Below, piece after piece: positions 1 through 64,000 of a stretch of 64,000 nucleotides of DNA (position 1 is the first letter of the stretch; each line of letters starts with the position of its first letter). This stretch comes from Aldrovandia affinis. Its lineage: Eukaryota; Chordata; Actinopteri; Notacanthiformes; Halosauridae. A program made the position numbers and the translations under genes. The notes below the pieces were generated by a model. It ran no database searches and was not told the origin of the DNA. It was given only the letters and a program-made list of their open reading frames with translations. Location of the stretch: NCBI GenBank assembly GCA_029706075.1, contig JAINUG010000108.1, forward strand, positions 2,542,001 through 2,606,000, given 5' to 3'.

Positions 1-32
1 TATTGTGGTTCCCTTTGTGGGAACCACCCATT

Positions 33-176
33 GTGGTTCTGTGTGGCTCAGTTGGTAGAGCATGGCGTGGCAACGCTTAAGTTGTGGGTTCAATTCCCAC
101 TGGGACCACATGTACTGAAAAATGTATGCATTCACTACTGTGAGTCGCTATGGATAAAAGCATCTGCTAAATGGCG
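33..176 (+). repeat. tRNA-derived SINE, copy 1
   Basis: The left part reads like a tRNA gene: an A box around GGCTCAGTTGGTAGAGC (45-61) and a B box GGTTCAATTCC (88-98). It is followed by a body and the conserved fish tail GTCGCTATGGATAAAAG..TCTGCTAAATGG. Two relatives lie at 46789 and 60994. It is not a functional tRNA because the 3' part is SINE body and no cloverleaf closes. It runs into an AT-rich (TTA)n stretch. A perfect 9-bp hairpin (GTGGTTCCC / GGGAACCAC, positions 5-27) sits just before it. Confidence 0.8.
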
Positions 177-185
177 TATATTATT

Positions 186-614
186 ATTATAGCTACCATA
201 ATAACAACACTTACTCCCATGTTACTACATGTATACTATTTCAAGTGCTTTCCGTTCCTTGCAGCCCTCCTTTAATTTTGTATGTTCCATTCATTTAACC
301 TCCATTCATTTACGAATGCAAATGAACTACATTTTTGGTTTGGTACATAACATCATTGAAGCACTTAGCTGACAGCGTTGCTAATCACTTATCATTTAAA
401 CATTTAAACAACGTTTACAAAATATGTAAACATCTTAGACAATGAATCTGACACAGTCATGATTTTTCATGCTTTACATATATATGCACACACATACATA
501 CAGATTGCCAACCTCTGAACATTCAAAAAAGTCCATGTTTGTGTCTTGTCATTCCATCACATATATTTTCATTTCATCTGAATGTGACTGCACTGCATTA
601 TCTGTTCCGTGCAG
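186..614. other. AT-rich upstream intron of the HSDL1-like gene
   Basis: No exon is visible. The stretch ends with a splice acceptor (GTGCAG, AG at 613-614). It is read as intron because the next exon begins in the middle of the dehydrogenase fold, in phase 1. Confidence 0.6.
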
Positions 615-2355
615 GTGCTTCCGAGGCTGTGGCGAAAGCCTACGCAGAAGAGCTGGCGAGGCACGGCGTCAGCATCATCCTGATCAGTCGCAACAGCACT
701 AGTGTTGAGGGCGCTGCCAAGGCCATCGCTGATTCCCACGGAGTCGAAACTGTCCTGGTTGAGGCAGATTTCAGCGAGGGCCTTGCGGCGTGCAGGCCAA
801 TCCAAGACGCCCTGAGGGAGAAAGACATAGGCTTTCTTGTGAACAGCGTCGACTTGTCTTTGGACTACCCGCAGAGGTTTACCGACCTGTCCGAAGACAG
901 GCTCTGGGAAAGCATCAACAGAAACATCACGGCGGCCATGCTACTGGCACGCATCATTCTGCCTGGCATGGTGGAGAGGGGAAGGGGGGCTCTTATCAAC
1001 ATCTCTTCTGGAAGGTGTTGTAAGCCCACACCGAATAAGGCAGCCTTCTCGGCATCCACGGTTAGTCGGCTATTGCATTTTAAGGAAGTATCTTGAACAC
1101 CCAGGTAAAGATTCCTGCATCGGCCTTCAAACCGGAACCGGTCGCTGGTTTCTTTATAGTGAAGCTGGTATGAAGATGGTCAAGATGGTGAACAAGCTAG
1201 TTTCCTGCTGGCTGGTTGAGTTGAAAACACAACTTCAGCAGGTCATCAGTGAAGACCATCTTAAGCTGGTTTGTGCTGAAATGTCCAAAAGCCTAACAAG
1301 GGCACCTGGTAACCTAGCGGTCAGCAACAGTGCCCCTGGGTGATCTGTCAGACCTCTGTTTTTTGTGCCATATAAACAATTAGGCTAAAGGCCTAAAATG
1401 TAATGTATATGTACAATTCATTGCATAAGATTAACAATTATCAGGCCAAAGTAATGCAGTTGGTCTTACTTGATGTTTTCTCTGTATGCCTACTGTCTTG
1501 AGAGCCCTAGAAAATATGCAGAATTGTGAAAGTCCTGGAGCAGGATTGCCTACTGTTCTCATCCCATGCGGTTTTTGCTGTCTCCCAGGCCTACCTAGAC
1601 CACGTCAGCCGTGCTCTGCACTACGAATATGGCCACAGAGGGATCTTCGTGCAGAGCTTGGTGCCCTTCCGTGTGGCATCTCAGGAGACCGAGGATAGGG
1701 GCAGAGCGAGGTGCAGTGGGTGGCTGGTGCCACATCCACAAGTGTATGCCCGTCATGCCATCAGCACCTTGGGCATCTCCCACAGAACCACGGGATACTG
1801 GCCACACTCCTTGCAGGTACATTGAATCATACACTTGTGAGTCAGCAGTATTGGGCAATGCTTAGAGCTCAGTGAGCATTATTGGTTTAAATTCTAATGA
1901 ACGATATTTCTCTTATACCCTTGAGAAGAGCTCATTACACAGACTTAATTCACTTTGTTCAGCTGATGGTAGCATGCACAGCTCTCATGATGTTTACTTA
2001 ATTTTCAAAAGAAGCATTATTGTCAACAAGCAAATACAACGCAGACCTCTTGTAAGAATCATATAGGCTATGTCTAAAATGATTTAATGTTTATATGTCA
2101 TAGATTTTTGTGAGTGGAGCATTATATATGGGTCTGTCTCAGTTTGGACCATTATAATTGACATTCATATTATTTGCTTTTCTATGAGTGTCTTTGAGGG
2201 ACACCTCTCTTCCTAAAGTATGTAATGTTATTTCTAAGGTCAGGGAACAGTGTGTGTAATGTGTTCTCATGGTTTTTTCAAATGTTTTTCAGTTTTGGCT
2301 TCTGCAGTACATGCCTGAGTGGATGTGGGTCTGGGGAACACACATGCTCACTTGA
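615..2355 (+). CDS. hsdl1: HSDL1-like inactive short-chain dehydrogenase, 3' three exons (5' end outside window)
   Basis: Exons are 615-1060, 1589-1816 and 2293-2355, all with GT-AG borders; the last two junctions are phase 0 and the first is phase 1. Joined they give about 244 residues, from the start of the cofactor-binding region ([14 protein letters not shown]) to the C-terminus. The signature stretches [32 protein letters not shown] and [11 protein letters not shown] match HSDL1, a mitochondrial SDR-family protein that is catalytically inactive because the active-site Tyr is Phe. Here Phe is also present (AAFSAST), and the YxxxK lysine is Thr. The cofactor loop TGxxxGxG is reduced to GASEAVA, and the structural NNxG motif reads NSVD. 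The protein stops after GTHML T, about a dozen residues short of the usual end; a shifted frame downstream still resembles the family tail. It may be a functional divergent paralogue or a decaying copy. About 70 N-terminal residues should lie left of the window. Confidence 0.8.
1061..1588 (+). other. HSDL1-like intron with degenerate AAGCTGGT/AAGATGGTC repeat
   Basis: The donor is GTTAGT at 1061 and the acceptor CTCCCAG ends at 1588. Between about 1155 and 1285 the intron holds direct and inverted versions of AAGCTGGT and AAGATGGTC, as in a common class of short fish DNA-transposon derivatives. Nothing else is recognised. Confidence 0.55.
1817..2292 (+). other. HSDL1-like last intron
   Basis: The donor is GTACAT at 1817, and the acceptor TTTTTCAG ends at 2292 after a T-rich tract. 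It is AT-rich and holds no other feature. Confidence 0.6.
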
Positions 2356-4348
2356 ACAGGTTAAAAGAGCACGTTCACCTCCTGCCTGCCATCATACTGA
2401 CCTGTATGACTTGCATTGTGTGTGCTGACATTTTTACTATTGTACGAATCTTAGAAAAAAACAAAAAAAGATACTTGCTTCAGCTTGATGTGATTTCACT
2501 GGGAACCACTCAAAATACTTACTTTCTGAAGCACAAGCACAAGTTATACGGGGAATTTATTTATTTATACAAAATAATTTTGTCCGTACTTTACAATGAC
2601 TTTTAACTAGCGATGGAAGAGTTGGGTTTCATGAACCCCATAACAGGTGGAGCTACAATGAGCTGTCAGTTATTGACTTTCTCCCAACGAGTAAAACGCA
2701 ACGATTGGTTGATAGCATATGGTTGCTCCACCTATTTTGGTTTAATGAAAGCCTCATTCTTTCATTGCTATTTATAATATACAAACCAAATCCATATTTG
2801 ATTTTATCTTCAAAAAACCTTTTTGTCACTGGGATGATTATGACATATTTAAATATGAAACGTAGGCATCAATAACTAAGGTCAAGTTCAATCTAACAAT
2901 AATACACTTTGTCCTTCACTCTGAGTGACACTTTTTAAGTGATATGTGTGCTGTTGTTTAAAGTGTCATTTTTTAAAAACTTTTTTCATTTCAATAGCCA
3001 CAAAAAATATTTTTGGTAGGAATAAAAAGTAACACTTGCATACACACTGAAACTATGTTGAGGGCAAAATATGTTAGACTAAATTACAACCCAAGGCTGC
3101 CTCCATTGAAGAGTCTTGCAAACAGTTTTTGCAAAATATATATGAAGTGGCTTTTCCCCACTGGATTTAGAATGGTTTCTTTTTTGGAACGGTGTTTTTT
3201 TTTCATTCTATATATTGTTTTCCTTATATTAACCTAGGAAGAGCACTGTGTTGTAAACTTGTACTCATTGTGAAAATCTAAAGAGCTTTATGACTTTGCT
3301 GGTGTGCTGAGGTTTAAATTGTGCTATCATATAGAAAATAAGTGCAGACTAATTACTGGTAGTGAGTAGTGAATAGTGAATGACTCTTTTTGTGAAGTGG
3401 TGGTGTGGAAGTGTGGCTACTCTGTATCACTGCTGCTCTATCAGGTTATGGTAGTAATAGCACATTGCACAATGTACTGTAATATACAACATTCCTTGCA
3501 TATTGCATACCTTTGCTTTCATAACAGGTAACCTCTCAATAGAAATATAGACAATAAAACTATCCCCATCACTCCTTTATATTGTCGGTTATCTTATGTT
3601 ATGTAAAAGGAAGGAATGTATATTTTTGCTCACATGACTGCAGATATTTATTTTTGCCTATTTTTTATCCTTTTGCCATAAAACTCCGGTTTCAAAGGTG
3701 CGTCTTATGTAATGGCGGATGAAAACCAGGTAACTAAGAGTGGATTCCAGCCATTGCAATTGTGTTTTAAATATCAGTGTTTTAACAAAATTGCTGTACT
3801 GTACATAAATATAATTGAAATATGTGCATTTGTGATATTTAGAGACTGCCTTTCACGACTGAAACAAACATCTTAAAAATCATTCAATTCTAATAGATTA
3901 ACAACATTTTCATTGAAGACATTGAACATATTAAGTAGAATGTGTGTTTAGGTCTATGCCAGTGAAAGAGGTAAATCATTTACACACACTAGGCGGCCAC
4001 AACCATGTTGACAAAGTAATTTTATCTGTGTGTGTTGGAAAAAATTGTCCAATGTTTTCCATAAACGTCTCAAGGACACTAGATGTGTGTCAAAAAACAT
4101 GTGACATTCAGGACCAAAGGCCTTCAGGTCACTTTGTAACTGCCCAATGCGTGCTTATGCTATACATATGTACACAGGTAGTGGCCTAAAAGGTAGAAAC
4201 ACCGATATGATACGACTATGTTATCCTGCTCTGTACAGTTCTTGATGAAACTACCTGCTCAAATTTTCATATAATGGATTTAGAGTTGCTCGCCTGTTTA
4301 GCATGCCACCTCAATCTGATGCAGACATCACGATCCAGGAGTATGCAC
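2356..4348. other. 3' flank of HSDL1-like gene, no gene seen
   Basis: AT-rich sequence. A possible polyadenylation signal AATAAA lies at 3553-3558; no coding or repeat family is recognised with confidence. Short open frames here lack codon bias and similarity. Confidence 0.4.
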
Positions 4349-4525
4349 TTACGACCACAGTTGCTCTTTGTTGAGGTTGCCTGTTGAGTTCCATGCCGAC
4401 ATCACCCTAGACATGGTTTCTCGTGAAACATCAGAAAGTTGAGCTGTCTTCATCATTGAAACTCCTGCCAAACGTGCCACCACAATCTTGTAGAATCTAT
4501 GCCAAGGCACATTGAAGCACATAAT
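4349..4525 (-). mobile_element. Tc1-like transposase remnant (N-terminal HTH part)
   Basis: The minus-strand frame reads IVVARLAGVSMMKTAQLSDV followed by SRETMSRVMSAW. This is the first helix-turn-helix of fish Tc1 transposases. No catalytic domain and no terminal repeats are visible nearby, so it is an old fragment. Confidence 0.65.
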
Positions 4526-5856
4526 GCTACTAGTTAAAATTTCAAGTAATGCTGTTTGATCATTGATCATTTTTATATTAGAGTTTTAATATATATTCAA
4601 CTTTTTGTCTTAGCAAGTAAAGGAGAAAATGAAAGGGAAATGGACCACAAATATACATGTAAAGGTGTAATTGTAGAAATCTTGTCATTGGCATTAAAGT
4701 AGTTCGTCACATTACTGTTTAATTTGTGAGGCTACAGCTCTGGCAGATGCACATTATCTTGTAGTTGTGATGGTACAGTGCGTCCTCATTGAGTGGGGGA
4801 AGGGTCTGTAACGCTCTCCCTCTCTCTATACTTCTGAGACATCTTAATGCTGAGCGTCTGAAAGCTGGTGACTCTTTAGGGGCACAATACCTGCTTCTGC
4901 AAACACTTATTTTGGTGAGTATGGGATTATTTCTTTTTGCAAATGTGGGCTGTCAGAACAGGTATACATCTTGTTTAAAGCTAGCTTAAAATTTGAGCTA
5001 ACATAGGGTGTAAAAGACCTTTTGTTGGAAAAAAGATTTTCATTTATAGTTTATAACTATTTATTTATAACTCATTTATCTCCAGATTAAAAATTTGGAT
5101 TACAAAAATGACTGAACAGAAAATTGTGTTAGTCAATACAACTGAAAACTAAACAACTAAAACAGATTTTTAATGTGTTATTTTCCATTAAATTACATTT
5201 ATACTGTACAAAATTGTCACAGTAATAAAGAGCTATGAGCTAATTCACAGTATAAATAAAGAATGAGTTTCCACATATAACATATGTAATCTTGTATTTA
5301 GGAAATATTGTACGAGGAGTAAAAACGTGAGCCTTTTTAAATTCCAAATATGCCATTTCCTAATTGTAAAGGTTGTTTTTAGTTAGACGATAAAAAATAG
5401 AAATTAAGGCTGGTTGAACTACTTGGATTTGTTGGCTGGATACAAGAACATAGTGATACAGGTAACAGAGTAAAAAACTATTTAATGAAAATGCCTTACT
5501 TTATTAAATAACTGCATACTTTAAAAAAGACATTCAATGTTTAGGGGTTGAACAAGGTCAGGGCCTTGGTTCCCACCACATGGGCAAAGCTGTGTTATTG
5601 ATACAAGGTCTGAAATCTACTCATGGGTACTGACTTATCAATGTTTGCAAAATGTGCTCAACCCCCCCAAGATAAAGAAAGCATTGTCCTTGAAAGAATG
5701 AAAATATGAATAAAGTTTTCTACTTGCTATTTGTGTGACAGAGATGGCAGCAGTGGTAATGCCGCTCAGAGGTTAGGGAACTGAACTTAGATTCATAGAT
5801 TTTGGATAGCATTCGGGACACTGCTGCTGTGTTTTACCTTGAAAAAGCCACTTAAT
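4526..5856. other. Intergenic, no gene seen
   Basis: AT-rich sequence between the Tc1 fragment and the LINE end. A potential splice donor GTGAGT at 4915 follows a less AT-rich stretch (4770-4914). That stretch could be the missing 5' exon of connexin gene 1, but nothing confirms it. Confidence 0.35.
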
Positions 5857-6233
5857 ATAAGAACATAAGAACATAAGAATACATAATGATGAGAACGGGC
5901 CGTTCGGCCCATCTAGGCTCATCATGTCCTAATCTAAAGAGTATCTAGTACTACATCTAGCCTGGACTTGAATAGCCCAATTGTTTCTGCCTCTACTACC
6001 CGACCTGGCAAGCTGTTCCAGGCATTGACAACTCTCTGTGTAAAGAAAAACGTCCTAATATCTGTGTGGAATTTGCCTTTAACTAATTTCCACCTGTGGC
6101 CTCTTGTTCTGCTGAACCCACTTACCTTAAAAAATATATGAATAGCTTCCGTACATTTCCAGCTATATACAGGAAGTAGATGATGTGTAAACTTAAAAAA
6201 GTATGCCATAGTATTTTGTGCCATAACCAGCAT
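5857..6233 (-). mobile_element. Non-LTR retrotransposon 3' end (CR1-like)
   Basis: On the minus strand the frame encodes the typical tail behind a LINE reverse transcriptase: GHRWKL, then FFFTQRVVNAWNSLP, then FKSRLD followed by a stop. Beyond it, in + strand order at 5857-5930, is the widespread vertebrate LINE 3' sequence with AAGAACATAAGAACATAAG and GGGCCGTTCGGCCCATC. It is 5' truncated. It ends about 170 bp before the acceptor of connexin gene 1. Confidence 0.7.
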
Positions 6234-6400
6234 CAGGGCCTTTTACAATAATGTTGGCCCTTCGGTGAATGTCTTCTTCTTAAGCCGATCTACAAAGATT
6301 GATGAGTGATGAACATCGGTTGATTAACGTACGTTATTCTGATTCACATTCATTGGTGCGTGCTAATAAACACGTGTTCAAATGACATTTTGTCCTCGGT

Positions 6401-6423
6401 AGTTCGACAGACTGGAAGGAAGA
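6401..6423 (+). promoter_or_regulatory. Splice acceptor and 5'UTR tail of connexin gene 1
   Basis: TTTTGTCCTCGGTAG ends at 6402, leaving 21 bp of UTR before the ATG. The same arrangement (acceptor 17-27 bp before ATG) occurs in all five connexin genes. Confidence 0.55.
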
Positions 6424-7320
6424 ATGGGAGATTGGGACCTTCTGGGCCGGCTGCTTGACAAGGTGCAGACCCACTCCACGGTGATCGGGAAGGTCTGGCT
6501 GACCGTCCTGTTCGTCTTCAGGATCCTGGTCCTGGGGGCGGCGGCGGAGAAAGTGTGGGGCGACGAGCAGTCCGACTTCGTCTGCAACACGGAGCAGCCC
6601 GGCTGTGAGAACGTGTGCTACGACCACGCCTTCCCCATCTCGCACGTCCGCTTCTGGGTCCTGCAGATCGTCTCCGTCTCCACGCCGACCCTGGTGTACC
6701 TGGGCCACGTCCTGCACGTCGTGCACATGGAGAACAAGGCCCGCGAGATCATGCACAGGCAGGCGGAGGAGGAGCTCAGCGCTGTGATGCTGAGGAACGG
6801 CTACAAGGTCCCGAAGTACTCCGACAGCCGGGGCAAGGTCAACCTGCATGGCCGCCTCCTGCACAGCTACCTGGTGAACCTGCTCTTCAAGGTGCTGCTG
6901 GAAGTGGGCTTCATCCTGGGCCAGTACTACCTGTATGGCTTCACCCTGCACGCGCGCTACGTCTGCAGCCGGTTCCCCTGTCCCCACCGGGTGGACTGCT
7001 TCCTCTCCAGGCCCACGGAGAAGACCGTGTTCATCTGGTTCATGCTGGCGGTCGCCTGCGTCTCCCTATTCCTGAACCTGGTCGAGGTCCTCTATCTGTG
7101 CATCAGAGCTGTCAACAAGCACTTGGACAGGAAGCAGGGTTACGTGGTCACCCCCGTCACTCCGGTCCTGGTGAGGAAAGATTTCAAAAACAAGGACCAG
7201 ATGATTCAGAACTGGGTCAACCTGGAATTGGAGCTCCAAGGAAGGAAGCTGGCAAGTGGGGTCACTAAAAGCCTAGAGTCCGAGGAAATTAGCACGAACA
7301 TGGAAGAGGTCCATATCTGA
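6424..7320 (+). CDS. Connexin gene 1, alpha-type Cx34-like gap-junction protein
   Basis: 298 residues with the full connexin plan: cytoplasmic N-terminus [17 protein letters not shown]1 about 21-41, extracellular loop 1 with Cys54, 61 and 65 (C-X6-C-X3-C), TM2 75-97, a cytoplasmic loop, TM3 about 150-172, extracellular loop 2 with Cys181, 186 and 192 (C-X4-C-X5-C), SRPTEKT, TM4 204-229 and a 69-residue tail. Six such subunits form a hemichannel. The loop-2 residue before RVDC is His188, as in Cx43, which suggests Cx43-type docking. The N-terminal third resembles the fish Cx32 group, while the loops recall Cx43. Length and position near gja1 fit the fish gja11/Cx34.5-type genes, but an exact orthologue is not assigned. 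Whole CDS in one exon, third-position GC-rich, unlike the AT-rich flanks. It is 2.6 kb upstream of gene 2, same strand. Confidence 0.93.
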
Positions 7321-8550
7321 ACTGCTGCTTTAAGGCACACTCAAGCTAACTGCGAAGCACTTTGTCCTTAAAACTGTATGACTAAATTAGGCAGGTGTTA
7401 CATTTGTGTTACTTACTGTACTGTATATATCATTTTCCATGATTTCAATGACTGCTGAGCTTATGATGTTGTGCAAGCTATGAAAAAATTAACATAGTTA
7501 GTGATTCATAGAAAAGGTGGTTAGGTTGAAACTCGCCTATTATTTTTCTGTGCATATAAATATTGATGAAATTACATGTGTGGAAACCATGTAATACCCT
7601 GTGTCAGTTTCAGTGAGGTATCTTTCCTTCCCTGTCCGTTTCTAAGCATTTTAATGCATACATGTGCTTCATTATCATTTTTCTTCTAAGATCTTCACCA
7701 TATGAAAAAGACTCCATATAGTCATTATTCAATGTCAAATAGCTTGTGTTACTTCAGAAAAAATACATGTACACGTTGTTGTAACTGTAGTTATTTCAAT
7801 TAATGTTTGGTATTTTATCATATAAAGTTGATTCTCTGTTTTTGTCAACAAATAAACTACAAACTGCATAATATTACACACATGCAATGGTCTATTCTTT
7901 GTCTTTTAAAAAACCTGAAAAACTCTCAATTTGTTTATTTTCTTTATATAAAAAATGCAAATAAACTGTTTCTCGTCTGATAATAGGAGTTCTCGGATGT
8001 GATGCTCCCAGTGAATCTTGGTTTTGTTTCAGGGGCTGCCATTAGCAAAGAATATTGCACACTGGTTTACCACATAGGTCTAACTCAAAATGTTACAGAC
8101 ATAGTGCTGTATACATTATATCAGAACAACCATGTCTGTCCTGGTAAGATGCTACTTAGTGAGTAAGGGATCACAAAATTGATTGTTAACATTGTATTTA
8201 TTGATTTATTGATTTATGTATCACCATTCTTTAGCCCAGGGGGTTCATTGAGAACTCAGTTATGTTGCAATGATAACCTGATGAATTAAGGTAGGTAGGG
8301 GCCATTCAAAAATATAGCACAATTATTTTCCGGTGCCGTGTTATCTCTATGTAATATCTCAAGTGTGTAATGTAGGTAAGGGTTTGAAGTTTCTAGTCTT
8401 ATTCTGATTGCGTTCTGCCTGCTACGTGTTATTGTCGGGGCCTGTCAATAATTAATGCGCTTCCAGTTGTATGGCTCCTGCTGGAGTTTGAGTTTAAAAT
8501 CCTGACAATTTTATTTGCTGATTGTATGGGAACGTGACGGTCCACCGGTG
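7321..8550 (+). other. 3'UTR of connexin gene 1 and intergenic
   Basis: AATAAA at 7851-7856 (inside CAACAAATAAACTAC) is a good candidate polyadenylation signal, giving a 3'UTR of about 0.55 kb; a second lies near 7960. From about 8000 to 8550 no gene is seen. Confidence 0.45.
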
Positions 8551-8554
8551 TGAG

Positions 8555-8663
8555 TATTACATTACGCAATAAGTCTAACTAAAAACTCAAGGTTCAGTTC
8601 ATGATCGCTATCATAGCTTTAGGAGTGGTGACTGGCGTAAAGAAGAGGTGGTCATTTCTAAAG
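8555..8663 (+). promoter_or_regulatory. Proposed promoter and non-coding exon 1 of connexin gene 2
   Basis: A strong splice donor AAG|GTAAGT (GT at 8664) closes a possible exon. About 95 bp before it is ATTACGCAAT (8561-8570), a good C/EBP-type site. Equivalent sites precede the proposed donors of genes 3 and 4. Exon 1 and the start site are inferred, not observed. Confidence 0.45.
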
Positions 8664-9854
8664 GTAAGTTGTACTTTCTCTAAACACATTTTTGTTTTGT
8701 TTTGACCATTTCTGAAGTACAGATCATAGTGTTAAAAGTTCAGCTTTTCAGCTATCTACAGTATTTTATATATATTTATATATATTCAATAACTATAGAT
8801 CTCACATTGTCTTTTCTTTGGTTGAATGATTACTCATATTTTGATACTATAAAGGTATGTCAATCATAATTTCTCTTCATTAAATAGTTTTGTATGATAA
8901 ATATTTATATACTTGAAGAGATGAACTCTTTTTAGTTGCCTATGTGTAAAATTATAAATCTAATGGTTGCATTACAGTATACTAAGTATATGATCTATAA
9001 TAGCATTAATTATTCATCTAGATGCTATGTTTCACAAATGATCTCATACCATGTACACCCAAATACTGTGTTTATTCTGTTTTAGTACACTAAATGTGTA
9101 TAACATTCATGTATACATAATGTGCCAAAACAGAATCTATCTACATTTGAAAATAAACAATCTAAATACAGTTAAATGTTAAAAAATACAGTCACAGTAG
9201 TTGAAAGATAAGTTATTTTGTATCCATTGAAATATTCTCAAAGGCAGTAGTACAACAATTCGGTGATCCGACTACATTAGGAAAATATGATAAAGTATTG
9301 ATTTTAAAAAAATGTTTAGATTTAATTTGAACTATGCGCAGCCTCAATCTTTCTGTGTGTTTAAGTAACACACTTACAGAAGCAGATTCATTTTTAAGGT
9401 GGACCACTGGGTGAACATTAATAGCTTTACTCATTGATAGAGCACACCCTGTGTCTCTTTGACCTGGCGAACCCCTACAATTTGGTTCAAACAGGGACTA
9501 ATCAATGTGGAACTGGAAATTCAGTAGTTTTATTGTAGAAAAAAAGCACAATAATAATGGATTTGATTTGTATAGCGCCTTTGTGGATATCATACCACTT
9601 TACAATGAACTGGGTGATAACCTAGTAGCACACACCTTGGTGATGCACGGCAGTCGTTTTGCACCAGAATACACACCATACATCACCTGACGTGAAGAAG
9701 CGGGGATCAGATGATGGCCAGATTGAGAGTCGCTTGGGTATTTGGCCACAACACTGGGGAGTCCCCCTACACCTTCAAGTGTCATGGGATCCTTAATGAG
9801 CAGTTTAAAACAGGTTGTCCTTGAAGTAAGTCTCTGTTCTTTTTCCCCCTTCAG
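8664..9854 (+). other. Proposed 5'UTR intron of connexin gene 2
   Basis: Donor GTAAGT at 8664; acceptor TTTTTCCCCCTTCAG ending at 9854. AT-rich except for the dispersed repeat at 9555-9800. Confidence 0.45.
9555..9800 (+). repeat. Fish dispersed repeat (GATTTGATTTGTATAGCGCC family)
   Basis: It starts with GATTTGATTTGTATAGCGCC, then CACTTTACAATG, and ends with an ATGGGATCCTTAATGAGCAG-type block. This is a recognisable interspersed fish repeat; the copy at about 61880 shares the ATTTATACAGCGC..GCTTTACAATGAT part. It lies within the intron and ends only about 55 bp before the acceptor of connexin gene 2. Confidence 0.6.
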
Positions 9855-9880
9855 AAAAGTCTTAAGAAAACGGAAAAGAA

Positions 9881-10735
9881 ATGGGAGACTGGGGATTTCT
9901 ATCCAAACTACTGGACAAAGTGCAAGCGCACTCCACTGTCATTGGGAAGATATGGATGAGCGTCCTTTTCATCTTCAGGATCCTGGTTCTTGGGGCCGGG
10001 GCGGAGAGCGTGTGGGGGGACGAGCAGTCGGGGTTCATCTGTAACACCCAGCAACCCGGTTGCGAGAACGTGTGCTACGACCGCACGTTCCCCATCTCCC
10101 ACATCCGCTTCTGGGTCATGCAGATCATCTTCGTCTCCACGCCGACCCTGCTGTACTTGGGCCACGCCATGCACATCATCCACAGGGAGAACAAACTGAG
10201 GCAGCATCTGAGCGAGAACGGGAAGAGTCCCAAGTACTCGGACGACAAAGGGAAGATCAAGATCAAGGGGAGCCTGCTGGGCAGCTACCTGACCCAGCTG
10301 TTCTTCAAGATCGTGTTCGAGCTGGCCTTCATCGTGGGCCAGTACTACCTGTACGGCTTCATCATGGTGCCCATGTTCCCCTGCTCCAGGAAGCCGTGCC
10401 CGTTCACCGTGGAGTGCTACATGTCCCGACCCACAGAAAAGACCATCTTCATCATCTTCATGCTGGTGGTGGCCTGCGTGTCCCTGGCCCTAAACGTGGT
10501 GGAGGTGTTCTACTTGATCTGCACACGGGTGAAATGCCGGTCCAACAAAAGGCAAACGAATCGCCAGGTCACCTCGGCAGAAAATCCCGCCAGCCTCAAC
10601 CCAGAGTGGCGGAGCGGCGAGAACGCACAGCAGCAGAATGCGATGAACCTGCAGTTTGAAAGCGGGCAGACCCAGAGCCTGGGGGGAAGCCTGGACGGTG
10701 CCAAGGAGGAGAAAAGATTACTGGCCGAACATTAG
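9881..10735 (+). CDS. Connexin gene 2, Cx32-like alpha connexin
   Basis: 284 residues. [15 protein letters not shown] start, TM1 about 21-41, loop 1 Cys54/61/65 in [12 protein letters not shown]2 75-98, short cytoplasmic loop, TM3 about 134-158, loop 2 Cys168/173/179, SRPTEKT, TM4 188-213 and a 70-residue hydrophilic tail rich in Gln, Asn and Ser. It forms gap junctions or hemichannels at the plasma membrane. The residue that sets docking class in loop 2 is Phe175 (PCPFTVEC) rather than the His or Asn of most connexins, a trait shared with genes 3 and 4. Best placed with the fish Cx32.2/Cx32.3 group (gja12/gja13-like); no mammalian orthologue is obvious. Start chosen at the universal MGDW. 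Coding exon is GC-rich; the 5'UTR exon lies 1.2 kb upstream if the proposed intron is right. Confidence 0.93.
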
Positions 10736-12540
10736 ACGCGACTGCCTAACATATTTTTCTGTATATTTATTTACTGTCAGATTGTGATGTTTACGTGTAT
10801 TTTGTGTCATGGAATATGTGATTGTAATGTCATTTGTAATGCTTTTTGTCAAAGAATGTTTGCAGAAGTCTCATGCCATTTTTTGTTTGGTTGTGGCTTT
10901 CTCCAGGCACCCTTGTGGTCCTTTTCATATTCTTTGCAATAACACATTTTACCCAATTTTGTATGAAGGATATGTTCCTTTGTTAAGTACAATTACAAAC
11001 AGTAAGCCAACATGTTAAACCATTGAAGGTAAATAAGCTGTGGAGCGATGAATCTACAAAATGGTAGAATCTCTGTAGCTGATGAACCTGTATGAATGTG
11101 TAGGATCATGTTGCAACATGTAGTTGTGTGTGATCATTATTTTATATTGAAATGTATTGACTGTTATACCAATAACCACTGTCAATATCCTGAGCTGTCG
11201 ATCTGATTTCACAGATGAAGAAAATCGTTGACTGTTAACTTTTGTAAAATTGTTTCTTTTTGTTATTTTATTTTAATAAAAGCCATTGACACATCAATTT
11301 CAATTTCTCTCTGTTAATGATAACTTATAATAAATATGTAAATAACACATTCTTAAGTTTATGCTTGGAGAGGAACCTTGTCAGCATAATAAATAAATAA
11401 CACATATTTAAAAGCTTTTAGATGAACATAAGATCTGACTATCCCTGATTGCTGCTCAGAATGTATTTGTGATACATCTGATTACCTGGTTAAGACAGGT
11501 TCAAGGTATAAATTAGACAGGAAGTCTTTCTACCACCCACAGTCCCATGGAATGACTAAGCCTTTACAAATAATCACTGTTGTGCACTCCACCTAAACCT
11601 TAAATATTTTGATTAGACCCTATTCAAATGACATGCATTTATGGCTTGGCTACAGCACAATTAATTCATTTTAAACAAAGAGATTGTCCAGTCCTGAACA
11701 ATGCTGAATAAATACTGCAGACCATGGCCGTTTATTTATGTATTTAATTTTCATCTGCCATACTCCGAGCCACACAGGGGATGCTGCAGGAAATCTAGAG
11801 GCAATTGCAGAGGCATCTCTCACTGGTGAATACAGCAATAACCTGAGGAATATTGGCTAACTTCAGCCCAGTCTGCCTGAGTCTGCATGAAGCTTCTATG
11901 AACTGTTGGTTCTAATTGGCTGCTGAAATAGCCTAGATTACGATCCCTAGCCTTAATTAAGATAGCCTAGGTTAGATCCCTAAAGTTTAGGCTAGCACAA
12001 GTCTAAGCTTTAGGGATCAGCATGTACTTGGGTTCACAAATTTACTGGCTTGGCTAATTGGGAGCCCATATGTATGTATGTATGTATGTATTTATTATGC
12101 ATCAAACATGAAGCTTTCATGTAAGCAATATATTCAGTTCAGATAACTATATATTCAGTTATATCGGAACTTTAATATTATAAGTGCGACAAACAAATAA
12201 TTACGAAAACACTACAGTTTCTAGAAAACACCATAATCTAAGTCATAATTAACTAAAACTATTTCAGTGTAGATACATACCGAGATTCGCTCTTGTTCAT
12301 ATCAATAAAAACCACGGACAACATAAACTACAAAATAAAAAAAGGAATGACTGATTATGTGGGAGAAAGCTTTATTTTTCAAACATTTTAACTTTAGTTG
12401 TCACTGCAGGGTGCGAGCTTGGCACTCCACCAATATCATCAATCATTAATTCAGTGTGCAGTCATACTTGACCCTCCCAAATTTAAGTTCCTTCCAGATC
12501 TATAATTTATAGATGTCACAAACAACGTGACAGTCTGTTG
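10736..12540. other. 3'UTR of connexin gene 2 and intergenic
   Basis: AATAAA at 11275-11280 gives a 3'UTR of about 0.55 kb. Further on there is a (TATG)n tract near 12069 and a 16-bp hairpin at 11975-12018. No gene is seen. Confidence 0.45.
11975..12018. repeat. Short perfect hairpin
   Basis: GATCCCTAAAGTTTAG (11975-11990) and CTAAGCTTTAGGGATC (12003-12018) pair over 16 bp with one G-T position, around a 12-nt loop. Partial copies of GATCCCTA occur just upstream (11942). Function unknown; it could be the core of a small inverted-repeat element. Confidence 0.6.
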
Positions 12541-12640
12541 TACAGTGGAATGATGCAATTCTCAAAGGATAAATCTTAAGGTAAAGGAAAGTCTTGATCA
12601 TTAGCACTTACCAGAGGGGACGAGGTGTGGTGCACAGAGG
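12540..12640 (+). promoter_or_regulatory. Proposed promoter/exon 1 of connexin gene 3
   Basis: Donor AGAGG|GTAAGG (GT at 12641). Upstream, GTACAGTGGAATGATGCAATT (12540-12560) matches the block GTACAGAGGAATTATGCAATT upstream of gene 4 in 19 of 21 positions. The core (ATGATGCAAT) is C/EBP-like. The shared block supports a homologous control region; the transcription start is not visible. Confidence 0.45.
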
Positions 12641-13965
12641 GTAAGGAAATCGTTTTTTTATATTCCACATTCTTTATTTAACTGTTAAACTGTCTCAGTA
12701 AAGCATTATTTGTTTTTATTTTATTTTATTTTGTATTATTATTTCAAATTTAAATCGTTTTTGCAATTATATTTGACAACAATCCAGAGGTTAATACAGC
12801 TGTTGCTACAACTATTACTACTATGACTAATTATACACACATACATACATACATATTGAATGGGAATGGGATCTAACTGTCAATTAATTCTTATTATTCA
12901 TAATAATAATAATTGGTAGGTCATCTGAGAACCAGGTTCTGCTAAACTATTATTGACGAGTGTGCATTGTCAAACATTCAGAATATTGTAAAGCATTTTT
13001 GTTAATGTAAGTGACCACTATACTCCTGAATATATGAATTTATTATTAACGGCAGAGTGCTGAGCGATTACATTGAACCTGAGTATTTATCTGTCTCGTC
13101 ACAGATACAATAGGTTCACATATATATCACCAAAAATACAATTATGACCAAAGAAATGCTTTTAGAACATAACACAATTTGTTTAAATGGAGTGCGCCAT
13201 TATGTACTGTCACAGCAGTTTGTGCCCTTTACAACAAACAAGTTTATCATCAAAGCTAATAATTAATTTGGAAATGAGATAGAGGTGACCTGCTCTGACT
13301 TATTGATAACATAGCATATGCCCCCCAGACCAGGTGAACCAGATATTTATGGTGATTCTGAAAATAAAATCTAAATAATATGATGTGTATATTTACATAA
13401 AAACATATATTTATTTATTTGCTTTGCTTTGCTTTTCATGGTAAGTGAGGAAAAAAGAAAACAAATTAATATTAATTTCAAGCAAACTCTCACATTTTTC
13501 CTGTAATATCCAATCTATTCTTTCAATTGTATCTCTAATCTATTCATTCCATTGATTTCGTAAGGGTTTATTGAAACATATTTTCCTGGGGAAAATAAAA
13601 AAATAAAAGTATAAAAAATAGAGATTGATAATAGTCTAGCTAATACATTTTTATTAGCGCACACTGTTTATACATATTGGTTTAGATTTACAATTCACAT
13701 CACTTTTGTCCATGTCCATGGCTCTTCTCCATTGCTTAAACTACATTATTCACAGGAAAGCTGTCAAAAGATATGTTTGACTATTTTTTCCCTTGTACAT
13801 TTGTATACTTCATCTACAGTAGCTTTGAGTGATTTCATGATTAGACAGACTTATGATCCAAAACACATTATTTATTTCTTACTCATGCTATTTCACAATT
13901 CGAGAAAAGTTCCTCATGAAAACTATACTAACTATTCATCTTTAATCATTTTTCTCCCACTTTAG
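12641..13965 (+). other. Proposed 5'UTR intron of connexin gene 3
   Basis: Very AT-rich. Acceptor TTTTTCTCCCACTTTAG ends at 13965. No similarity to the intron of gene 4 although the coding exons are nearly identical. Confidence 0.45.
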
Positions 13966-13985
13966 CCCCATCAGTTTAGTGAACA

Positions 13986-14789
13986 ATGGGAGACTGGGGA
14001 TTTCTTGCGACACTGCTGGACAAAGTTCAAACCCAGTCCACAGTCATCGGGAAGGTCTGGCTGAGCGTCCTTTTCATCTTCAGGATCCTGGTTCTCTCTG
14101 CCGGAGCGGAAAAAGTATGGGGGGACGAGCAGTCGAGTTTCATCTGCAACACAAAACAACCCGGTTGCAAGAATGTGTGCTATGACCACGCGTTCCCCAT
14201 CTCCCATATCCGTTTCTGGGTCATGCAGATCATATTCATCTCCACGCCGACCCTCATGTACCTGGGGCACGTCATGCTCGTGGTCCACAAGGAGAACAAA
14301 ATGAGGCACCGTTTGCAAAACCAACAGAATCAGACGGGGAAGGTGCCCAAATACAGCGACGAGAGCGGGAAAGTCCAAATTAAGGGAAATTTGATGGGTA
14401 GTTATTTGGTGAACGTGGTTTTTAAGATCTTGTTGGAGACGGCGTTCATTGTGGCGCAGTATTATCTTTATGGGTTCACGCTGGAGCCCATGTTTGAGTG
14501 CTCCAGAAATCCCTGTCCATTCACTGTGGAGTGCTACATGTCACGGCCCACAGAGAAGACCATCTTCATCATCTTCATGCTGGTGGTGGCCTGTGTGTCT
14601 CTGCTGTTAAACGTAGTGGAGATAATCCACTTGATTTGCACCAGGCTCAAGTGTGGATCTGGCAGACGCCATAAGACTCAGGCTATACCAATGAACAGTG
14701 GTGGCTTTCTGCACAATGGGGGGACAAATTCACTACATGGCAAACTCAGCTCTGAGGCTGAACAGAATGCTAACCAGAGCACAGCATAG
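13986..14789 (+). CDS. Connexin gene 3, Cx32/Cx30-like alpha connexin
   Basis: 267 residues. TM1 about 21-41, loop 1 Cys54/61/65, TM2 75-98, TM3 about 138-162, loop 2 Cys172/177/183, SRPTEKT, TM4 192-217 and a 48-residue tail. Two loop features are unusual: [10 protein letters not shown] has Lys62 where alpha connexins have Glu (Lys is typical of beta connexins such as Cx26), and loop 2 has Phe179 (PCPFTVEC). From about codon 40 to 210 it is almost identical to gene 4 (five amino-acid changes), but TM1 (34 bp, 14062-14095) is identical to gene 2 instead, and Ser38 is private. The C-terminus differs completely from gene 4. Same fish Cx32.x/Cx28.x (gja12/13-like) group as gene 2. Third positions are less GC-rich than genes 1, 2 and 5 in the second half. 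Confidence 0.93.
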
Positions 14790-16890
14790 AATGAAAAACA
14801 TGCCTCAGAAGGAAACCCTTCAGTGTTCTGTATGGAGTAAAGTGAAAATATAAAAGTACCAGAAAATCTGATTGTAAATGCATGCAAACACCCTGATTAC
14901 ACACACTGGGCACATTTGCAAAGACCTTGATGGAGTTCACTTTCATTGTGAACACGGCCCTGCCCATGATCTGCCCAATAGAACAGACAGGGATGGGCAA
15001 CAACTGAAATGTTTTTGGTACAAAATGCAAAATATCTAACAAAATGTGTCTTTAAAGTACAATCAAAATGGTGGAGGCGAACATTGCTTTGCAGGTGGCA
15101 CAGTGGTATAAACCATACCAAAAAAAAGGGGAGCAACCCGTATTACATATGAAATACATACATGCAAATATGCATTTATTCAAATACATGTATTTGAAAT
15201 ACTGTCCGTCACCGAGAATAGATCGTCATAATCTTCATGCATACAGTACAATGACACATATTTCAGAGGCATGTTGTCATTTTGTACAAAAGCATTTTAA
15301 ATCTGCATAAATTGTAAACGTACATTGGTTACGTTAAATCGTATCTTCTTTTCATGCATGCATAGTACCTGTGAGTTTTGTTTTGTGCTATTGCAAATAT
15401 TGTATGAAAATATTGTTTCAGTGAAACGTATATATATGTAAAATCTGAACTGCATAAATCTATATAGCAATTCAATAAATAATATAAACAACAAAACAAG
15501 TAAAAGCCATGAGGCAACATAAACATGGATGAGTACAAGAAGTTCATCCATTCCTTTTGCATGATTCCAATCTCTTAATCCTGTCATCTTTCTTCCAGTG
15601 TTTATTTTGTGGGCTGTTGTTTTATTTTGTTGTAGTATACTGCATTGTGAAAAATGTACGTTTTCTGTCCGTATTTGTTTGTTTTTAATATGGTATTTAA
15701 TGATAAAAATGAATGAACATGAGTGTTTTTTTAATCAACAATTCAGTTCTCTGGAGCTTGTTCATTAGACATTGGTTAGGAGAGACAAGAACAAAGGGAC
15801 TTTTTGGAACAGGAAACACAGAAATGTCCTTCCTTTTTCATGATGTGTAGGCTATATTATATATTTCAACACATATTTGAAATGGTGTCAAGTTTTGCTT
15901 GGGGAATGATACCCCATCAGAATTATATCTGTAAAAAATCTACTAAAAATCAAGTAAGCCCTGTGGGGGGGTCTATCATAAGCATGGAAGTATCTGTATA
16001 GTTAATATGTACAAAAGTGTGAACATTATGGCAGACATAAATTAAGATGATAATACAAAAAGTAAAGCACTTTAGAAAGGGCACAATACCAGAGTTTTGT
16101 ATTAGAGTGTAATCAGTTTCTTCACTGAGCACTGCACAAGAGGAACTTTACCGCCTCAAGAGGGAATGTGCCACCGTGAGACCTTTGCAGTCAAAGTATG
16201 TCCAAACATACTAAGTGGATTCCAAAGTTACAAACTAAAGCAAGACAAAATAAGTGTTGAATCAGACCAGACCTGTTAGGGGTCTAAACTCTAAACCGCA
16301 ATCCCTCATGCCAAAGACAGCATCATTAACATACCACTAAAAGGGTTTGAAGCCCTTAAGAATGCACCTATCAACCACATCCATTTTCTCTGATCCTTGT
16401 TATGTCACTGTTGCCTGCACTTTTATGTAGAAGCAGCCATACCTGATACAGTGCATTTTATTTATTAGAATGTTTGGAAGCTCAAAGGCCAAAACAAGCA
16501 GTGGGTATGAAAGACACCATCAACGTACAGCATGACCCCAATCGGGAGTGCATTCAATAAAATAATAAAGTGGCATTAATTTGGGGAAAATCCCACATTT
16601 TAACAATAGAACCCAGGATCCCAGTCATTTCAGTTCGGTGAAACTCAGTTGAACCCCCATGAGCTACTTTAAAGGGAACATCTTAGGGAATACACAACAC
16701 CCTGTATTTGTATAACTGAGGTTCCCTCTGAGAGAAAGCCATCAGTCTTGTGATGGGTAGTTTTGTTGTTCGGAAGTTTTAAATTTGAGCTCGTCAAGTC
16801 TATCAATCATTGATCCACAATCCAGTGATAATCTGCTATCTCTGACTGGCTGGATTTGTCATTTGCAGATGTCATGAGAAAGTTGAGTTT
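14790..16890. other. 3'UTR of connexin gene 3 and intergenic
   Basis: A candidate AATAAA at 15474-15479 would give a 0.7-kb 3'UTR. No gene or recognised repeat up to the proposed control region of gene 4. Confidence 0.4.
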
Positions 16891-16893
16891 GCC

Positions 16894-17021
16894 TGTACAG
16901 AGGAATTATGCAATTTAGCGAAAACATACTGCTAACAGAAATCATGATCACTGTCACTTGACCATTTGGCTCAAAAGGAAGTTGCTGTTGTACGTTAAAG
17001 GAAAGGAGTTCATTTCACGAG
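16894..17021 (+). promoter_or_regulatory. Proposed promoter/exon 1 of connexin gene 4
   Basis: Donor CACGAG|GTAAGA (GT at 17022). GTACAGAGGAATTATGCAATT (16895-16915) matches the block before gene 3; ATTATGCAAT is C/EBP-like and sits about 108 bp before the donor, similar to genes 2 and 3. Confidence 0.45.
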
Positions 17022-18050
17022 GTAAGAAAGCTGCTTCCTGTCTTCCACGGTCTTGTAAATTAATACTCTTTTATTAACTGAGTTGTGCTTGCGTTACTTA
17101 TATTTTTATAAGTGACTTGTTTTCTTATCTACGCTATACTACATTGTGGCAGAATAAAACCTTGTGTCATTTTTAAGTGTTTTACCTTGATGAATTTATT
17201 CTGCCTGCTGTCATAAACATGATAAGACCGATCTAGAAGTCCACGAAAATGATCTCTTAAAATCCAGATAAGAGTAAGCAGATGAATCAATGTTCCTTGG
17301 GTGGATGCATACACATTGGGGGGTGATATGACTTAATTTTCCTTATATTTGGCACTTATACCCTTAAATATTTTACAACTTATTGGCTTTCAATCATTAC
17401 TGGGACAGAAATAATTTGAATAGAGACTAAGTGAACAGAAATCCCAAATATGTATACCTGACTTCAAGCAATATTCTGTCATGTGGAGAGGTGCTCTTAC
17501 ATAAGAAGAATCTCAGAGCCAGATATGCACCTAGGTGACCTCATATGATAGCACAGATTCTCGGCTATCAGGCTTGTACATCTGGTTATGATTATATTGC
17601 TCTCGAAAAATGATTACAATGCAGCATAATGGGCCACGGGAACAAACAAGCTCCAGGCCAGTATAAAGAGTTAATGAAGATGCAAATAGCCTGTGCTCAA
17701 GGTCCTACTCTACGTGTATGATTGCGTAAAATAATGTCTATATTTGTGTCTATACAATGTCTAGACTATACACAAAAAAATGATCAAAGATGCTTGACCT
17801 TTTTCTGCAACGTTATTTATGTATGAAATTGTCTATCTCAGCATTTACAAGTTAACATTTTTTTTAAATTTTTGTTACACAATTTATGTGTAGGTCTATA
17901 TCATTATGATGCATACACTGGTAAAAGGGTGCATGTCTTTTATTTGGAATACCTAAATACCATTGCTCTTTCCTTCAGCCTCATAAAATATGTTAAAACA
18001 AATTCCAGGGTTGACTGGATTACGTGTCTATTCAATTTCTCTTCCTTTAG
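17022..18050 (+). other. Proposed 5'UTR intron of connexin gene 4
   Basis: Acceptor CAATTTCTCTTCCTTTAG ends at 18050, 24 bp before the ATG. AT-rich, no repeat recognised, unrelated to the gene 3 intron. Confidence 0.45.
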
Positions 18051-18074
18051 AAAAACCTACAAAATCAGTGAATA

Positions 18075-18815
18075 ATGGGAGACTGGGGATTTCTTGCGAC
18101 ACTGCTGGACAAAGTTCAAACCCACTCCACAGTCATCGGGAAGGTCTGGCTGACCGTCCTGTTCGTCTTCAGACTGCTGGTCCTGGGTGCCGGAGCGGAA
18201 AAAGTATGGGGGGACGAGCAGTCGAGTTTCATCTGCAACACAAAACAACCCGGTTGCAAGAATGTGTGCTATGACCACGCGTTCCCCATCTCCCATATCC
18301 GTTTCTGGGTCATGCAGATCATATTCATCTCCACGCCGACACTCATGTACCTGGGGCACGTCATGCTCGTGGTCCACAAGGAGAACAAACTGAGGCGCCG
18401 TTTGCAAAACCAACAGAATCAGACGGGGAAGGTACCCAAATACAGCGACGAGAGCGGGAAAGTCCAAATTAAGGGAAATTTGATGGGTAGTTATTTGGTG
18501 AACGTGTTTTTTAAGATCTTGTTGGAGACGGCTTTCATTGTGGCGCAGTATTATCTTTATGGGTTCACGCTGGAGCCCATGTTTGAGTGCTCCAGAGATC
18601 CCTGTCCATTCACTGTGGAGTGCTACATGTCACGGCCCACAGAGAAGACCATCTTCATCATCTTCATGCTGGTGGTGGCCTGTGTGTCTCTGCTGTTAAA
18701 CATAGTGGAGATATTTCACTTGATTTGTTCCAGGTCAAGAAGAAAAAAAATGATTTCAGAGCACAAGCATTTGAATGGAGGCAATTCACTGCCGATGCGA
18801 TGTACACTGAATTGA
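18075..18815 (+). CDS. Connexin gene 4, Cx28-like alpha connexin, near-twin of gene 3
   Basis: 246 residues with all connexin landmarks: TM1 about 21-41, loop 1 Cys54/61/65 with Lys62, TM2 75-98, TM3 about 138-162, loop 2 Cys172/177/183 with Phe179, SRPTEKT, TM4 192-217. The tail is only about 28 residues ([12 protein letters not shown]...) and unrelated to that of gene 3; similarity drops at about 18730. Around TM1 (18134-18171, 38 bp) it is identical to gene 1, including diagnostic bases that differ in gene 3, and Leu34 is private. This mosaic suggests gene conversion. The short basic tail removes most tail-based regulation sites. Belongs with fish Cx28.x/Cx32.x genes. Coding region in one exon, 4.1 kb downstream of gene 3 and 7.3 kb upstream of gja1. 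Confidence 0.93.
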
Positions 18816-19600
18816 ATTCACGTTTTGAATTCAGAATGGATTCATAGTTTGATATCAAAAACTGTAAAAAAAAAATCTATTTTTGTAGCCATCATACTTA
18901 ACTTGGATATGTTTAATATTTCCTTTGAGAAATTAGGGGATGTGGATGTAGTTACTCGAGCTTGACCACTTCATTGACATAATTTGTCTGTAATCACATG
19001 AAAAATAATACCAATTTATGCAAACATTTTATCGTCGACCTAAGGCAGTGATATAAATGATACAATGGTGCAGGCTAAATAATTTAAGGATCTTGATTCC
19101 TCCAATCAGGTTTCAGATTTGCCTCTTAATGCCACACCCAAACCAATCCACCCACTCTGCAGGAAGTGTGTGCAGACAGCGAACATACCTACAGCCACTG
19201 CCAACACATAAGTAAGCTATGAAATGTCAAAATCAATCACAGTGTCTTCACTAGCTGATACCTGGAGTAATCCAAAGTCTTGTGCTGGCTAGCCATAATT
19301 ACCAAAGGAACTATGTGGCATATGTGAACATCATGATTTTATTTTTGTACTTGATTAAATGTGTTTGTAGAGATTGCTGTTTTTAAAATGCTGCACTTTT
19401 TTTTGCTATGCTATAGGAAAATATAAACCACTCCATGCCAGTACAATAATGTATAGCTCTTCTGGAATGGATAATGGCCTTTTTCCACTGCAAGTGTGAC
19501 ATATATTTATGCACAACATGGTGAAATGTATAGCCCCTGCATAATGCACTGAACAAGTAAAATAAATCTAGTTTTTACCTAGAACTGGGATATCCTTTCC
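18816..19600 (+). other. 3'UTR of connexin gene 4
   Basis: AATAAA at 19561-19566 is a candidate polyadenylation signal (3'UTR about 0.75 kb). No other feature. Confidence 0.4.
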
Positions 19601-19604
19601 TTTT

Positions 19605-19990
19605 ATTATTTTTTTATGCTTTTTCCCATTTTTCTCCCAATTTGGAATGTCCAATCTTATCCTTAAACCGCGATCGCTGTAACCTCTGCTGTCCATTCAG
19701 GAGAGTGTAGATAAGCAGTCACTCTCCTCCAAAGTATGTGATGTCAGCTGCTGCTTCTTTTTTACAAGTTAAGCTCGCACAGACATGAGTTGGAGGAAGA
19801 CACTTCATGTGTAGTTTTATACTGGAAGACTGTGGGTGCCCGCCCGTCCAAAGTGTGTGGAGAGACAAGTACTAACCTGCTGATTGGATACCTCCCTCCC
19901 TGGGCAACACCACTGCCATTATTCGTGGCACCTGCGGTGCTGCTGACCACAGTTGGCACTGGCACTGTCTGGATTCAATACCAGACAATG
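19605..19990 (-). repeat. SINE-like repeat with CAAATTGGGAGAAAAA tail, minus strand
   Basis: Read on the minus strand, the repeat begins with a B-box-like GGTATTGAATCC (19971-19982) and ends with CCAAATTGGGAGAAAAATGG (19624-19643). The SINE at 43955 has the same CAAATTGGGAGAAAAA tail. The A box is not clear, so it may be truncated. An open frame inside is not a gene. Confidence 0.5.
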
Positions 19991-22126
19991 GAGACCTTTC
20001 CTGTGTTTCTGCATCGAGTTATCACAGTCAGCTTTAATCTGTAACATTTGTAAACTTGTTATCTCACCAGCGTTAATAAAAGGATTCATAAAGATGGATG
20101 TCACAATGTGACTCAATGCCTCCAGGATGTGAATGTGCTCCAAGAATGAAGAAGGCAAACAAAGCAAGCACACATGCCATTGTTCCTTGAGAGCATAAAG
20201 ACAACATAGAGCCTGATTTAATCTTTCAATAGGTACAACAATTCTATTAAATATCTGGCAGAATGTAAGTGATGCAGGATGTATGATTCAAGGCAAAGCT
20301 CCCCTAACTTGCTGGTCATCTTTCAAACCAGCAAATCAAAATGAACCATTTACAATGACCTGCCCTTCATATCAAAAGGATATGGGCAGTGGCTGCTACT
20401 GGTTACTAAAACTATACACCAGCCCTGTTTAAAGCACAGAGCACAGAGACCAAGTAAATGGTGAGAGGTCTAATAACTGAATCTTTGGATCAGTTTAAAG
20501 ACCAAGCAGGGGGACCAATAATTATGTTTTGTAAAGGCTAATACAAGGTGTAAAGACACATTAATCATTCTTGATAAGGGCTTCTACAGCACAAATTCCC
20601 CTGTCAAACGTGTTTAGACTACATGTACGCACCAAAGCTCTCAGCAGATATAATTTCCTTTCTCATATGAAAACCCCCAGCCACAGAAAATAAAAGACAA
20701 GAGTGACTTAGGCAGCACATTTAGATTGATATAACTTATTTGAGTAATAACTCAAGTATATTTCTGAACAGAGCTTAACCATTTGAATGTTAAAAGGCAC
20801 ACTTCCCATCCTCATTATCAGGAACTTATGTGGATCATGACTTTACGCCCAAGAAGCACGCGAGACTAAGGATGTCTGCAGACTGTACTTTCCTTAGGGA
20901 TCAATTTTCCTTGGGTCCTAAATTCGCTAAACCCAGCTGGAAATGTATGTGATCATAAGAGTTTGGCGCCATCTATGGGAGTTTGTACAAAATGAGAGCG
21001 CGCAACTACGCCTGCGCACACATGCACGAACACATAGCCTACGTCTCCAATCGGATCTTGCTTGTACTCAATTTCTGTACATCAGTTAATATTACGTGTG
21101 CAGGGACATTTCTGATTGCCTTTGAAATACTATTTTGTGCTCGTGCTGTCTCAATGTATGAAATAAGCAAGAAAACATAAAACATCATATAGTCACAATT
21201 CTGTATAGTATAATGTCAAAGTGGATTGCATTTATTTGATATAGCCTACAGACTAGGTTACTGTACCACCAACAATAAATGGAAAGCGATATGAACCGTT
21301 TGCTTGGCTAAACCCCCAGTAACAGGACCTCCATGAAACGTTGGTCCTTTATGATAAAAAGGGAGCTTTATGATGTCACCTTTGAGTTAAAGATGTTTTC
21401 AATGTGAGCACACAGAACGAGAACAAACAGGATACACCAGATGGCGTAAGAAGCACGCAGATTATTAATTTTCCGAACGGGCTCAAACCAAATGCTGTTT
21501 CCTAGCCTATTTTCAGATTAGTAAAATTACTAACACTGACCACTATACACGGTACGATACATAGGCAGTTATTAAATTCAAAATATATTTTAAAACTATA
21601 AAAGATCATCAATGGGTTAAAATGGTTCCCATATAACCTAATTTGCTCAAATATAAATATTAAACACATTTTGACCATGCGAATTGCAAATGCAAGGCCT
21701 ATTAATTTGTATCATTATGCATATACAAATTATTAATATAAAAGCAGATAACTTCATACATTCCGTTCACTATGGGTGGAATAGACAAATACTTCAATAC
21801 TTTTAAAACCACACATTAAGGCCACGGATTTTATGGGAAACGTATTTTAAAACAATAATCACTACTGATTGAAATTATTATTATTTTTACAATATGGCAA
21901 GGAAAAACGTTGAGAGCTGTAACACTATTGAAAATAAACATCTCAACGGTCCTTCGATGGAGGTTTTCCTGTAAATATAAATATAAATAAATATGTTCGC
22001 GTTTCTGTAGCCTACACATCACTTCTCAAAAAGTTCTGAAGAAACGAAGAATGCAAGGAGGTCCGTCTGACGTAGGAATCAGGTGACAAACTTTTCCTCT
22101 TTTTTCTCTCTCTCATTTTCCTCCAG
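19991..22126. other. Upstream region of gja1
   Basis: No coding gene. The last 700 bp before 22126 are likely gja1 proximal control DNA. A TATA-like ATATAAAAG lies near 21737 and a CRE-like TGACGTAG near 22069. Neither is proven. Confidence 0.4.
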
Positions 22127-22282
22127 CCCCTATGAAGACTCTTATAAGCAAGGAAAGTTTGACAAGTCTGCCTCAGTTTCACCGTGGTCCCAAACTTGGA
22201 TTTCCAGAAAACTGACTGATATCAAGAGGTTTACGGAGAAAGTCCCTCAGGGCTCTCTTCTTGCTTCTCAGTGACTTTCCAG
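22127..22282 (+). promoter_or_regulatory. gja1: Proposed non-coding 5' exon of gja1
   Basis: A good donor CCAG|GTGAGG (GT at 22283) ends the exon. Its left border could be the acceptor-like CTCTCTCTCATTTTCCTCCAG ending at 22126, making it internal, or it could extend further left as exon 1. GJA1 in vertebrates is known to have a non-coding first exon and a coding second exon separated by a multi-kb intron; the 3.1-kb gap here fits. Confidence 0.45.
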
Positions 22283-25200
22283 GTGAGGTTTAAAACTAAA
22301 ACGAATAATAATTTTCACAAACAGTAACTTACAGCCTATTCATAGGTTTCTGTTATGCGGCGCAATAGCCTACTTTTGGCTATAGGCAGGCAAAGACGTG
22401 AGCAGCTGAGAAATTAAGACTGGGATTGTAAACCTATGCACTCTGTCCAGTTCCTTGTTTGTATTAACTGTGTATTATAAAATATTAAACATTTATGGTG
22501 GGTGGTATCACGTACCACAACATGTATTTAAATTGTTAAGTCGGCGGTTGAATATTTTCATCCGTATTTTCGTTGGAAGACAGTTATAATTGACTCAAAA
22601 CTTTTAACACAGCTATGTGGAATATGCGGTAGTCCTGTGAAATTAACATTGACGGTACAGTAAAAGCTAACTGAGAAAAATAAATCCCCACCATCCGCAG
22701 TCGAACATTTGTCGGCTTGAAATAATAGGTTGATTCAATTAACCGTCCTTTTTGTTTGATCAAACTGCAGTATTTGTACTCGGTCATTCTCAAACTCAAG
22801 GGAAAACCAGGAAAACTAGACATGAATTTTAATACATTGTGTATGGTGCGCATCTGGAGGGCACACTTCAAGTATTTAGCTGCTCTGTTAGCAATAACTT
22901 TGAAGGAATCTAGAGGATGAAAGTAAACAATAAGCAATATGGATTTCAATCTTCCCTCGAGTTCTGATTTTAATTCGTTATTAATTATTGTCTTTTTGGC
23001 GATGACAGGGAAATTGACTGGAAATTGTTAACGACTTGTGCATGTTTACTTCTATAAATGCTGTGACCAGTTGTTTGTGGACTGTTAATACTTATATAGT
23101 CACGGATGCCAAATGCAAGATAGTAAAGGTTTTGTAAATGAAATGAATGATCGTATGAAGACGGACTGGATATATCTGAGACAACATACAAAGCAGCTGC
23201 AGACAAAGAAACCACATTCTGTATAGTCATCTACTAGATCCTGTCTGTTTTTCTTCTCAGGGCTAATCTGTTTAGATATAACCTCAATCAACTATCACAC
23301 CTTCCATCACGCAGCTAAGGTTTTGCTATTGTGCCTAGTTTCTGCTAATATAGTACATGGAATTAGATACCCCTTGGTAATCAGGGGTTTGCATAACCAA
23401 TCAAGACAATATTACTATAGCTGGTTGAATATGATGGTTGAAGCTGTAGTTTATTTTATTAGAGATTTTCACGATTATTTTCTTGTAGTTTGCTCCATTG
23501 TTACACATGGCTGCCTGTACACATCAAACACATCAACAGTGCCTGTAATCCAGTTCTTGGTCTGCAGACTGGGAGAGTATATATTTTCTTTCAAAATCAA
23601 AGAAAGGTTACCTATGTAAAGGCCATCATCTGTGATGGAAGTGGATTTTTTAAACTGTTTTAACTAGTAAGTAACTCGTATCCCAATGAGATGTTTACAT
23701 GAGGTGTGCTGTATGCTTTGTGTACATTGCTCAGTGTGTGAGTGGGCCCACCGTGTGCTGAGGGCCTCCTACCATGCCAATAGCTAATTTGCCACAATTT
23801 TCATTGTTTTCTCTTGTTTTTATAAGTATGTCAGCATTTGACAACTATGCAAATGGCCGGGTTTAATACAGTCAATTAAATGCCTTTATATGCTTCACAG
23901 CTCAGAAACCAAGATGATCTATGTACCTCTCTGAGAAGTGACTCCTTCTCCTGGAGCTGTAAAGTGTGTCATAAAAGGTGCCGTCTGCCTGTCTGATGGC
24001 GCAAGCTTCAGCACACTATCGCATTGCGTGAGTGAGAGCCACATTCCTACTCCACCGTGCTGGAACTCGGCCGATCCCTGGCGCTCGCTTCGGCTTAGCG
24101 CCAGGCCCAGTGTACAGGGTATCTCACTGCCACCATGGGGTGCACTGGGCCCACTGGCCTCGGCACAGATCTTTATGCTTTGGCCCTGCAATCTCGCAAC
24201 TCCAGAAACATTACTTGCACTTGAGTGTACCTGTGCTAACATTTAAAGGGGCCACACTCTGAATAAGAGCTCAGCACATGGACCCTGTGATTCTGGGCCA
24301 ATTGGCCTAAATACACATGATTTGCTTTGATGTAAATTAAAAACGTTGACATATATACAAGTGGATAGGTTTTCGTGTGAAGCTACTACGCTGATTTAAT
24401 TTAAGGAAAATTCACAAAACAAACTGGGTTGTTCAGCATATGGACCATGCATTTTTGGTTGATTGGCCAGTGCTGTAACATTAGGTAAGTTTAAGTTCAG
24501 GCACCATTCACTGAGTGAGGACACAATTAACATTTTGCATGATGTAAGGACAAAGGAAGAGGTTAAACAGTTCAGTGTGTAAGGAGTCCTAACCCCATAG
24601 TTTTTTCTTTATAGGAAAATGCACATTTGTTTCACATTTAAAAAAATTCAGTTCTCATAATGCAGGGGATATCTTCACTTTTAAAAACATTTATGGATTA
24701 ACAAGACATATTTGCTAAAACAGCTTGATTAGAAACAAGACCTGAGATGCATTTTGTAGTCAACATTTGAGAAAGAAACATTTGTGCATGCATTTTTTGC
24801 TTGCAAAAAACATGTTTTCTCTTTAACGTCATTACCTTTTTGGAAGTACAAGTCCCCTGACACTGGCGTCTAGAAGGTCTGTCACAGTTACCAGGTTGCC
24901 TTCACAACACATAACATTTCCATAAAGTAGACAAAACATTATTCCTGCAGTTTGTTTTTCACTGTAACATAACATAACATAAATTCACGTGTTGTGCTCA
25001 AGTCACATTTTTCATGCTAAAGAACTATGGATAAAAATCAATCATATGGCTAAATCAAAGGATTTACACCAATTCCTGAGAAAGATGTACTTGTTTAGTT
25101 TCAAATGGTTGTTTCAGTACCTGCATGCTTTTATTTGGTATATAGGTCTGAGAAGCTTTGAAGATGGTCACATAAAACATTTCGCTTGTAAGTGGGAATG

Positions 25201-25358
25201 TGCTCTATCAACAGGGATTACAGTGAAATTAGCCACAGCAGTTTTGATGATCTACAAAACACTCCTAGTGCCGCAAACCCAGTTGCATGCATGCTTTTTT
25301 GTGCATTTTTGTTTGAATGCATTATGTGTAATCTTAAAATCCGATGTCCCGATTGCAG
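22283..25358 (+). other. Proposed gja1 intron
   Basis: Ends with CCCGATTGCAG at 25358. A GC-richer island at about 23930-24250 stands out and may be an intronic control element; open frames on both strands there are by-products of its composition. Otherwise AT-rich. Confidence 0.5.
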
Positions 25359-25374
25359 CTAGGTCTCCCTCAAG

Positions 25375-26532
25375 ATGGGTGACTGGAGCGCTTTAGGAAG
25401 ACTCCTCGACAAGGTCCAGGCCTACTCCACCGCTGGAGGAAAGGTCTGGCTCTCTGTCCTGTTCATCTTCCGGATCCTGGTCCTGGGAACAGCTGTGGAG
25501 TCCGCCTGGGGGGACGAGCAGTCGGCCTTTCAGTGCAACACTAAGCAGCCCGGCTGCGAGAACGTCTGCTATGACAAGTCCTTCCCCATCTCCCACGTCC
25601 GCTTCTGGGTCCTGCAGATCATCTTCGTCTCCACGCCGACGCTCCTCTACCTCGCACATGTGTTCTACCTGATGCGCAAGGAGCAGAAGCTGAACAGGAA
25701 GCAGGAGGAGCTGAAGGCGGTGCAGAACGACGGTGGTGATGTGGACATACCGCTGAAGAAGATTGAGCTGAAAAAGTTCAAGCACGGGCTGGAGGAGCAC
25801 GGGAAGGTCAAAATGAAGGGTGCCCTCTTGCGAACCTACATTGTGAGTATTTTCTTCAAGTCCATCTTCGAGGTGGGATTCCTGGTGATACAGTGGTACA
25901 TATACGGGTTCACGCTGGCCGCCGTCTACACCTGCGAGAGGGATCCTTGCCCGCACAGGGTCGACTGCTTCCTCTCCCGTCCCACAGAGAAGACGGTCTT
26001 CATCATCTTCATGTTGGTGGTGTCTCTGGTGTCCCTGCTGCTGAATGTTATCGAGTTGTTCTACGTCCTCTTTAAGAGAATCAAGGACCGCGTGAAAGGG
26101 CAACAAAACCACTACCAGCCCACCAGCGGCACCCTTAATCCCACTCCCAAGGACCTGTCTCCGACCAAGTACGCCTACTACAATGGCTGCTCCTCCCCCA
26201 CCGCCCCCTTGTCCCCCTTGTCCCCCATGTCACCCCCTGGGTACAAGCTGGCCACAGGGGAGAGGACCAACTCCTGTCGCAATTACAACAAACAAGCCAA
26301 CGAGCAGAACTGGGCCAACTACAGCACCGAGCAGAACCGACTGGGCCAGAACGGCAGCACCATCTCCAACTCCCATGCGCAGGCCTTTGATTACCCCGAC
26401 GACACCCAAGAGCACAAGAAACTGAGCGCAGGCCACGAGCTGCAGCCCCTGGCCCTGGTGGACCCCCGGCCTTCCAGTCGGGCGAGCAGTCGGGTCAGCA
26501 GCCGGGCGAGGCCGGATGACCTTGATGTCTAG
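25375..26532 (+). CDS. gja1: Connexin 43 (gap junction protein alpha 1)
   Basis: 385 residues (human 382). [20 protein letters not shown] start, TM1 about 21-41, loop 1 Cys54/61/65, TM2 75-98, a long Lys-rich cytoplasmic loop including [21 protein letters not shown]3 154-178, loop 2 Cys187/192/198 with His194, TM4 207-231 and a 150-residue tail. Tail motifs kept: Tyr247 and Tyr266 (Src sites), SPP-GY (PPxY-type sorting motif, 285-290), the NYNKQA..NWANYS stretch, the Ser-Ser-Arg repeats (Ser367/368, 371/372, 375/376; PKC and Akt sites) and a C-terminal DLDV that should bind the second PDZ domain of ZO-1 like mammalian DLEI. Met213, the internal start of the trafficking isoform GJA1-20k, is present. 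One extra Ser-Pro (280, 283, 286) expands the MAPK-site cluster. It forms gap junctions in heart, bone, fin and glia. The acceptor lies 16 bp before the ATG. Confidence 0.98.
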
Positions 26533-26881
26533 CCCCGCCCCCCTTGCCACTTGATTGATATGCCAGAGGACAGAAAGCACAGAGACGTTCTCATGTGCTA
26601 AGGGGCGACATTTCCCACATTCACTGTCCTCGCCACAGACTCTACTAAACACGGAGACGAAAAGAAATACTTACACTGCTGGAGGTACTATCCATTAACA
26701 ATGACATTGAAACTAGTGGAGCTAACAAGCTTTAGCAATAAAACAACTAGAGGGCGACGAGCACAAGAATGTGTTCTGACAGTGTCCGACAGTCCCAGAT
26801 CTCCCTCTAGAGGAGTATGCCTTGGTGATAATGTTTGGTTTTGTTTTTCCTGTATAGGTTTTTGGTATGCCCACACAAATA

Positions 26882-26889
26882 ACATTCCA
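26882..26889 (+). promoter_or_regulatory. miR-1/miR-206 seed-match site in gja1 3'UTR
   Basis: ACATTCCA is a full 8-mer match. Cx43 repression by miR-1/206 is established in mammals; that this site is used here is inferred. Confidence 0.5.
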
Positions 26890-28280
26890 TTTAGAAATAT
26901 TGCACTTCGATTTTGACCAATGTGTCTTTATCCCATGCCTGGAAAATGGTTTGAAGAAACACTTGGCCTTTTATTCCCCCTTACGTGACCATCATCTTTT
27001 TCGATGTCAGTTCCATCTTGCAAAACAGGGTTATGAATAGGTTCCTTGTGCTCAGTATCATGAGTTAATATTTATTTATTAGTATAAGTATGCAGGACAT
27101 CCACCACTAGACAAAGATTGACTACTACCCAAGGTCATATCCATATTAGTAATATATAAAGTCACTAGACCCAACACCATATTTATTGATAATAATCCAA
27201 ATTTCAGCAATACTTTTTCACTGCAATTAAGAGGTTGCTTTTATTAATGATAGTGGACTGTCATTTCCTGATAAACTTTGAATTTATGTGGTGTCAGTTG
27301 TATTATTTTATGTATGTTGTCTTGGGGTTTTGTGGGGAAGTGGAAGTGTTCAGAGTGTGGATAAAAGCTGCTGTAAGACAAATACACAGCTTGATATTTT
27401 TTTCTTTTTCTTTTTTTGTGCTAAAATGTGTCCCTGAACATCTTTGAAAGAAAGGCTTTATTTTGTCTCTTTAAAAAAAAACCATGTATGTTATTTTGTT
27501 TTCTTTCCTTTTTGGATGGGAGAGGCGGGCAGTAGAAAGAAGTTCTCTGTTTTACATTTGGCGTGAATGATTTTTTTTTTGTTGAAACAATGTAATCATT
27601 GCTGCTTGAGAGATAGTTTTTAGTACTGTAAATCAAGCTAACTGTGTCACAAATGTGAGTTTTTTAGAAGACTGCTTTATAGAGCTGGACTAATATTTAG
27701 TCAAATATATTAAAAGGTATACGCCAATGTAGCTCCACAACTACCAAACACTAGTAGATGGAATTTCAATTGGACTTTTTTGTTTTGTTTTGACATTGCA
27801 TCATAGTATTTTGGTACTCGAACGCGGAGGTTCATGGATTTTTCAGCTACAATGGTGTTTGCACTGAGATTTTGGCTAGGGTGTAATATGATGCAAAAAA
27901 GTGGCAAGTGTTTCCTAGTATGCATGTTACTAATTTATTTTACAATACACCAGGCAGAAAATCACTACATTCAAACAGTGCTTCCCTTTGACATCTGATC
28001 TCACTGTGACCTTGAAAGATCAACCAAAGACAAGGTCTTCCATTCACAGAACAAACAAACTGGGATGTATATTTGCTGGATGAAGTGCAGTGTGGTCATG
28101 TTTTACCATGGAAATCCACTGTTGTACAGTGTGTAAGTGCATGATAGCAACAAAATGTCATTAATCATATCTGTGAAAAAAGCTATTTTAACCAATAAAG
28201 ATTTTTTTTCTTTCTTATGTTTGCTTTTTATTTGTCTCAGGGAATGCACTGAGGTGTCTTCAGCTTTATCCACATTCTCA

Positions 28281-28286
28281 AATAAA
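28281..28286 (+). terminator. Candidate gja1 polyadenylation signal
   Basis: AATAAA in TCAAATAAAGTTTTTTGC, followed by a T-rich downstream stretch; an alternative lies at 28194. Confidence 0.5.
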
Positions 28287-28299
28287 GTTTTTTGCTCTG

Positions 28300-28900
28300 A
28301 ATTCAGTCCAGTTTGGATTAGTTTGGATCTTAAAGCATAAATACAGTATGTCCTCCTGCTATATCAGACAACAACAGTATATTAGCTTATCATTAGGCAG
28401 GTTTCTACTGGGAAAATGCTCAGAAGCACAAAATTGGTTTCTCAATATCTTTTTCCTAGAAGTTGTGACCCTGTGGTAACAGGTCAAGAGCCTTTGCCTC
28501 CCTGGCAATGCACCGGAAAGGCAAAGATCCAAAATGGAGGGGGCCTGTTATTGTCAAGTCTGTGTGGCTAAAATATGAGTTGGGAGAACTTGAAAGAGTG
28601 GACCTGGAGAAGGACAGTGGGAGGTCAGGGGTCAAATACACAGCACAAACTTATTGTGGATATCTATTATGGTTAGGGACTGCTTTATCATTATAAAGAT
28701 GACAGGACATTCTTCTCACACAACCAGGCAATGTATCAGACAAAAACAATGAAGTGAGAAGGGCAATATCAATTCATACTCCAAGATATTAACTGCATAT
28801 TCGGTGTTAATGCAGATTATTTCCTACAAAACATGAAGTTAAAAGGAGAGAGACTGATAAGAGTGGCTAAATGTAAGTCTCAAAATGTTTTAGAGAGGTT
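28300..28900. other. Intergenic, start of gene desert
   Basis: No gene recognised. A frame at 28508-28696 looks slightly coding-like but has no family signature. Confidence 0.35.
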
Positions 28901-28939
28901 TAAAATTTAATCATATGAAAAGATGTAGCCCTTTTTTCT

Positions 28940-29130
28940 CTTATCCAAATTTCCTCTTTAACCTCTCCACAAAGCTAAATAAAACCACATGTCTGGGCCG
29001 AGCTCTGGGGGCCACATGTGGCTTGCGTGGAGTGAAAAAAAAAGCCTTTACTTTGATCTAGTGCTAATTAATCCAGATTTTTAATTTAACCATCACTTTT
29101 TTATCAGGATTATTTTATAATGTATCATTG
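28940..29130. promoter_or_regulatory. Candidate non-coding regulatory element A
   Basis: A GC-rich core (CACATGTCTGGGCC.. GGGGGCCACATGTGGCTTGC) with two CACATG E-box-type sites is followed by TAATTAATCCAGA homeodomain-type sites, in otherwise bland AT DNA. Conservation cannot be tested here. Confidence 0.3.
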
Positions 29131-29629
29131 AAGCTTAAGAAGAGCACCGCTAAAACATTTCAGCCCCATAATGTTTTTCTAACAAGGATTTACTGCATAA
29201 TCTATTTACATAACATAAGAAATCATTAAAAAAACCAAATTAAAAACATCTTCTAGAGTGTGAAACTCATGAGAATGGTTTTCTGCCAAATAGTAAAACA
29301 AACCTGGCGGTCTAAATGTACGTGTATGGGTTTTCAGTAGTCCTAACAAACTTGACAAATTAATTATTTTTGTGGAAGTGAAGCAATGTATACAATAATG
29401 TGCTGGTTTCATTAATGTGATAAAATGCAAATTAAGCAGTTCAAATGGGAAACTGTAGCAAGAAATGTTAAAACTGAATTCTGGTTGAAAACTGAAAGCT
29501 GCAATACCACTTCCTGGCTAAGCCTGTGATGATCTCATTTTGCAGATTATTTCAAAGAAAATAAAATATGAGATGATGCATGTTGAAAGAAAGGGTGGTT
29601 GCATGTTTCAAGAATTTCAAAATCATGTC

Positions 29630-30110
29630 AGCTGACGATGGTACATTCTCGGTGCATCCAAATGAACATTTTCACTGGGGCGTATTTCCAAACACCCCTC
29701 CGCATCGTCTAGGCAAAATGATAACCGCATAAGCGGCCATGCTTGAATGATTAACAATGTTCTGATAATGTGCAGCTGATTTATTGGGGACTGTGTGCTG
29801 CACCCGGTTAGCGCGAGAGAGCGGCGCCAGAGGTTTAGTGTGCGTGCGCACGTTTCATTGTTTATTTTTGGAACACAAGGATGCAAACGAGGACAGCTTT
29901 TTGGTGTGTAAAGCTTTTATTTTCTCCTCAGACTACTGGAAGCCCCGGTGTCTAACTTACATTTCCCCAGCCCTCACAACCACCCAGACCACAGCTTCAG
30001 GGTGGTGCTAGGCGTACATGTTAAAGCTGCTAACTTGAACTAAAAATGTAAACTCGGCCACATCTTTTCACTGTGACGTTGGCCCGAGGCTAATAAAAAA
30101 CATCTTGTAA
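29630..30110. promoter_or_regulatory. Candidate non-coding regulatory element B
   Basis: A locally complex, CpG-containing stretch (GTTAGCGCGAGAGAGCGGCGCC, 29809-29830) surrounded by AT-rich sequence. No open frame with coding character. Confidence 0.3.
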
Positions 30111-31535
30111 ACCATTTTTGTAATATCTCACACAAGACAACAGCACTTGTGTTATGTACATTGTTAAAGCAAACTTTAAGTTCCATTTACTGTCATTTGT
30201 CAGTCTATTTTACGGCCTTCGAGGGAACATGTACTGGGACATTTATTACTGTTCAAATGTTAGCCATTTTATTCATTCATCCAAGAAAGATGGACAACAG
30301 AAGATGACATATCCACCGGGATAAAGGGATGCGTAAAAAATGTGTCACTTAATTTAGTTTCATGTTCAATTAAAATGACAATGATACACAGCAGTTTGTT
30401 TATGAGAATTACTGAGTCACTCTTGTATGTTGAAAACTTCTGGGTCAAAACTGCTGTTGATATGAGGTACATTATATGAACCAATGCAGTTTGCACATTT
30501 CAACTAATGTCTATCCTACAGTGAATTAATGAATTCAAAGAAAATGGTGATTTATTTTGTCGCTGCTGACATCATTATCCAGAAGAGGCATTTTTCAGAG
30601 TGCCATAGAATTTTGAATCGCAGTATGTTCTATGCCCTCAAATCACCCAAACCCCTCTGGTACCCTCACCAAAAAGTGTAAAGTGCATGTGCCTAGAGAA
30701 ATCACTCCACAAATCTCACTTTGCATTAATTTGACTTGGCCCACTCTTCTGGCTAACAGAACAGCGGACAAAGGAGGAAGAGATCAGTACAATTATTTTC
30801 CCGTTCCTTTTGTAAATGTGTGAACTTTCTCATTTAAAACGGCATTCGCGAACCCAAACTGCTGTAGACCATGGTGATTGGGAATATCATGTGTCCCAAA
30901 ACGTCCACATCATCTCAGCTGTTTACATAAGCATAAGTAAAGAGAAACAATAGGATGCTTCCAATCATTTCGAGCAGGGTCTCTGCTTTCTCTGTGGCTG
31001 GGAATTGGATTTATTTCCTTTGAATTTTCCACTATTTTTACTGAAGCACTCAAACAGAGCAGAGCAACTGTGGTTTTGTTAAACATGAGACAGCTCGTCC
31101 AAAACAGGGTTAATGAGAGTGAGAACATGCGCTGAGTCAAAGAAAGTTTGTGCTAGTGCAGTTCATTAGTGACAGCAAGGTTGATGGAGACAGCACCGAC
31201 ACTGGAAGTCACATGACCACCTCCCTGTAGGTATTGTGGGGGCTTGGCAGTAATGACAGGATGTCTGCATTCAACCTGTGGAGCCCGAGGTGTATGTCCC
31301 AGTAGAAAAGGAAGCAAAAACACAAGGTTAGCATACAGTATATATATACTATACAGTATACTGTATAGATATATGCACATTATTTTTTTCACTTATAAGT
31401 ATGACCTCATTTCTTGGTGAAATATTACTGTCCAGTAGAATTGGTGCAAAAGGACCGCTAGATATAAATATTGCTTTGAAGAAATCAATTTAAACAATTT
31501 ATCTATACCCTGGGGCTGGGAAGCCATTTTAATTG

Positions 31536-31537
<2 letters not shown>
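30111..31537. other. Intergenic, nothing recognised
   Basis: AT-rich sequence without family signatures; a short TATA-rich palindromic tract near 31336-31370. Confidence 0.35.
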
Positions 31538-31573
<36 letters not shown>

Positions 31574-31578
31574 ACAGG

Positions 31579-31611
<33 letters not shown>
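31538..31611. repeat. (CA)n microsatellite
   Basis: About 74 bp of CA dinucleotides with two short interruptions (AAACACACACAGGAAA). Confidence 0.95.
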
Positions 31612-31613
<2 letters not shown>

Positions 31614-31734
31614 CCCACAGACTCACACACATGAAAATGTGATTGATATTATGATGCAAAGCATTGCTTTATTTCAAGGCACATAAACCACTGATTGCAA
31701 AAAGATGTCTCTCATGCACTTCTTTTGATGTTTC

Positions 31735-31975
31735 TCGGGGCGGGACACACACTGCGCATAACTCCACGCAGCCTGTGTCGACGTTGTTCCTGTTCCACGT
31801 GCGCCAGCGGGGCGAGAGGAGCGCGGGGCAGGGCGAGACACGTGGGACCCCTCCGGGGCGAACATGGAGCGTCTGACACAACGTTTCCTTCCCCACGTGA
31901 CCAGCCGTGCGAAGGCAGTAAACACTGTCCCATGCGTGCAGTCGCTCTTGGAGCGGAACGTCTGACATGTGGAAC
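31735..31975. promoter_or_regulatory. CpG-rich island with three CACGTG E-boxes
   Basis: About 240 bp dense in CpG in a desert that is otherwise CpG-poor. CACGTG occurs at 31796-31801, 31839-31844 and 31894-31899. Overlapping open frames on both strands are by-products of base composition. It could be an unmethylated island of an unseen promoter or an enhancer. Confidence 0.5.
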
Positions 31976-31979
31976 GTTT

Positions 31980-33214
31980 TAACTTGCGGTTCGTCTTGTA
32001 CAACTATTGTCCTCTCCACAATTAAAGTCCTCTGTGTGCTCCTTTTTGTTCACAGCTATCACACTGTCAAATTACCAGTATCCCTTGCATTATTCTACTC
32101 ACGTGCCAAGAATAATTGCTGTTATTAAATTCCCTTAAATGCCGAGGAAAATGTAAAAAAAAGGAAGTTAGTTAGATCAATGTCCAATGGATTCCCTTGC
32201 TGACAGTTTCCATAGAGTAATGTCCCACAGCGCACTGTTTAATCGTATTTATTTCCCTCCGCGTTCATCGTGATAGAGAAGTCTTGGATTAGGGCCCTAA
32301 TATTGTTTTTTGAGTTTGTTTTGTGTCAAAGTTCCCTGCATGCACTCAACCTGTCTGTGTAATGTCTTGAGAGAGCCAGGCTCACGAAGAAGAAGTGTTG
32401 TTAATAACGGAAAGAACATTTCACTCCCCTTCCATTTAAAACCAGGATTTTCATTTGTAAGGAAATGAAGGCAATTTGTAATGTGACAAGGCTACTGATC
32501 CAGTTGAGGTTTTCACAATGTTGTGCTTGGACAAGATTGTTTAAAAACATCTAAGAGGCTAACATTTTCAAATGCGAGTGTCGTGCAGGTCTGTGGCTAT
32601 ACATCAGAAATTATAGTGTGACGAAATCTCAGTATGGTTTTGATTGAGACTGATGTCTGAGGTCTGGACAGTTTAAGCCAGCCGGGTCAATACCAAGACC
32701 GCATTACAGCATTTGTCACCAATGTGGAGAATTCTGTATAAAAAACATTATGCAGAGTACATCCAAAGTCAACAGTGGGTCGAACTGGCACACGTCAGGT
32801 ATTTCCACATTTCCTCTTAAAATATTCCTCCTTGTGTTTTCTTGACACTTACGCACCAGCGACAAAATACTACGTTGACCTGTACATAGACCGTGGCTGG
32901 TGCTCTAAATTTAGCCAGCTGGGCCCGGCTTTCCACTGAAAGATCCAAATCACAGAGAACAGGCCAAGAACATCCTGAGATTGGAGAATATGATATATTT
33001 GGATGTACCTAATTTACTCAAAGTATTTCTGAGATTGATTCTCTTGGAGAGTATTTCATATTCATATTTGCCACAACAATGACTTTTTGGACACAATTGC
33101 CAGCCACATGGTCAGTCGTTGTATAGGGGTTGGGTGAAATGACCTAAAGTAACAAAAACAGGAGCCATATTTAATTGAAAGCCACTGGGTCAAACCTGAA
33201 GACATTAGCATTAT
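31980..33214. other. Intergenic, nothing recognised
   Basis: Moderately complex sequence without open frames of note; may contain regulatory DNA. Confidence 0.3.
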
Positions 33215-33224
33215 GGATTGAACC

Positions 33225-33450
33225 AAAGGGTGTTGCAGTGGGTAGTACTGTCACTGACCACAGCTCTAGGACCCTCAGATGTTTGCAGGCTCCTCTCATG
33301 CACATATGGGCTTTTTCTGCTATTTTCTCACACAGTCAAAGATGGGCTGCTTAGTTTAACTGGCATCTCCGATCCGCATCGCACTGGGCATGTCCTGTGA
33401 TGGGATTGGCATCCTGTTTTGTGCCCCGGCTGTCTGTGACCCTCTATCAC
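33225..33450 (+). repeat. Degenerate dispersed repeat (GCAGTGGGTAGTACTGTC type)
   Basis: The order GCAGTGGGTAGTACTGTC, ACAGCTCTAGG, CTCACACAGTCAAAGATG, CTGTGATGGGATTGGCATCC and TGTGCCCCGGC matches a common fish SINE-like repeat in diverged form. Confidence 0.55.
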
Positions 33451-34683
33451 AAGGGCAGGGCAACTCTGCAGGAAATGTTTTTGTTCCATCTGTAGCATAG
33501 CTAGCTGTTTTACTCTGGGACTTCTTCAGCTCAAAAAGAATTGTTAAAATTTTGTTGAATTCTTTCTCTATTCACTGCTATACAAGACAGGTTGTTTACA
33601 ATGTTAGTATTCCCAATATGCCAATGTACCAGTTCATCCCAATTAGCTGCCGCTGGGATAATTCAGCAATCGCTACAGAGAGAGGACATTCCAGAGAATT
33701 CCAGCCCATTCCAAATTCATTTATGTTCCTTGGCTCTGCACACTTCACTCAGGAGAATGCCCAAATGGACCCGGATGCAAAATGGTCCACACGTGACAGT
33801 GTCATTCCAATCACTCTAAGGCAAGTGAAGGGAACATCAACAACCCTCTCCATTTCTTGCTTTTTTTCCCTCCGATGAACTGAACACCAGGGCATATCCC
33901 ACAAGTCATAGCAAGGTTTACACTTTCCTCTAAATTAACTATGGAGTTACTTACAAACTGTAGCTGAGCTAATCTAAAAATGGAAGAGAAATTCTGAAAC
34001 CAAGCTGACAAATGTAGCTTGGTGTCACACCATTTTAATGTATATTTTATTGAAAATATGTAAAAGAGGATTTCACCATTACTGACTCATTGATTACCAA
34101 CGCAAAATCATTTGATGGCAAAGCAACTGTCAAATTTGACAGGAAAGTATACAATTCAATCTATGTTTGTGTAATGTTGCACTATATAAATAGCTTTTTC
34201 TTATACATTATATATGGCTGCTATTTTCCGAACAGTAGGCAATTCCAAGGGCGGGGTATGAGACAGTATCCCCAGTTCACTGGCACATGTCCAAGAACAA
34301 CTATAGGTTGCAAAATGATAATGCAACACAAACGGCCATCCTGAACCACAGACACGGCATAGTCCAGGTTCAGCTGAACAAGGCGTTGGCTATCTTTTGC
34401 TTTTTCGCAGTATCCAAGTCTCTCTGTAACTTCATCCATACGCAGAACAGGCAGTTAGCACACGTAGCAAAGATCCACCCTGTGGAAATGCTTACAAGGT
34501 GTTCAGAATCTCGTCTCGGAAAAACCCTGTTTCTGATTTCATTGTTTGGTCTGCTCTTTTCTGTGCTGCACATGGTACAGTGATGTTAGTTTTGTCCATC
34601 CCACTTGTAATGAAAATAATATTCTGATAGGTTTCCAAGAAATAAGCTTATACGTATGTATGTATATACAGTGTATAAATATA
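33451..34683. other. Intergenic, nothing recognised
   Basis: AT-rich; no convincing gene. Open frames at 33552 and 34287 lack similarity. Confidence 0.35.
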
Positions 34684-34685
34684 TA

Positions 34686-36316
34686 CAGTGGGTTCGGAAA
34701 GTATTCAGACCCCCTTAAATTTTTCACTCTTTGTCATATTGCAGCCATTTGCTAAAATCAATTAATTTCATTTTTTTTCCTCGTTCATGCACACACAGCA
34801 CCCAATATTGTCAGAAAAACACAGACTTGTAGAAATTTTTGCAGATTTATTACAAAATAAACACTGAAATATCACATGGCCATAAGTATTCAGACCCTTT
34901 GCTGTGACACTTGTATATTTAACTCAGGTGCTGTCCAATTCTTCTGATCATCCTTGAGATGGGCCTACACCTTCATTGGAGTCCAGCTGTGCTTAATTAT
35001 ATTGATTGGACTTGATTTGGAAAGGCACACACCTGTCTATGTAAGGTCCCACAGTTGACAGTGCATGTCAGAGTAAAAACCAAGCCATGAAGTCCTAGGA
35101 ACTCTCCATAGACCTCCGAGATAGAATTGTGTTGAGGCATAGATCTGGGGAAGGGTATAAAAACATTGCTAAAGCATTGAAAGCACCCAGGAGAACAGTG
35201 GGCTCCATCATTGTGAAATGGAATAAGTTTGAAACCACCACAACTCTTCTTAGAGCTGGCCGTCTGGCCAAACTAAGTAACCGGGCAGAAGGGACATGGT
35301 CAGGAGGTGACCAAGAACCCAATGGCCACTCTAAGAGAGCTTCAGAGTTCCTCTGCAGCAATGGGAGAACCTGGTAGAAGGACAAACATCTCTGCAGCAC
35401 TCCATCAATCAGACCTTTATGGTAGCACTTGGCATTCAGGCCAAAAATTTCAATTTGTGTCTCATCAGACCGGATAATCTTTTTCCTGATGCTCTTAGAG
35501 TCCTTTAAGTACCATTTGGCAAACTCCAGGTGGGCTGTCATATGCCTTTCACTCAGAAGTAGCTTCCGTCTAGCCACTACCATAAAGGTCTGATTGATGG
35601 AGTGCTGCAGAGATGTTTGTCCTTCTACCAGGTTCTCCCATTACTGCAGAGAAACTCTGAAGCTCTCTTAGAGTGGCCATTGGGTTCTTGGTCACCTCCT
35701 GACCATGTCCCTTCTTGCCCGGTTACTTAGTTTGGCCAGACGGCCAGCTCTAAGAAGAGTTGTGGTGGTTTCAAACTTATTCCATTTCACAATGATGGAG
35801 CCCACTGTTCTCCTGGGTGCTTTCAATGCTTTAGCAATGTTTTTATACCCTTCCCCAGATCTATGCCTCAACACAATTCTATCTCGGAGGTCTATGGAGA
35901 GTTCCTAGGACTTCATGGCTTGGTTTTTACTCTGACATGCACTGTCAACTGTGGGACCTTACATAGACAGGTGTGTGCCTTTCCAAATCAAGTCCAATCA
36001 ATATAATTAAGCACAGCTGGACTCCAATGAAGGTGTAGGCCCATCTCAAGGATGATCAGAAGAATTGGACAGCACCTGAGTTAAATATACAAGTGTCACA
36101 GCAAAGGGTCTGAATACTTATGGCCATGTGATATTTCAGTGTTTATTTTGTAATAAATCTGCAAAAATTTCTACAAGTCTGTGTTTTTCTGACAATATTG
36201 GGTGCTGTGTGTGCATGAACGAGGACAAAAATGAAATTAATTGATTTTAGCAAATGGCTGCAATATGACAAAGAGTGAAAAATTTAAGGGGGTCTGAATA
36301 CTTTCCGAACCCACTG
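34686..36316. mobile_element. Fold-back Tc1-like element with 740-bp inverted arms
   Basis: Starts CAGTGGGTTCGGAAAGTATT and ends with its reverse complement, flanked by TA on both sides (34684-34685, 36317-36318), the Tc1/mariner target duplication. Left arm 34686-35425 and right arm 35577-36316 are each 740 bp and nearly identical in inverted orientation, with a few substitutions and one compensated indel. Each arm holds the outer terminal repeat plus the N-terminal part of a Tc1 transposase (LRHRSGEGYKNIAKALKAP, then RRTVGSIIVKWNKF), seen twice: + strand from 35129 and - strand from 35874. The 151-bp loop carries, on the minus strand, transposase catalytic sequence (ERHMTAHLEFAKWYLKDS, SDETQIEIFG). 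No intact transposase remains, so it is non-autonomous. Confidence 0.9.
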
Positions 36317-36334
36317 TATATATTTATGCATATA

Positions 36335-37443
36335 CAGTGGGTAGACACAATAATGGAAATACCAAATTAATGAAAAAGGACTCTAACTAGTAACTAAATC
36401 ACAATTAAAATGGCTACACATGTGTTGATTCATATTAATGTCAATACTTATTACCAATATGCTTCTACTATAAAAGACATTTTAAAATCAACACTTTAAT
36501 ATGTGCGTTTCTAAAGCAACATGAGAGATGTAAGTTTTTGAATGAAGTCGAATAGTTGGTGCTTGAACTGCTGCACTGAAACAGCATTTCATTTGGAAAG
36601 GTGACCAGTGTCTAAAATTATGACCGCAATAACCAAACAAGAAAAAACTGCACCAGGAAAGAGGAACAGCGAGTCGAAGCTCACAAACAGGGATAGAAGG
36701 ACAATTGCTAAAAACCACAAAACAACGGCATCAACATTTATCACAGAACTGACATTTATCTACACCTCCGCGACCCAGTCTTGTAAGCTTTGTTGTAAGC
36801 TTCACAAAGTTTATGGTAGGCCTGCCTGTCGGAAACCACTCATAACCAAGGCCAATGCACAGCAATACATAACCTGGTGTTATGAGCACAAAACCTGAAC
36901 TTTTGAGCAGTGGGAGAAAGTATTATGGTCAGAGTCGTTTTTTTACTCTTTTTCCTACATATGGATGGGCTTATATTTGGAGAAAGCCAAACCCATATTC
37001 CATGTTCCCAACTGTTAAACAGATATGTTATGGTATGGACAGTCATCTCAGCCAATAAATGGGTCACATTTGTTACTCTGCATGGTGGAATTACGGCCAA
37101 GCCATAGGCATCCAGGTGCATTAAACATTGTTTCCTTAAGATGTTCCCATATTATGCCCCCATACACATTGTTAAATGGATGTGGTTTCATGAACACCAG
37201 GATGAAGTCAAACACCTTACATGGCCGTCCCAATCACCAGATCTAAACATCATTGAACGTTCTGGAACTTAGAGAGCGGAGTAGATTTCCACCTCCTTCA
37301 TCTCTCAAAGAACTGGAGGCTTTCCTTCAATAAGAATGGTCCAATATCCCATTACAAACAGTTCAAAACTTGTATAACAGCATTCCAAGAAAGATTGAAG
37401 CCCATATATTGTTTGATGTGCCAATTATGTCGTCTACCCCCTG
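36335..37443 (+). mobile_element. Tc1-like transposon with decayed transposase
   Basis: CAGTGGGTAGACACAATAAT at the left and the inverse CATTATGTCGTCTACCCCCTG-like end at the right, flanked by TA. The body encodes Tc1 transposase in broken frames: NRDRRTIAKNHKTTAS (36690s), GRPACRKPLITKANA, then the catalytic region with PSQSPDLNIIE (37226 on), and KELEAFLQ with a stop. Several stops and frameshifts; inactive. It begins 18 bp after the fold-back element. Confidence 0.85.
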
Positions 37444-37447
37444 TATA

Positions 37448-38275
37448 CTGTGGGTATACAAAATATTTACCCCCTTTGCATTTTTCACATTTTATTTTCT
37501 TACTTCATGGGATTAAAATTGATTTAATTGGGATTTCTTGCCATTGATCAACTCAACATAGCCTATAATGACAAATAATAAACAACAAAAAACAACAACA
37601 AAACTTTTTCTTAATGAATTACAAATAAAAAACAGACAATAATTGATTGCAGTAGTATTCACCCCCCTTGAATTAATTCATGGTAGAAGCAAATTTAGCT
37701 GCAATTACAGCTGTGAACTGTCTGTTTGAGTAAGGCTCTACCAGCTTTGCACATCTGGACACTGCAATTTTCTCCCATTCTTCTTTACAAATTGCTTGAC
37801 CGCCATCAGGTTGGATGGGGACTGGTGGTGAACAGCAATTTTCAAATCTTTCCACAGATTCTCAATGGGATTGAGGTCTGGGGATTGACTGGGCCACTAC
37901 ATAGATTTTTTTTGTTTTTAAACCACTCCACTGTGGCTTTTTCTATATGCTTTGGGCCATTATCCTGCTGGAATATAAATCTTCTCCCAAGTTCCAGGTC
38001 TCTTGCAGTTTTCCTACAAGATTTGTCTATATCTTGCTCCATTCAATTTGCCCTCTATTTTGACAATTCTTCCAGTCCCCGAAGCAGAGAAGCATCCCCG
38101 TGGCTTTAGGCTGCCTTCACCATGTTTCATAGTAGGGATAGTGTTTTTAGGATGATGCGCAGTGTTAGCTTGCACCAAACATAGCACCTAAAGTTAAGGC
38201 CAAAAAGTTCAGTCTTGGTCTCATTAGACAATAGAATCTTCCTCCACTTTATTGAATGCTTTTTATTCCCACTAG
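37448..38275 (-). mobile_element. Third Tc1-like element, truncated
   Basis: The left end CTGTGGGTATACAAAATATT abuts the TA of the preceding element. The minus strand encodes the catalytic C-terminal half: ELGRRFIFQQDNGPKHIEKA, and KEEWEKIAVSRCAKLVEPYS. N-terminal half and other terminus are missing; the sequence runs out before a (TA)n tract at 38284-38311. Confidence 0.8.
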
Positions 38276-38280
38276 TATAG

Positions 38281-38317
<37 letters not shown>

Positions 38318-41033
38318 CCCCAACAAAGGTGACATTTGAGATGAGGTCTAGACTTTAAAGGGGCACTGTACCTACATATTTCTCTGACACTGACTTTCTC
38401 CCATACATTTTTTACATTTGGGGAAAGACTGATTTGAAAATGCCTGACTCATTTTATTATTTCCTTATGTGCTAATTACTGGTGCACACCAAGTAGGCTT
38501 TTTGCTGTGTCATTGCTGGAGTACAGGCACAATTCACATACATTTTCATCATAACCTTTGAAACATAAAGCCAGCTTATAACCATGTGGAACTTCTGTTA
38601 CTGAAATGTTTCTGCCACTTTCTGTGGACTGTTCTCTTGCCAAAGTAGTAGTGGCTGGGAGATACAGTGTAAAAATGAGAGCTTCAGAGCAACCCATTTC
38701 AGAGCCCATTACGGGCCATCAACATAAGTCCAATAACATAGCACCTCTATAACAGCTGAGGACACTTTCAACAAACAAGTTAAAGTCCACATCCACATAT
38801 TTCACACTGAGCTTGTTTTTATTTTAAGCCAACGCACGGAATCTGCACTAGACCATGATGTCAACTTTGCCCTGATTATTAAAACAGACAGGGATGACAG
38901 TGTCTTGGAATATTTACCAAGCTCTGCCTGTGCAGGACATAAAAGCATTTGATAGATGTTTAAAAGAGCAGGATGTTTAGAATCCCATTAAATTGACAAA
39001 TGATTTCCTCAGTTTTGCACCTGAGATGCATACAATGACTGGTGATACTTCAAACAAATAAAAATAACATTATAATCTTTTTATAGCACCATTTGAAATC
39101 TTATCTTGAAAGCCTCAACCAAAATACACACAGTTGAGTATACATATAGAAAATACTGTGTTGGAAAAACCCAATGTTTTAGTTGGTGGACACACTGTAT
39201 TTTCAGGTATAACATAAACAGTGTTTATGGATGTGCATTGTGACAAAGACAGTGAACGAGTCCAGAGGCCTTGCTTCACAGAAATGTAGATTATAAATCA
39301 ATATTGTGATGCATATCGCATGGCTGACCTATTTATTTTATGCAAAATCTATATTTTGATTTATTTTTGATCTTAACAATCTAAAGCCCATGTAAACAAT
39401 AAATACAGAATTGCATCAAAATCTTAAATGAAGGTCACGCGCATAACTTCAGAAACACATTTTTCTTGTACTTGATCGAGTGATACGGCTACTGTGTCTT
39501 GTAATGAATTGTAATATTCAAATATATAACACTGTAGACAAGCACACGTTACTCTTCAGGTTGTTTTTCACACAGATGCAGACAAACACACAATACACTG
39601 AAAATATCTGACAAAAGTTGAACTAATGGAACTCCTCATCTTTGCCATTTACAAAATTACACTGTGTTGGATTCTTCCACAATTGTGGATTTTTTTAGTG
39701 AAATGCTTGAAGAACTTCTCAGATTTTCTTTTGTTGGGATATTAAACTTTCAATAATTTGTCCATTGGAAGCTCCTCTTTAAATGTTTTACAACAGTGGT
39801 GTGATCTGTCAGCAATAGATTTGGGTTTATCCTTTTTAACGGGCCTATTATCATGAAACGTTGTAAACATAGACTCATGGACATATAGAACACGCCTATA
39901 TTTCTATTTGTAAGATATATTCCTAAAAATATCATATCTGCATGGCAAAGACTAGGCATGAAATAAATGCAACAGACCAGAACACTGACACTAAATGTAG
40001 TAAAGACAGACACATAGCCATATGGAACATTTCTATAAAATTCCAATTTTAATATTTAAAAAAATGTGTTTTCATAGCGACAGTTGTAGCATAAGCGTTC
40101 AATTGGCATATACAGAGCGGGACAGTTAAACAACATCTCAACCATTGCTTCCTTGTAGGCTTTTCTCAAAACATTATTGAAAAGAAGCTGCTGCATGAAA
40201 TAGCATAGCCGCTTTAAGTCAATCACTTTTCAGTATTTTTGCTCAACTTCTGTTTTTGCTACTTAAAATGGGGATAAACATTACATGGGCTTGGTCACAT
40301 GTCTGGATGACATGCTAGGCCCCAGTAATTGCATCCTGCGGCTAGTTCAGTTGCACTGTAGGTAGTGATATATAATGTAATATGCTGTAATGGAAGGAGC
40401 TCCTCTGTCCCTTACAGAGCTGTGGGTTGACTGCAGACATATCCTTGAACAATAATGAACAGCTTGTGTTTCCAGCCTGCTGTTTTTCCCATCAAGGTAC
40501 TAACCTGCTCAGTGGGCGCTTGGGCATTTAGTCTGATGGAGCAGAACTGAAAGAGAGAAAGAGGGAGAGATAAAAAAAAATAAAAGCATGAGAAACTTAT
40601 GTAGAGAGGAGGAGCTGGGCCAGTGAGGAAACAGGAAGTCCAGGCTAAACTCCCACAGCAGAGGCAGCACAGGTTTCTCAGAGACACATGAAAGAGGAGC
40701 GAGGATGTCGACTCTGATGGGCCTGGCCGTCATCCAGAAATACTTGTGTTAGGCCTCTGAAACCGTTTTTCTAAATGGCTCATTTCCAGGTCTCAGGACT
40801 CATTTAAATGCGTCATGCATTGTTCGATTTGAGAAATGGATCTGATAGCATTTCCAGCAGAAACAAAGACACAAATACTAGCATGAGAATGCATAAATAC
40901 TCAGGCATGTCTACTAAGGTGTTTTGTGTCTCACCCAAAGTTTACTCAACTTTCACGGTTTATGGATTTCTTTGTCCAACTACTTTACAGTCCTCCCTTC
41001 ATCAGTGGCCTCAGTTCAATTAGTACTCTACAT
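38276..41033. other. Intergenic, nothing recognised
   Basis: A (TA)14 microsatellite at 38284-38311, then AT-rich desert. The stretch 40400-40740, with GGGAGAGA runs and lower AT, may be regulatory. No gene. Confidence 0.35.
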
Positions 41034-41346
41034 CAGAGGTTCCCAAATTTCAGAGTCCAGGATCCACTTATTGAGCAAATACATTTTCTCTGACCCACCC
41101 CTTATATGTTCCAACATGGAATTAAAGTGTTTTGACATATTCAAATTTCATATTAAATTCATACTTGAAATTCAAAACAGCTGTGCAGTGCATGTAATTA
41201 GTGTTTAATTTGATGTGAATGTCAATGGAGACTATGTGATATACAGTATCTATATATACAGTATATATATATACTTTTTTCATATTTATTTTGCAACCCA
41301 CATCAAAGCCACCAGTAGGCCACAACCCACAGTTTGAGAAGCACTG
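41034..41346. mobile_element. Small hAT-like non-autonomous element
   Basis: Begins CAGAGGTTCCCAAATTTC and ends CAGTTTGAGAAGCACTG, imperfect inverted repeats of the hAT type (CAG-GGTTCCCAAA). Flanks (CTCTACAT and CATCACAT) agree in only 5 of 8 positions, so the target duplication is weak. A (TA)-rich tract lies inside. Confidence 0.55.
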
Positions 41347-42455
41347 CATCACATTGCATATTTTTCAGCACCCATACATCACCTGGATTTGTCTGCATGT
41401 CTTAAATCCATCGGCCTATCACTGAAGCCATACTGTGACCTCTGAAGAAATCTGTGCATTTGTCTTGTGGCTTAGTATCCTGAAACACAGGGAAAACGCA
41501 TCCTTAATCCAGCATCAGACCTAGGCCAGCTTTAACCAAAACAAAGCTGTTACAAATAATGTTGTGCTTACATACTGACAGCTGGTCCCAGCCCAACATA
41601 AAACTAACAACTGGTGATATATCAGTTTGTAATGATTTATTAAGGTGTATAACTTAGTTCACCCATTTTAAACACAGTAAATCACATTTACTGGCTTTGA
41701 GTTATAGGTTAGATGCTGCATCACATTATTAACTTTAATGACAGGCCATTTCGTACTCAACAATCAGTTACTCTACTAACTGTTTAAAATATTTAATTGT
41801 CAGTGTGTGCAACCCACCCCAAATGGTAATTGTAGGTAGCATTGTTATTATAATCCATTGTTCCTCCTTTTGTTGATTTGCCTAAATTACCTGCAAGCCC
41901 TTTCCCAGCACACCTATTGTTTGAGTTACATTTATTAAAAGACAGCAAATACAAAACTCTCTTAAACGTATTGGCTACATAAACAAATCTAAAGCTGGTA
42001 ACATGAAGTATTTTAACAAGCTAATGATCAAGAAGTAGAATTTAGATACAAATACACACTTTGAGTTATATGCCATTATATGCAGCTATCGGATAAAGCC
42101 TGAAATTATGGAAATATAAACATTGCTATCTTGGTAGGGAAGCACACAAGCTTAATCTTGTTTTGCGACATGTTAATGTATCGTGCTTTATCATTTTTAT
42201 ATATGAAGCTAGGTTACATTTGAATAAATATTTGAATAAAGAATCCTCTGTCCAAGCTTTAAGAGTTCCTGTGTGTATCTAATAAGTGCACCTTGTGGTA
42301 CATAACACATAATTACAGGAATTAAGGCGCTAGCTTTAAAAAAAAGAAAAGACTATATGGCTAGAATATAAACTTTTCTCAGCGTGGTTCAGATTGTTTA
42401 CATGAGTTCAGTTCCTCAATAAAGTCCCCACCACCAGCTCCCCAGTGGCAGAATG
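41347..42455. other. Intergenic, nothing recognised
   Basis: AT-rich desert without signatures. Confidence 0.35.
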
Positions 42456-42459
42456 GAGG

Positions 42460-42910
42460 TGATTCATAACAGCGATAGCAAGAGACGTGCTAAAAACAGG
42501 AGAAAGTGCGAGCTCTCGGGAACCTGGCCAAGCATGAGCAACAAACAAACAAACAAACAGACGCAACGAGGCGCTAATTAGCAATCAACTCACAGCGGAA
42601 CAGAACCTCCTTTCCGAGAAGCTTGGACGCAGGGCGGCCCCTTCATAAGCAGAATGGACTTTGTAACCCACGGCAGCTGTGTCCAAGGAGACTTTCAATG
42701 GCCCAGTCTTCGCCTTGTATCCATGGCGTACAGCGTGATAAACAACGCAAAATGGGAAGGAGATTTGTGTTCATTAAAGACACATAGCAACGTAGATAAT
42801 CTCTTAATTTCGCTGCATTTAACGCGCGAGCCAATGAGGTGCTGCTGCCGCGACCTTCGGCATCAGCGCCAGCCTGGACTGGATTAGAGGTTGAAGCTAT
42901 AGCTAATACA
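42460..42910. promoter_or_regulatory. Candidate non-coding regulatory element C
   Basis: Locally balanced base composition with CpGs (AGGGCGGCCCCTTC, AACGCGCGAGCCAATGAGG containing a CCAAT box) and GCGCTAATTAGCAATC. Not coding on either strand as far as seen. Confidence 0.3.
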
Positions 42911-43950
42911 CAGGAGGATTTGGATTACGGTGATGGGCACCACTCAGAGTACAGTAGCTCTTGCTCTTAATAACCTCTGATAATGCCGAAACACTCGATC
43001 CTTCTCTCATTTGACACACATAGTAAGAAATGAAACACATTTCAAGATCAAGCTTTGTTTATTCCCTTTAGGCCACTTTGTGGAATGCCCAAGACTAAAC
43101 TGCTAAAATACATAAATCCATGCTGATCATTTAGTCAGAGCTCCGCACTAACAGAGCATAATCCAGAACAGATAAATTCCCCCCACTAAATGTGTTTTGT
43201 TTTTTCAAATTTTCACCGCATGAGTCCGGGTCAGGAATTCAGTTCCTACGCAACCACACCTCTGCTCCGCACGTCTCAGAGTGCCTGGCTGTTGGTCTTT
43301 GTGATATTGGCAACAGATCGTTTGACACAGGCTTATAGCGAGTGCCAAACTCTGGATACATTTATGACAGCTCTAAAAGAAACACCTCTAAAGCCTAAGA
43401 CAAATTTGCCACAGAATCAGTTGTGTAGCACTGGATATGAATTCGATTCAATGTATTTGAACAAAAAACATGACCATGCGCAACACTTCTTCAGCTCAGA
43501 ATCGAAGCGACTGATGACATGGTAAAACATAAAAGTTGAAATATAAATTTTCTCTTCTAAGCTCTGGATGTTCTATGTACAGTAATACTACTACTACGAT
43601 AAATGGTGAGCACTCAACATTATGTGGCATTGCTTGACCAGCTTATTAGTTCTACCCAATTGAGAGCAATCATACAACAGAGCTGCACAGCCATTGGACA
43701 AGAAGCAGAGGAGGACCACAGGAGCTCACGTGGAGCCCCCAGCACACGTCTCACAGCACACATCGCGTTCTGAGGGCTGCACTCTGCATGCAGGACCAGC
43801 ATGACCACATGCCTGTGCTACTTCTGTGATGTGTACGTCTACTACATAATTCTACAGTACCTCCCATCAGCGAAGGCTATTTAATATATATATTTTAAAA
43901 TTATACATAAAACAACATATATAGGCCGCACCCATGTTTAGGATATTGTC
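42911..43950. other. Intergenic, nothing recognised
   Basis: A 111-codon frame at 43190 lacks any family signature and is not called as a gene. Confidence 0.35.
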
Positions 43951-43954
43951 ATAA

Positions 43955-44297
43955 CGGGGCCTCGGGTGGTGTAAAGGTAAAAGCATTCGCCCGGAATGCA
44001 GGTTGCCCACTGCGGCCGGGGGGTTCAATCCAGTGCCCCTTCCAGGGGCGGTGATTAGCTGTTCGCCCCAGGGGGAGGGGTGAAGGAGATATGGCACAAG
44101 CTTGCCGAGAAGTGCAAAAGGTGTCCCTGTAAGACAGGTGGGCGAGTTCCGTTTCGAAGGAGGTGGATCATTGCCAGCCTCTGGGTATTAGCTTGACCTG
44201 GAGAACGGGTGGTGGGCACGTGGGTGAGGGCGAATTGAAGAAATAGAGGGTACAATTGGCCAACAAATTGGGAGAAAAACAGGAAGAGAAAAAAAGG
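43955..44297 (+). repeat. tRNA-derived SINE, second family
   Basis: The head GGGGCCTCGGGTGGTGTAAAG contains an A-box-like GGTGTAAAGGTAAAAGC and a B box GGTTCAATCC (44023-44032). The end is ACAATTGGCCAACAAATTGG followed by GAGAAAAAC and an A-rich tail. The tail is shared with the minus-strand repeat at 19605. Confidence 0.7.
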
Positions 44298-44429
44298 ATA
44301 TTGTTGATACGTATAACATCACTATATGTTTTCTTGTTTGTGTTTTATCATGATTGTAACCAGTCTAATGGCACATGACTGTTGAGGTTGTTTATGATGA
44401 CGGTGTATGAAGTTGAGGTTTATGATGTG

Positions 44430-45694
44430 CAGTACCTTCTAAAATGATTTACACCCTTGAAAAGATGAGCAAAGAAGGCAGTACAAAATAAACAATACAG
44501 ATAATGAGCTAGATTGTATGCTCAAAATGGGGAAATGATATTCTTCTTATACGAATACAATTGCTCAGAGAAAAAGATTTTGTAAAAAAAAAAACGTTTC
44601 AAAATGATTCACACCTCTTACTCACACCTGTTTTGTGCACCCTCCCCTCCGAACAATAACACTGCTGATTCATCTTCTATAGTGTTTCATGAGATTGGTG
44701 AACATATTGGGAGGGGATCTTTGACCATTCCTCCATACAGAATGTTTAAAGATCCTATGGTCTGTGCTTTTGGACTGCCCTCTTCAAGTCTGGAGACTGA
44801 GATGATCAATGCAAAACAGTAACTTTGTGGTTAGTTAACCATTTCCTGGTTGATTTTAAGGTATGCTTGGGATCATTGTCTTGCTGAAAGATCCATTTGC
44901 GACTAAGTTTCCGCTTGCTGGCAGAGGGAACCACGTTTTTGGCAAAAAAGTCTTGGTTCTTCTGGAGTTCATGATTCCATTGTCCTTAACAAGAGCCCCA
45001 GGACCAGCAGATGCAAAACAACCCTATAACATCAAAAACCACCACCATATTTCACTGTAGGTATGTAGGTATTTTCAACCTGTCTTCCAATGCCAAACCC
45101 ACCGCTGGTGTGCATGGCCAAAAAAATACATTTTTGTCTCATCTGACCATAACACCCGGTTCCAATCGGAGTTTCAATGCTGTTTAGCAACTCCAGACGC
45201 TTAAATTTGTTGACTACCCTCAATAGAGGCTTTTGTTCTGGCAACCCTTCCTAAAAGCCTATTGGCATGAGGGTGGTGTGATGGTATTTTTGGAGACTTT
45301 GTGTACCCAAGATGCAACCAGGTTTGGTAGATCTCCAACTGTGCCCCTTAGATTTTTCTTTGCCTCTCAAACCATCTGCCCCCACCAAGATGCACTTACG
45401 TCCCCTACCAGCAGGTTTACCACTGTTCTAGTGGTTTTGAACTTCTTAATTATTGACTTTTTATTTATTTGTTTGTAACCATCTCCTGACATGTGTGTTA
45501 CCTCATTTTTTGTGAAAACCAGGAGTTTACCACTGAAACCAGGAATTCATGGGAGGTATACAAATAAATTTTTATATATATATATAATTTTCCTTTTTTT
45601 AGCACACAATATAGCTCATTACCTGTATTGTTTATTTTATATAGCCTTCTTTGCTCATCTTTATCCAGGGTGTGAATAATTTTGGAGGGCACTT
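44430..45694 (-). mobile_element. Tc1-like transposon, degenerate, transposase on minus strand
   Basis: Imperfect inverted ends: CAGTACCTTCTAAAATGATT at the left and TATTCACACC..GAGGGCACTT at the right, alike over about 90 bp. TA follows on the right; the left flank has mutated. The minus strand keeps WIFQQDNDPKHT-like catalytic sequence near 44850-44900 and CIFLAMHTSGGFGIGR near 45100. Many stops; inactive. Confidence 0.75.
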
Positions 45695-46788
45695 TATATG
45701 ATGTGGGATAAAGAATGAAGCCACACTGGATAGCCTGCTGTCTTTTTGGCTGAGGTTTTAGGGCTGACATTTATCACTAAAAGGTCATAAAATGGACATC
45801 ATACTGTACATACAAATCCAAATGTCAGCGGAACAAAAGATTGCAGAGTAGCTACATGATTACAATGAAGTTATATATAAACCAACATACTCCCTTAATT
45901 AAAATGTAATACAAATTGTAGCATAGAACAGTAGTGGGTCTGGGTGTTTGTTTCCAGGTCAAATTAATATTAATTTTAGCGAAGTAAAAAATTGAGGATG
46001 CAAATGCAGCTGGCAAACGCGGGGGGCACTCAGACACCAGCATTGCACTAAGCAACAGTGTTTGTACCATTGTTTGGTCCATAAAGAGAGGATCCAATAA
46101 ATCAAATGCAAAAGGCAGAACGGCTCCCCCAGGAAATACTTAAGTCAGTGACTTTCGTCAATTTTTCTGTGACAGATAAGTAGTACAGGAAGAAATTAAT
46201 ACAATCCCTTGCATGCATCAGTACCCTTTACATGACACATGACTTTCAGAACCACATCAATCCCACCATGCAACAAAATAAATTACACACAGAGCTCTGT
46301 GTGTTGACTGCTTGACTAGTATCATGCCCGAAGTAATTTATCCAGAACAGTAACTTTTTAGATGCTATGAAGGATTATTTAAAATGTAATTTATGGATAA
46401 AATGTGTAACAATGAAATCAAAAATTGGTAGCAGACCACAGCTGGGGGTGATCTCATCATATTGTGGAGCTTCTTGTTGTCAGTCCAATTCAGCTAGATT
46501 TGTTCTAATTTTGGCCCCTGTGTCTCTATTAATGTGTGTGTAGATCAGAGGCAACTCAAAAGTGTGAAGAATGGTAACCATAGCAAAGCCTGGTAGCAAC
46601 AGACAAGTGTTTAATTTGGCCTGCTCCTTTCTCGCCCACTGTTATGCTCGTCCTTCCTTCCTGTCCAGTGGAACCTATTCTCTCAGTAGCCATGTTATCC
46701 TCTAGCGTCTGATCTTATTTGTGTCTGACTATGCAATGCTACCGCCCTACTTCTCAGTTATTTTGTATAGTTTTATATAGAGTTTATT
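45695..46788. other. Intergenic, nothing recognised
   Basis: AT-rich sequence without signatures. Confidence 0.35.
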
Positions 46789-46920
46789 TTGCTCAGTAGG
46801 TAGAGCATGGCGTTGGTAACGCTTAGGTTGTGGGTTCACTTCCCACCGGGACCACATATACTGAAAAATATATGCATTCACTATTGTAGGTCGCTTTGGA
46901 TAAAAGCGTCTGCTAAATGG
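46789..46920 (+). repeat. tRNA-derived SINE, copy 2
   Basis: GCTCAGTAGGTAGAGCATGG (A box), GGTTCACTTCCC (B box), body TATGCATTCACTATTGTAGG and tail GTCGCTTTGGATAAAAGCG..TCTGCTAAATGG. Followed directly by a (TA)n tract (46921-46957). Confidence 0.8.
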
Positions 46921-46923
46921 TAC

Positions 46924-46955
<32 letters not shown>

Positions 46956-47500
46956 TTGTTAGTGAGGAGTCCTAAAACTGTTGAAAAATGAACATAGAAA
47001 TAAATAAGTGATTCTGAACGCTGGTTAGGTTTGTAGAGTATTATGATTCTGCACCAAGAGGTTCCATTAATATAAAGGACAACAAAATTGAGATACAAAA
47101 GCTGGTCTTAATGAGGTTAGAAATATTTAGGAAATAAGATTGGGTAATGTTCTTCGCACTTCTCGTGTAATTATCCGAAGATGTAATCCTGAATGAAGGT
47201 CTTGCAGATTTTTCTTACCTGAAATCCAGCCCCTTGAATCCAGGCCATAGTGTTGGGCCCTTGTTCATGTTCTTGGATACAAGATTTCTAATCACCTCAT
47301 CGTTGCATTTAACAGCAATGTAATGAAATTACAAGATTTCTTTTCACCCAGTATGTGTCCATTTTGTCGGGTGACTTTTTTTGTTGTTTTTTTGCTGGGC
47401 TCAGCGATAAGTAACGGAATTACAGCTGTTGAGCATTTATAAGCTGTAATTACTGAACTGTTTGGACTGGGCCTTTCAGACCTAGACATGGTCTAATAAC
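46921..47500. other. (TA)n tract and intergenic sequence
   Basis: Microsatellite at 46921-46957, then AT-rich DNA without signatures. Confidence 0.4.
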
Positions 47501-48130
47501 CCCCTCCTTGAGTTTTACAGGCCACAAAACAGCTTAATAAACAGTAGCTGCCCAAATCACCTGCTGGGAGGCCTTCGCCTGCAGTAAGGAGGCTACCGGT
47601 GGCAATGTGCGCACCGCAAGGGCACCTCAGAGTTGGTCTCCCAGATGTCACTCTCTACACATGCCCACATTGCGTTTTCGCATTGCACCATTTTATGGGA
47701 CGAATACGGCCTGTTGATTAAACATGGTTTACAACACAGCTGCATCAGTGACTTCAAAAATGAGCGGCTCTTAAACGGTCTTAAAATCTCAAACGTATTA
47801 ATAGCCTCACATTAACAATTGACTACAAAAAAAAATTAGCCAGCCAGTGCTTTTTTCCCTTTCTCACATGGGCGCTTAAACGCTCGTAATGTCTGCCTCC
47901 ACTGTCTGCATCCCCCAGCGCCTATCACACATTGCCCAAACATATACTTGCAATACCTCATCCGGCTGTGCATATTGCTATTACTCATGCACAATTACTG
48001 TGTCGTGAGAGGCTGCCCTAGTCCTTACGAGGAATGAAAAGCCTATTGTTAAATTGTGAAGACGTCTGGAGGAGAGAGAGGGACACTCAGAGAGGGACGC
48101 TGTCTGCTTCCTATGGGGGTGTGGTGGACA
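47500..48130. promoter_or_regulatory. Candidate non-coding regulatory element D
   Basis: More complex than its surroundings, with TTAACAATTGACTAC, GGCGCTTAAACGCTCGTAATG and CCCAGCGCCTATCACAC blocks and few homopolymers. No coding signature. Called only on texture. Confidence 0.28.
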
Positions 48131-51100
48131 CACAGAGCATAGCACAGACCGTACAGTCTAACCGGGCGCTATCCTCAGCTCAATAATTTGTCTTTCATAC
48201 TGTTTGTGTAGTTCAAGTGGATTTATCTTGCCTGTATGCAGTTCGCCTCAGATGCCAGAAAATGTCTGACTCTCAAAAAAAGTACTGTCAAGCAAGCTTG
48301 TGGTTGCTTCATCCAGCAGCGATGCAAAATGAGGATGGTGGCATACTAGAATCTGAACTAAAAGTGAACAGATAATAAATACATTTAGGCATTTAGGTGG
48401 AAAACAGTACAATGTATATACATTTTGCTATATATATATATATATATATATATGTCTTGGCTATAGCCCATGAGCGAGTATGTTATCTATAGATAAATTA
48501 GCTTGACTTTTCTACTGCCCCTCAGACATTCCTCAAGTGGCAGAAAGCACTGCCTTCCTCATTAGTAGACATGTCATTACGGACAGGATGACGTTAGCAT
48601 TGTGTTCTCACTTGGCTGCAATGCCCTGATTACAAAGCAAACCAAATGCCTCGCTGATGACAACAGCACTAGAGCCTTACGGAAATGTCCCGTAGCGTCA
48701 ACCAACCCCATGCAGGATGTGACCGACTTCCGTCAGGATCCTATAGCGAACTGAATGTTCCCAAATGGCATTTAAGTAAAAACAACAAATGTACAAAAGC
48801 ATTGCTTGTGCAAAGCATCAAAATGGAAGTAGATGGAGTACCTGGGTACCTGCCCTTCAGGATCAGGATAAAATATGAGCCATGCTCGAAATAACTGTGG
48901 CCAGACTGATTCACAATATGTGGGGGATTCTCTGAGCAGGTTATTCCCCACCTAATTGTGTTGATCGGGCAACTGGGATCTGCTTGTGCCAGCTGCGCAG
49001 CTGAGCTGGTGCATTGCGACTGGCTGCATGCATTTGTGTCTACCCTCACAAATTGGCTGTTTCAATCGATGGGAATGGGCTCGCAACCATGATTGGAAAT
49101 TCAGACTTGGCAGAGAAAAGACAAATGTATATGAAAAAGGTTGTTCAAAATGAATTCAGAATACATTTGTTCACAACTTTACTGTTTTGTCTTGGCTTCA
49201 TATACAAGTCAGATGAAGAAAAAAACCCTTTCCACAAATTTAATGATGGTTATTTCTATTCAGAACATTTTTAACAGATGCCTTTAAAACATAGTCACTG
49301 TATCAAACATGATGGAGGGCAATCTACTAAATAAGAAAATAAAAGGCAGTTCTGCTTCTGAACAGCAAGCTTCATTAGATTATGAAGCCATTACAGGAGT
49401 AAAAATTTCCAACTTTAAAAAAAAAAAGAAATCGCGGTACAAGATCGTTATCGGGAGAATTTGGTTAGAGTTCCTTTTAACCAGTGAAAAATTATCTTTT
49501 CCCCATTTTTCATCAGTTACGCTTTTGTTTTACACTCCTATCATGAAAAGGCAAGGATTCACAGAGAGGAGATGGGGTTTTGGTCTGAACTTCAAACAGA
49601 ACAGTAACTCTCATGAAAGGCCAAAGCAATCAAGTTCTGATTGCCTGATCCATCCCAGCAGCTATTATGTGCAATCTTTGGTAATGTGGCAGAGAACCCA
49701 AATATCTGATGCCCTCATTTTGTCCTTGAGTCCTGATATAAAAGGGGTATGGTGAGAGAGGAAGGTTCCAAAAAGCTTTAAAATGTATTCACATTGCCTA
49801 ATAGTATAGTAGTATGTCTTTATAAACATACTTTTTTTCTCTTACTGAGAAAATGTAATGCATACACCAAGAAAAGGTTTGTGCTTGATATTCTTAAAGC
49901 ATCTTTCTGAGCTTTAAATTCAAGATGACTATTTCCAGACCTTGTGTCCTGCAGAACGAGCCAGATACTTGGAGAAATTAAAAAAGAAAGGGGAGCAGCA
50001 GTTGGTCGACCAGCATAGCACTGGCAATGAACAAATGCATCTGTTAACGTGCATTGAAACGCAATTGTGTATTAGCGAACATTTCTGAAGGAGCTAATGC
50101 CACTATGGCATAGTGATACTAAACTAAACTGATTACCGGACTTGCAGACTTGCAGACTATGGGTCAGATTTGCTAAGATAGTCGCAGTGCAAAGATTCTG
50201 AAATAAAGAAGAACTAAGAATCAATTGTAAATTGAGTGTAAAGCACTACTTGATCTTTCAGCATGTCATCCTCTTTTAAAATGATTCTCCAGATTAATTT
50301 TAGGTCTAGTCATTGAAAACATCGCCATGCACAAACCATTAATTGATTATGGATTTTGATGCCTTTAAGTGAGGTATCAGAATTTTTTTTTTTTTTTAAG
50401 ACTATTTACTCGTTACTCTGTTCCCTATTTTGAACAGTTCTGAAGCCAGGTTGTGACATTCACTGGAGGAGATATTTGTAGGACACTGTTCAAAATTTCT
50501 AAACTCAATTGTGCATGCAAGCATTTGACTATACCATAAAACATATAAAATGTTCATGTTCTTTAATTGTATGGTTATTCAGTGCTATGCTGTCTTCTTG
50601 CTTTTTACAGGCTAATAATTAGTGTCAAAACGAAAAGCTGTCTTTGAGAAATTACCAACTACACTACCTTCAAGACTGTAAAGGGTAACACTACGAGGTT
50701 TCCTTAATTTGTTTCTATTCAGACTAGGTAACCTCCATCACAGTCATATAATGCATTGCTTAGTACTTTCTGGCAAAATCTATTGCACATTTGAGTTTCT
50801 TAAGAGGTCTGAGTTATGTTAAATATAGTTTATACTTTGTCTGGGCGGAATGTTGGCAGTCGAGGACTAGCGGAAACAAAGAAATTATCCTTTTAAAGAT
50901 AAGTACACTTGGCAGTTTTGGAGGCCGTAACCCTTCAGTCAATGTTCCTTGTTTTCAAGGAGTTCACACTGAAAACAAACAGAAAATCCATCAAAATGAC
51001 ATGACAAAAGAGTTATATACACTTACACATGGAAGCATAACCAATGATTACTATTGTAATATGAGCATGATATTGCTGCATTGAAAAAAACAATGGGGAA

Positions 51101-52685
51101 GAAGAACCTGTTATATGAAAATATACTGTCAATTTTAAACTTTAAACTTAGCCTCTAAGCTTTGGCACTGTACGCTCTGGCACTGCAATGCAATGGCATT
51201 CTATTCAGGACTACAGTGCATGAACTCTAGCCGTTGCTTATTATATGCACTGCCGCACATGACAAAATATACAAAAACGGGGGGAAATTCCTTTGGGACT
51301 GCACAGTTAACAGGATGAAATACATTTCATGTGTCTGTAAGGATAAAACAGAACTCATCACCCATTGGTTCACCGACACCTAGGTGTGTACAGGGTTTGG
51401 CAAGATTACTAGCGAGATTACTGACAAGATTTCTCATCACACACAGGAGTGATGAGATCTGTCTGTACTGAGTTGTCATTTGCACGGCTGACCGATTGCA
51501 CTGCTATGGGTGACACCTCAGTCCAGCCTATCATATCCAGTTAATTACCTGCTTGAATGATGTAAATATAGCTATTATATTAAAATGACTCCGTATTGAC
51601 ACTGACTGATTCGTTGTTAACTTCTGCTGATGTTTGCAAGTCCTTATTATGCACTAAATACAACTACATAAAGGCATACAAACCCCTTTAAATGCCTCAA
51701 GACTATATACCCATACTTACTGTACATTTTTCATATGCATTCAACTGCTTATTACAACTGATATGAATAGTACTGCATGCCATTACATAGTAGTGAGTAG
51801 GTAGTGCTTAATACAGTATGTTATATGTCTACATAAATATCCCTTATTTAAAGCCCACTAAACATTTTTATTTTGTTTGCTTCTTAACCTCTGTCTTTGC
51901 CACACTGCCTCACAGTCTATCCCACACAGCCAAAATTAAAAATAGCATTAATCTTGCTGCTGAAAAAGGCACATTAGTGCTCAAAGTTCCCAAGCTAATT
52001 CTGATTATTTGTTAAAATTACTGTGGCAACTGGTGTCTTGGCGTCTCTATCTCTTCGTTTCTTCTAGTCTGCGTCTTAACGGGCAAGATGCTGGCAGCCT
52101 GCGGTGCATGATTTTGGTGTAAAATAACATTCAGCTTATGTAGCTCATGCATGCTGCATAGCTCGATGAAGTTTTGACTGCATTTTTTTGAAGTGATGAT
52201 GGAATCCAGCATAGAGTGATTGTCATCAAATGTGCTTAAAAGCTGATAAGTGACCAGCATGGTACAGCACGCTGAGGGGTATTTGACCATGTAAGGTGTC
52301 TTAGTGGAGATAGAGGTCAGCGGTGCTTCAACAATTCAAAAGGAGCGTAAATGTTTCATTTAGATAAAATGTATTTATAAGTGACCCCCAATTCCAAACG
52401 CCATGCATCTCTTCATATCTTCATAGAAATGAGCTGTTATGCACAACTGAAACCTGTTTGCTTTTAATGATACCATGCTAAAGGTTTAATGGAGCTTGGT
52501 AGGAAGAATATATTTCAACTATGCAATGTAACTGTGCACAATACCAAATGGTACAATTTAATTATAAATGGAGACATAAATAGTCTGATAGTAGTCCAGA
52601 AATCAGATAACACAACGCTATAAGTGAAAATACAATTATAAAAGAGAACAGGGAGATATACAAGTAACTGCCCAAATAAAATAAA
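48131..52685. other. Gene desert, nothing recognised
   Basis: AT-rich; (TA)n at 48430-48453; poly(T) near 50379-50397. The 148-codon frame at 49309-49755 has a long Lys run and no domain, so it is not called. Confidence 0.35.
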
Positions 52686-52689
52686 TACT

Positions 52690-53095
52690 TGAGTAGATGA
52701 AGGGTCCTGGTGGCTGTGTTGTGGTGTGGGGTGTATTTTCCTGGCATGGTTTAGGTCCCACTCAACCCCTTAGAGGGCAAGGTAAATGGCAATAAATACA
52801 AAACCATTCTTCATCCTATGGTTAAGCATTTCTATCCTGATGGGAGTAATCTCTTCTAGGATGACAGGACATCCACAGGACATGAGTAGCCACTGAATGG
52901 TTTGATGAGCATGAAAACGATATAAACCATATGCCATGGCTATCTCAGTCACCATATCTCAACCCAATTGAACACTTTTTGTGAGATTCTGGAGCACCGC
53001 CTGAGACAGCATTTTCCACCACCATCAACAAAACACCAAATGATGGAATTTTTCATAGAATCGGAGCAGGGAGCAGCACTGGAGCCAATTTCACC
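52690..53095 (+). mobile_element. Tc1-like transposase remnant, plus strand
   Basis: Broken frames read VVVWGVFSWHGLGP (52710s), then EWFDEHENDINHMPWLSQSP followed by YLNPIEH (52890-52980) and STTINKTP: the catalytic core of a Tc1 transposase, with stops and deletions. No terminal repeats recognised. Confidence 0.7.
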
Positions 53096-54739
53096 CCAGA
53101 AACTATGACAACGACAGTTCAAATTCAGGGTTATTAAAATATGGTTAGGACAGCCTAAGACATATCCACTTATTTGTGCCAAACTGGAAGTAAACTAGCC
53201 ATATAAATTACTAGAGCTGCTGGATCACATGGACTTTTTTCCAGGATCCTTAGAGGTTAGTCTCACCCCTGTGTCACCATTGCAACAGTAAGCTACACTG
53301 GTGTCCCTGCGATACGCTTCCTTTTTTTCTGTTTTTTTCTTTGTGTTTGTGTACAGTGGTATCATCAGCAGCCCTGGACTTCTGCTTGCTTTGTGTGATT
53401 TTGAGTTTGGATGGCTCTGAATTTGTCTAAGTGTAGCTGTTGTTTTTTTAAGAGGAGTCACCTTGTCTTGTTCATTGCATGCACTCTTGAGATGAGCAGT
53501 GGTGGTGGTGTTTTAACTGTGACTCAATGGTTGGGGGTAGTTGGTTATGTCGTTGTTACAGTTTGTTTTCAAGTGGAGGGTTGAACTGTCACATTGTTTT
53601 ATATGCACTCCCATCTCAATAGCGCATATTGTAACCTTCAGTGAACTTTTCTCAATCTTGTCACCCTGGCCTCCTTCTGGATGACACTCAATTAACATTT
53701 ACTAATGCTGGGTCACCATCAACAATGTAGTATGGAGTATAGTGCAGCTATTAGTAATTTATTAAAACTGCAATATAACAGAACGACTGCACCGAAGTCT
53801 GAATAAGAAGCTGTCTTAGCACAGGTCTTCTTGATACAATTACACGATGGAAAAGAATATCTCAAGGATCTGAAATGTCTTCTCGTAAGTACTAAAACTA
53901 TGACTCAACTACGAATAACTTTCAGTGGAGTGCAGTTGCAAGCTGACATTTTAAATGATAGAACAAAGCCACAGACAAAGGGGGAAATAAATTTGTGATG
54001 GATATACACATTATAGTCTGAGAATAAGTCAAAACTTTGACCTGACCACTTTTAGCAAATCATAACTTAGTATTGATGTAAAATTTGATGTAAGAGTTTT
54101 CTTGATCGTACTCCAAAAAGTCAATCCCTCAAAAGTTGGGTTTGCTATATATAATTAGTGGTAATTTAAAAAAATATATAATTTTACCCTCATTGTTGCA
54201 CGCAGAGTTTTGCTTTAAAAACTGACATCATCACATATTGTATTATCTTGAGGACAAAGTAGACGTGTCTCTCTTTAGTTACAATGACAAAATCCATTGT
54301 TCACTAATTATGTCCAATGGCACGGGACACTGATGCTCATTCACTTGTGCCTTTTTCAGCCCAAACACAAACAAGCAGTAGATAAATCAATTATAGTGTA
54401 CAAAAACATCTGTAAAATGATTTGAAGAATAGCGTAGCATTCTCGTACATCTTCTGTATTTTTCTTCATTATACCTCACTGATGGAGAATGACCTCATCC
54501 ATCAGGTAGCTAGTTCTGTGCCAGGTAGTACAGTTATTTCTTCTTTTTTTTGATAGCCAATCACTCATAAACATCAAAAATGGTGACATCAAATAACACT
54601 TTTACATGTAGAATACATTTTTTAATCTTCCTCATACATGCTGCCTTTACTTTGTCTCTGGGTGAGATTCCTGTCATATTCGATAGGCATTTATTCTTAG
54701 ACAATAGCTTCTTAGTGGCTATGAACTTCACCCACGTTC
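53096..54739. other. Gene desert, nothing recognised
   Basis: AT-rich, no signatures. Confidence 0.35.
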
Positions 54740-55377
54740 ACCCACGTCACCCCTCTACTCTCCTCTCTCCACTGGCTCCCCATCGCAGCACACATCAGAT
54801 TCAAATCACTGGTGCTTGCTTTTCAAGCGGCTAGAGGTACTGCTCCCCCATACCTCCAGTCACTCATCACTCCCTACACCCCAGTCAGACCCCTCCGCTC
54901 CGCCTCCTCTGGCAAACTGACTGCCCCATCCCTCCGAGCGCCTGGCAGCCACTCCTCATGGTCTCGTCTCTTCTCTGTCCTGACCCCTTGCTGGTGGAAC
55001 AACCTTCCGCAATCAGTCAGGACCGCGGAATCACTTGCGATCTTCCGCAAAAGGCTCAAAACCCACCTTTTCAGACTCCACTACCACTGAGCTAATTGAG
55101 CTAATCTAGCTAATTGTCATCACTATTGCCTACTTGTTCAACACTATATACCCCTGCTTACTCCATTTAATAAAAAAAACCCTATATATATTTTTTTCCC
55201 CTTCCCAGTGTTACAGGTATGGTACGCAGCTGCCTGCAATGATGTCTATCACTGTATTACTGCACTGATCTCTTGCGCGAACTATGATTGTTCTTACCAT
55301 GTATTTATGCACATCTTGTAAGTCGCTCTGGATAAGAGCGTCTGCTAAATGCTTAAAATGTAAAATGTAAATGTAAC
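54740..55377 (+). mobile_element. L2-type LINE 3' end
   Basis: The open frame 54743-55090 encodes the domain following an L2 reverse transcriptase: LHWLPIAAHIRFKSLVLAFQ, GTAPPYLQSLITPYTP, LRSASSGKL, WNNLPQSVRTAESLAIFRKR, LKTHLF, stop. The 3'UTR ends in GTCGCTCTGGATAAGAGCG and TCTGCTAAATG, followed by repeats of AAAATGTAA. That tail is the same as in the SINEs at 33, 46789 and 60994. 5' truncated as usual for LINE insertions. Confidence 0.85.
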
Positions 55378-57690
55378 TCAGGTAATGGAAATATTTCGGG
55401 TGAAATATTCTCTATGCGGTTAAACAGGGCTCCTCAAACCTTTTCACAAAAGTGCAATTTTATTCTTACGCTCGTCTTCCTAGGCTGCCAAAATATTTCC
55501 GTGAGATTCATGGGCTTTCTTTGCTTTCACTAACAAACTCATGTCGGGCTCATATAGCTATTTAACTTAGGTGGCTAAGTTAGGTGCTTGGCAACCCCTG
55601 CAACCCCACAAAGAATGGCATCATGCATTTACTTGCAAATGAAATGAATCAAGGCCGTACACAAGCATGAACTATATACAAATAATATATACAGAAACGT
55701 TTTTAATTGAGAGAAAATGTGCAATCGGATTGGATTGCATAGAGTGAACATTCATATAATATTAAGGGGCGTCAAAGAGTTTTAATAGACTATTGTGTGA
55801 AATGCTATAGACAGTAAAAAGAGACAAGTTCTTGATGTTTAACAAAGGATATCAACCACATGGTTTACTCTGAGAGCTGAGTGTGATGTGGATTAGTAGA
55901 ACTTTTTTATGTGAACAACCTGACAAGCAATATTAATTCATAAGCAAAGGAAGGAGAAGACATTCTAATTAATCAAATTGTGCTTCCACATTGCCAAGTC
56001 GAAACACTATGAGAACAGACTAATAATTAATTATTATACAGGGCCAAGCAATTGTGGCCCTGTGTGGCCAGGAAAGATCCCTGCACACTTGAACTGTTTA
56101 GCGTTAAATCAACTTTTAGCGCAGTTAATTCATCTCTATCTGGGTTACTGAGACCACTTGTGTGCTTGAGTACACCCCTTCAGTGTCAGCATTTTGCCGT
56201 TCAGAGCAATCAATCCTACAGTGCCTCCCATGAGCCATAAACAAAGTTGTCAGAAGGACTTTGACAACTTAAAAAGTTATTAGAGTTATTATTATAGCAT
56301 CTGCCATATGGGAGGTGTTCGACTGCTTATTTTGGAATAATAGAAAGTGCAAAGAAATTGTAAAAGTGCAAAGAGCTTTCCCTCTTTGCTCCATAATTAT
56401 AGGACAGAGTTCTGACTAGCCACTGCTAACCAGCGGAACACAAGCTGTTGCTATTTTTGTCAAGAAAATATCAGGCCTACTCGCAAGGATGAGTTCACAA
56501 AGGAAACATTGTGCAGTTTTATTTTCATTTGGTTTAAAATGAAGAATTAGAATGTAGATAACTCTTCCTTTTATGTTTGAGGGGTTTTTTGTTGGTCTTT
56601 TTTCTTTCCAAGGTATAGTGTAAATGCTTTCAGATGCAATAAAAAACACAGGTACAATAACATAATGTAAATGTGTTGTTTGTAATATATAACTATATGA
56701 AATAATATTTCAGAAAAACATCTAAAACACAGAGAGCACAAACATTGTCGGTAATCTTTTTTTGGAATATCTAAAGAAAATATGTTGCGGTAAAGTAAAA
56801 GTTTGTTGTCTTTAAATGGCTGTTCAGTTTTATATTAGGACATTGTTTGAGTGAAATAAAAAAAGATATTATAAGAAAAAAAGCTATTGAGGCTGCTTTC
56901 AAAGCTTTGAAAACAGAGGAAAGGAACACCAGAAACCACATCACACACAACAAACTATGCCTGCAACTTGTAATTATGTTTGAAATGTGGTAACCAGAAA
57001 TAATGATTTCCAATTATTTGCAAAGATTCACAAAGTCTTTGGAGATATAAGTCTGCTTCACATGGTTCCACTTTACTAACTTTAAGAGAAACAAATTGCC
57101 TCTCATTTGTTTCCCCAGCCCCTCATTTTTTCAATGTTTTCTGGTTTACTTAAACAATTAATAATGGGAATGAAACTGCAAGAATCGAAACAAACAAAAA
57201 AAACATAATTCATATGCTCTCTCTCTTTATAGTTTTTCTATGAGAAACAGCAGTACTCAGCAAATAACCTATGACCTTGTGCAAACCCCTCCCTTTGCAG
57301 CACACGTCTCCGGAGATCATTATGCTGAAGAAGACTATCAGTACACGAATCACAGGAATTATATCCTCTGCTGTCAGAATAAGTTAATCTTGCCTATTCA
57401 ATACTCAAGTGGAACAATTCAATATAGCAGTAAAGTGGAGGTGGGGTGTTAATTCCGGGGGGGGCGAGTCAAAAAGCACATGCACATAAAATGTAAGTAT
57501 AAGATGAGAGAGAAGAGTACAATAAATATACTGCGAGTGTGTATGTGTGTGCATGACAGTGTTTGTGTGTACGTTGCTTGTACAATTTCATTGTTATGTA
57601 TCCTGGACTATCTTTAAAGGTTCTGAAAATCACAATGATCTCATTGAGGCATTACTTCATAACATCTGATATGTAGGATTTTTCAGGAAC
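55378..57690. other. Gene desert, nothing recognised
   Basis: AT-rich sequence, no supported feature. Confidence 0.35.
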
Positions 57691-57699
57691 AAACTGCAT

Positions 57700-58200
57700 T
57701 CTGCCTTAATCCCCTATCGCTTTGTAGATGTATCCTACAATGGGGCAGCTTTTATACTGGCGTATACTGTAGCGTTTGTTCGGTCTGCCTTTACATGTGG
57801 AGCCAAACTGGCAAGTTTGAGAGAGGAACCCATAAAAGGCTCCTTGCTTGGCCACGGACAGCGTGGCGTTAGCGGTACTCTGTAATTGGTTGCTTTAACT
57901 GGAGGGCTACGTTTCAAAGGGAAAGACTTGGAGAAGGTTTCTGAGAATCTCGGGCCGGAGACAGGGTGCAGAGGGGCAGCCGTGCCACCGAGCTGACTTC
58001 ACACCAAACAGCCCAGGAATGAGGTCATCCCGTCACCACCGATTTGTTTCATGTCCCTAATACATTTCTGTAACGGATACATACATTTTTCTGAGATCGT
58101 GGGACCAAAATGAAGATGCCCGTCAAACAGGAAATAAGGAAATACTGCGCATGTCAAGAGCCCAATTAGCATATTTACATATTCTTACATGATCTGCCTG
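57700..58200. promoter_or_regulatory. Candidate non-coding regulatory element E
   Basis: A 500-bp stretch of balanced composition with GGCCACGGACAGCGTGGCG, AATCTCGGGCCGGAGACAGG and an octamer-like ATTAGCATATTTACATATTC. No coding frame. Confidence 0.3.
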
Positions 58201-58669
58201 CTGTTTACCAATATATTACACGAGGGTTCGGTGCGGGTGTCCATGTTCAGTTGGGGGTGTTCGTGTTCCTTTTTTTCCAATAGTCTGCTTATTTTTACCA
58301 ACTAGAAGTTAACCAAATTATTGGCACTATCGTTAACAATTCATCATGTTTAAGCTTTCATATTTCCTATAATTAAAAAAAGAAACCTTGCATGGGGAAG
58401 ATATCCTTTAATTTAAAAGGAAACTGGCTGATGAGGGGATAAGTCTACGTGCTGAAGCAGTGCCAGGATGTCACAACAACCCTAATTGAGTGGTCTATAA
58501 TTATAGATTCATCCTAAACGTGAAAAAACCTACCATGTCAACAAATTAACCGCAAAACACTATACAACACTGTACAACTACACAAGTGACTAAATTGTTA
58601 AACAGAGGATGTAACTCACAGTGCTGAGATTATACATTGTTATTTCACTCCCATAAAACTTTATTAGTT

Positions 58670-59260
58670 TTACACAATAAATGGGCCGGCCGTGCTGAAG
58701 TTCTTCATGAAAACAAAAGGGCCCTCAGCCGCTCTCTTAAGAGAAACAGTCTGTTAGACACTAAGCAATTTTGAAAGCGGGTTTGAGGAGGGGAAGGCGG
58801 GTGGGTGGTGATGGTGAGAGAGCTTTATTCCTCTTTAAAGCAAACGGGCAATAACTCTCCCATGCTATAATGGGCACTTCATGAGCTGCTCACAATATTA
58901 ATGTCTCCCTTTTACAGCTCCTTTGTTACGAGGAGAAATCACAGACTTCACACCAAAAAGTGTCGCTTAGGCCTTATTAGAAAAGAGAAAACACTGTATG
59001 GCCTATTTCAACCAGGATTCGAATGCCTGCCTCTGTGTTTTGAACGAATCCACTCTAATTAATGTGTGATTCTCGAGGGCAAGGAAGACAGAGTGTTTCT
59101 GAACGGGGCAAAACTATTTGAAGTAATGGAGGGGACCTTTTTCCCTCTAATTTTTATATCATGACTTATTAAAAGAGCTGAACTGTTTTCCTTGATCTGT
59201 GTCTATGCAATTGCGTTTAAAGTTTTTACAGTTAAGACATGCTTCAGATTTTATTTTTCT
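58670..59260. promoter_or_regulatory. Candidate non-coding regulatory element F
   Basis: A long stretch of high complexity with GGGCCGGCCGTGCTG, AGGAGGGGAAGGCGGGTGGG, AAAGAGCTGAACTG and TCTAATTAATGTGTGATTC, lacking repeats or open frames. The texture resembles developmental enhancers seen in vertebrate gene deserts. Confidence 0.35.
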
Positions 59261-60300
59261 GTTATGTTTTAGAGACGTTACAGGGCAACTTTCCTCCATG
59301 GTTCATTTAACCTACATGTAAGTTCAGATTCATAGGATTGCAACAGCTTTTTTTTACCAAGACGTAGCGATGAGAACATGACAACTTGTATGTATCAACT
59401 TCCCCCTATATTAAAAATACATTCAAGAGGTTAACAAATGTCCTAGTCGCTCACATTGAAACACATGTTAATAATTATTATAACTGTCCTACCATGCCTG
59501 TACTGTTGTTGTGGGGAATCTGTAAGTAAGTACAAAATAGCGTAATATGCTACATGCTACTTATTCTCTTGCTACATGCCACATAAGCTCGAATAGCTAC
59601 ATGTGTTATTTTTATATGCAGTGGAAAATACTGAGTTATAGTCTGATCGTCTCTGCTCCGCAGACGCGGGTCTGTGCTAGACGTGGTTCAGGAAGCGAGG
59701 ACAGGGAACAGCGGGATGAGCAGCTGTGTTTCTGCAGAGATCACAGGGGTTCAGTCCCTCTCGTGACTGCTCCTCTCATTGGCTCGCGCTCGTAAATAAT
59801 CATTTCTACAAAGGCCTCCCTCTTGGGTGCACTGTTCCCATGCTATGCCTATTGTGGTCAGCTTGAACAGTACAGTATGGTCACAGCGTACTGTAAATGA
59901 AATGTAGCGCAGAGGTCAACGTGGACACTCCAGTCGCTGGCCAGGGGGTAGCCATAATATGGATGTACAAACCGCCATGATGTATGACTAAGTTACTTTA
60001 ATAGTAATTTAATGTATGTTCATATTTAAGCACAGTACATGCACATATCAGAGTGCAAGAATATACTATAATACAACTGATGATTGGTGAAAAGCCACAT
60101 CCTCAAGCCCCATCCATGGCTTGCCATGACCATTAATGGAGAACCACGTCAGACATGTTTATAATAAATACTGGCGTGGCCTTTCACGTGGCGCCTCACT
60201 AGAATCTAGTGTAGCATCTAGTGGCACATCCATTTTCATTGAGTGATTTTTCACCAAGACTGTTTTTCCTCTACCCCACTCATTGTCATTATTATTTAAA
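59261..60300. other. Gene desert with one GC-rich patch
   Basis: A GC-rich patch at 59645-59800 (CTCCGCAGACGCGGGTC, ATTGGCTCGCGCTCG with an ATTGG box) may be regulatory. No gene. Confidence 0.35.
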
Positions 60301-60309
60301 CTATTTTAT

Positions 60310-60470
60310 TTGTATTATTATGTGCTTAGCTGATACCCTTGTCCGAGACAATAAATGCACTGGTCAAGGGTTCAACAACAGTATGCCAGGATGAACACAA
60401 ACCTACAACTTCTCGGTCCATGCCAGCCTAACTCCTTAAACACTGTACGCCCTGCTATCACCCTTGAAAA
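60310..60470. repeat. Degenerate dispersed repeat (GCTTAGCTGATACCCTTGTC type)
   Basis: GCTTAGCTGATACCCTTGTC and the following block resemble a common fish repeat tail (AGCWGACRCCCTTRTCC). Highly diverged. Confidence 0.4.
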
Positions 60471-60993
60471 TGGCAATGGATCATACTTGTGAGCCGTTCA
60501 CACATGTAAAGGAAAATCGTGGTCTAGTCTAGGCTCCAATCAAATCTGTCTCAGTGACTTAATCTCCATAGGAAGCACAAAGGAGCTTAAAACAAGTGGT
60601 GGCAAGGCAGCACGACTGAACACAAATCAGCCTGAGAAAACCTGAGGACTAATAAGAGGTTTGGGAACAGTAAATCATAGTAGTTACAGAGTGGAAAAAG
60701 TGCAAGGTCAGCAAATCCAAAGGTGCATTTATCTTTTTCAGGAATTTTAAAGAGGCAACAATGTTTCAGTCAGCACAACTACGCAGTAATTTTATGTCGA
60801 AACGCACGGGAATCACAGCTGTCCTTCATCTCTCTTACGTGCGTTCCCCACAAAGTGCTACATTTTTTGCTATTCTCTCACATCTCAATCTACTGGGTTA
60901 CTGGGTTACATGGGGAACCTACATATTGTGAGGAAAATCCCACAACTATGAATGAAAAGTAATGATGGACTAAAGGTAGCATGGTTACGCTCC

Positions 60994-61112
60994 CTGTGGT
61001 TCTGTGCTGACAACGCTTAGGTTGTGGGTTCAATTCCCATTGCGACCACACATACTTAAAGATTTATGCATTCATTACTGTAAGTCGCTTTGAATGAAAG
61101 CATCTGCTAAAT

Positions 61113-61114
<2 letters not shown>
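60994..61114 (+). repeat. tRNA-derived SINE, copy 3, internally deleted
   Basis: Lacks the A box (deleted between TGTGGTTCTGTG and CTGACAACGC) but keeps GGTTCAATTCCC, the body and GTCGCTTTGAATGAAAGCA..TCTGCTAAATGG. Followed by (TA)n at 61115-61146. Confidence 0.75.
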
Positions 61115-61149
<35 letters not shown>

Positions 61150-61850
61150 TATACAATAATATATTACTGACAATCATCTTGCTGAACTGGCAAAGGGCAG
61201 ACATGCAGCTCAGTCGCTCATTGATGCCTGAAGAATACCAGATTGGTCAAAGTGCATCGCTGCATACCGCCCTGAGTGCAGGTAACTATAGCTATTATTG
61301 TTTGTAGATTGTCTGTGTAGAGAGAAAATCACTAGGTGTTTGTCATGCCTAGCACCGCTTCATAATAAGCAGACCGCATACCTTACACGGGTTGCCCACT
61401 TTGCCCACGACTCCACCATTTTGATATTACCCAAAGGTAAATACAGTATATCCATATTTACAGGAGATTGTGCTAATAGAACTGTCTCTCTTCACTCGCT
61501 CTACGTAAGCTGGTTCATGCTTTCGCCAACCATGCACGCTTGCAGTCTCAGACATAAAACAGAGTAACGCCAATTACGAGTCAGAGAAAAACACAGCCAA
61601 CACAGTAAACAATGACAGAGCTGGCTTGCTTATCTTGGCAAGTCTGGGAGAAACCGTTAATTGCTTATGAGAAATTCTAACGTCTGCTGAACCATAGCTG
61701 TCCAGGCTTAAACCCTGTTATTTAACATGTTTGGAGGGTTGAGCTAAGCAGTGAAGGGATTCAGAGTCGAAATTAAGTGGCATACTCCTTTTTTATTTTT
61801 TATTACTTTGAGGTTTTTTTCTTTATGCCACAATTTGGCAAGCCAAGTCA
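61115..61850. other. (TA)n microsatellite and intergenic
   Basis: 32-bp TA tract to 61146, then sequence without signatures. Confidence 0.4.
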
Positions 61851-61859
61851 TAATTGAAT

Positions 61860-61970
61860 TCAATCGAATTGAATTGAACATTCGATTTATACAGCGCTTT
61901 TCTTTCCAAGGAACCCAAAGTGCTTTACAATGATAGGAGCAACTTACCTCAACGACCACCAATATGAGTA
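61860..61970 (+). repeat. Fish dispersed repeat, second copy
   Basis: GATTTATACAGCGCTTTTC, AAAGTGCTTTACAATGATAG and CTCAACGACCACCAATATGA match the family seen at 9555; only the left part is kept. Confidence 0.6.
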
Positions 61971-62775
61971 TATAATATAATAATTGGAGGCATGTCTCTT
62001 GCAATGTCAGGCAGGCACTAGCATGCGTGTTCTGCTAAATGCATGCAGCTCCTGCAGCTTCTTTTCCCACCAGTTTAGCTAATATTCTTATCAGTTACAT
62101 ATTACATTTGTGTCTAATATGGGATTTGTCTCCCTTAGTGTACATTCCATAATTTACCATTGGAAATTACTTATACTTTATGAATACTGAGCATCAAATA
62201 CACATACCACTCAATTCTGTAGATATGTCATAGAAAATCATTTGATTAATTTGTCATTCATGACTGACCATAATACACTTGAATGACTCAGACCACTGAG
62301 TAAGCATTACACAAAATTCAATTATACAAGCTTTTTTGAGAAAAAGAAGATGAGGTGACTTGACTTTTTGAATGTCAAGCCAAGTAAAAATGAAAGGAAA
62401 AAACATAGAGAAAGGAACCAAACAAAATGAGAACAACGCCCTTGTGCCATAGGTATGTTGGACGCTGGACAAGGCTGAACCTGTGTACAGCCATTGTCCA
62501 ACCGGAGTGCTCATAGCCAGCAACTTCAAACCTAAAATCAACTTTTTAATACTTCATAGCCAAACATAGTCCATCAAAGGTACGGCATGATCTGAGAGAC
62601 TCTCGCAACAACATTGCCACGCCGCAATCTTTTAGTACTTCCTATTCCACTGCATCAGAAACGGTCATGGTTAGATGCTAGATAGTAACCCTATTTTGTC
62701 CAATTCCCGCAAGGTTTCACTAAGTCCCCATAGTAACGACAGAAAAGCGCCCAACCCTCATTCCAGCTTCCACAC
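61971..62775. other. Intergenic, nothing recognised
   Basis: No supported feature. Confidence 0.35.
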
Positions 62776-62828
62776 TTAGGCTTAGGGTTACGGTTAGGTT
62801 TAAGGTTAGAGTTACAGTTACGGTTACC
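62776..62828 (+). repeat. Degenerate telomere-like hexamer array
   Basis: Nine in-register TTAGGG-like hexamers: TTAGGC, TTAGGG, TTACGG, TTAGGT, TTAAGG, TTAGAG, TTACAG, TTACGG, TTACC. Only one is perfect. Confidence 0.6.
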
Positions 62829-64000
62829 AGCTCGTCGTTGAAACTCACCACTTCAGCGGCAAATGTGCATGCGCGAGATCTGGGAAAAAATAGTGTTACT
62901 CTCTAGTCACGACCATCGGAAACACCAGGCAGCATTACATTAAGAGGCCGGGCCTAGCAGTCACAATGTTAATCCATGCAACAGCGCCCAGCAAAGGGTT
63001 ACTTGCAAAATGAGCACTTGATTATGATATAAACCCTACCAGACTTAAGCCCCCGTGAGCATTTACGGGATGAGCCTGGATGACATGTGGCCTGTAGGGC
63101 TCAGAGAGCAGTTAAAAGGCATATGCCTGCCTGGACTTTTTAAGACATAATGGGACAGGGTCCAATGGGAACGCATCTGCACAATGGTGCAAAGCCAGAT
63201 TCTGAGATATGATAAAGATGCACAGGTTTACATGAGTGCATGAGGCCAGGATTCCATCAACATCTGCCCTTGACTTTGACTTTCAAATAAATTGAGGTGG
63301 GTTTTTTTGTCTTTACATACACAGGTCAGCGGGTAGGTTTTGGTCATCCCTGAATTGGCCAAACCATGTTCATGAGGAAATAAATACTGGCACTAAATGC
63401 ATAGTATACTATCAATTGTTTTTTTACACAGCAATAATTTTGTAAATACAGGGGGGTTAACAGAGAAGAGGGAATGGGGTTAAACAAGACAACACGGACA
63501 CTAACAGCACAGTACAATAGAACTGTCATACAAGGGTTAAGTTTATTAAGTAGACAAATGCATAAGGGTTGTGGGTATTAAAATGAATATGAATGAAAAA
63601 AAAAAAAATAGAAGTGTATTAAGTCAAATAGTTTTAAAATGGTTAAGAACTGCTTGTGTCTTATTTTTATTATTTGCTATTTTGCTGTATTAAGTGGATA
63701 TTATAGCAAATGCTATTCACATCAGTAGCAGCTTAATAATGATATAATGACACCTAGATTAATTAATGATACTATAATTGTACAAATGTTTATATACTAT
63801 TAACTGTATCAATAATAATACATATGCAATAATGATAGCAATAATAAGATCAGTGCTATAATTATAATGGTTAAACATTAGATGATGAGATACATACCAG
63901 GTTTGAATTATAGAAGGATGGGATTTATTAATACATGCAACAGATCTGACAGAAGTATATTAGAAAGTAATAGTAGACAGATGCTTAAGGATTATGGGTA
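62829..64000. other. Intergenic to window end
   Basis: AT-rich, with a poly(A) run near 63598-63608 and many TAATAAT tracts towards the end. No gene. Confidence 0.35.

Follow-up and report, generated by a model that had tools for sequence, protein, structure and literature searches.

Near-identical coding-exon bodies in two tandem alpha connexin genes of Aldrovandia affinis, with interlocus gene conversion as the probable cause

The connexin array, its gene structure, and its flanks

The stretch of Aldrovandia affinis DNA analyzed here (the window; 64,000 nucleotides) contains an array of connexin genes on the forward strand. Four genes, referred to as g1 to g4, were predicted at positions 6424..7320 (g1; 298 aa, 34.3 kDa, Pfam Connexin at 325 bits), 9881..10735 (g2; 284 aa, 32.3 kDa), 13986..14789 (coding exon of g3; 267 aa), and 18075..18815 (coding exon of g4; 246 aa), with g3 and g4 about 4 kb apart. 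The array ends with cx43a (gja1) at positions 25375..26532, which matched the Pfam families Connexin and Connexin43. The Pfam connexin domain and the connexin motifs Cx6Cx3C in E1 and Cx4Cx5C in E2 were present. Size and place provide a lead to g1 as gja11/Cx34.5-like, and size a lead to g2 as gja13/Cx32-like; names of the gja12/gja13 type are likewise tentative, based on size and place. Genome-wide, the connexin open reading frame (ORF) set comprised 46 frames, some of them partial and one C1035 gene counted twice, and 40 connexin stretches were fetched, leaving out matches on contigs C1114, C1923, C1868, C102, and C1336 and at C91:369658. In a whole-protein tree of 16 of these 46 frames, picked as alpha-like, g1 to g4 and gO, an intact, unlinked paralogue of g3 and g4, formed one group adjoining the cx43 group (95/93 and 95/90). 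A second cx43 gene (cx43b) has gO and a relic as neighbors.

A noncoding first exon was predicted for both g3 and g4 from homology and splice signals. The putative promoter and exon 1 region of g3 (12438..12640) is followed by a GTAAG donor at 12641, and 20 nt of predicted exon 2 5' untranslated region (13966..13985) follow a TTTAG acceptor; in g4, the corresponding region (16802..17021) is followed by a GTAAG donor at 17022, and 24 nt (18051..18074) follow a TTTAG acceptor. The layout of donor and acceptor is identical in the two genes. Within the exon 1 regions, a block (12438-12613 and 16802-16964) located 1.1 to 1.5 kb 5' of the coding parts was 62.9% alike over 178 columns (E = 3e-8), with a Smith-Waterman (SW) score of 32 that none of 200 shuffles reached (maximum, 16). 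An initial sequence-only reading had held that g3 and g4 are near-identical only inside the coding exon. This was upheld for the intron (SW 18, matched by 12 of 100 shuffles and so at background), the 3' flank (SW 14, reached by 76 of 100 shuffles for 1 kb and 57 of 60 for approximately 2 kb), and the cytoplasmic tail, but not for the 5' flank, which shares the old block. The g3 block was also 67.3% alike over 104 columns to DNA 5' of the C1795 gene, and DNA upstream of g1 and g2 contained no match to the g3/g4 block. A separate likeness upstream of g1 and g3 (score 24, shuffle maximum 23, 0 of 60) was located 87 bases 5' of the g3 ATG, away from the block.

Given an old upstream block that is 63% alike, g3 and g4 are best explained as complete two-exon alpha connexin genes that arose by an old tandem duplication. 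A retrocopy origin was rejected because an intron upstream of the coding exon and a homologous exon 1 block are apparently present in each gene.

Flanks were compared for 11 hand-picked connexin pairs, with C1934/C2111 (above 92%) left out. Coding parts were alike at 93% or more in seven of the 11 pairs. In six of these seven, one or both flanks matched at E ≤ 1e-4; g3/g4 was the sole pair of the seven without a flank match (within 3 kb, both sides). The closest comparison, a tandem pair on C1912, was 96.3% alike in the coding part, 94% upstream, and 90 to 96% downstream. The mark of a recent segmental tandem duplication, flank likeness close to that of the coding part, was thus found for the C1912 pair and not for g3/g4, in agreement with the earlier argument that such a duplication would keep flanks alike. 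At C2222:1955322, a sequence 96% like cx43a over 827 coding bases was found, with 571 upstream bases at 97.5% and no downstream match to cx43a at E ≤ 1e-4.

Base and synonymous differences along the coding exon

Codon-by-codon alignment of g3 and g4 revealed two near-identical segments. Codons 1 to 26 (13986..14063 in g3 and 18075..18152 in g4) differed at 1 of 78 bases, and codons 39 to 213 (14100..14624 and 18189..18713) differed at 8 of 525 bases, located in codons 89, 106, 108, 120, 145, 153, 175, and 210. The differences are scattered along the body, and the reading frame is kept. The count of 8 differences in about 520 bp given by the sequence-only reading was reproduced; its start of the match near codon 40 was correct for the longer segment but overlooked both the near-identity of codons 1 to 26 and the diverged patch between the segments. 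Likeness collapses from codon 214, and the end of TM4 with the cytoplasmic tail in g3 (14625..14789) and the short tail in g4 (18714..18815), both putatively unconverted past approximately codon 220, had 44 of 99 aligned bases alike. The tail stretches reached SW 16 (shuffle maximum 15), with the likeness confined to codons 214 to 222; an old shared tail was dropped as the explanation, and these codons are taken as a fading tract end.

The patch that splits the match comprises codons 27 to 38 in TM1 (14064..14099 in g3 and 18153..18188 in g4). Here, 10 of 36 bases differed between g3 and g4, versus 9 of 603 in the two near-identical segments (Fisher test, P = 6e-9), and 4 of 8 codons were identical versus 2.7 expected from codon usage (P = 0.24). 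In the patch, g3 has 10 of 11 codons in common with g2. Coding bases 77 to 110 of g3 match g2 exactly (34 nt), and coding bases 61 to 98 of g4 match g1 exactly (38 nt); the g2-g3 run had a fragment permutation P of 62/2000, uncorrected for ten pairs.

Synonymous codon choice was evaluated at sites encoding the same residue, with Met and Trp excluded and a codon usage null chosen on account of GC3 bias. The same codon was used by g3 and g4 at 61 of 62 such sites in codons 39 to 105 (29.3 expected) and at 80 of 81 in codons 126 to 213 (37.7 expected), and none of 1,000 draws reached either value, which argues against a chance match. GC3 bias was rejected as the cause of the likeness, as body GC3 was only 0.72 and 0.71. 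For g1 and g2, with body GC3 of 0.95 and 0.88, it can matter.

The dS value between g3 and g4 in codons 39 to 213 was 0.028 (3 of 109 synonymous sites; Poisson range, 0.006 to 0.080), compared to approximately 0.64 in the TM1 patch, saturation in the tail, 1.28 between g3 and gO, and 0.845 between cx43a and cx43b. The comparison of synonymous divergence by segment that had been suggested thus revealed a sharp step, and with synonymous sites this alike, constraint on the protein is not sufficient to explain the match. Five of the eight changes in codons 39 to 213 were nonsynonymous, and one residue of E2 differs (N175D). With so few changes, this proportion fits neutrality (P[≤5] = 0.22) and fits poorly to the long-term dN/dS of 0.10 found for g3-gO (P[≥5] = 0.04).

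Gene conversion and the alternatives

Interlocus gene conversion very probably explains the g3/g4 body match and its ending where homology ends, judging from sequence patterns in one assembly of one species. After the old tandem duplication, the introns, 3' flanks, and cytoplasmic tails would have diverged to background. Much later, codons 1 to 213/220, which span the coding exon from its ATG to roughly where TM4 ends, would have been homogenized by nonreciprocal copying from the neighbor in one or a few events, with tract borders set by the limits of alignable homology where the coding exon begins and past TM4. The TM1 patch of approximately 36 bp may have been skipped by conversion, or a later event may have overwritten it, for which a short tract from g2 to g3 (the 34-nt match) or from g1 to g4 (the 38-nt match) would be the simplest source. 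Changes since conversion are found on both the g3 and g4 sides and do not give the donor direction.

Low local synonymous divergence was therefore found in otherwise old paralogues, whose duplication predates the tract according to the upstream block and the TM1 patch at codon usage background. The earlier proposal of an old duplication followed by conversion in the coding exon is borne out by the synonymous contrast, the old block, the two-exon anatomy, and the within-genome controls. Fragment permutation on the full alignment yielded 1/2000 for g3-g4 with exact fragments and 0/2000 with mismatches allowed; the mismatch version also flagged the unlinked pairs g4-gO (0/2000), g3-gO (1/2000), and g2-gO (18/2000), because body and tail differ in evolutionary rate. 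On the first 220 columns, g3-g4 was not significant (796/2000 exact; 93/2000 for third positions with mismatches), because the tract fills that alignment. A pattern scan of genome contigs for cross-species relatives produced 45 matches, none of them confirmed.

Selection for equal pore and docking parts, with conversion retained for hemichannel compatibility, is an unlikely addition. At 14 codons up to codon 220, g3 and g4 have states absent from g1, g2, gO, and cx43a/b (such as K for E at codon 62 in E1), and the g3/g4 E2 motif with F also occurs in g2 and gO, so that compatible docking may matter. However, neither the TM1 patch nor the postconversion changes show protection: TM1 contains the most diverged stretch of the body, E2 carries N175D, and most body changes alter the protein. 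The suggestion that equality of the pore and docking regions is maintained found no support as a selective claim. Since the introns, 3' flanks, and tails have diverged beyond alignment and conversion needs likeness, homology-limited conversion would account for the borders without selection.

A recent partial duplication, in which a flankless coding exon fragment was copied and acquired a new promoter and tail, is improbable. Partial connexin exon copies do exist in this genome (C2222:1955322 versus cx43a), but the g4 upstream block is homologous to that of g3, only 63% alike, and in a matching place within the same two-exon layout, which indicates that an old sister gene was already at the g4 position. 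Furthermore, the TM1 patch lies inside the match at synonymous background, and the ends of a blind fragment copy would be unlikely to coincide with those of the coding exon. An artifact of assembly or polishing is very improbable: near-identical paralogues are prone to mispolishing and a single assembly was examined, but both genes, with distinct flanks, are located on a single contig that is 2.6 Mb or longer, the differences are spread over the body with the frame intact, and polishing affects only copies that are already near-identical. Purifying selection alone, for which conserved connexin bodies and the low g3-gO dN/dS could speak, is refuted by the body dS, given a dS of 1.28 to gO under similar constraint, unless constraint acts on the nucleotides themselves; the nonsynonymous majority of differences also speaks against it, and it retains next to no probability.

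The unlinked paralogue and known systems

Beyond the probable g3/g4 conversion, gO hints at older mosaicism between g2 and g3. Segment trees of seven sequences, with the tested clades named after codon counts were seen and the C1795 relic left out as too decayed, grouped g3 and g4 with gO in codons 126 to 213 (98/95) and with g2 in codons 1 to 105 (92/92); the discordance of the 5' half had a p-AU of 0.068, short of significance. Excess synonymous identity between g2 and g3 was likewise found in codons 1 to 105. A g4 counterpart was not found beside cx43b, where all tblastn hits between gO and cx43b had E above 0.3 and 32 of 60 shuffles reached the score of the g4 upstream block. A g3 block score of SW 19 (shuffle maximum 18, 0 of 60), located approximately 3.7 kb ahead of cx43b in an alignment that falls for the most part outside the g3/g4 block, was taken as noise.

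Repeated patchy conversion among g1 to g4 would make tandem copies look younger and more lineage specific than their true history. It is conceivable, though somewhat doubtful, that concerted evolution operates in the teleost gja11-13 array and that the split of g2 and g3 types is older than the teleost genome duplication, gO and the relic being survivors. This reading is weighed lower because codon excess without linkage also occurs in cx43a/cx43b and g3/gO and because the whole-protein tree disagrees, placing gO outside g2, g3, and g4 (87/75).

In published work, zebrafish gja11, gja12, and gja13 are described beside gja1 as Cx34.5, Cx28.9/28.1, and Cx32.3/32.2 (PMC7066803, PMC7914757, PMC9073686), and g1 to g4 are similarly tandem alpha connexins beside gja1, with masses of 28 to 34 kDa. 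A table in this literature gives gja11/12/13 without an ohnologue in seven teleosts, and the origin of gja12/13 is dated there after the teleost genome duplication (PMC7066803, PMC7914757, PMC9073686); the word "conversion" is absent from the main text of the two phylogeny papers among these. In contrast to the table, the second cx43 here is accompanied by an intact paralogue and a relic, which hints, against the published inference, at a split before the genome duplication. Phylogenies built on the conserved bodies of tandem connexins can assign wrong dates to duplications, a caution for how gja12/gja13 are named and dated, and equal channel bodies in neighboring connexins need not imply selection for equal function.

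The g3/g4 pair would be a clear example of interlocus gene conversion, a process that is already well known. Such conversion is reported for tandem fish long-wave opsins (PMC11291592, PMC6389941) and suspected for amniote Cx26/Cx30 (PMC6726660). Like these tandem paralogues, g3 and g4 show synonymous homogenization of the coding part, sharp borders, patchwork, and diverged flanks. Unlike in those systems, the tract spans almost all of what is conserved in a single coding exon, and gO, the unlinked and apparently unconverted paralogue beside the second cx43, makes this a clean example that carries its own yardstick.

Connexin array adjoining cx43

The window, on contig C91 of a 1.22-Gb genome (G000; presumably a teleost, judging by its connexins), contained four alpha-connexin genes in tandem (g1 to g4) followed by cx43 (gja1; cx43a, positions 25375 to 26532). 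All five carried a Pfam connexin domain with scores well over the cut-off. The solved sequences matched by g3 were all gap-junction proteins (34/34), with Cx46 the best match, and the g3 protein aligned without gaps to Cx43 up to about residue 109. In mass (34.3, 32.3, 30.1, and 28.3 kDa for g1 to g4) and in their place beside gja1, the four look like the teleost gja11/12/13 group, as described in PMC7066803, PMC7914757, and PMC9073686; the exact names are a lead. An open frame annotated as a short-chain dehydrogenase (Pfam adh_short) was found upstream of the array (positions 539 to 1096).

Similarity of g3 and g4 inside and outside the coding exon

Genes g3 (13986 to 14789) and g4 (18075 to 18815), both on the forward strand, showed 8 differences across the 525 bases of codons 39 to 213, the same count as in the sequence-only reading, and 1 across the 78 bases of codons 1 to 26. 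Codons 27 to 38 (the TM1 patch) differed at 10 of 36 bases, and the border was sharp (10/36 versus 9/603; Fisher test, P = 6e-9); transmembrane and loop limits are presumed from Cx43 topology. Likeness faded past codon 213, and the tails were saturated. Synonymous divergence in codons 39 to 213 was 0.028 (3 synonymous differences; Poisson range, 0.006 to 0.080), compared, for these codons, with 1.28 between g3 and gO, an unlinked g3 paralogue, and 0.845 between one cx43 copy and the other. Identical codons numbered 61 of 62 and 80 of 81, where a codon-usage null expects about 29 and 38; in the TM1 patch they were at chance level (4 of 8 versus 2.7 expected). Low synonymous divergence and codon identity far above the null therefore rule out protein constraint as the cause of the likeness.

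The intron and 3' flanks gave alignment scores no higher than dinucleotide shuffles. The earlier description of flanks without obvious similarity held for these regions but failed for a block about 1.1 to 1.5 kb before the start codons (g3, 12438 to 12613; g4, 16802 to 16964), which showed 62.9% identity across 178 columns (E = 3e-8; score reached by 0 of 200 shuffles). No clearly aligning flanks, which would have counted against the sequence-only reading, were found, and what does align is old. A GTAAG donor lay 28 (g3) and 58 (g4) bases past the block, and both coding exons had a TTTAG acceptor followed by 20 to 24 nt to the ATG; the block probably represents a promoter and noncoding exon 1. 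The g3 block matched DNA upstream of gO (0/200 shuffles), and the g4 block did not (124/200).

Flanks were compared for 11 connexin pairs of this genome. Eight had a match at E ≤ 1e-4 on one or both sides; none was found for g3/g4 or for two pairs with only 88% and 85% coding likeness. Seven pairs had coding likeness of 93% or more, and among these g3/g4 was the only one without a flank match. A tandem pair, beta-like by its start (L024 and L025; C1912:3300290 and 3309260), was 96.3% alike with upstream DNA at 94% and downstream DNA at 90 to 96%, and is the picture of a recent segmental duplication in this genome. A cut-down cx43 copy of 282 amino acids (L032; C2222:1955322) was 96% like cx43a over 827 bases and 97.5% over 571 upstream bases, with no downstream match at E ≤ 1e-4, and is a recent partial duplication. 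Copies at C1035:183740 (L049) and C868:819598 (L029) were 96% alike over 463 coding bases with flank pieces at 73 to 86%, so g3/g4 may not be the sole odd case; this pair is another possible conversion or assembly case. The reading frame of the C1035 copy was interrupted.

Putative conversion between neighboring genes

The most likely mechanism is repair-templated, nonreciprocal copying between g3 and g4, neighbors 4 kb apart, which would be limited by the homology still remaining. Five nonsynonymous and three synonymous changes would have followed in codons 39 to 213, spread over both copies. Neutral rates in fishes lie near 1e-9 to 5e-9 per site and year, at which a synonymous divergence of 0.028 corresponds to roughly 3 to 14 million years. 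None of these results calls for selection that keeps pore and docking parts equal.

In a permutation test written after the manner of GENECONV (2,000 permutations), g3-g4 was flagged over the full alignment (0 or 1/2,000 on all sites; 4/2,000 on third positions) and was not on the body only (796/2,000). With mismatches allowed, unlinked gO pairs were flagged too: g4-gO (0/2,000), g3-gO (1/2,000), and g2-gO (18/2,000). The conversion reading is not based on this test. The TM1 patch would most simply be a short later tract from g2 into g3, which share an exact 34-nt match (coding bases 77 to 110; 62/2,000). Alternatively, it may be a tract from g1 into g4, which share 38 nt exactly (coding bases 61 to 98; 2/2,000), or a stretch that two separate g3/g4 tracts left between them. 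Both permutation values are uncorrected for the ten pairs.

Interlocus gene conversion is an ordinary phenomenon. In searches on connexins with gene conversion or concerted evolution, covering literature largely without subscription journals, PMC6726660, which suspects conversion for amniote Cx26/Cx30, was the only paper found that by title and abstract dealt with connexins, and no report on this array was found; the word "conversion" does not occur in the main text of PMC7066803 or PMC7914757.

Unlinked paralogue and older patchwork

Contig C1795 contained a second cx43 (cx43b; DNA 81% alike over 1,193 columns), the intact gO (468503 to 469312; L020), with 70% protein identity to g3 along its whole length, and a decayed connexin (465200 to 466300) 2 to 3 kb before gO. 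The E2 motif PCPF-x-VEC was shared by g2, g3, g4, and gO; its F occurred in 4 of 39 frames with readable E2 (46 frames examined), the others differing, mostly with N or H. Because docking groups are set by this position, the four may form a separate docking class. At codon 62, in E1, g3 and g4 had K for E (GCKNVC), as in the C2222 cx43 copy, both C1912 genes, C1778:1165072, and C335:9230688.

Noncoding blocks at 22102 to 22305 and 27791 to 28108 were 71 to 72% alike between the two cx43 neighborhoods, consistent with an old block duplication, presumably the teleost genome duplication. Trees of codons 126 to 213 joined gO to g3+g4 (98/95) and rejected g2+g3+g4 (p-AU = 0.034). Codons 1 to 105 joined g2 to g3+g4 (92/92; alternative short of rejection, p-AU = 0.068), as did codons 39 to 105 alone (82/88; p-AU = 0.084), and a whole-protein tree of 16 genes placed gO outside g2+g3+g4 (87/75). 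Codon identity between g2 and g3 exceeded the codon-usage null in codons 1 to 26, 27 to 38, and 39 to 105 (each P ≤ 0.001) and did not in 126 to 213 (P = 0.12). An excess was found for g1-g2 in 39 to 105 alone among four segments (P = 0.001) and for g2-gO in none of four. Unlinked pairs also showed excess (g3-gO, codons 1 to 26, P = 0.013, and 126 to 213, P = 0.003; g1-gO, 39 to 105, P = 0.028; cx43a-cx43b, three of four segments, P = 0.009 to 0.023), so excess alone is no proof of conversion. In its 5' half g3 sides with g2, and in its 3' half it sides with gO, a pattern that fits conversion; if so, the g2/g3 split would predate the block duplication. Both readings have moderate support only.

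For seven teleosts, the table in PMC7066803 gives this array no ohnologue, whereas here an intact paralogue and a decayed connexin adjoin a second cx43. PMC7914757 infers an origin of gja12 and gja13 later than the teleost genome duplication, a timing that a g2/g3 split before the block duplication would contradict.
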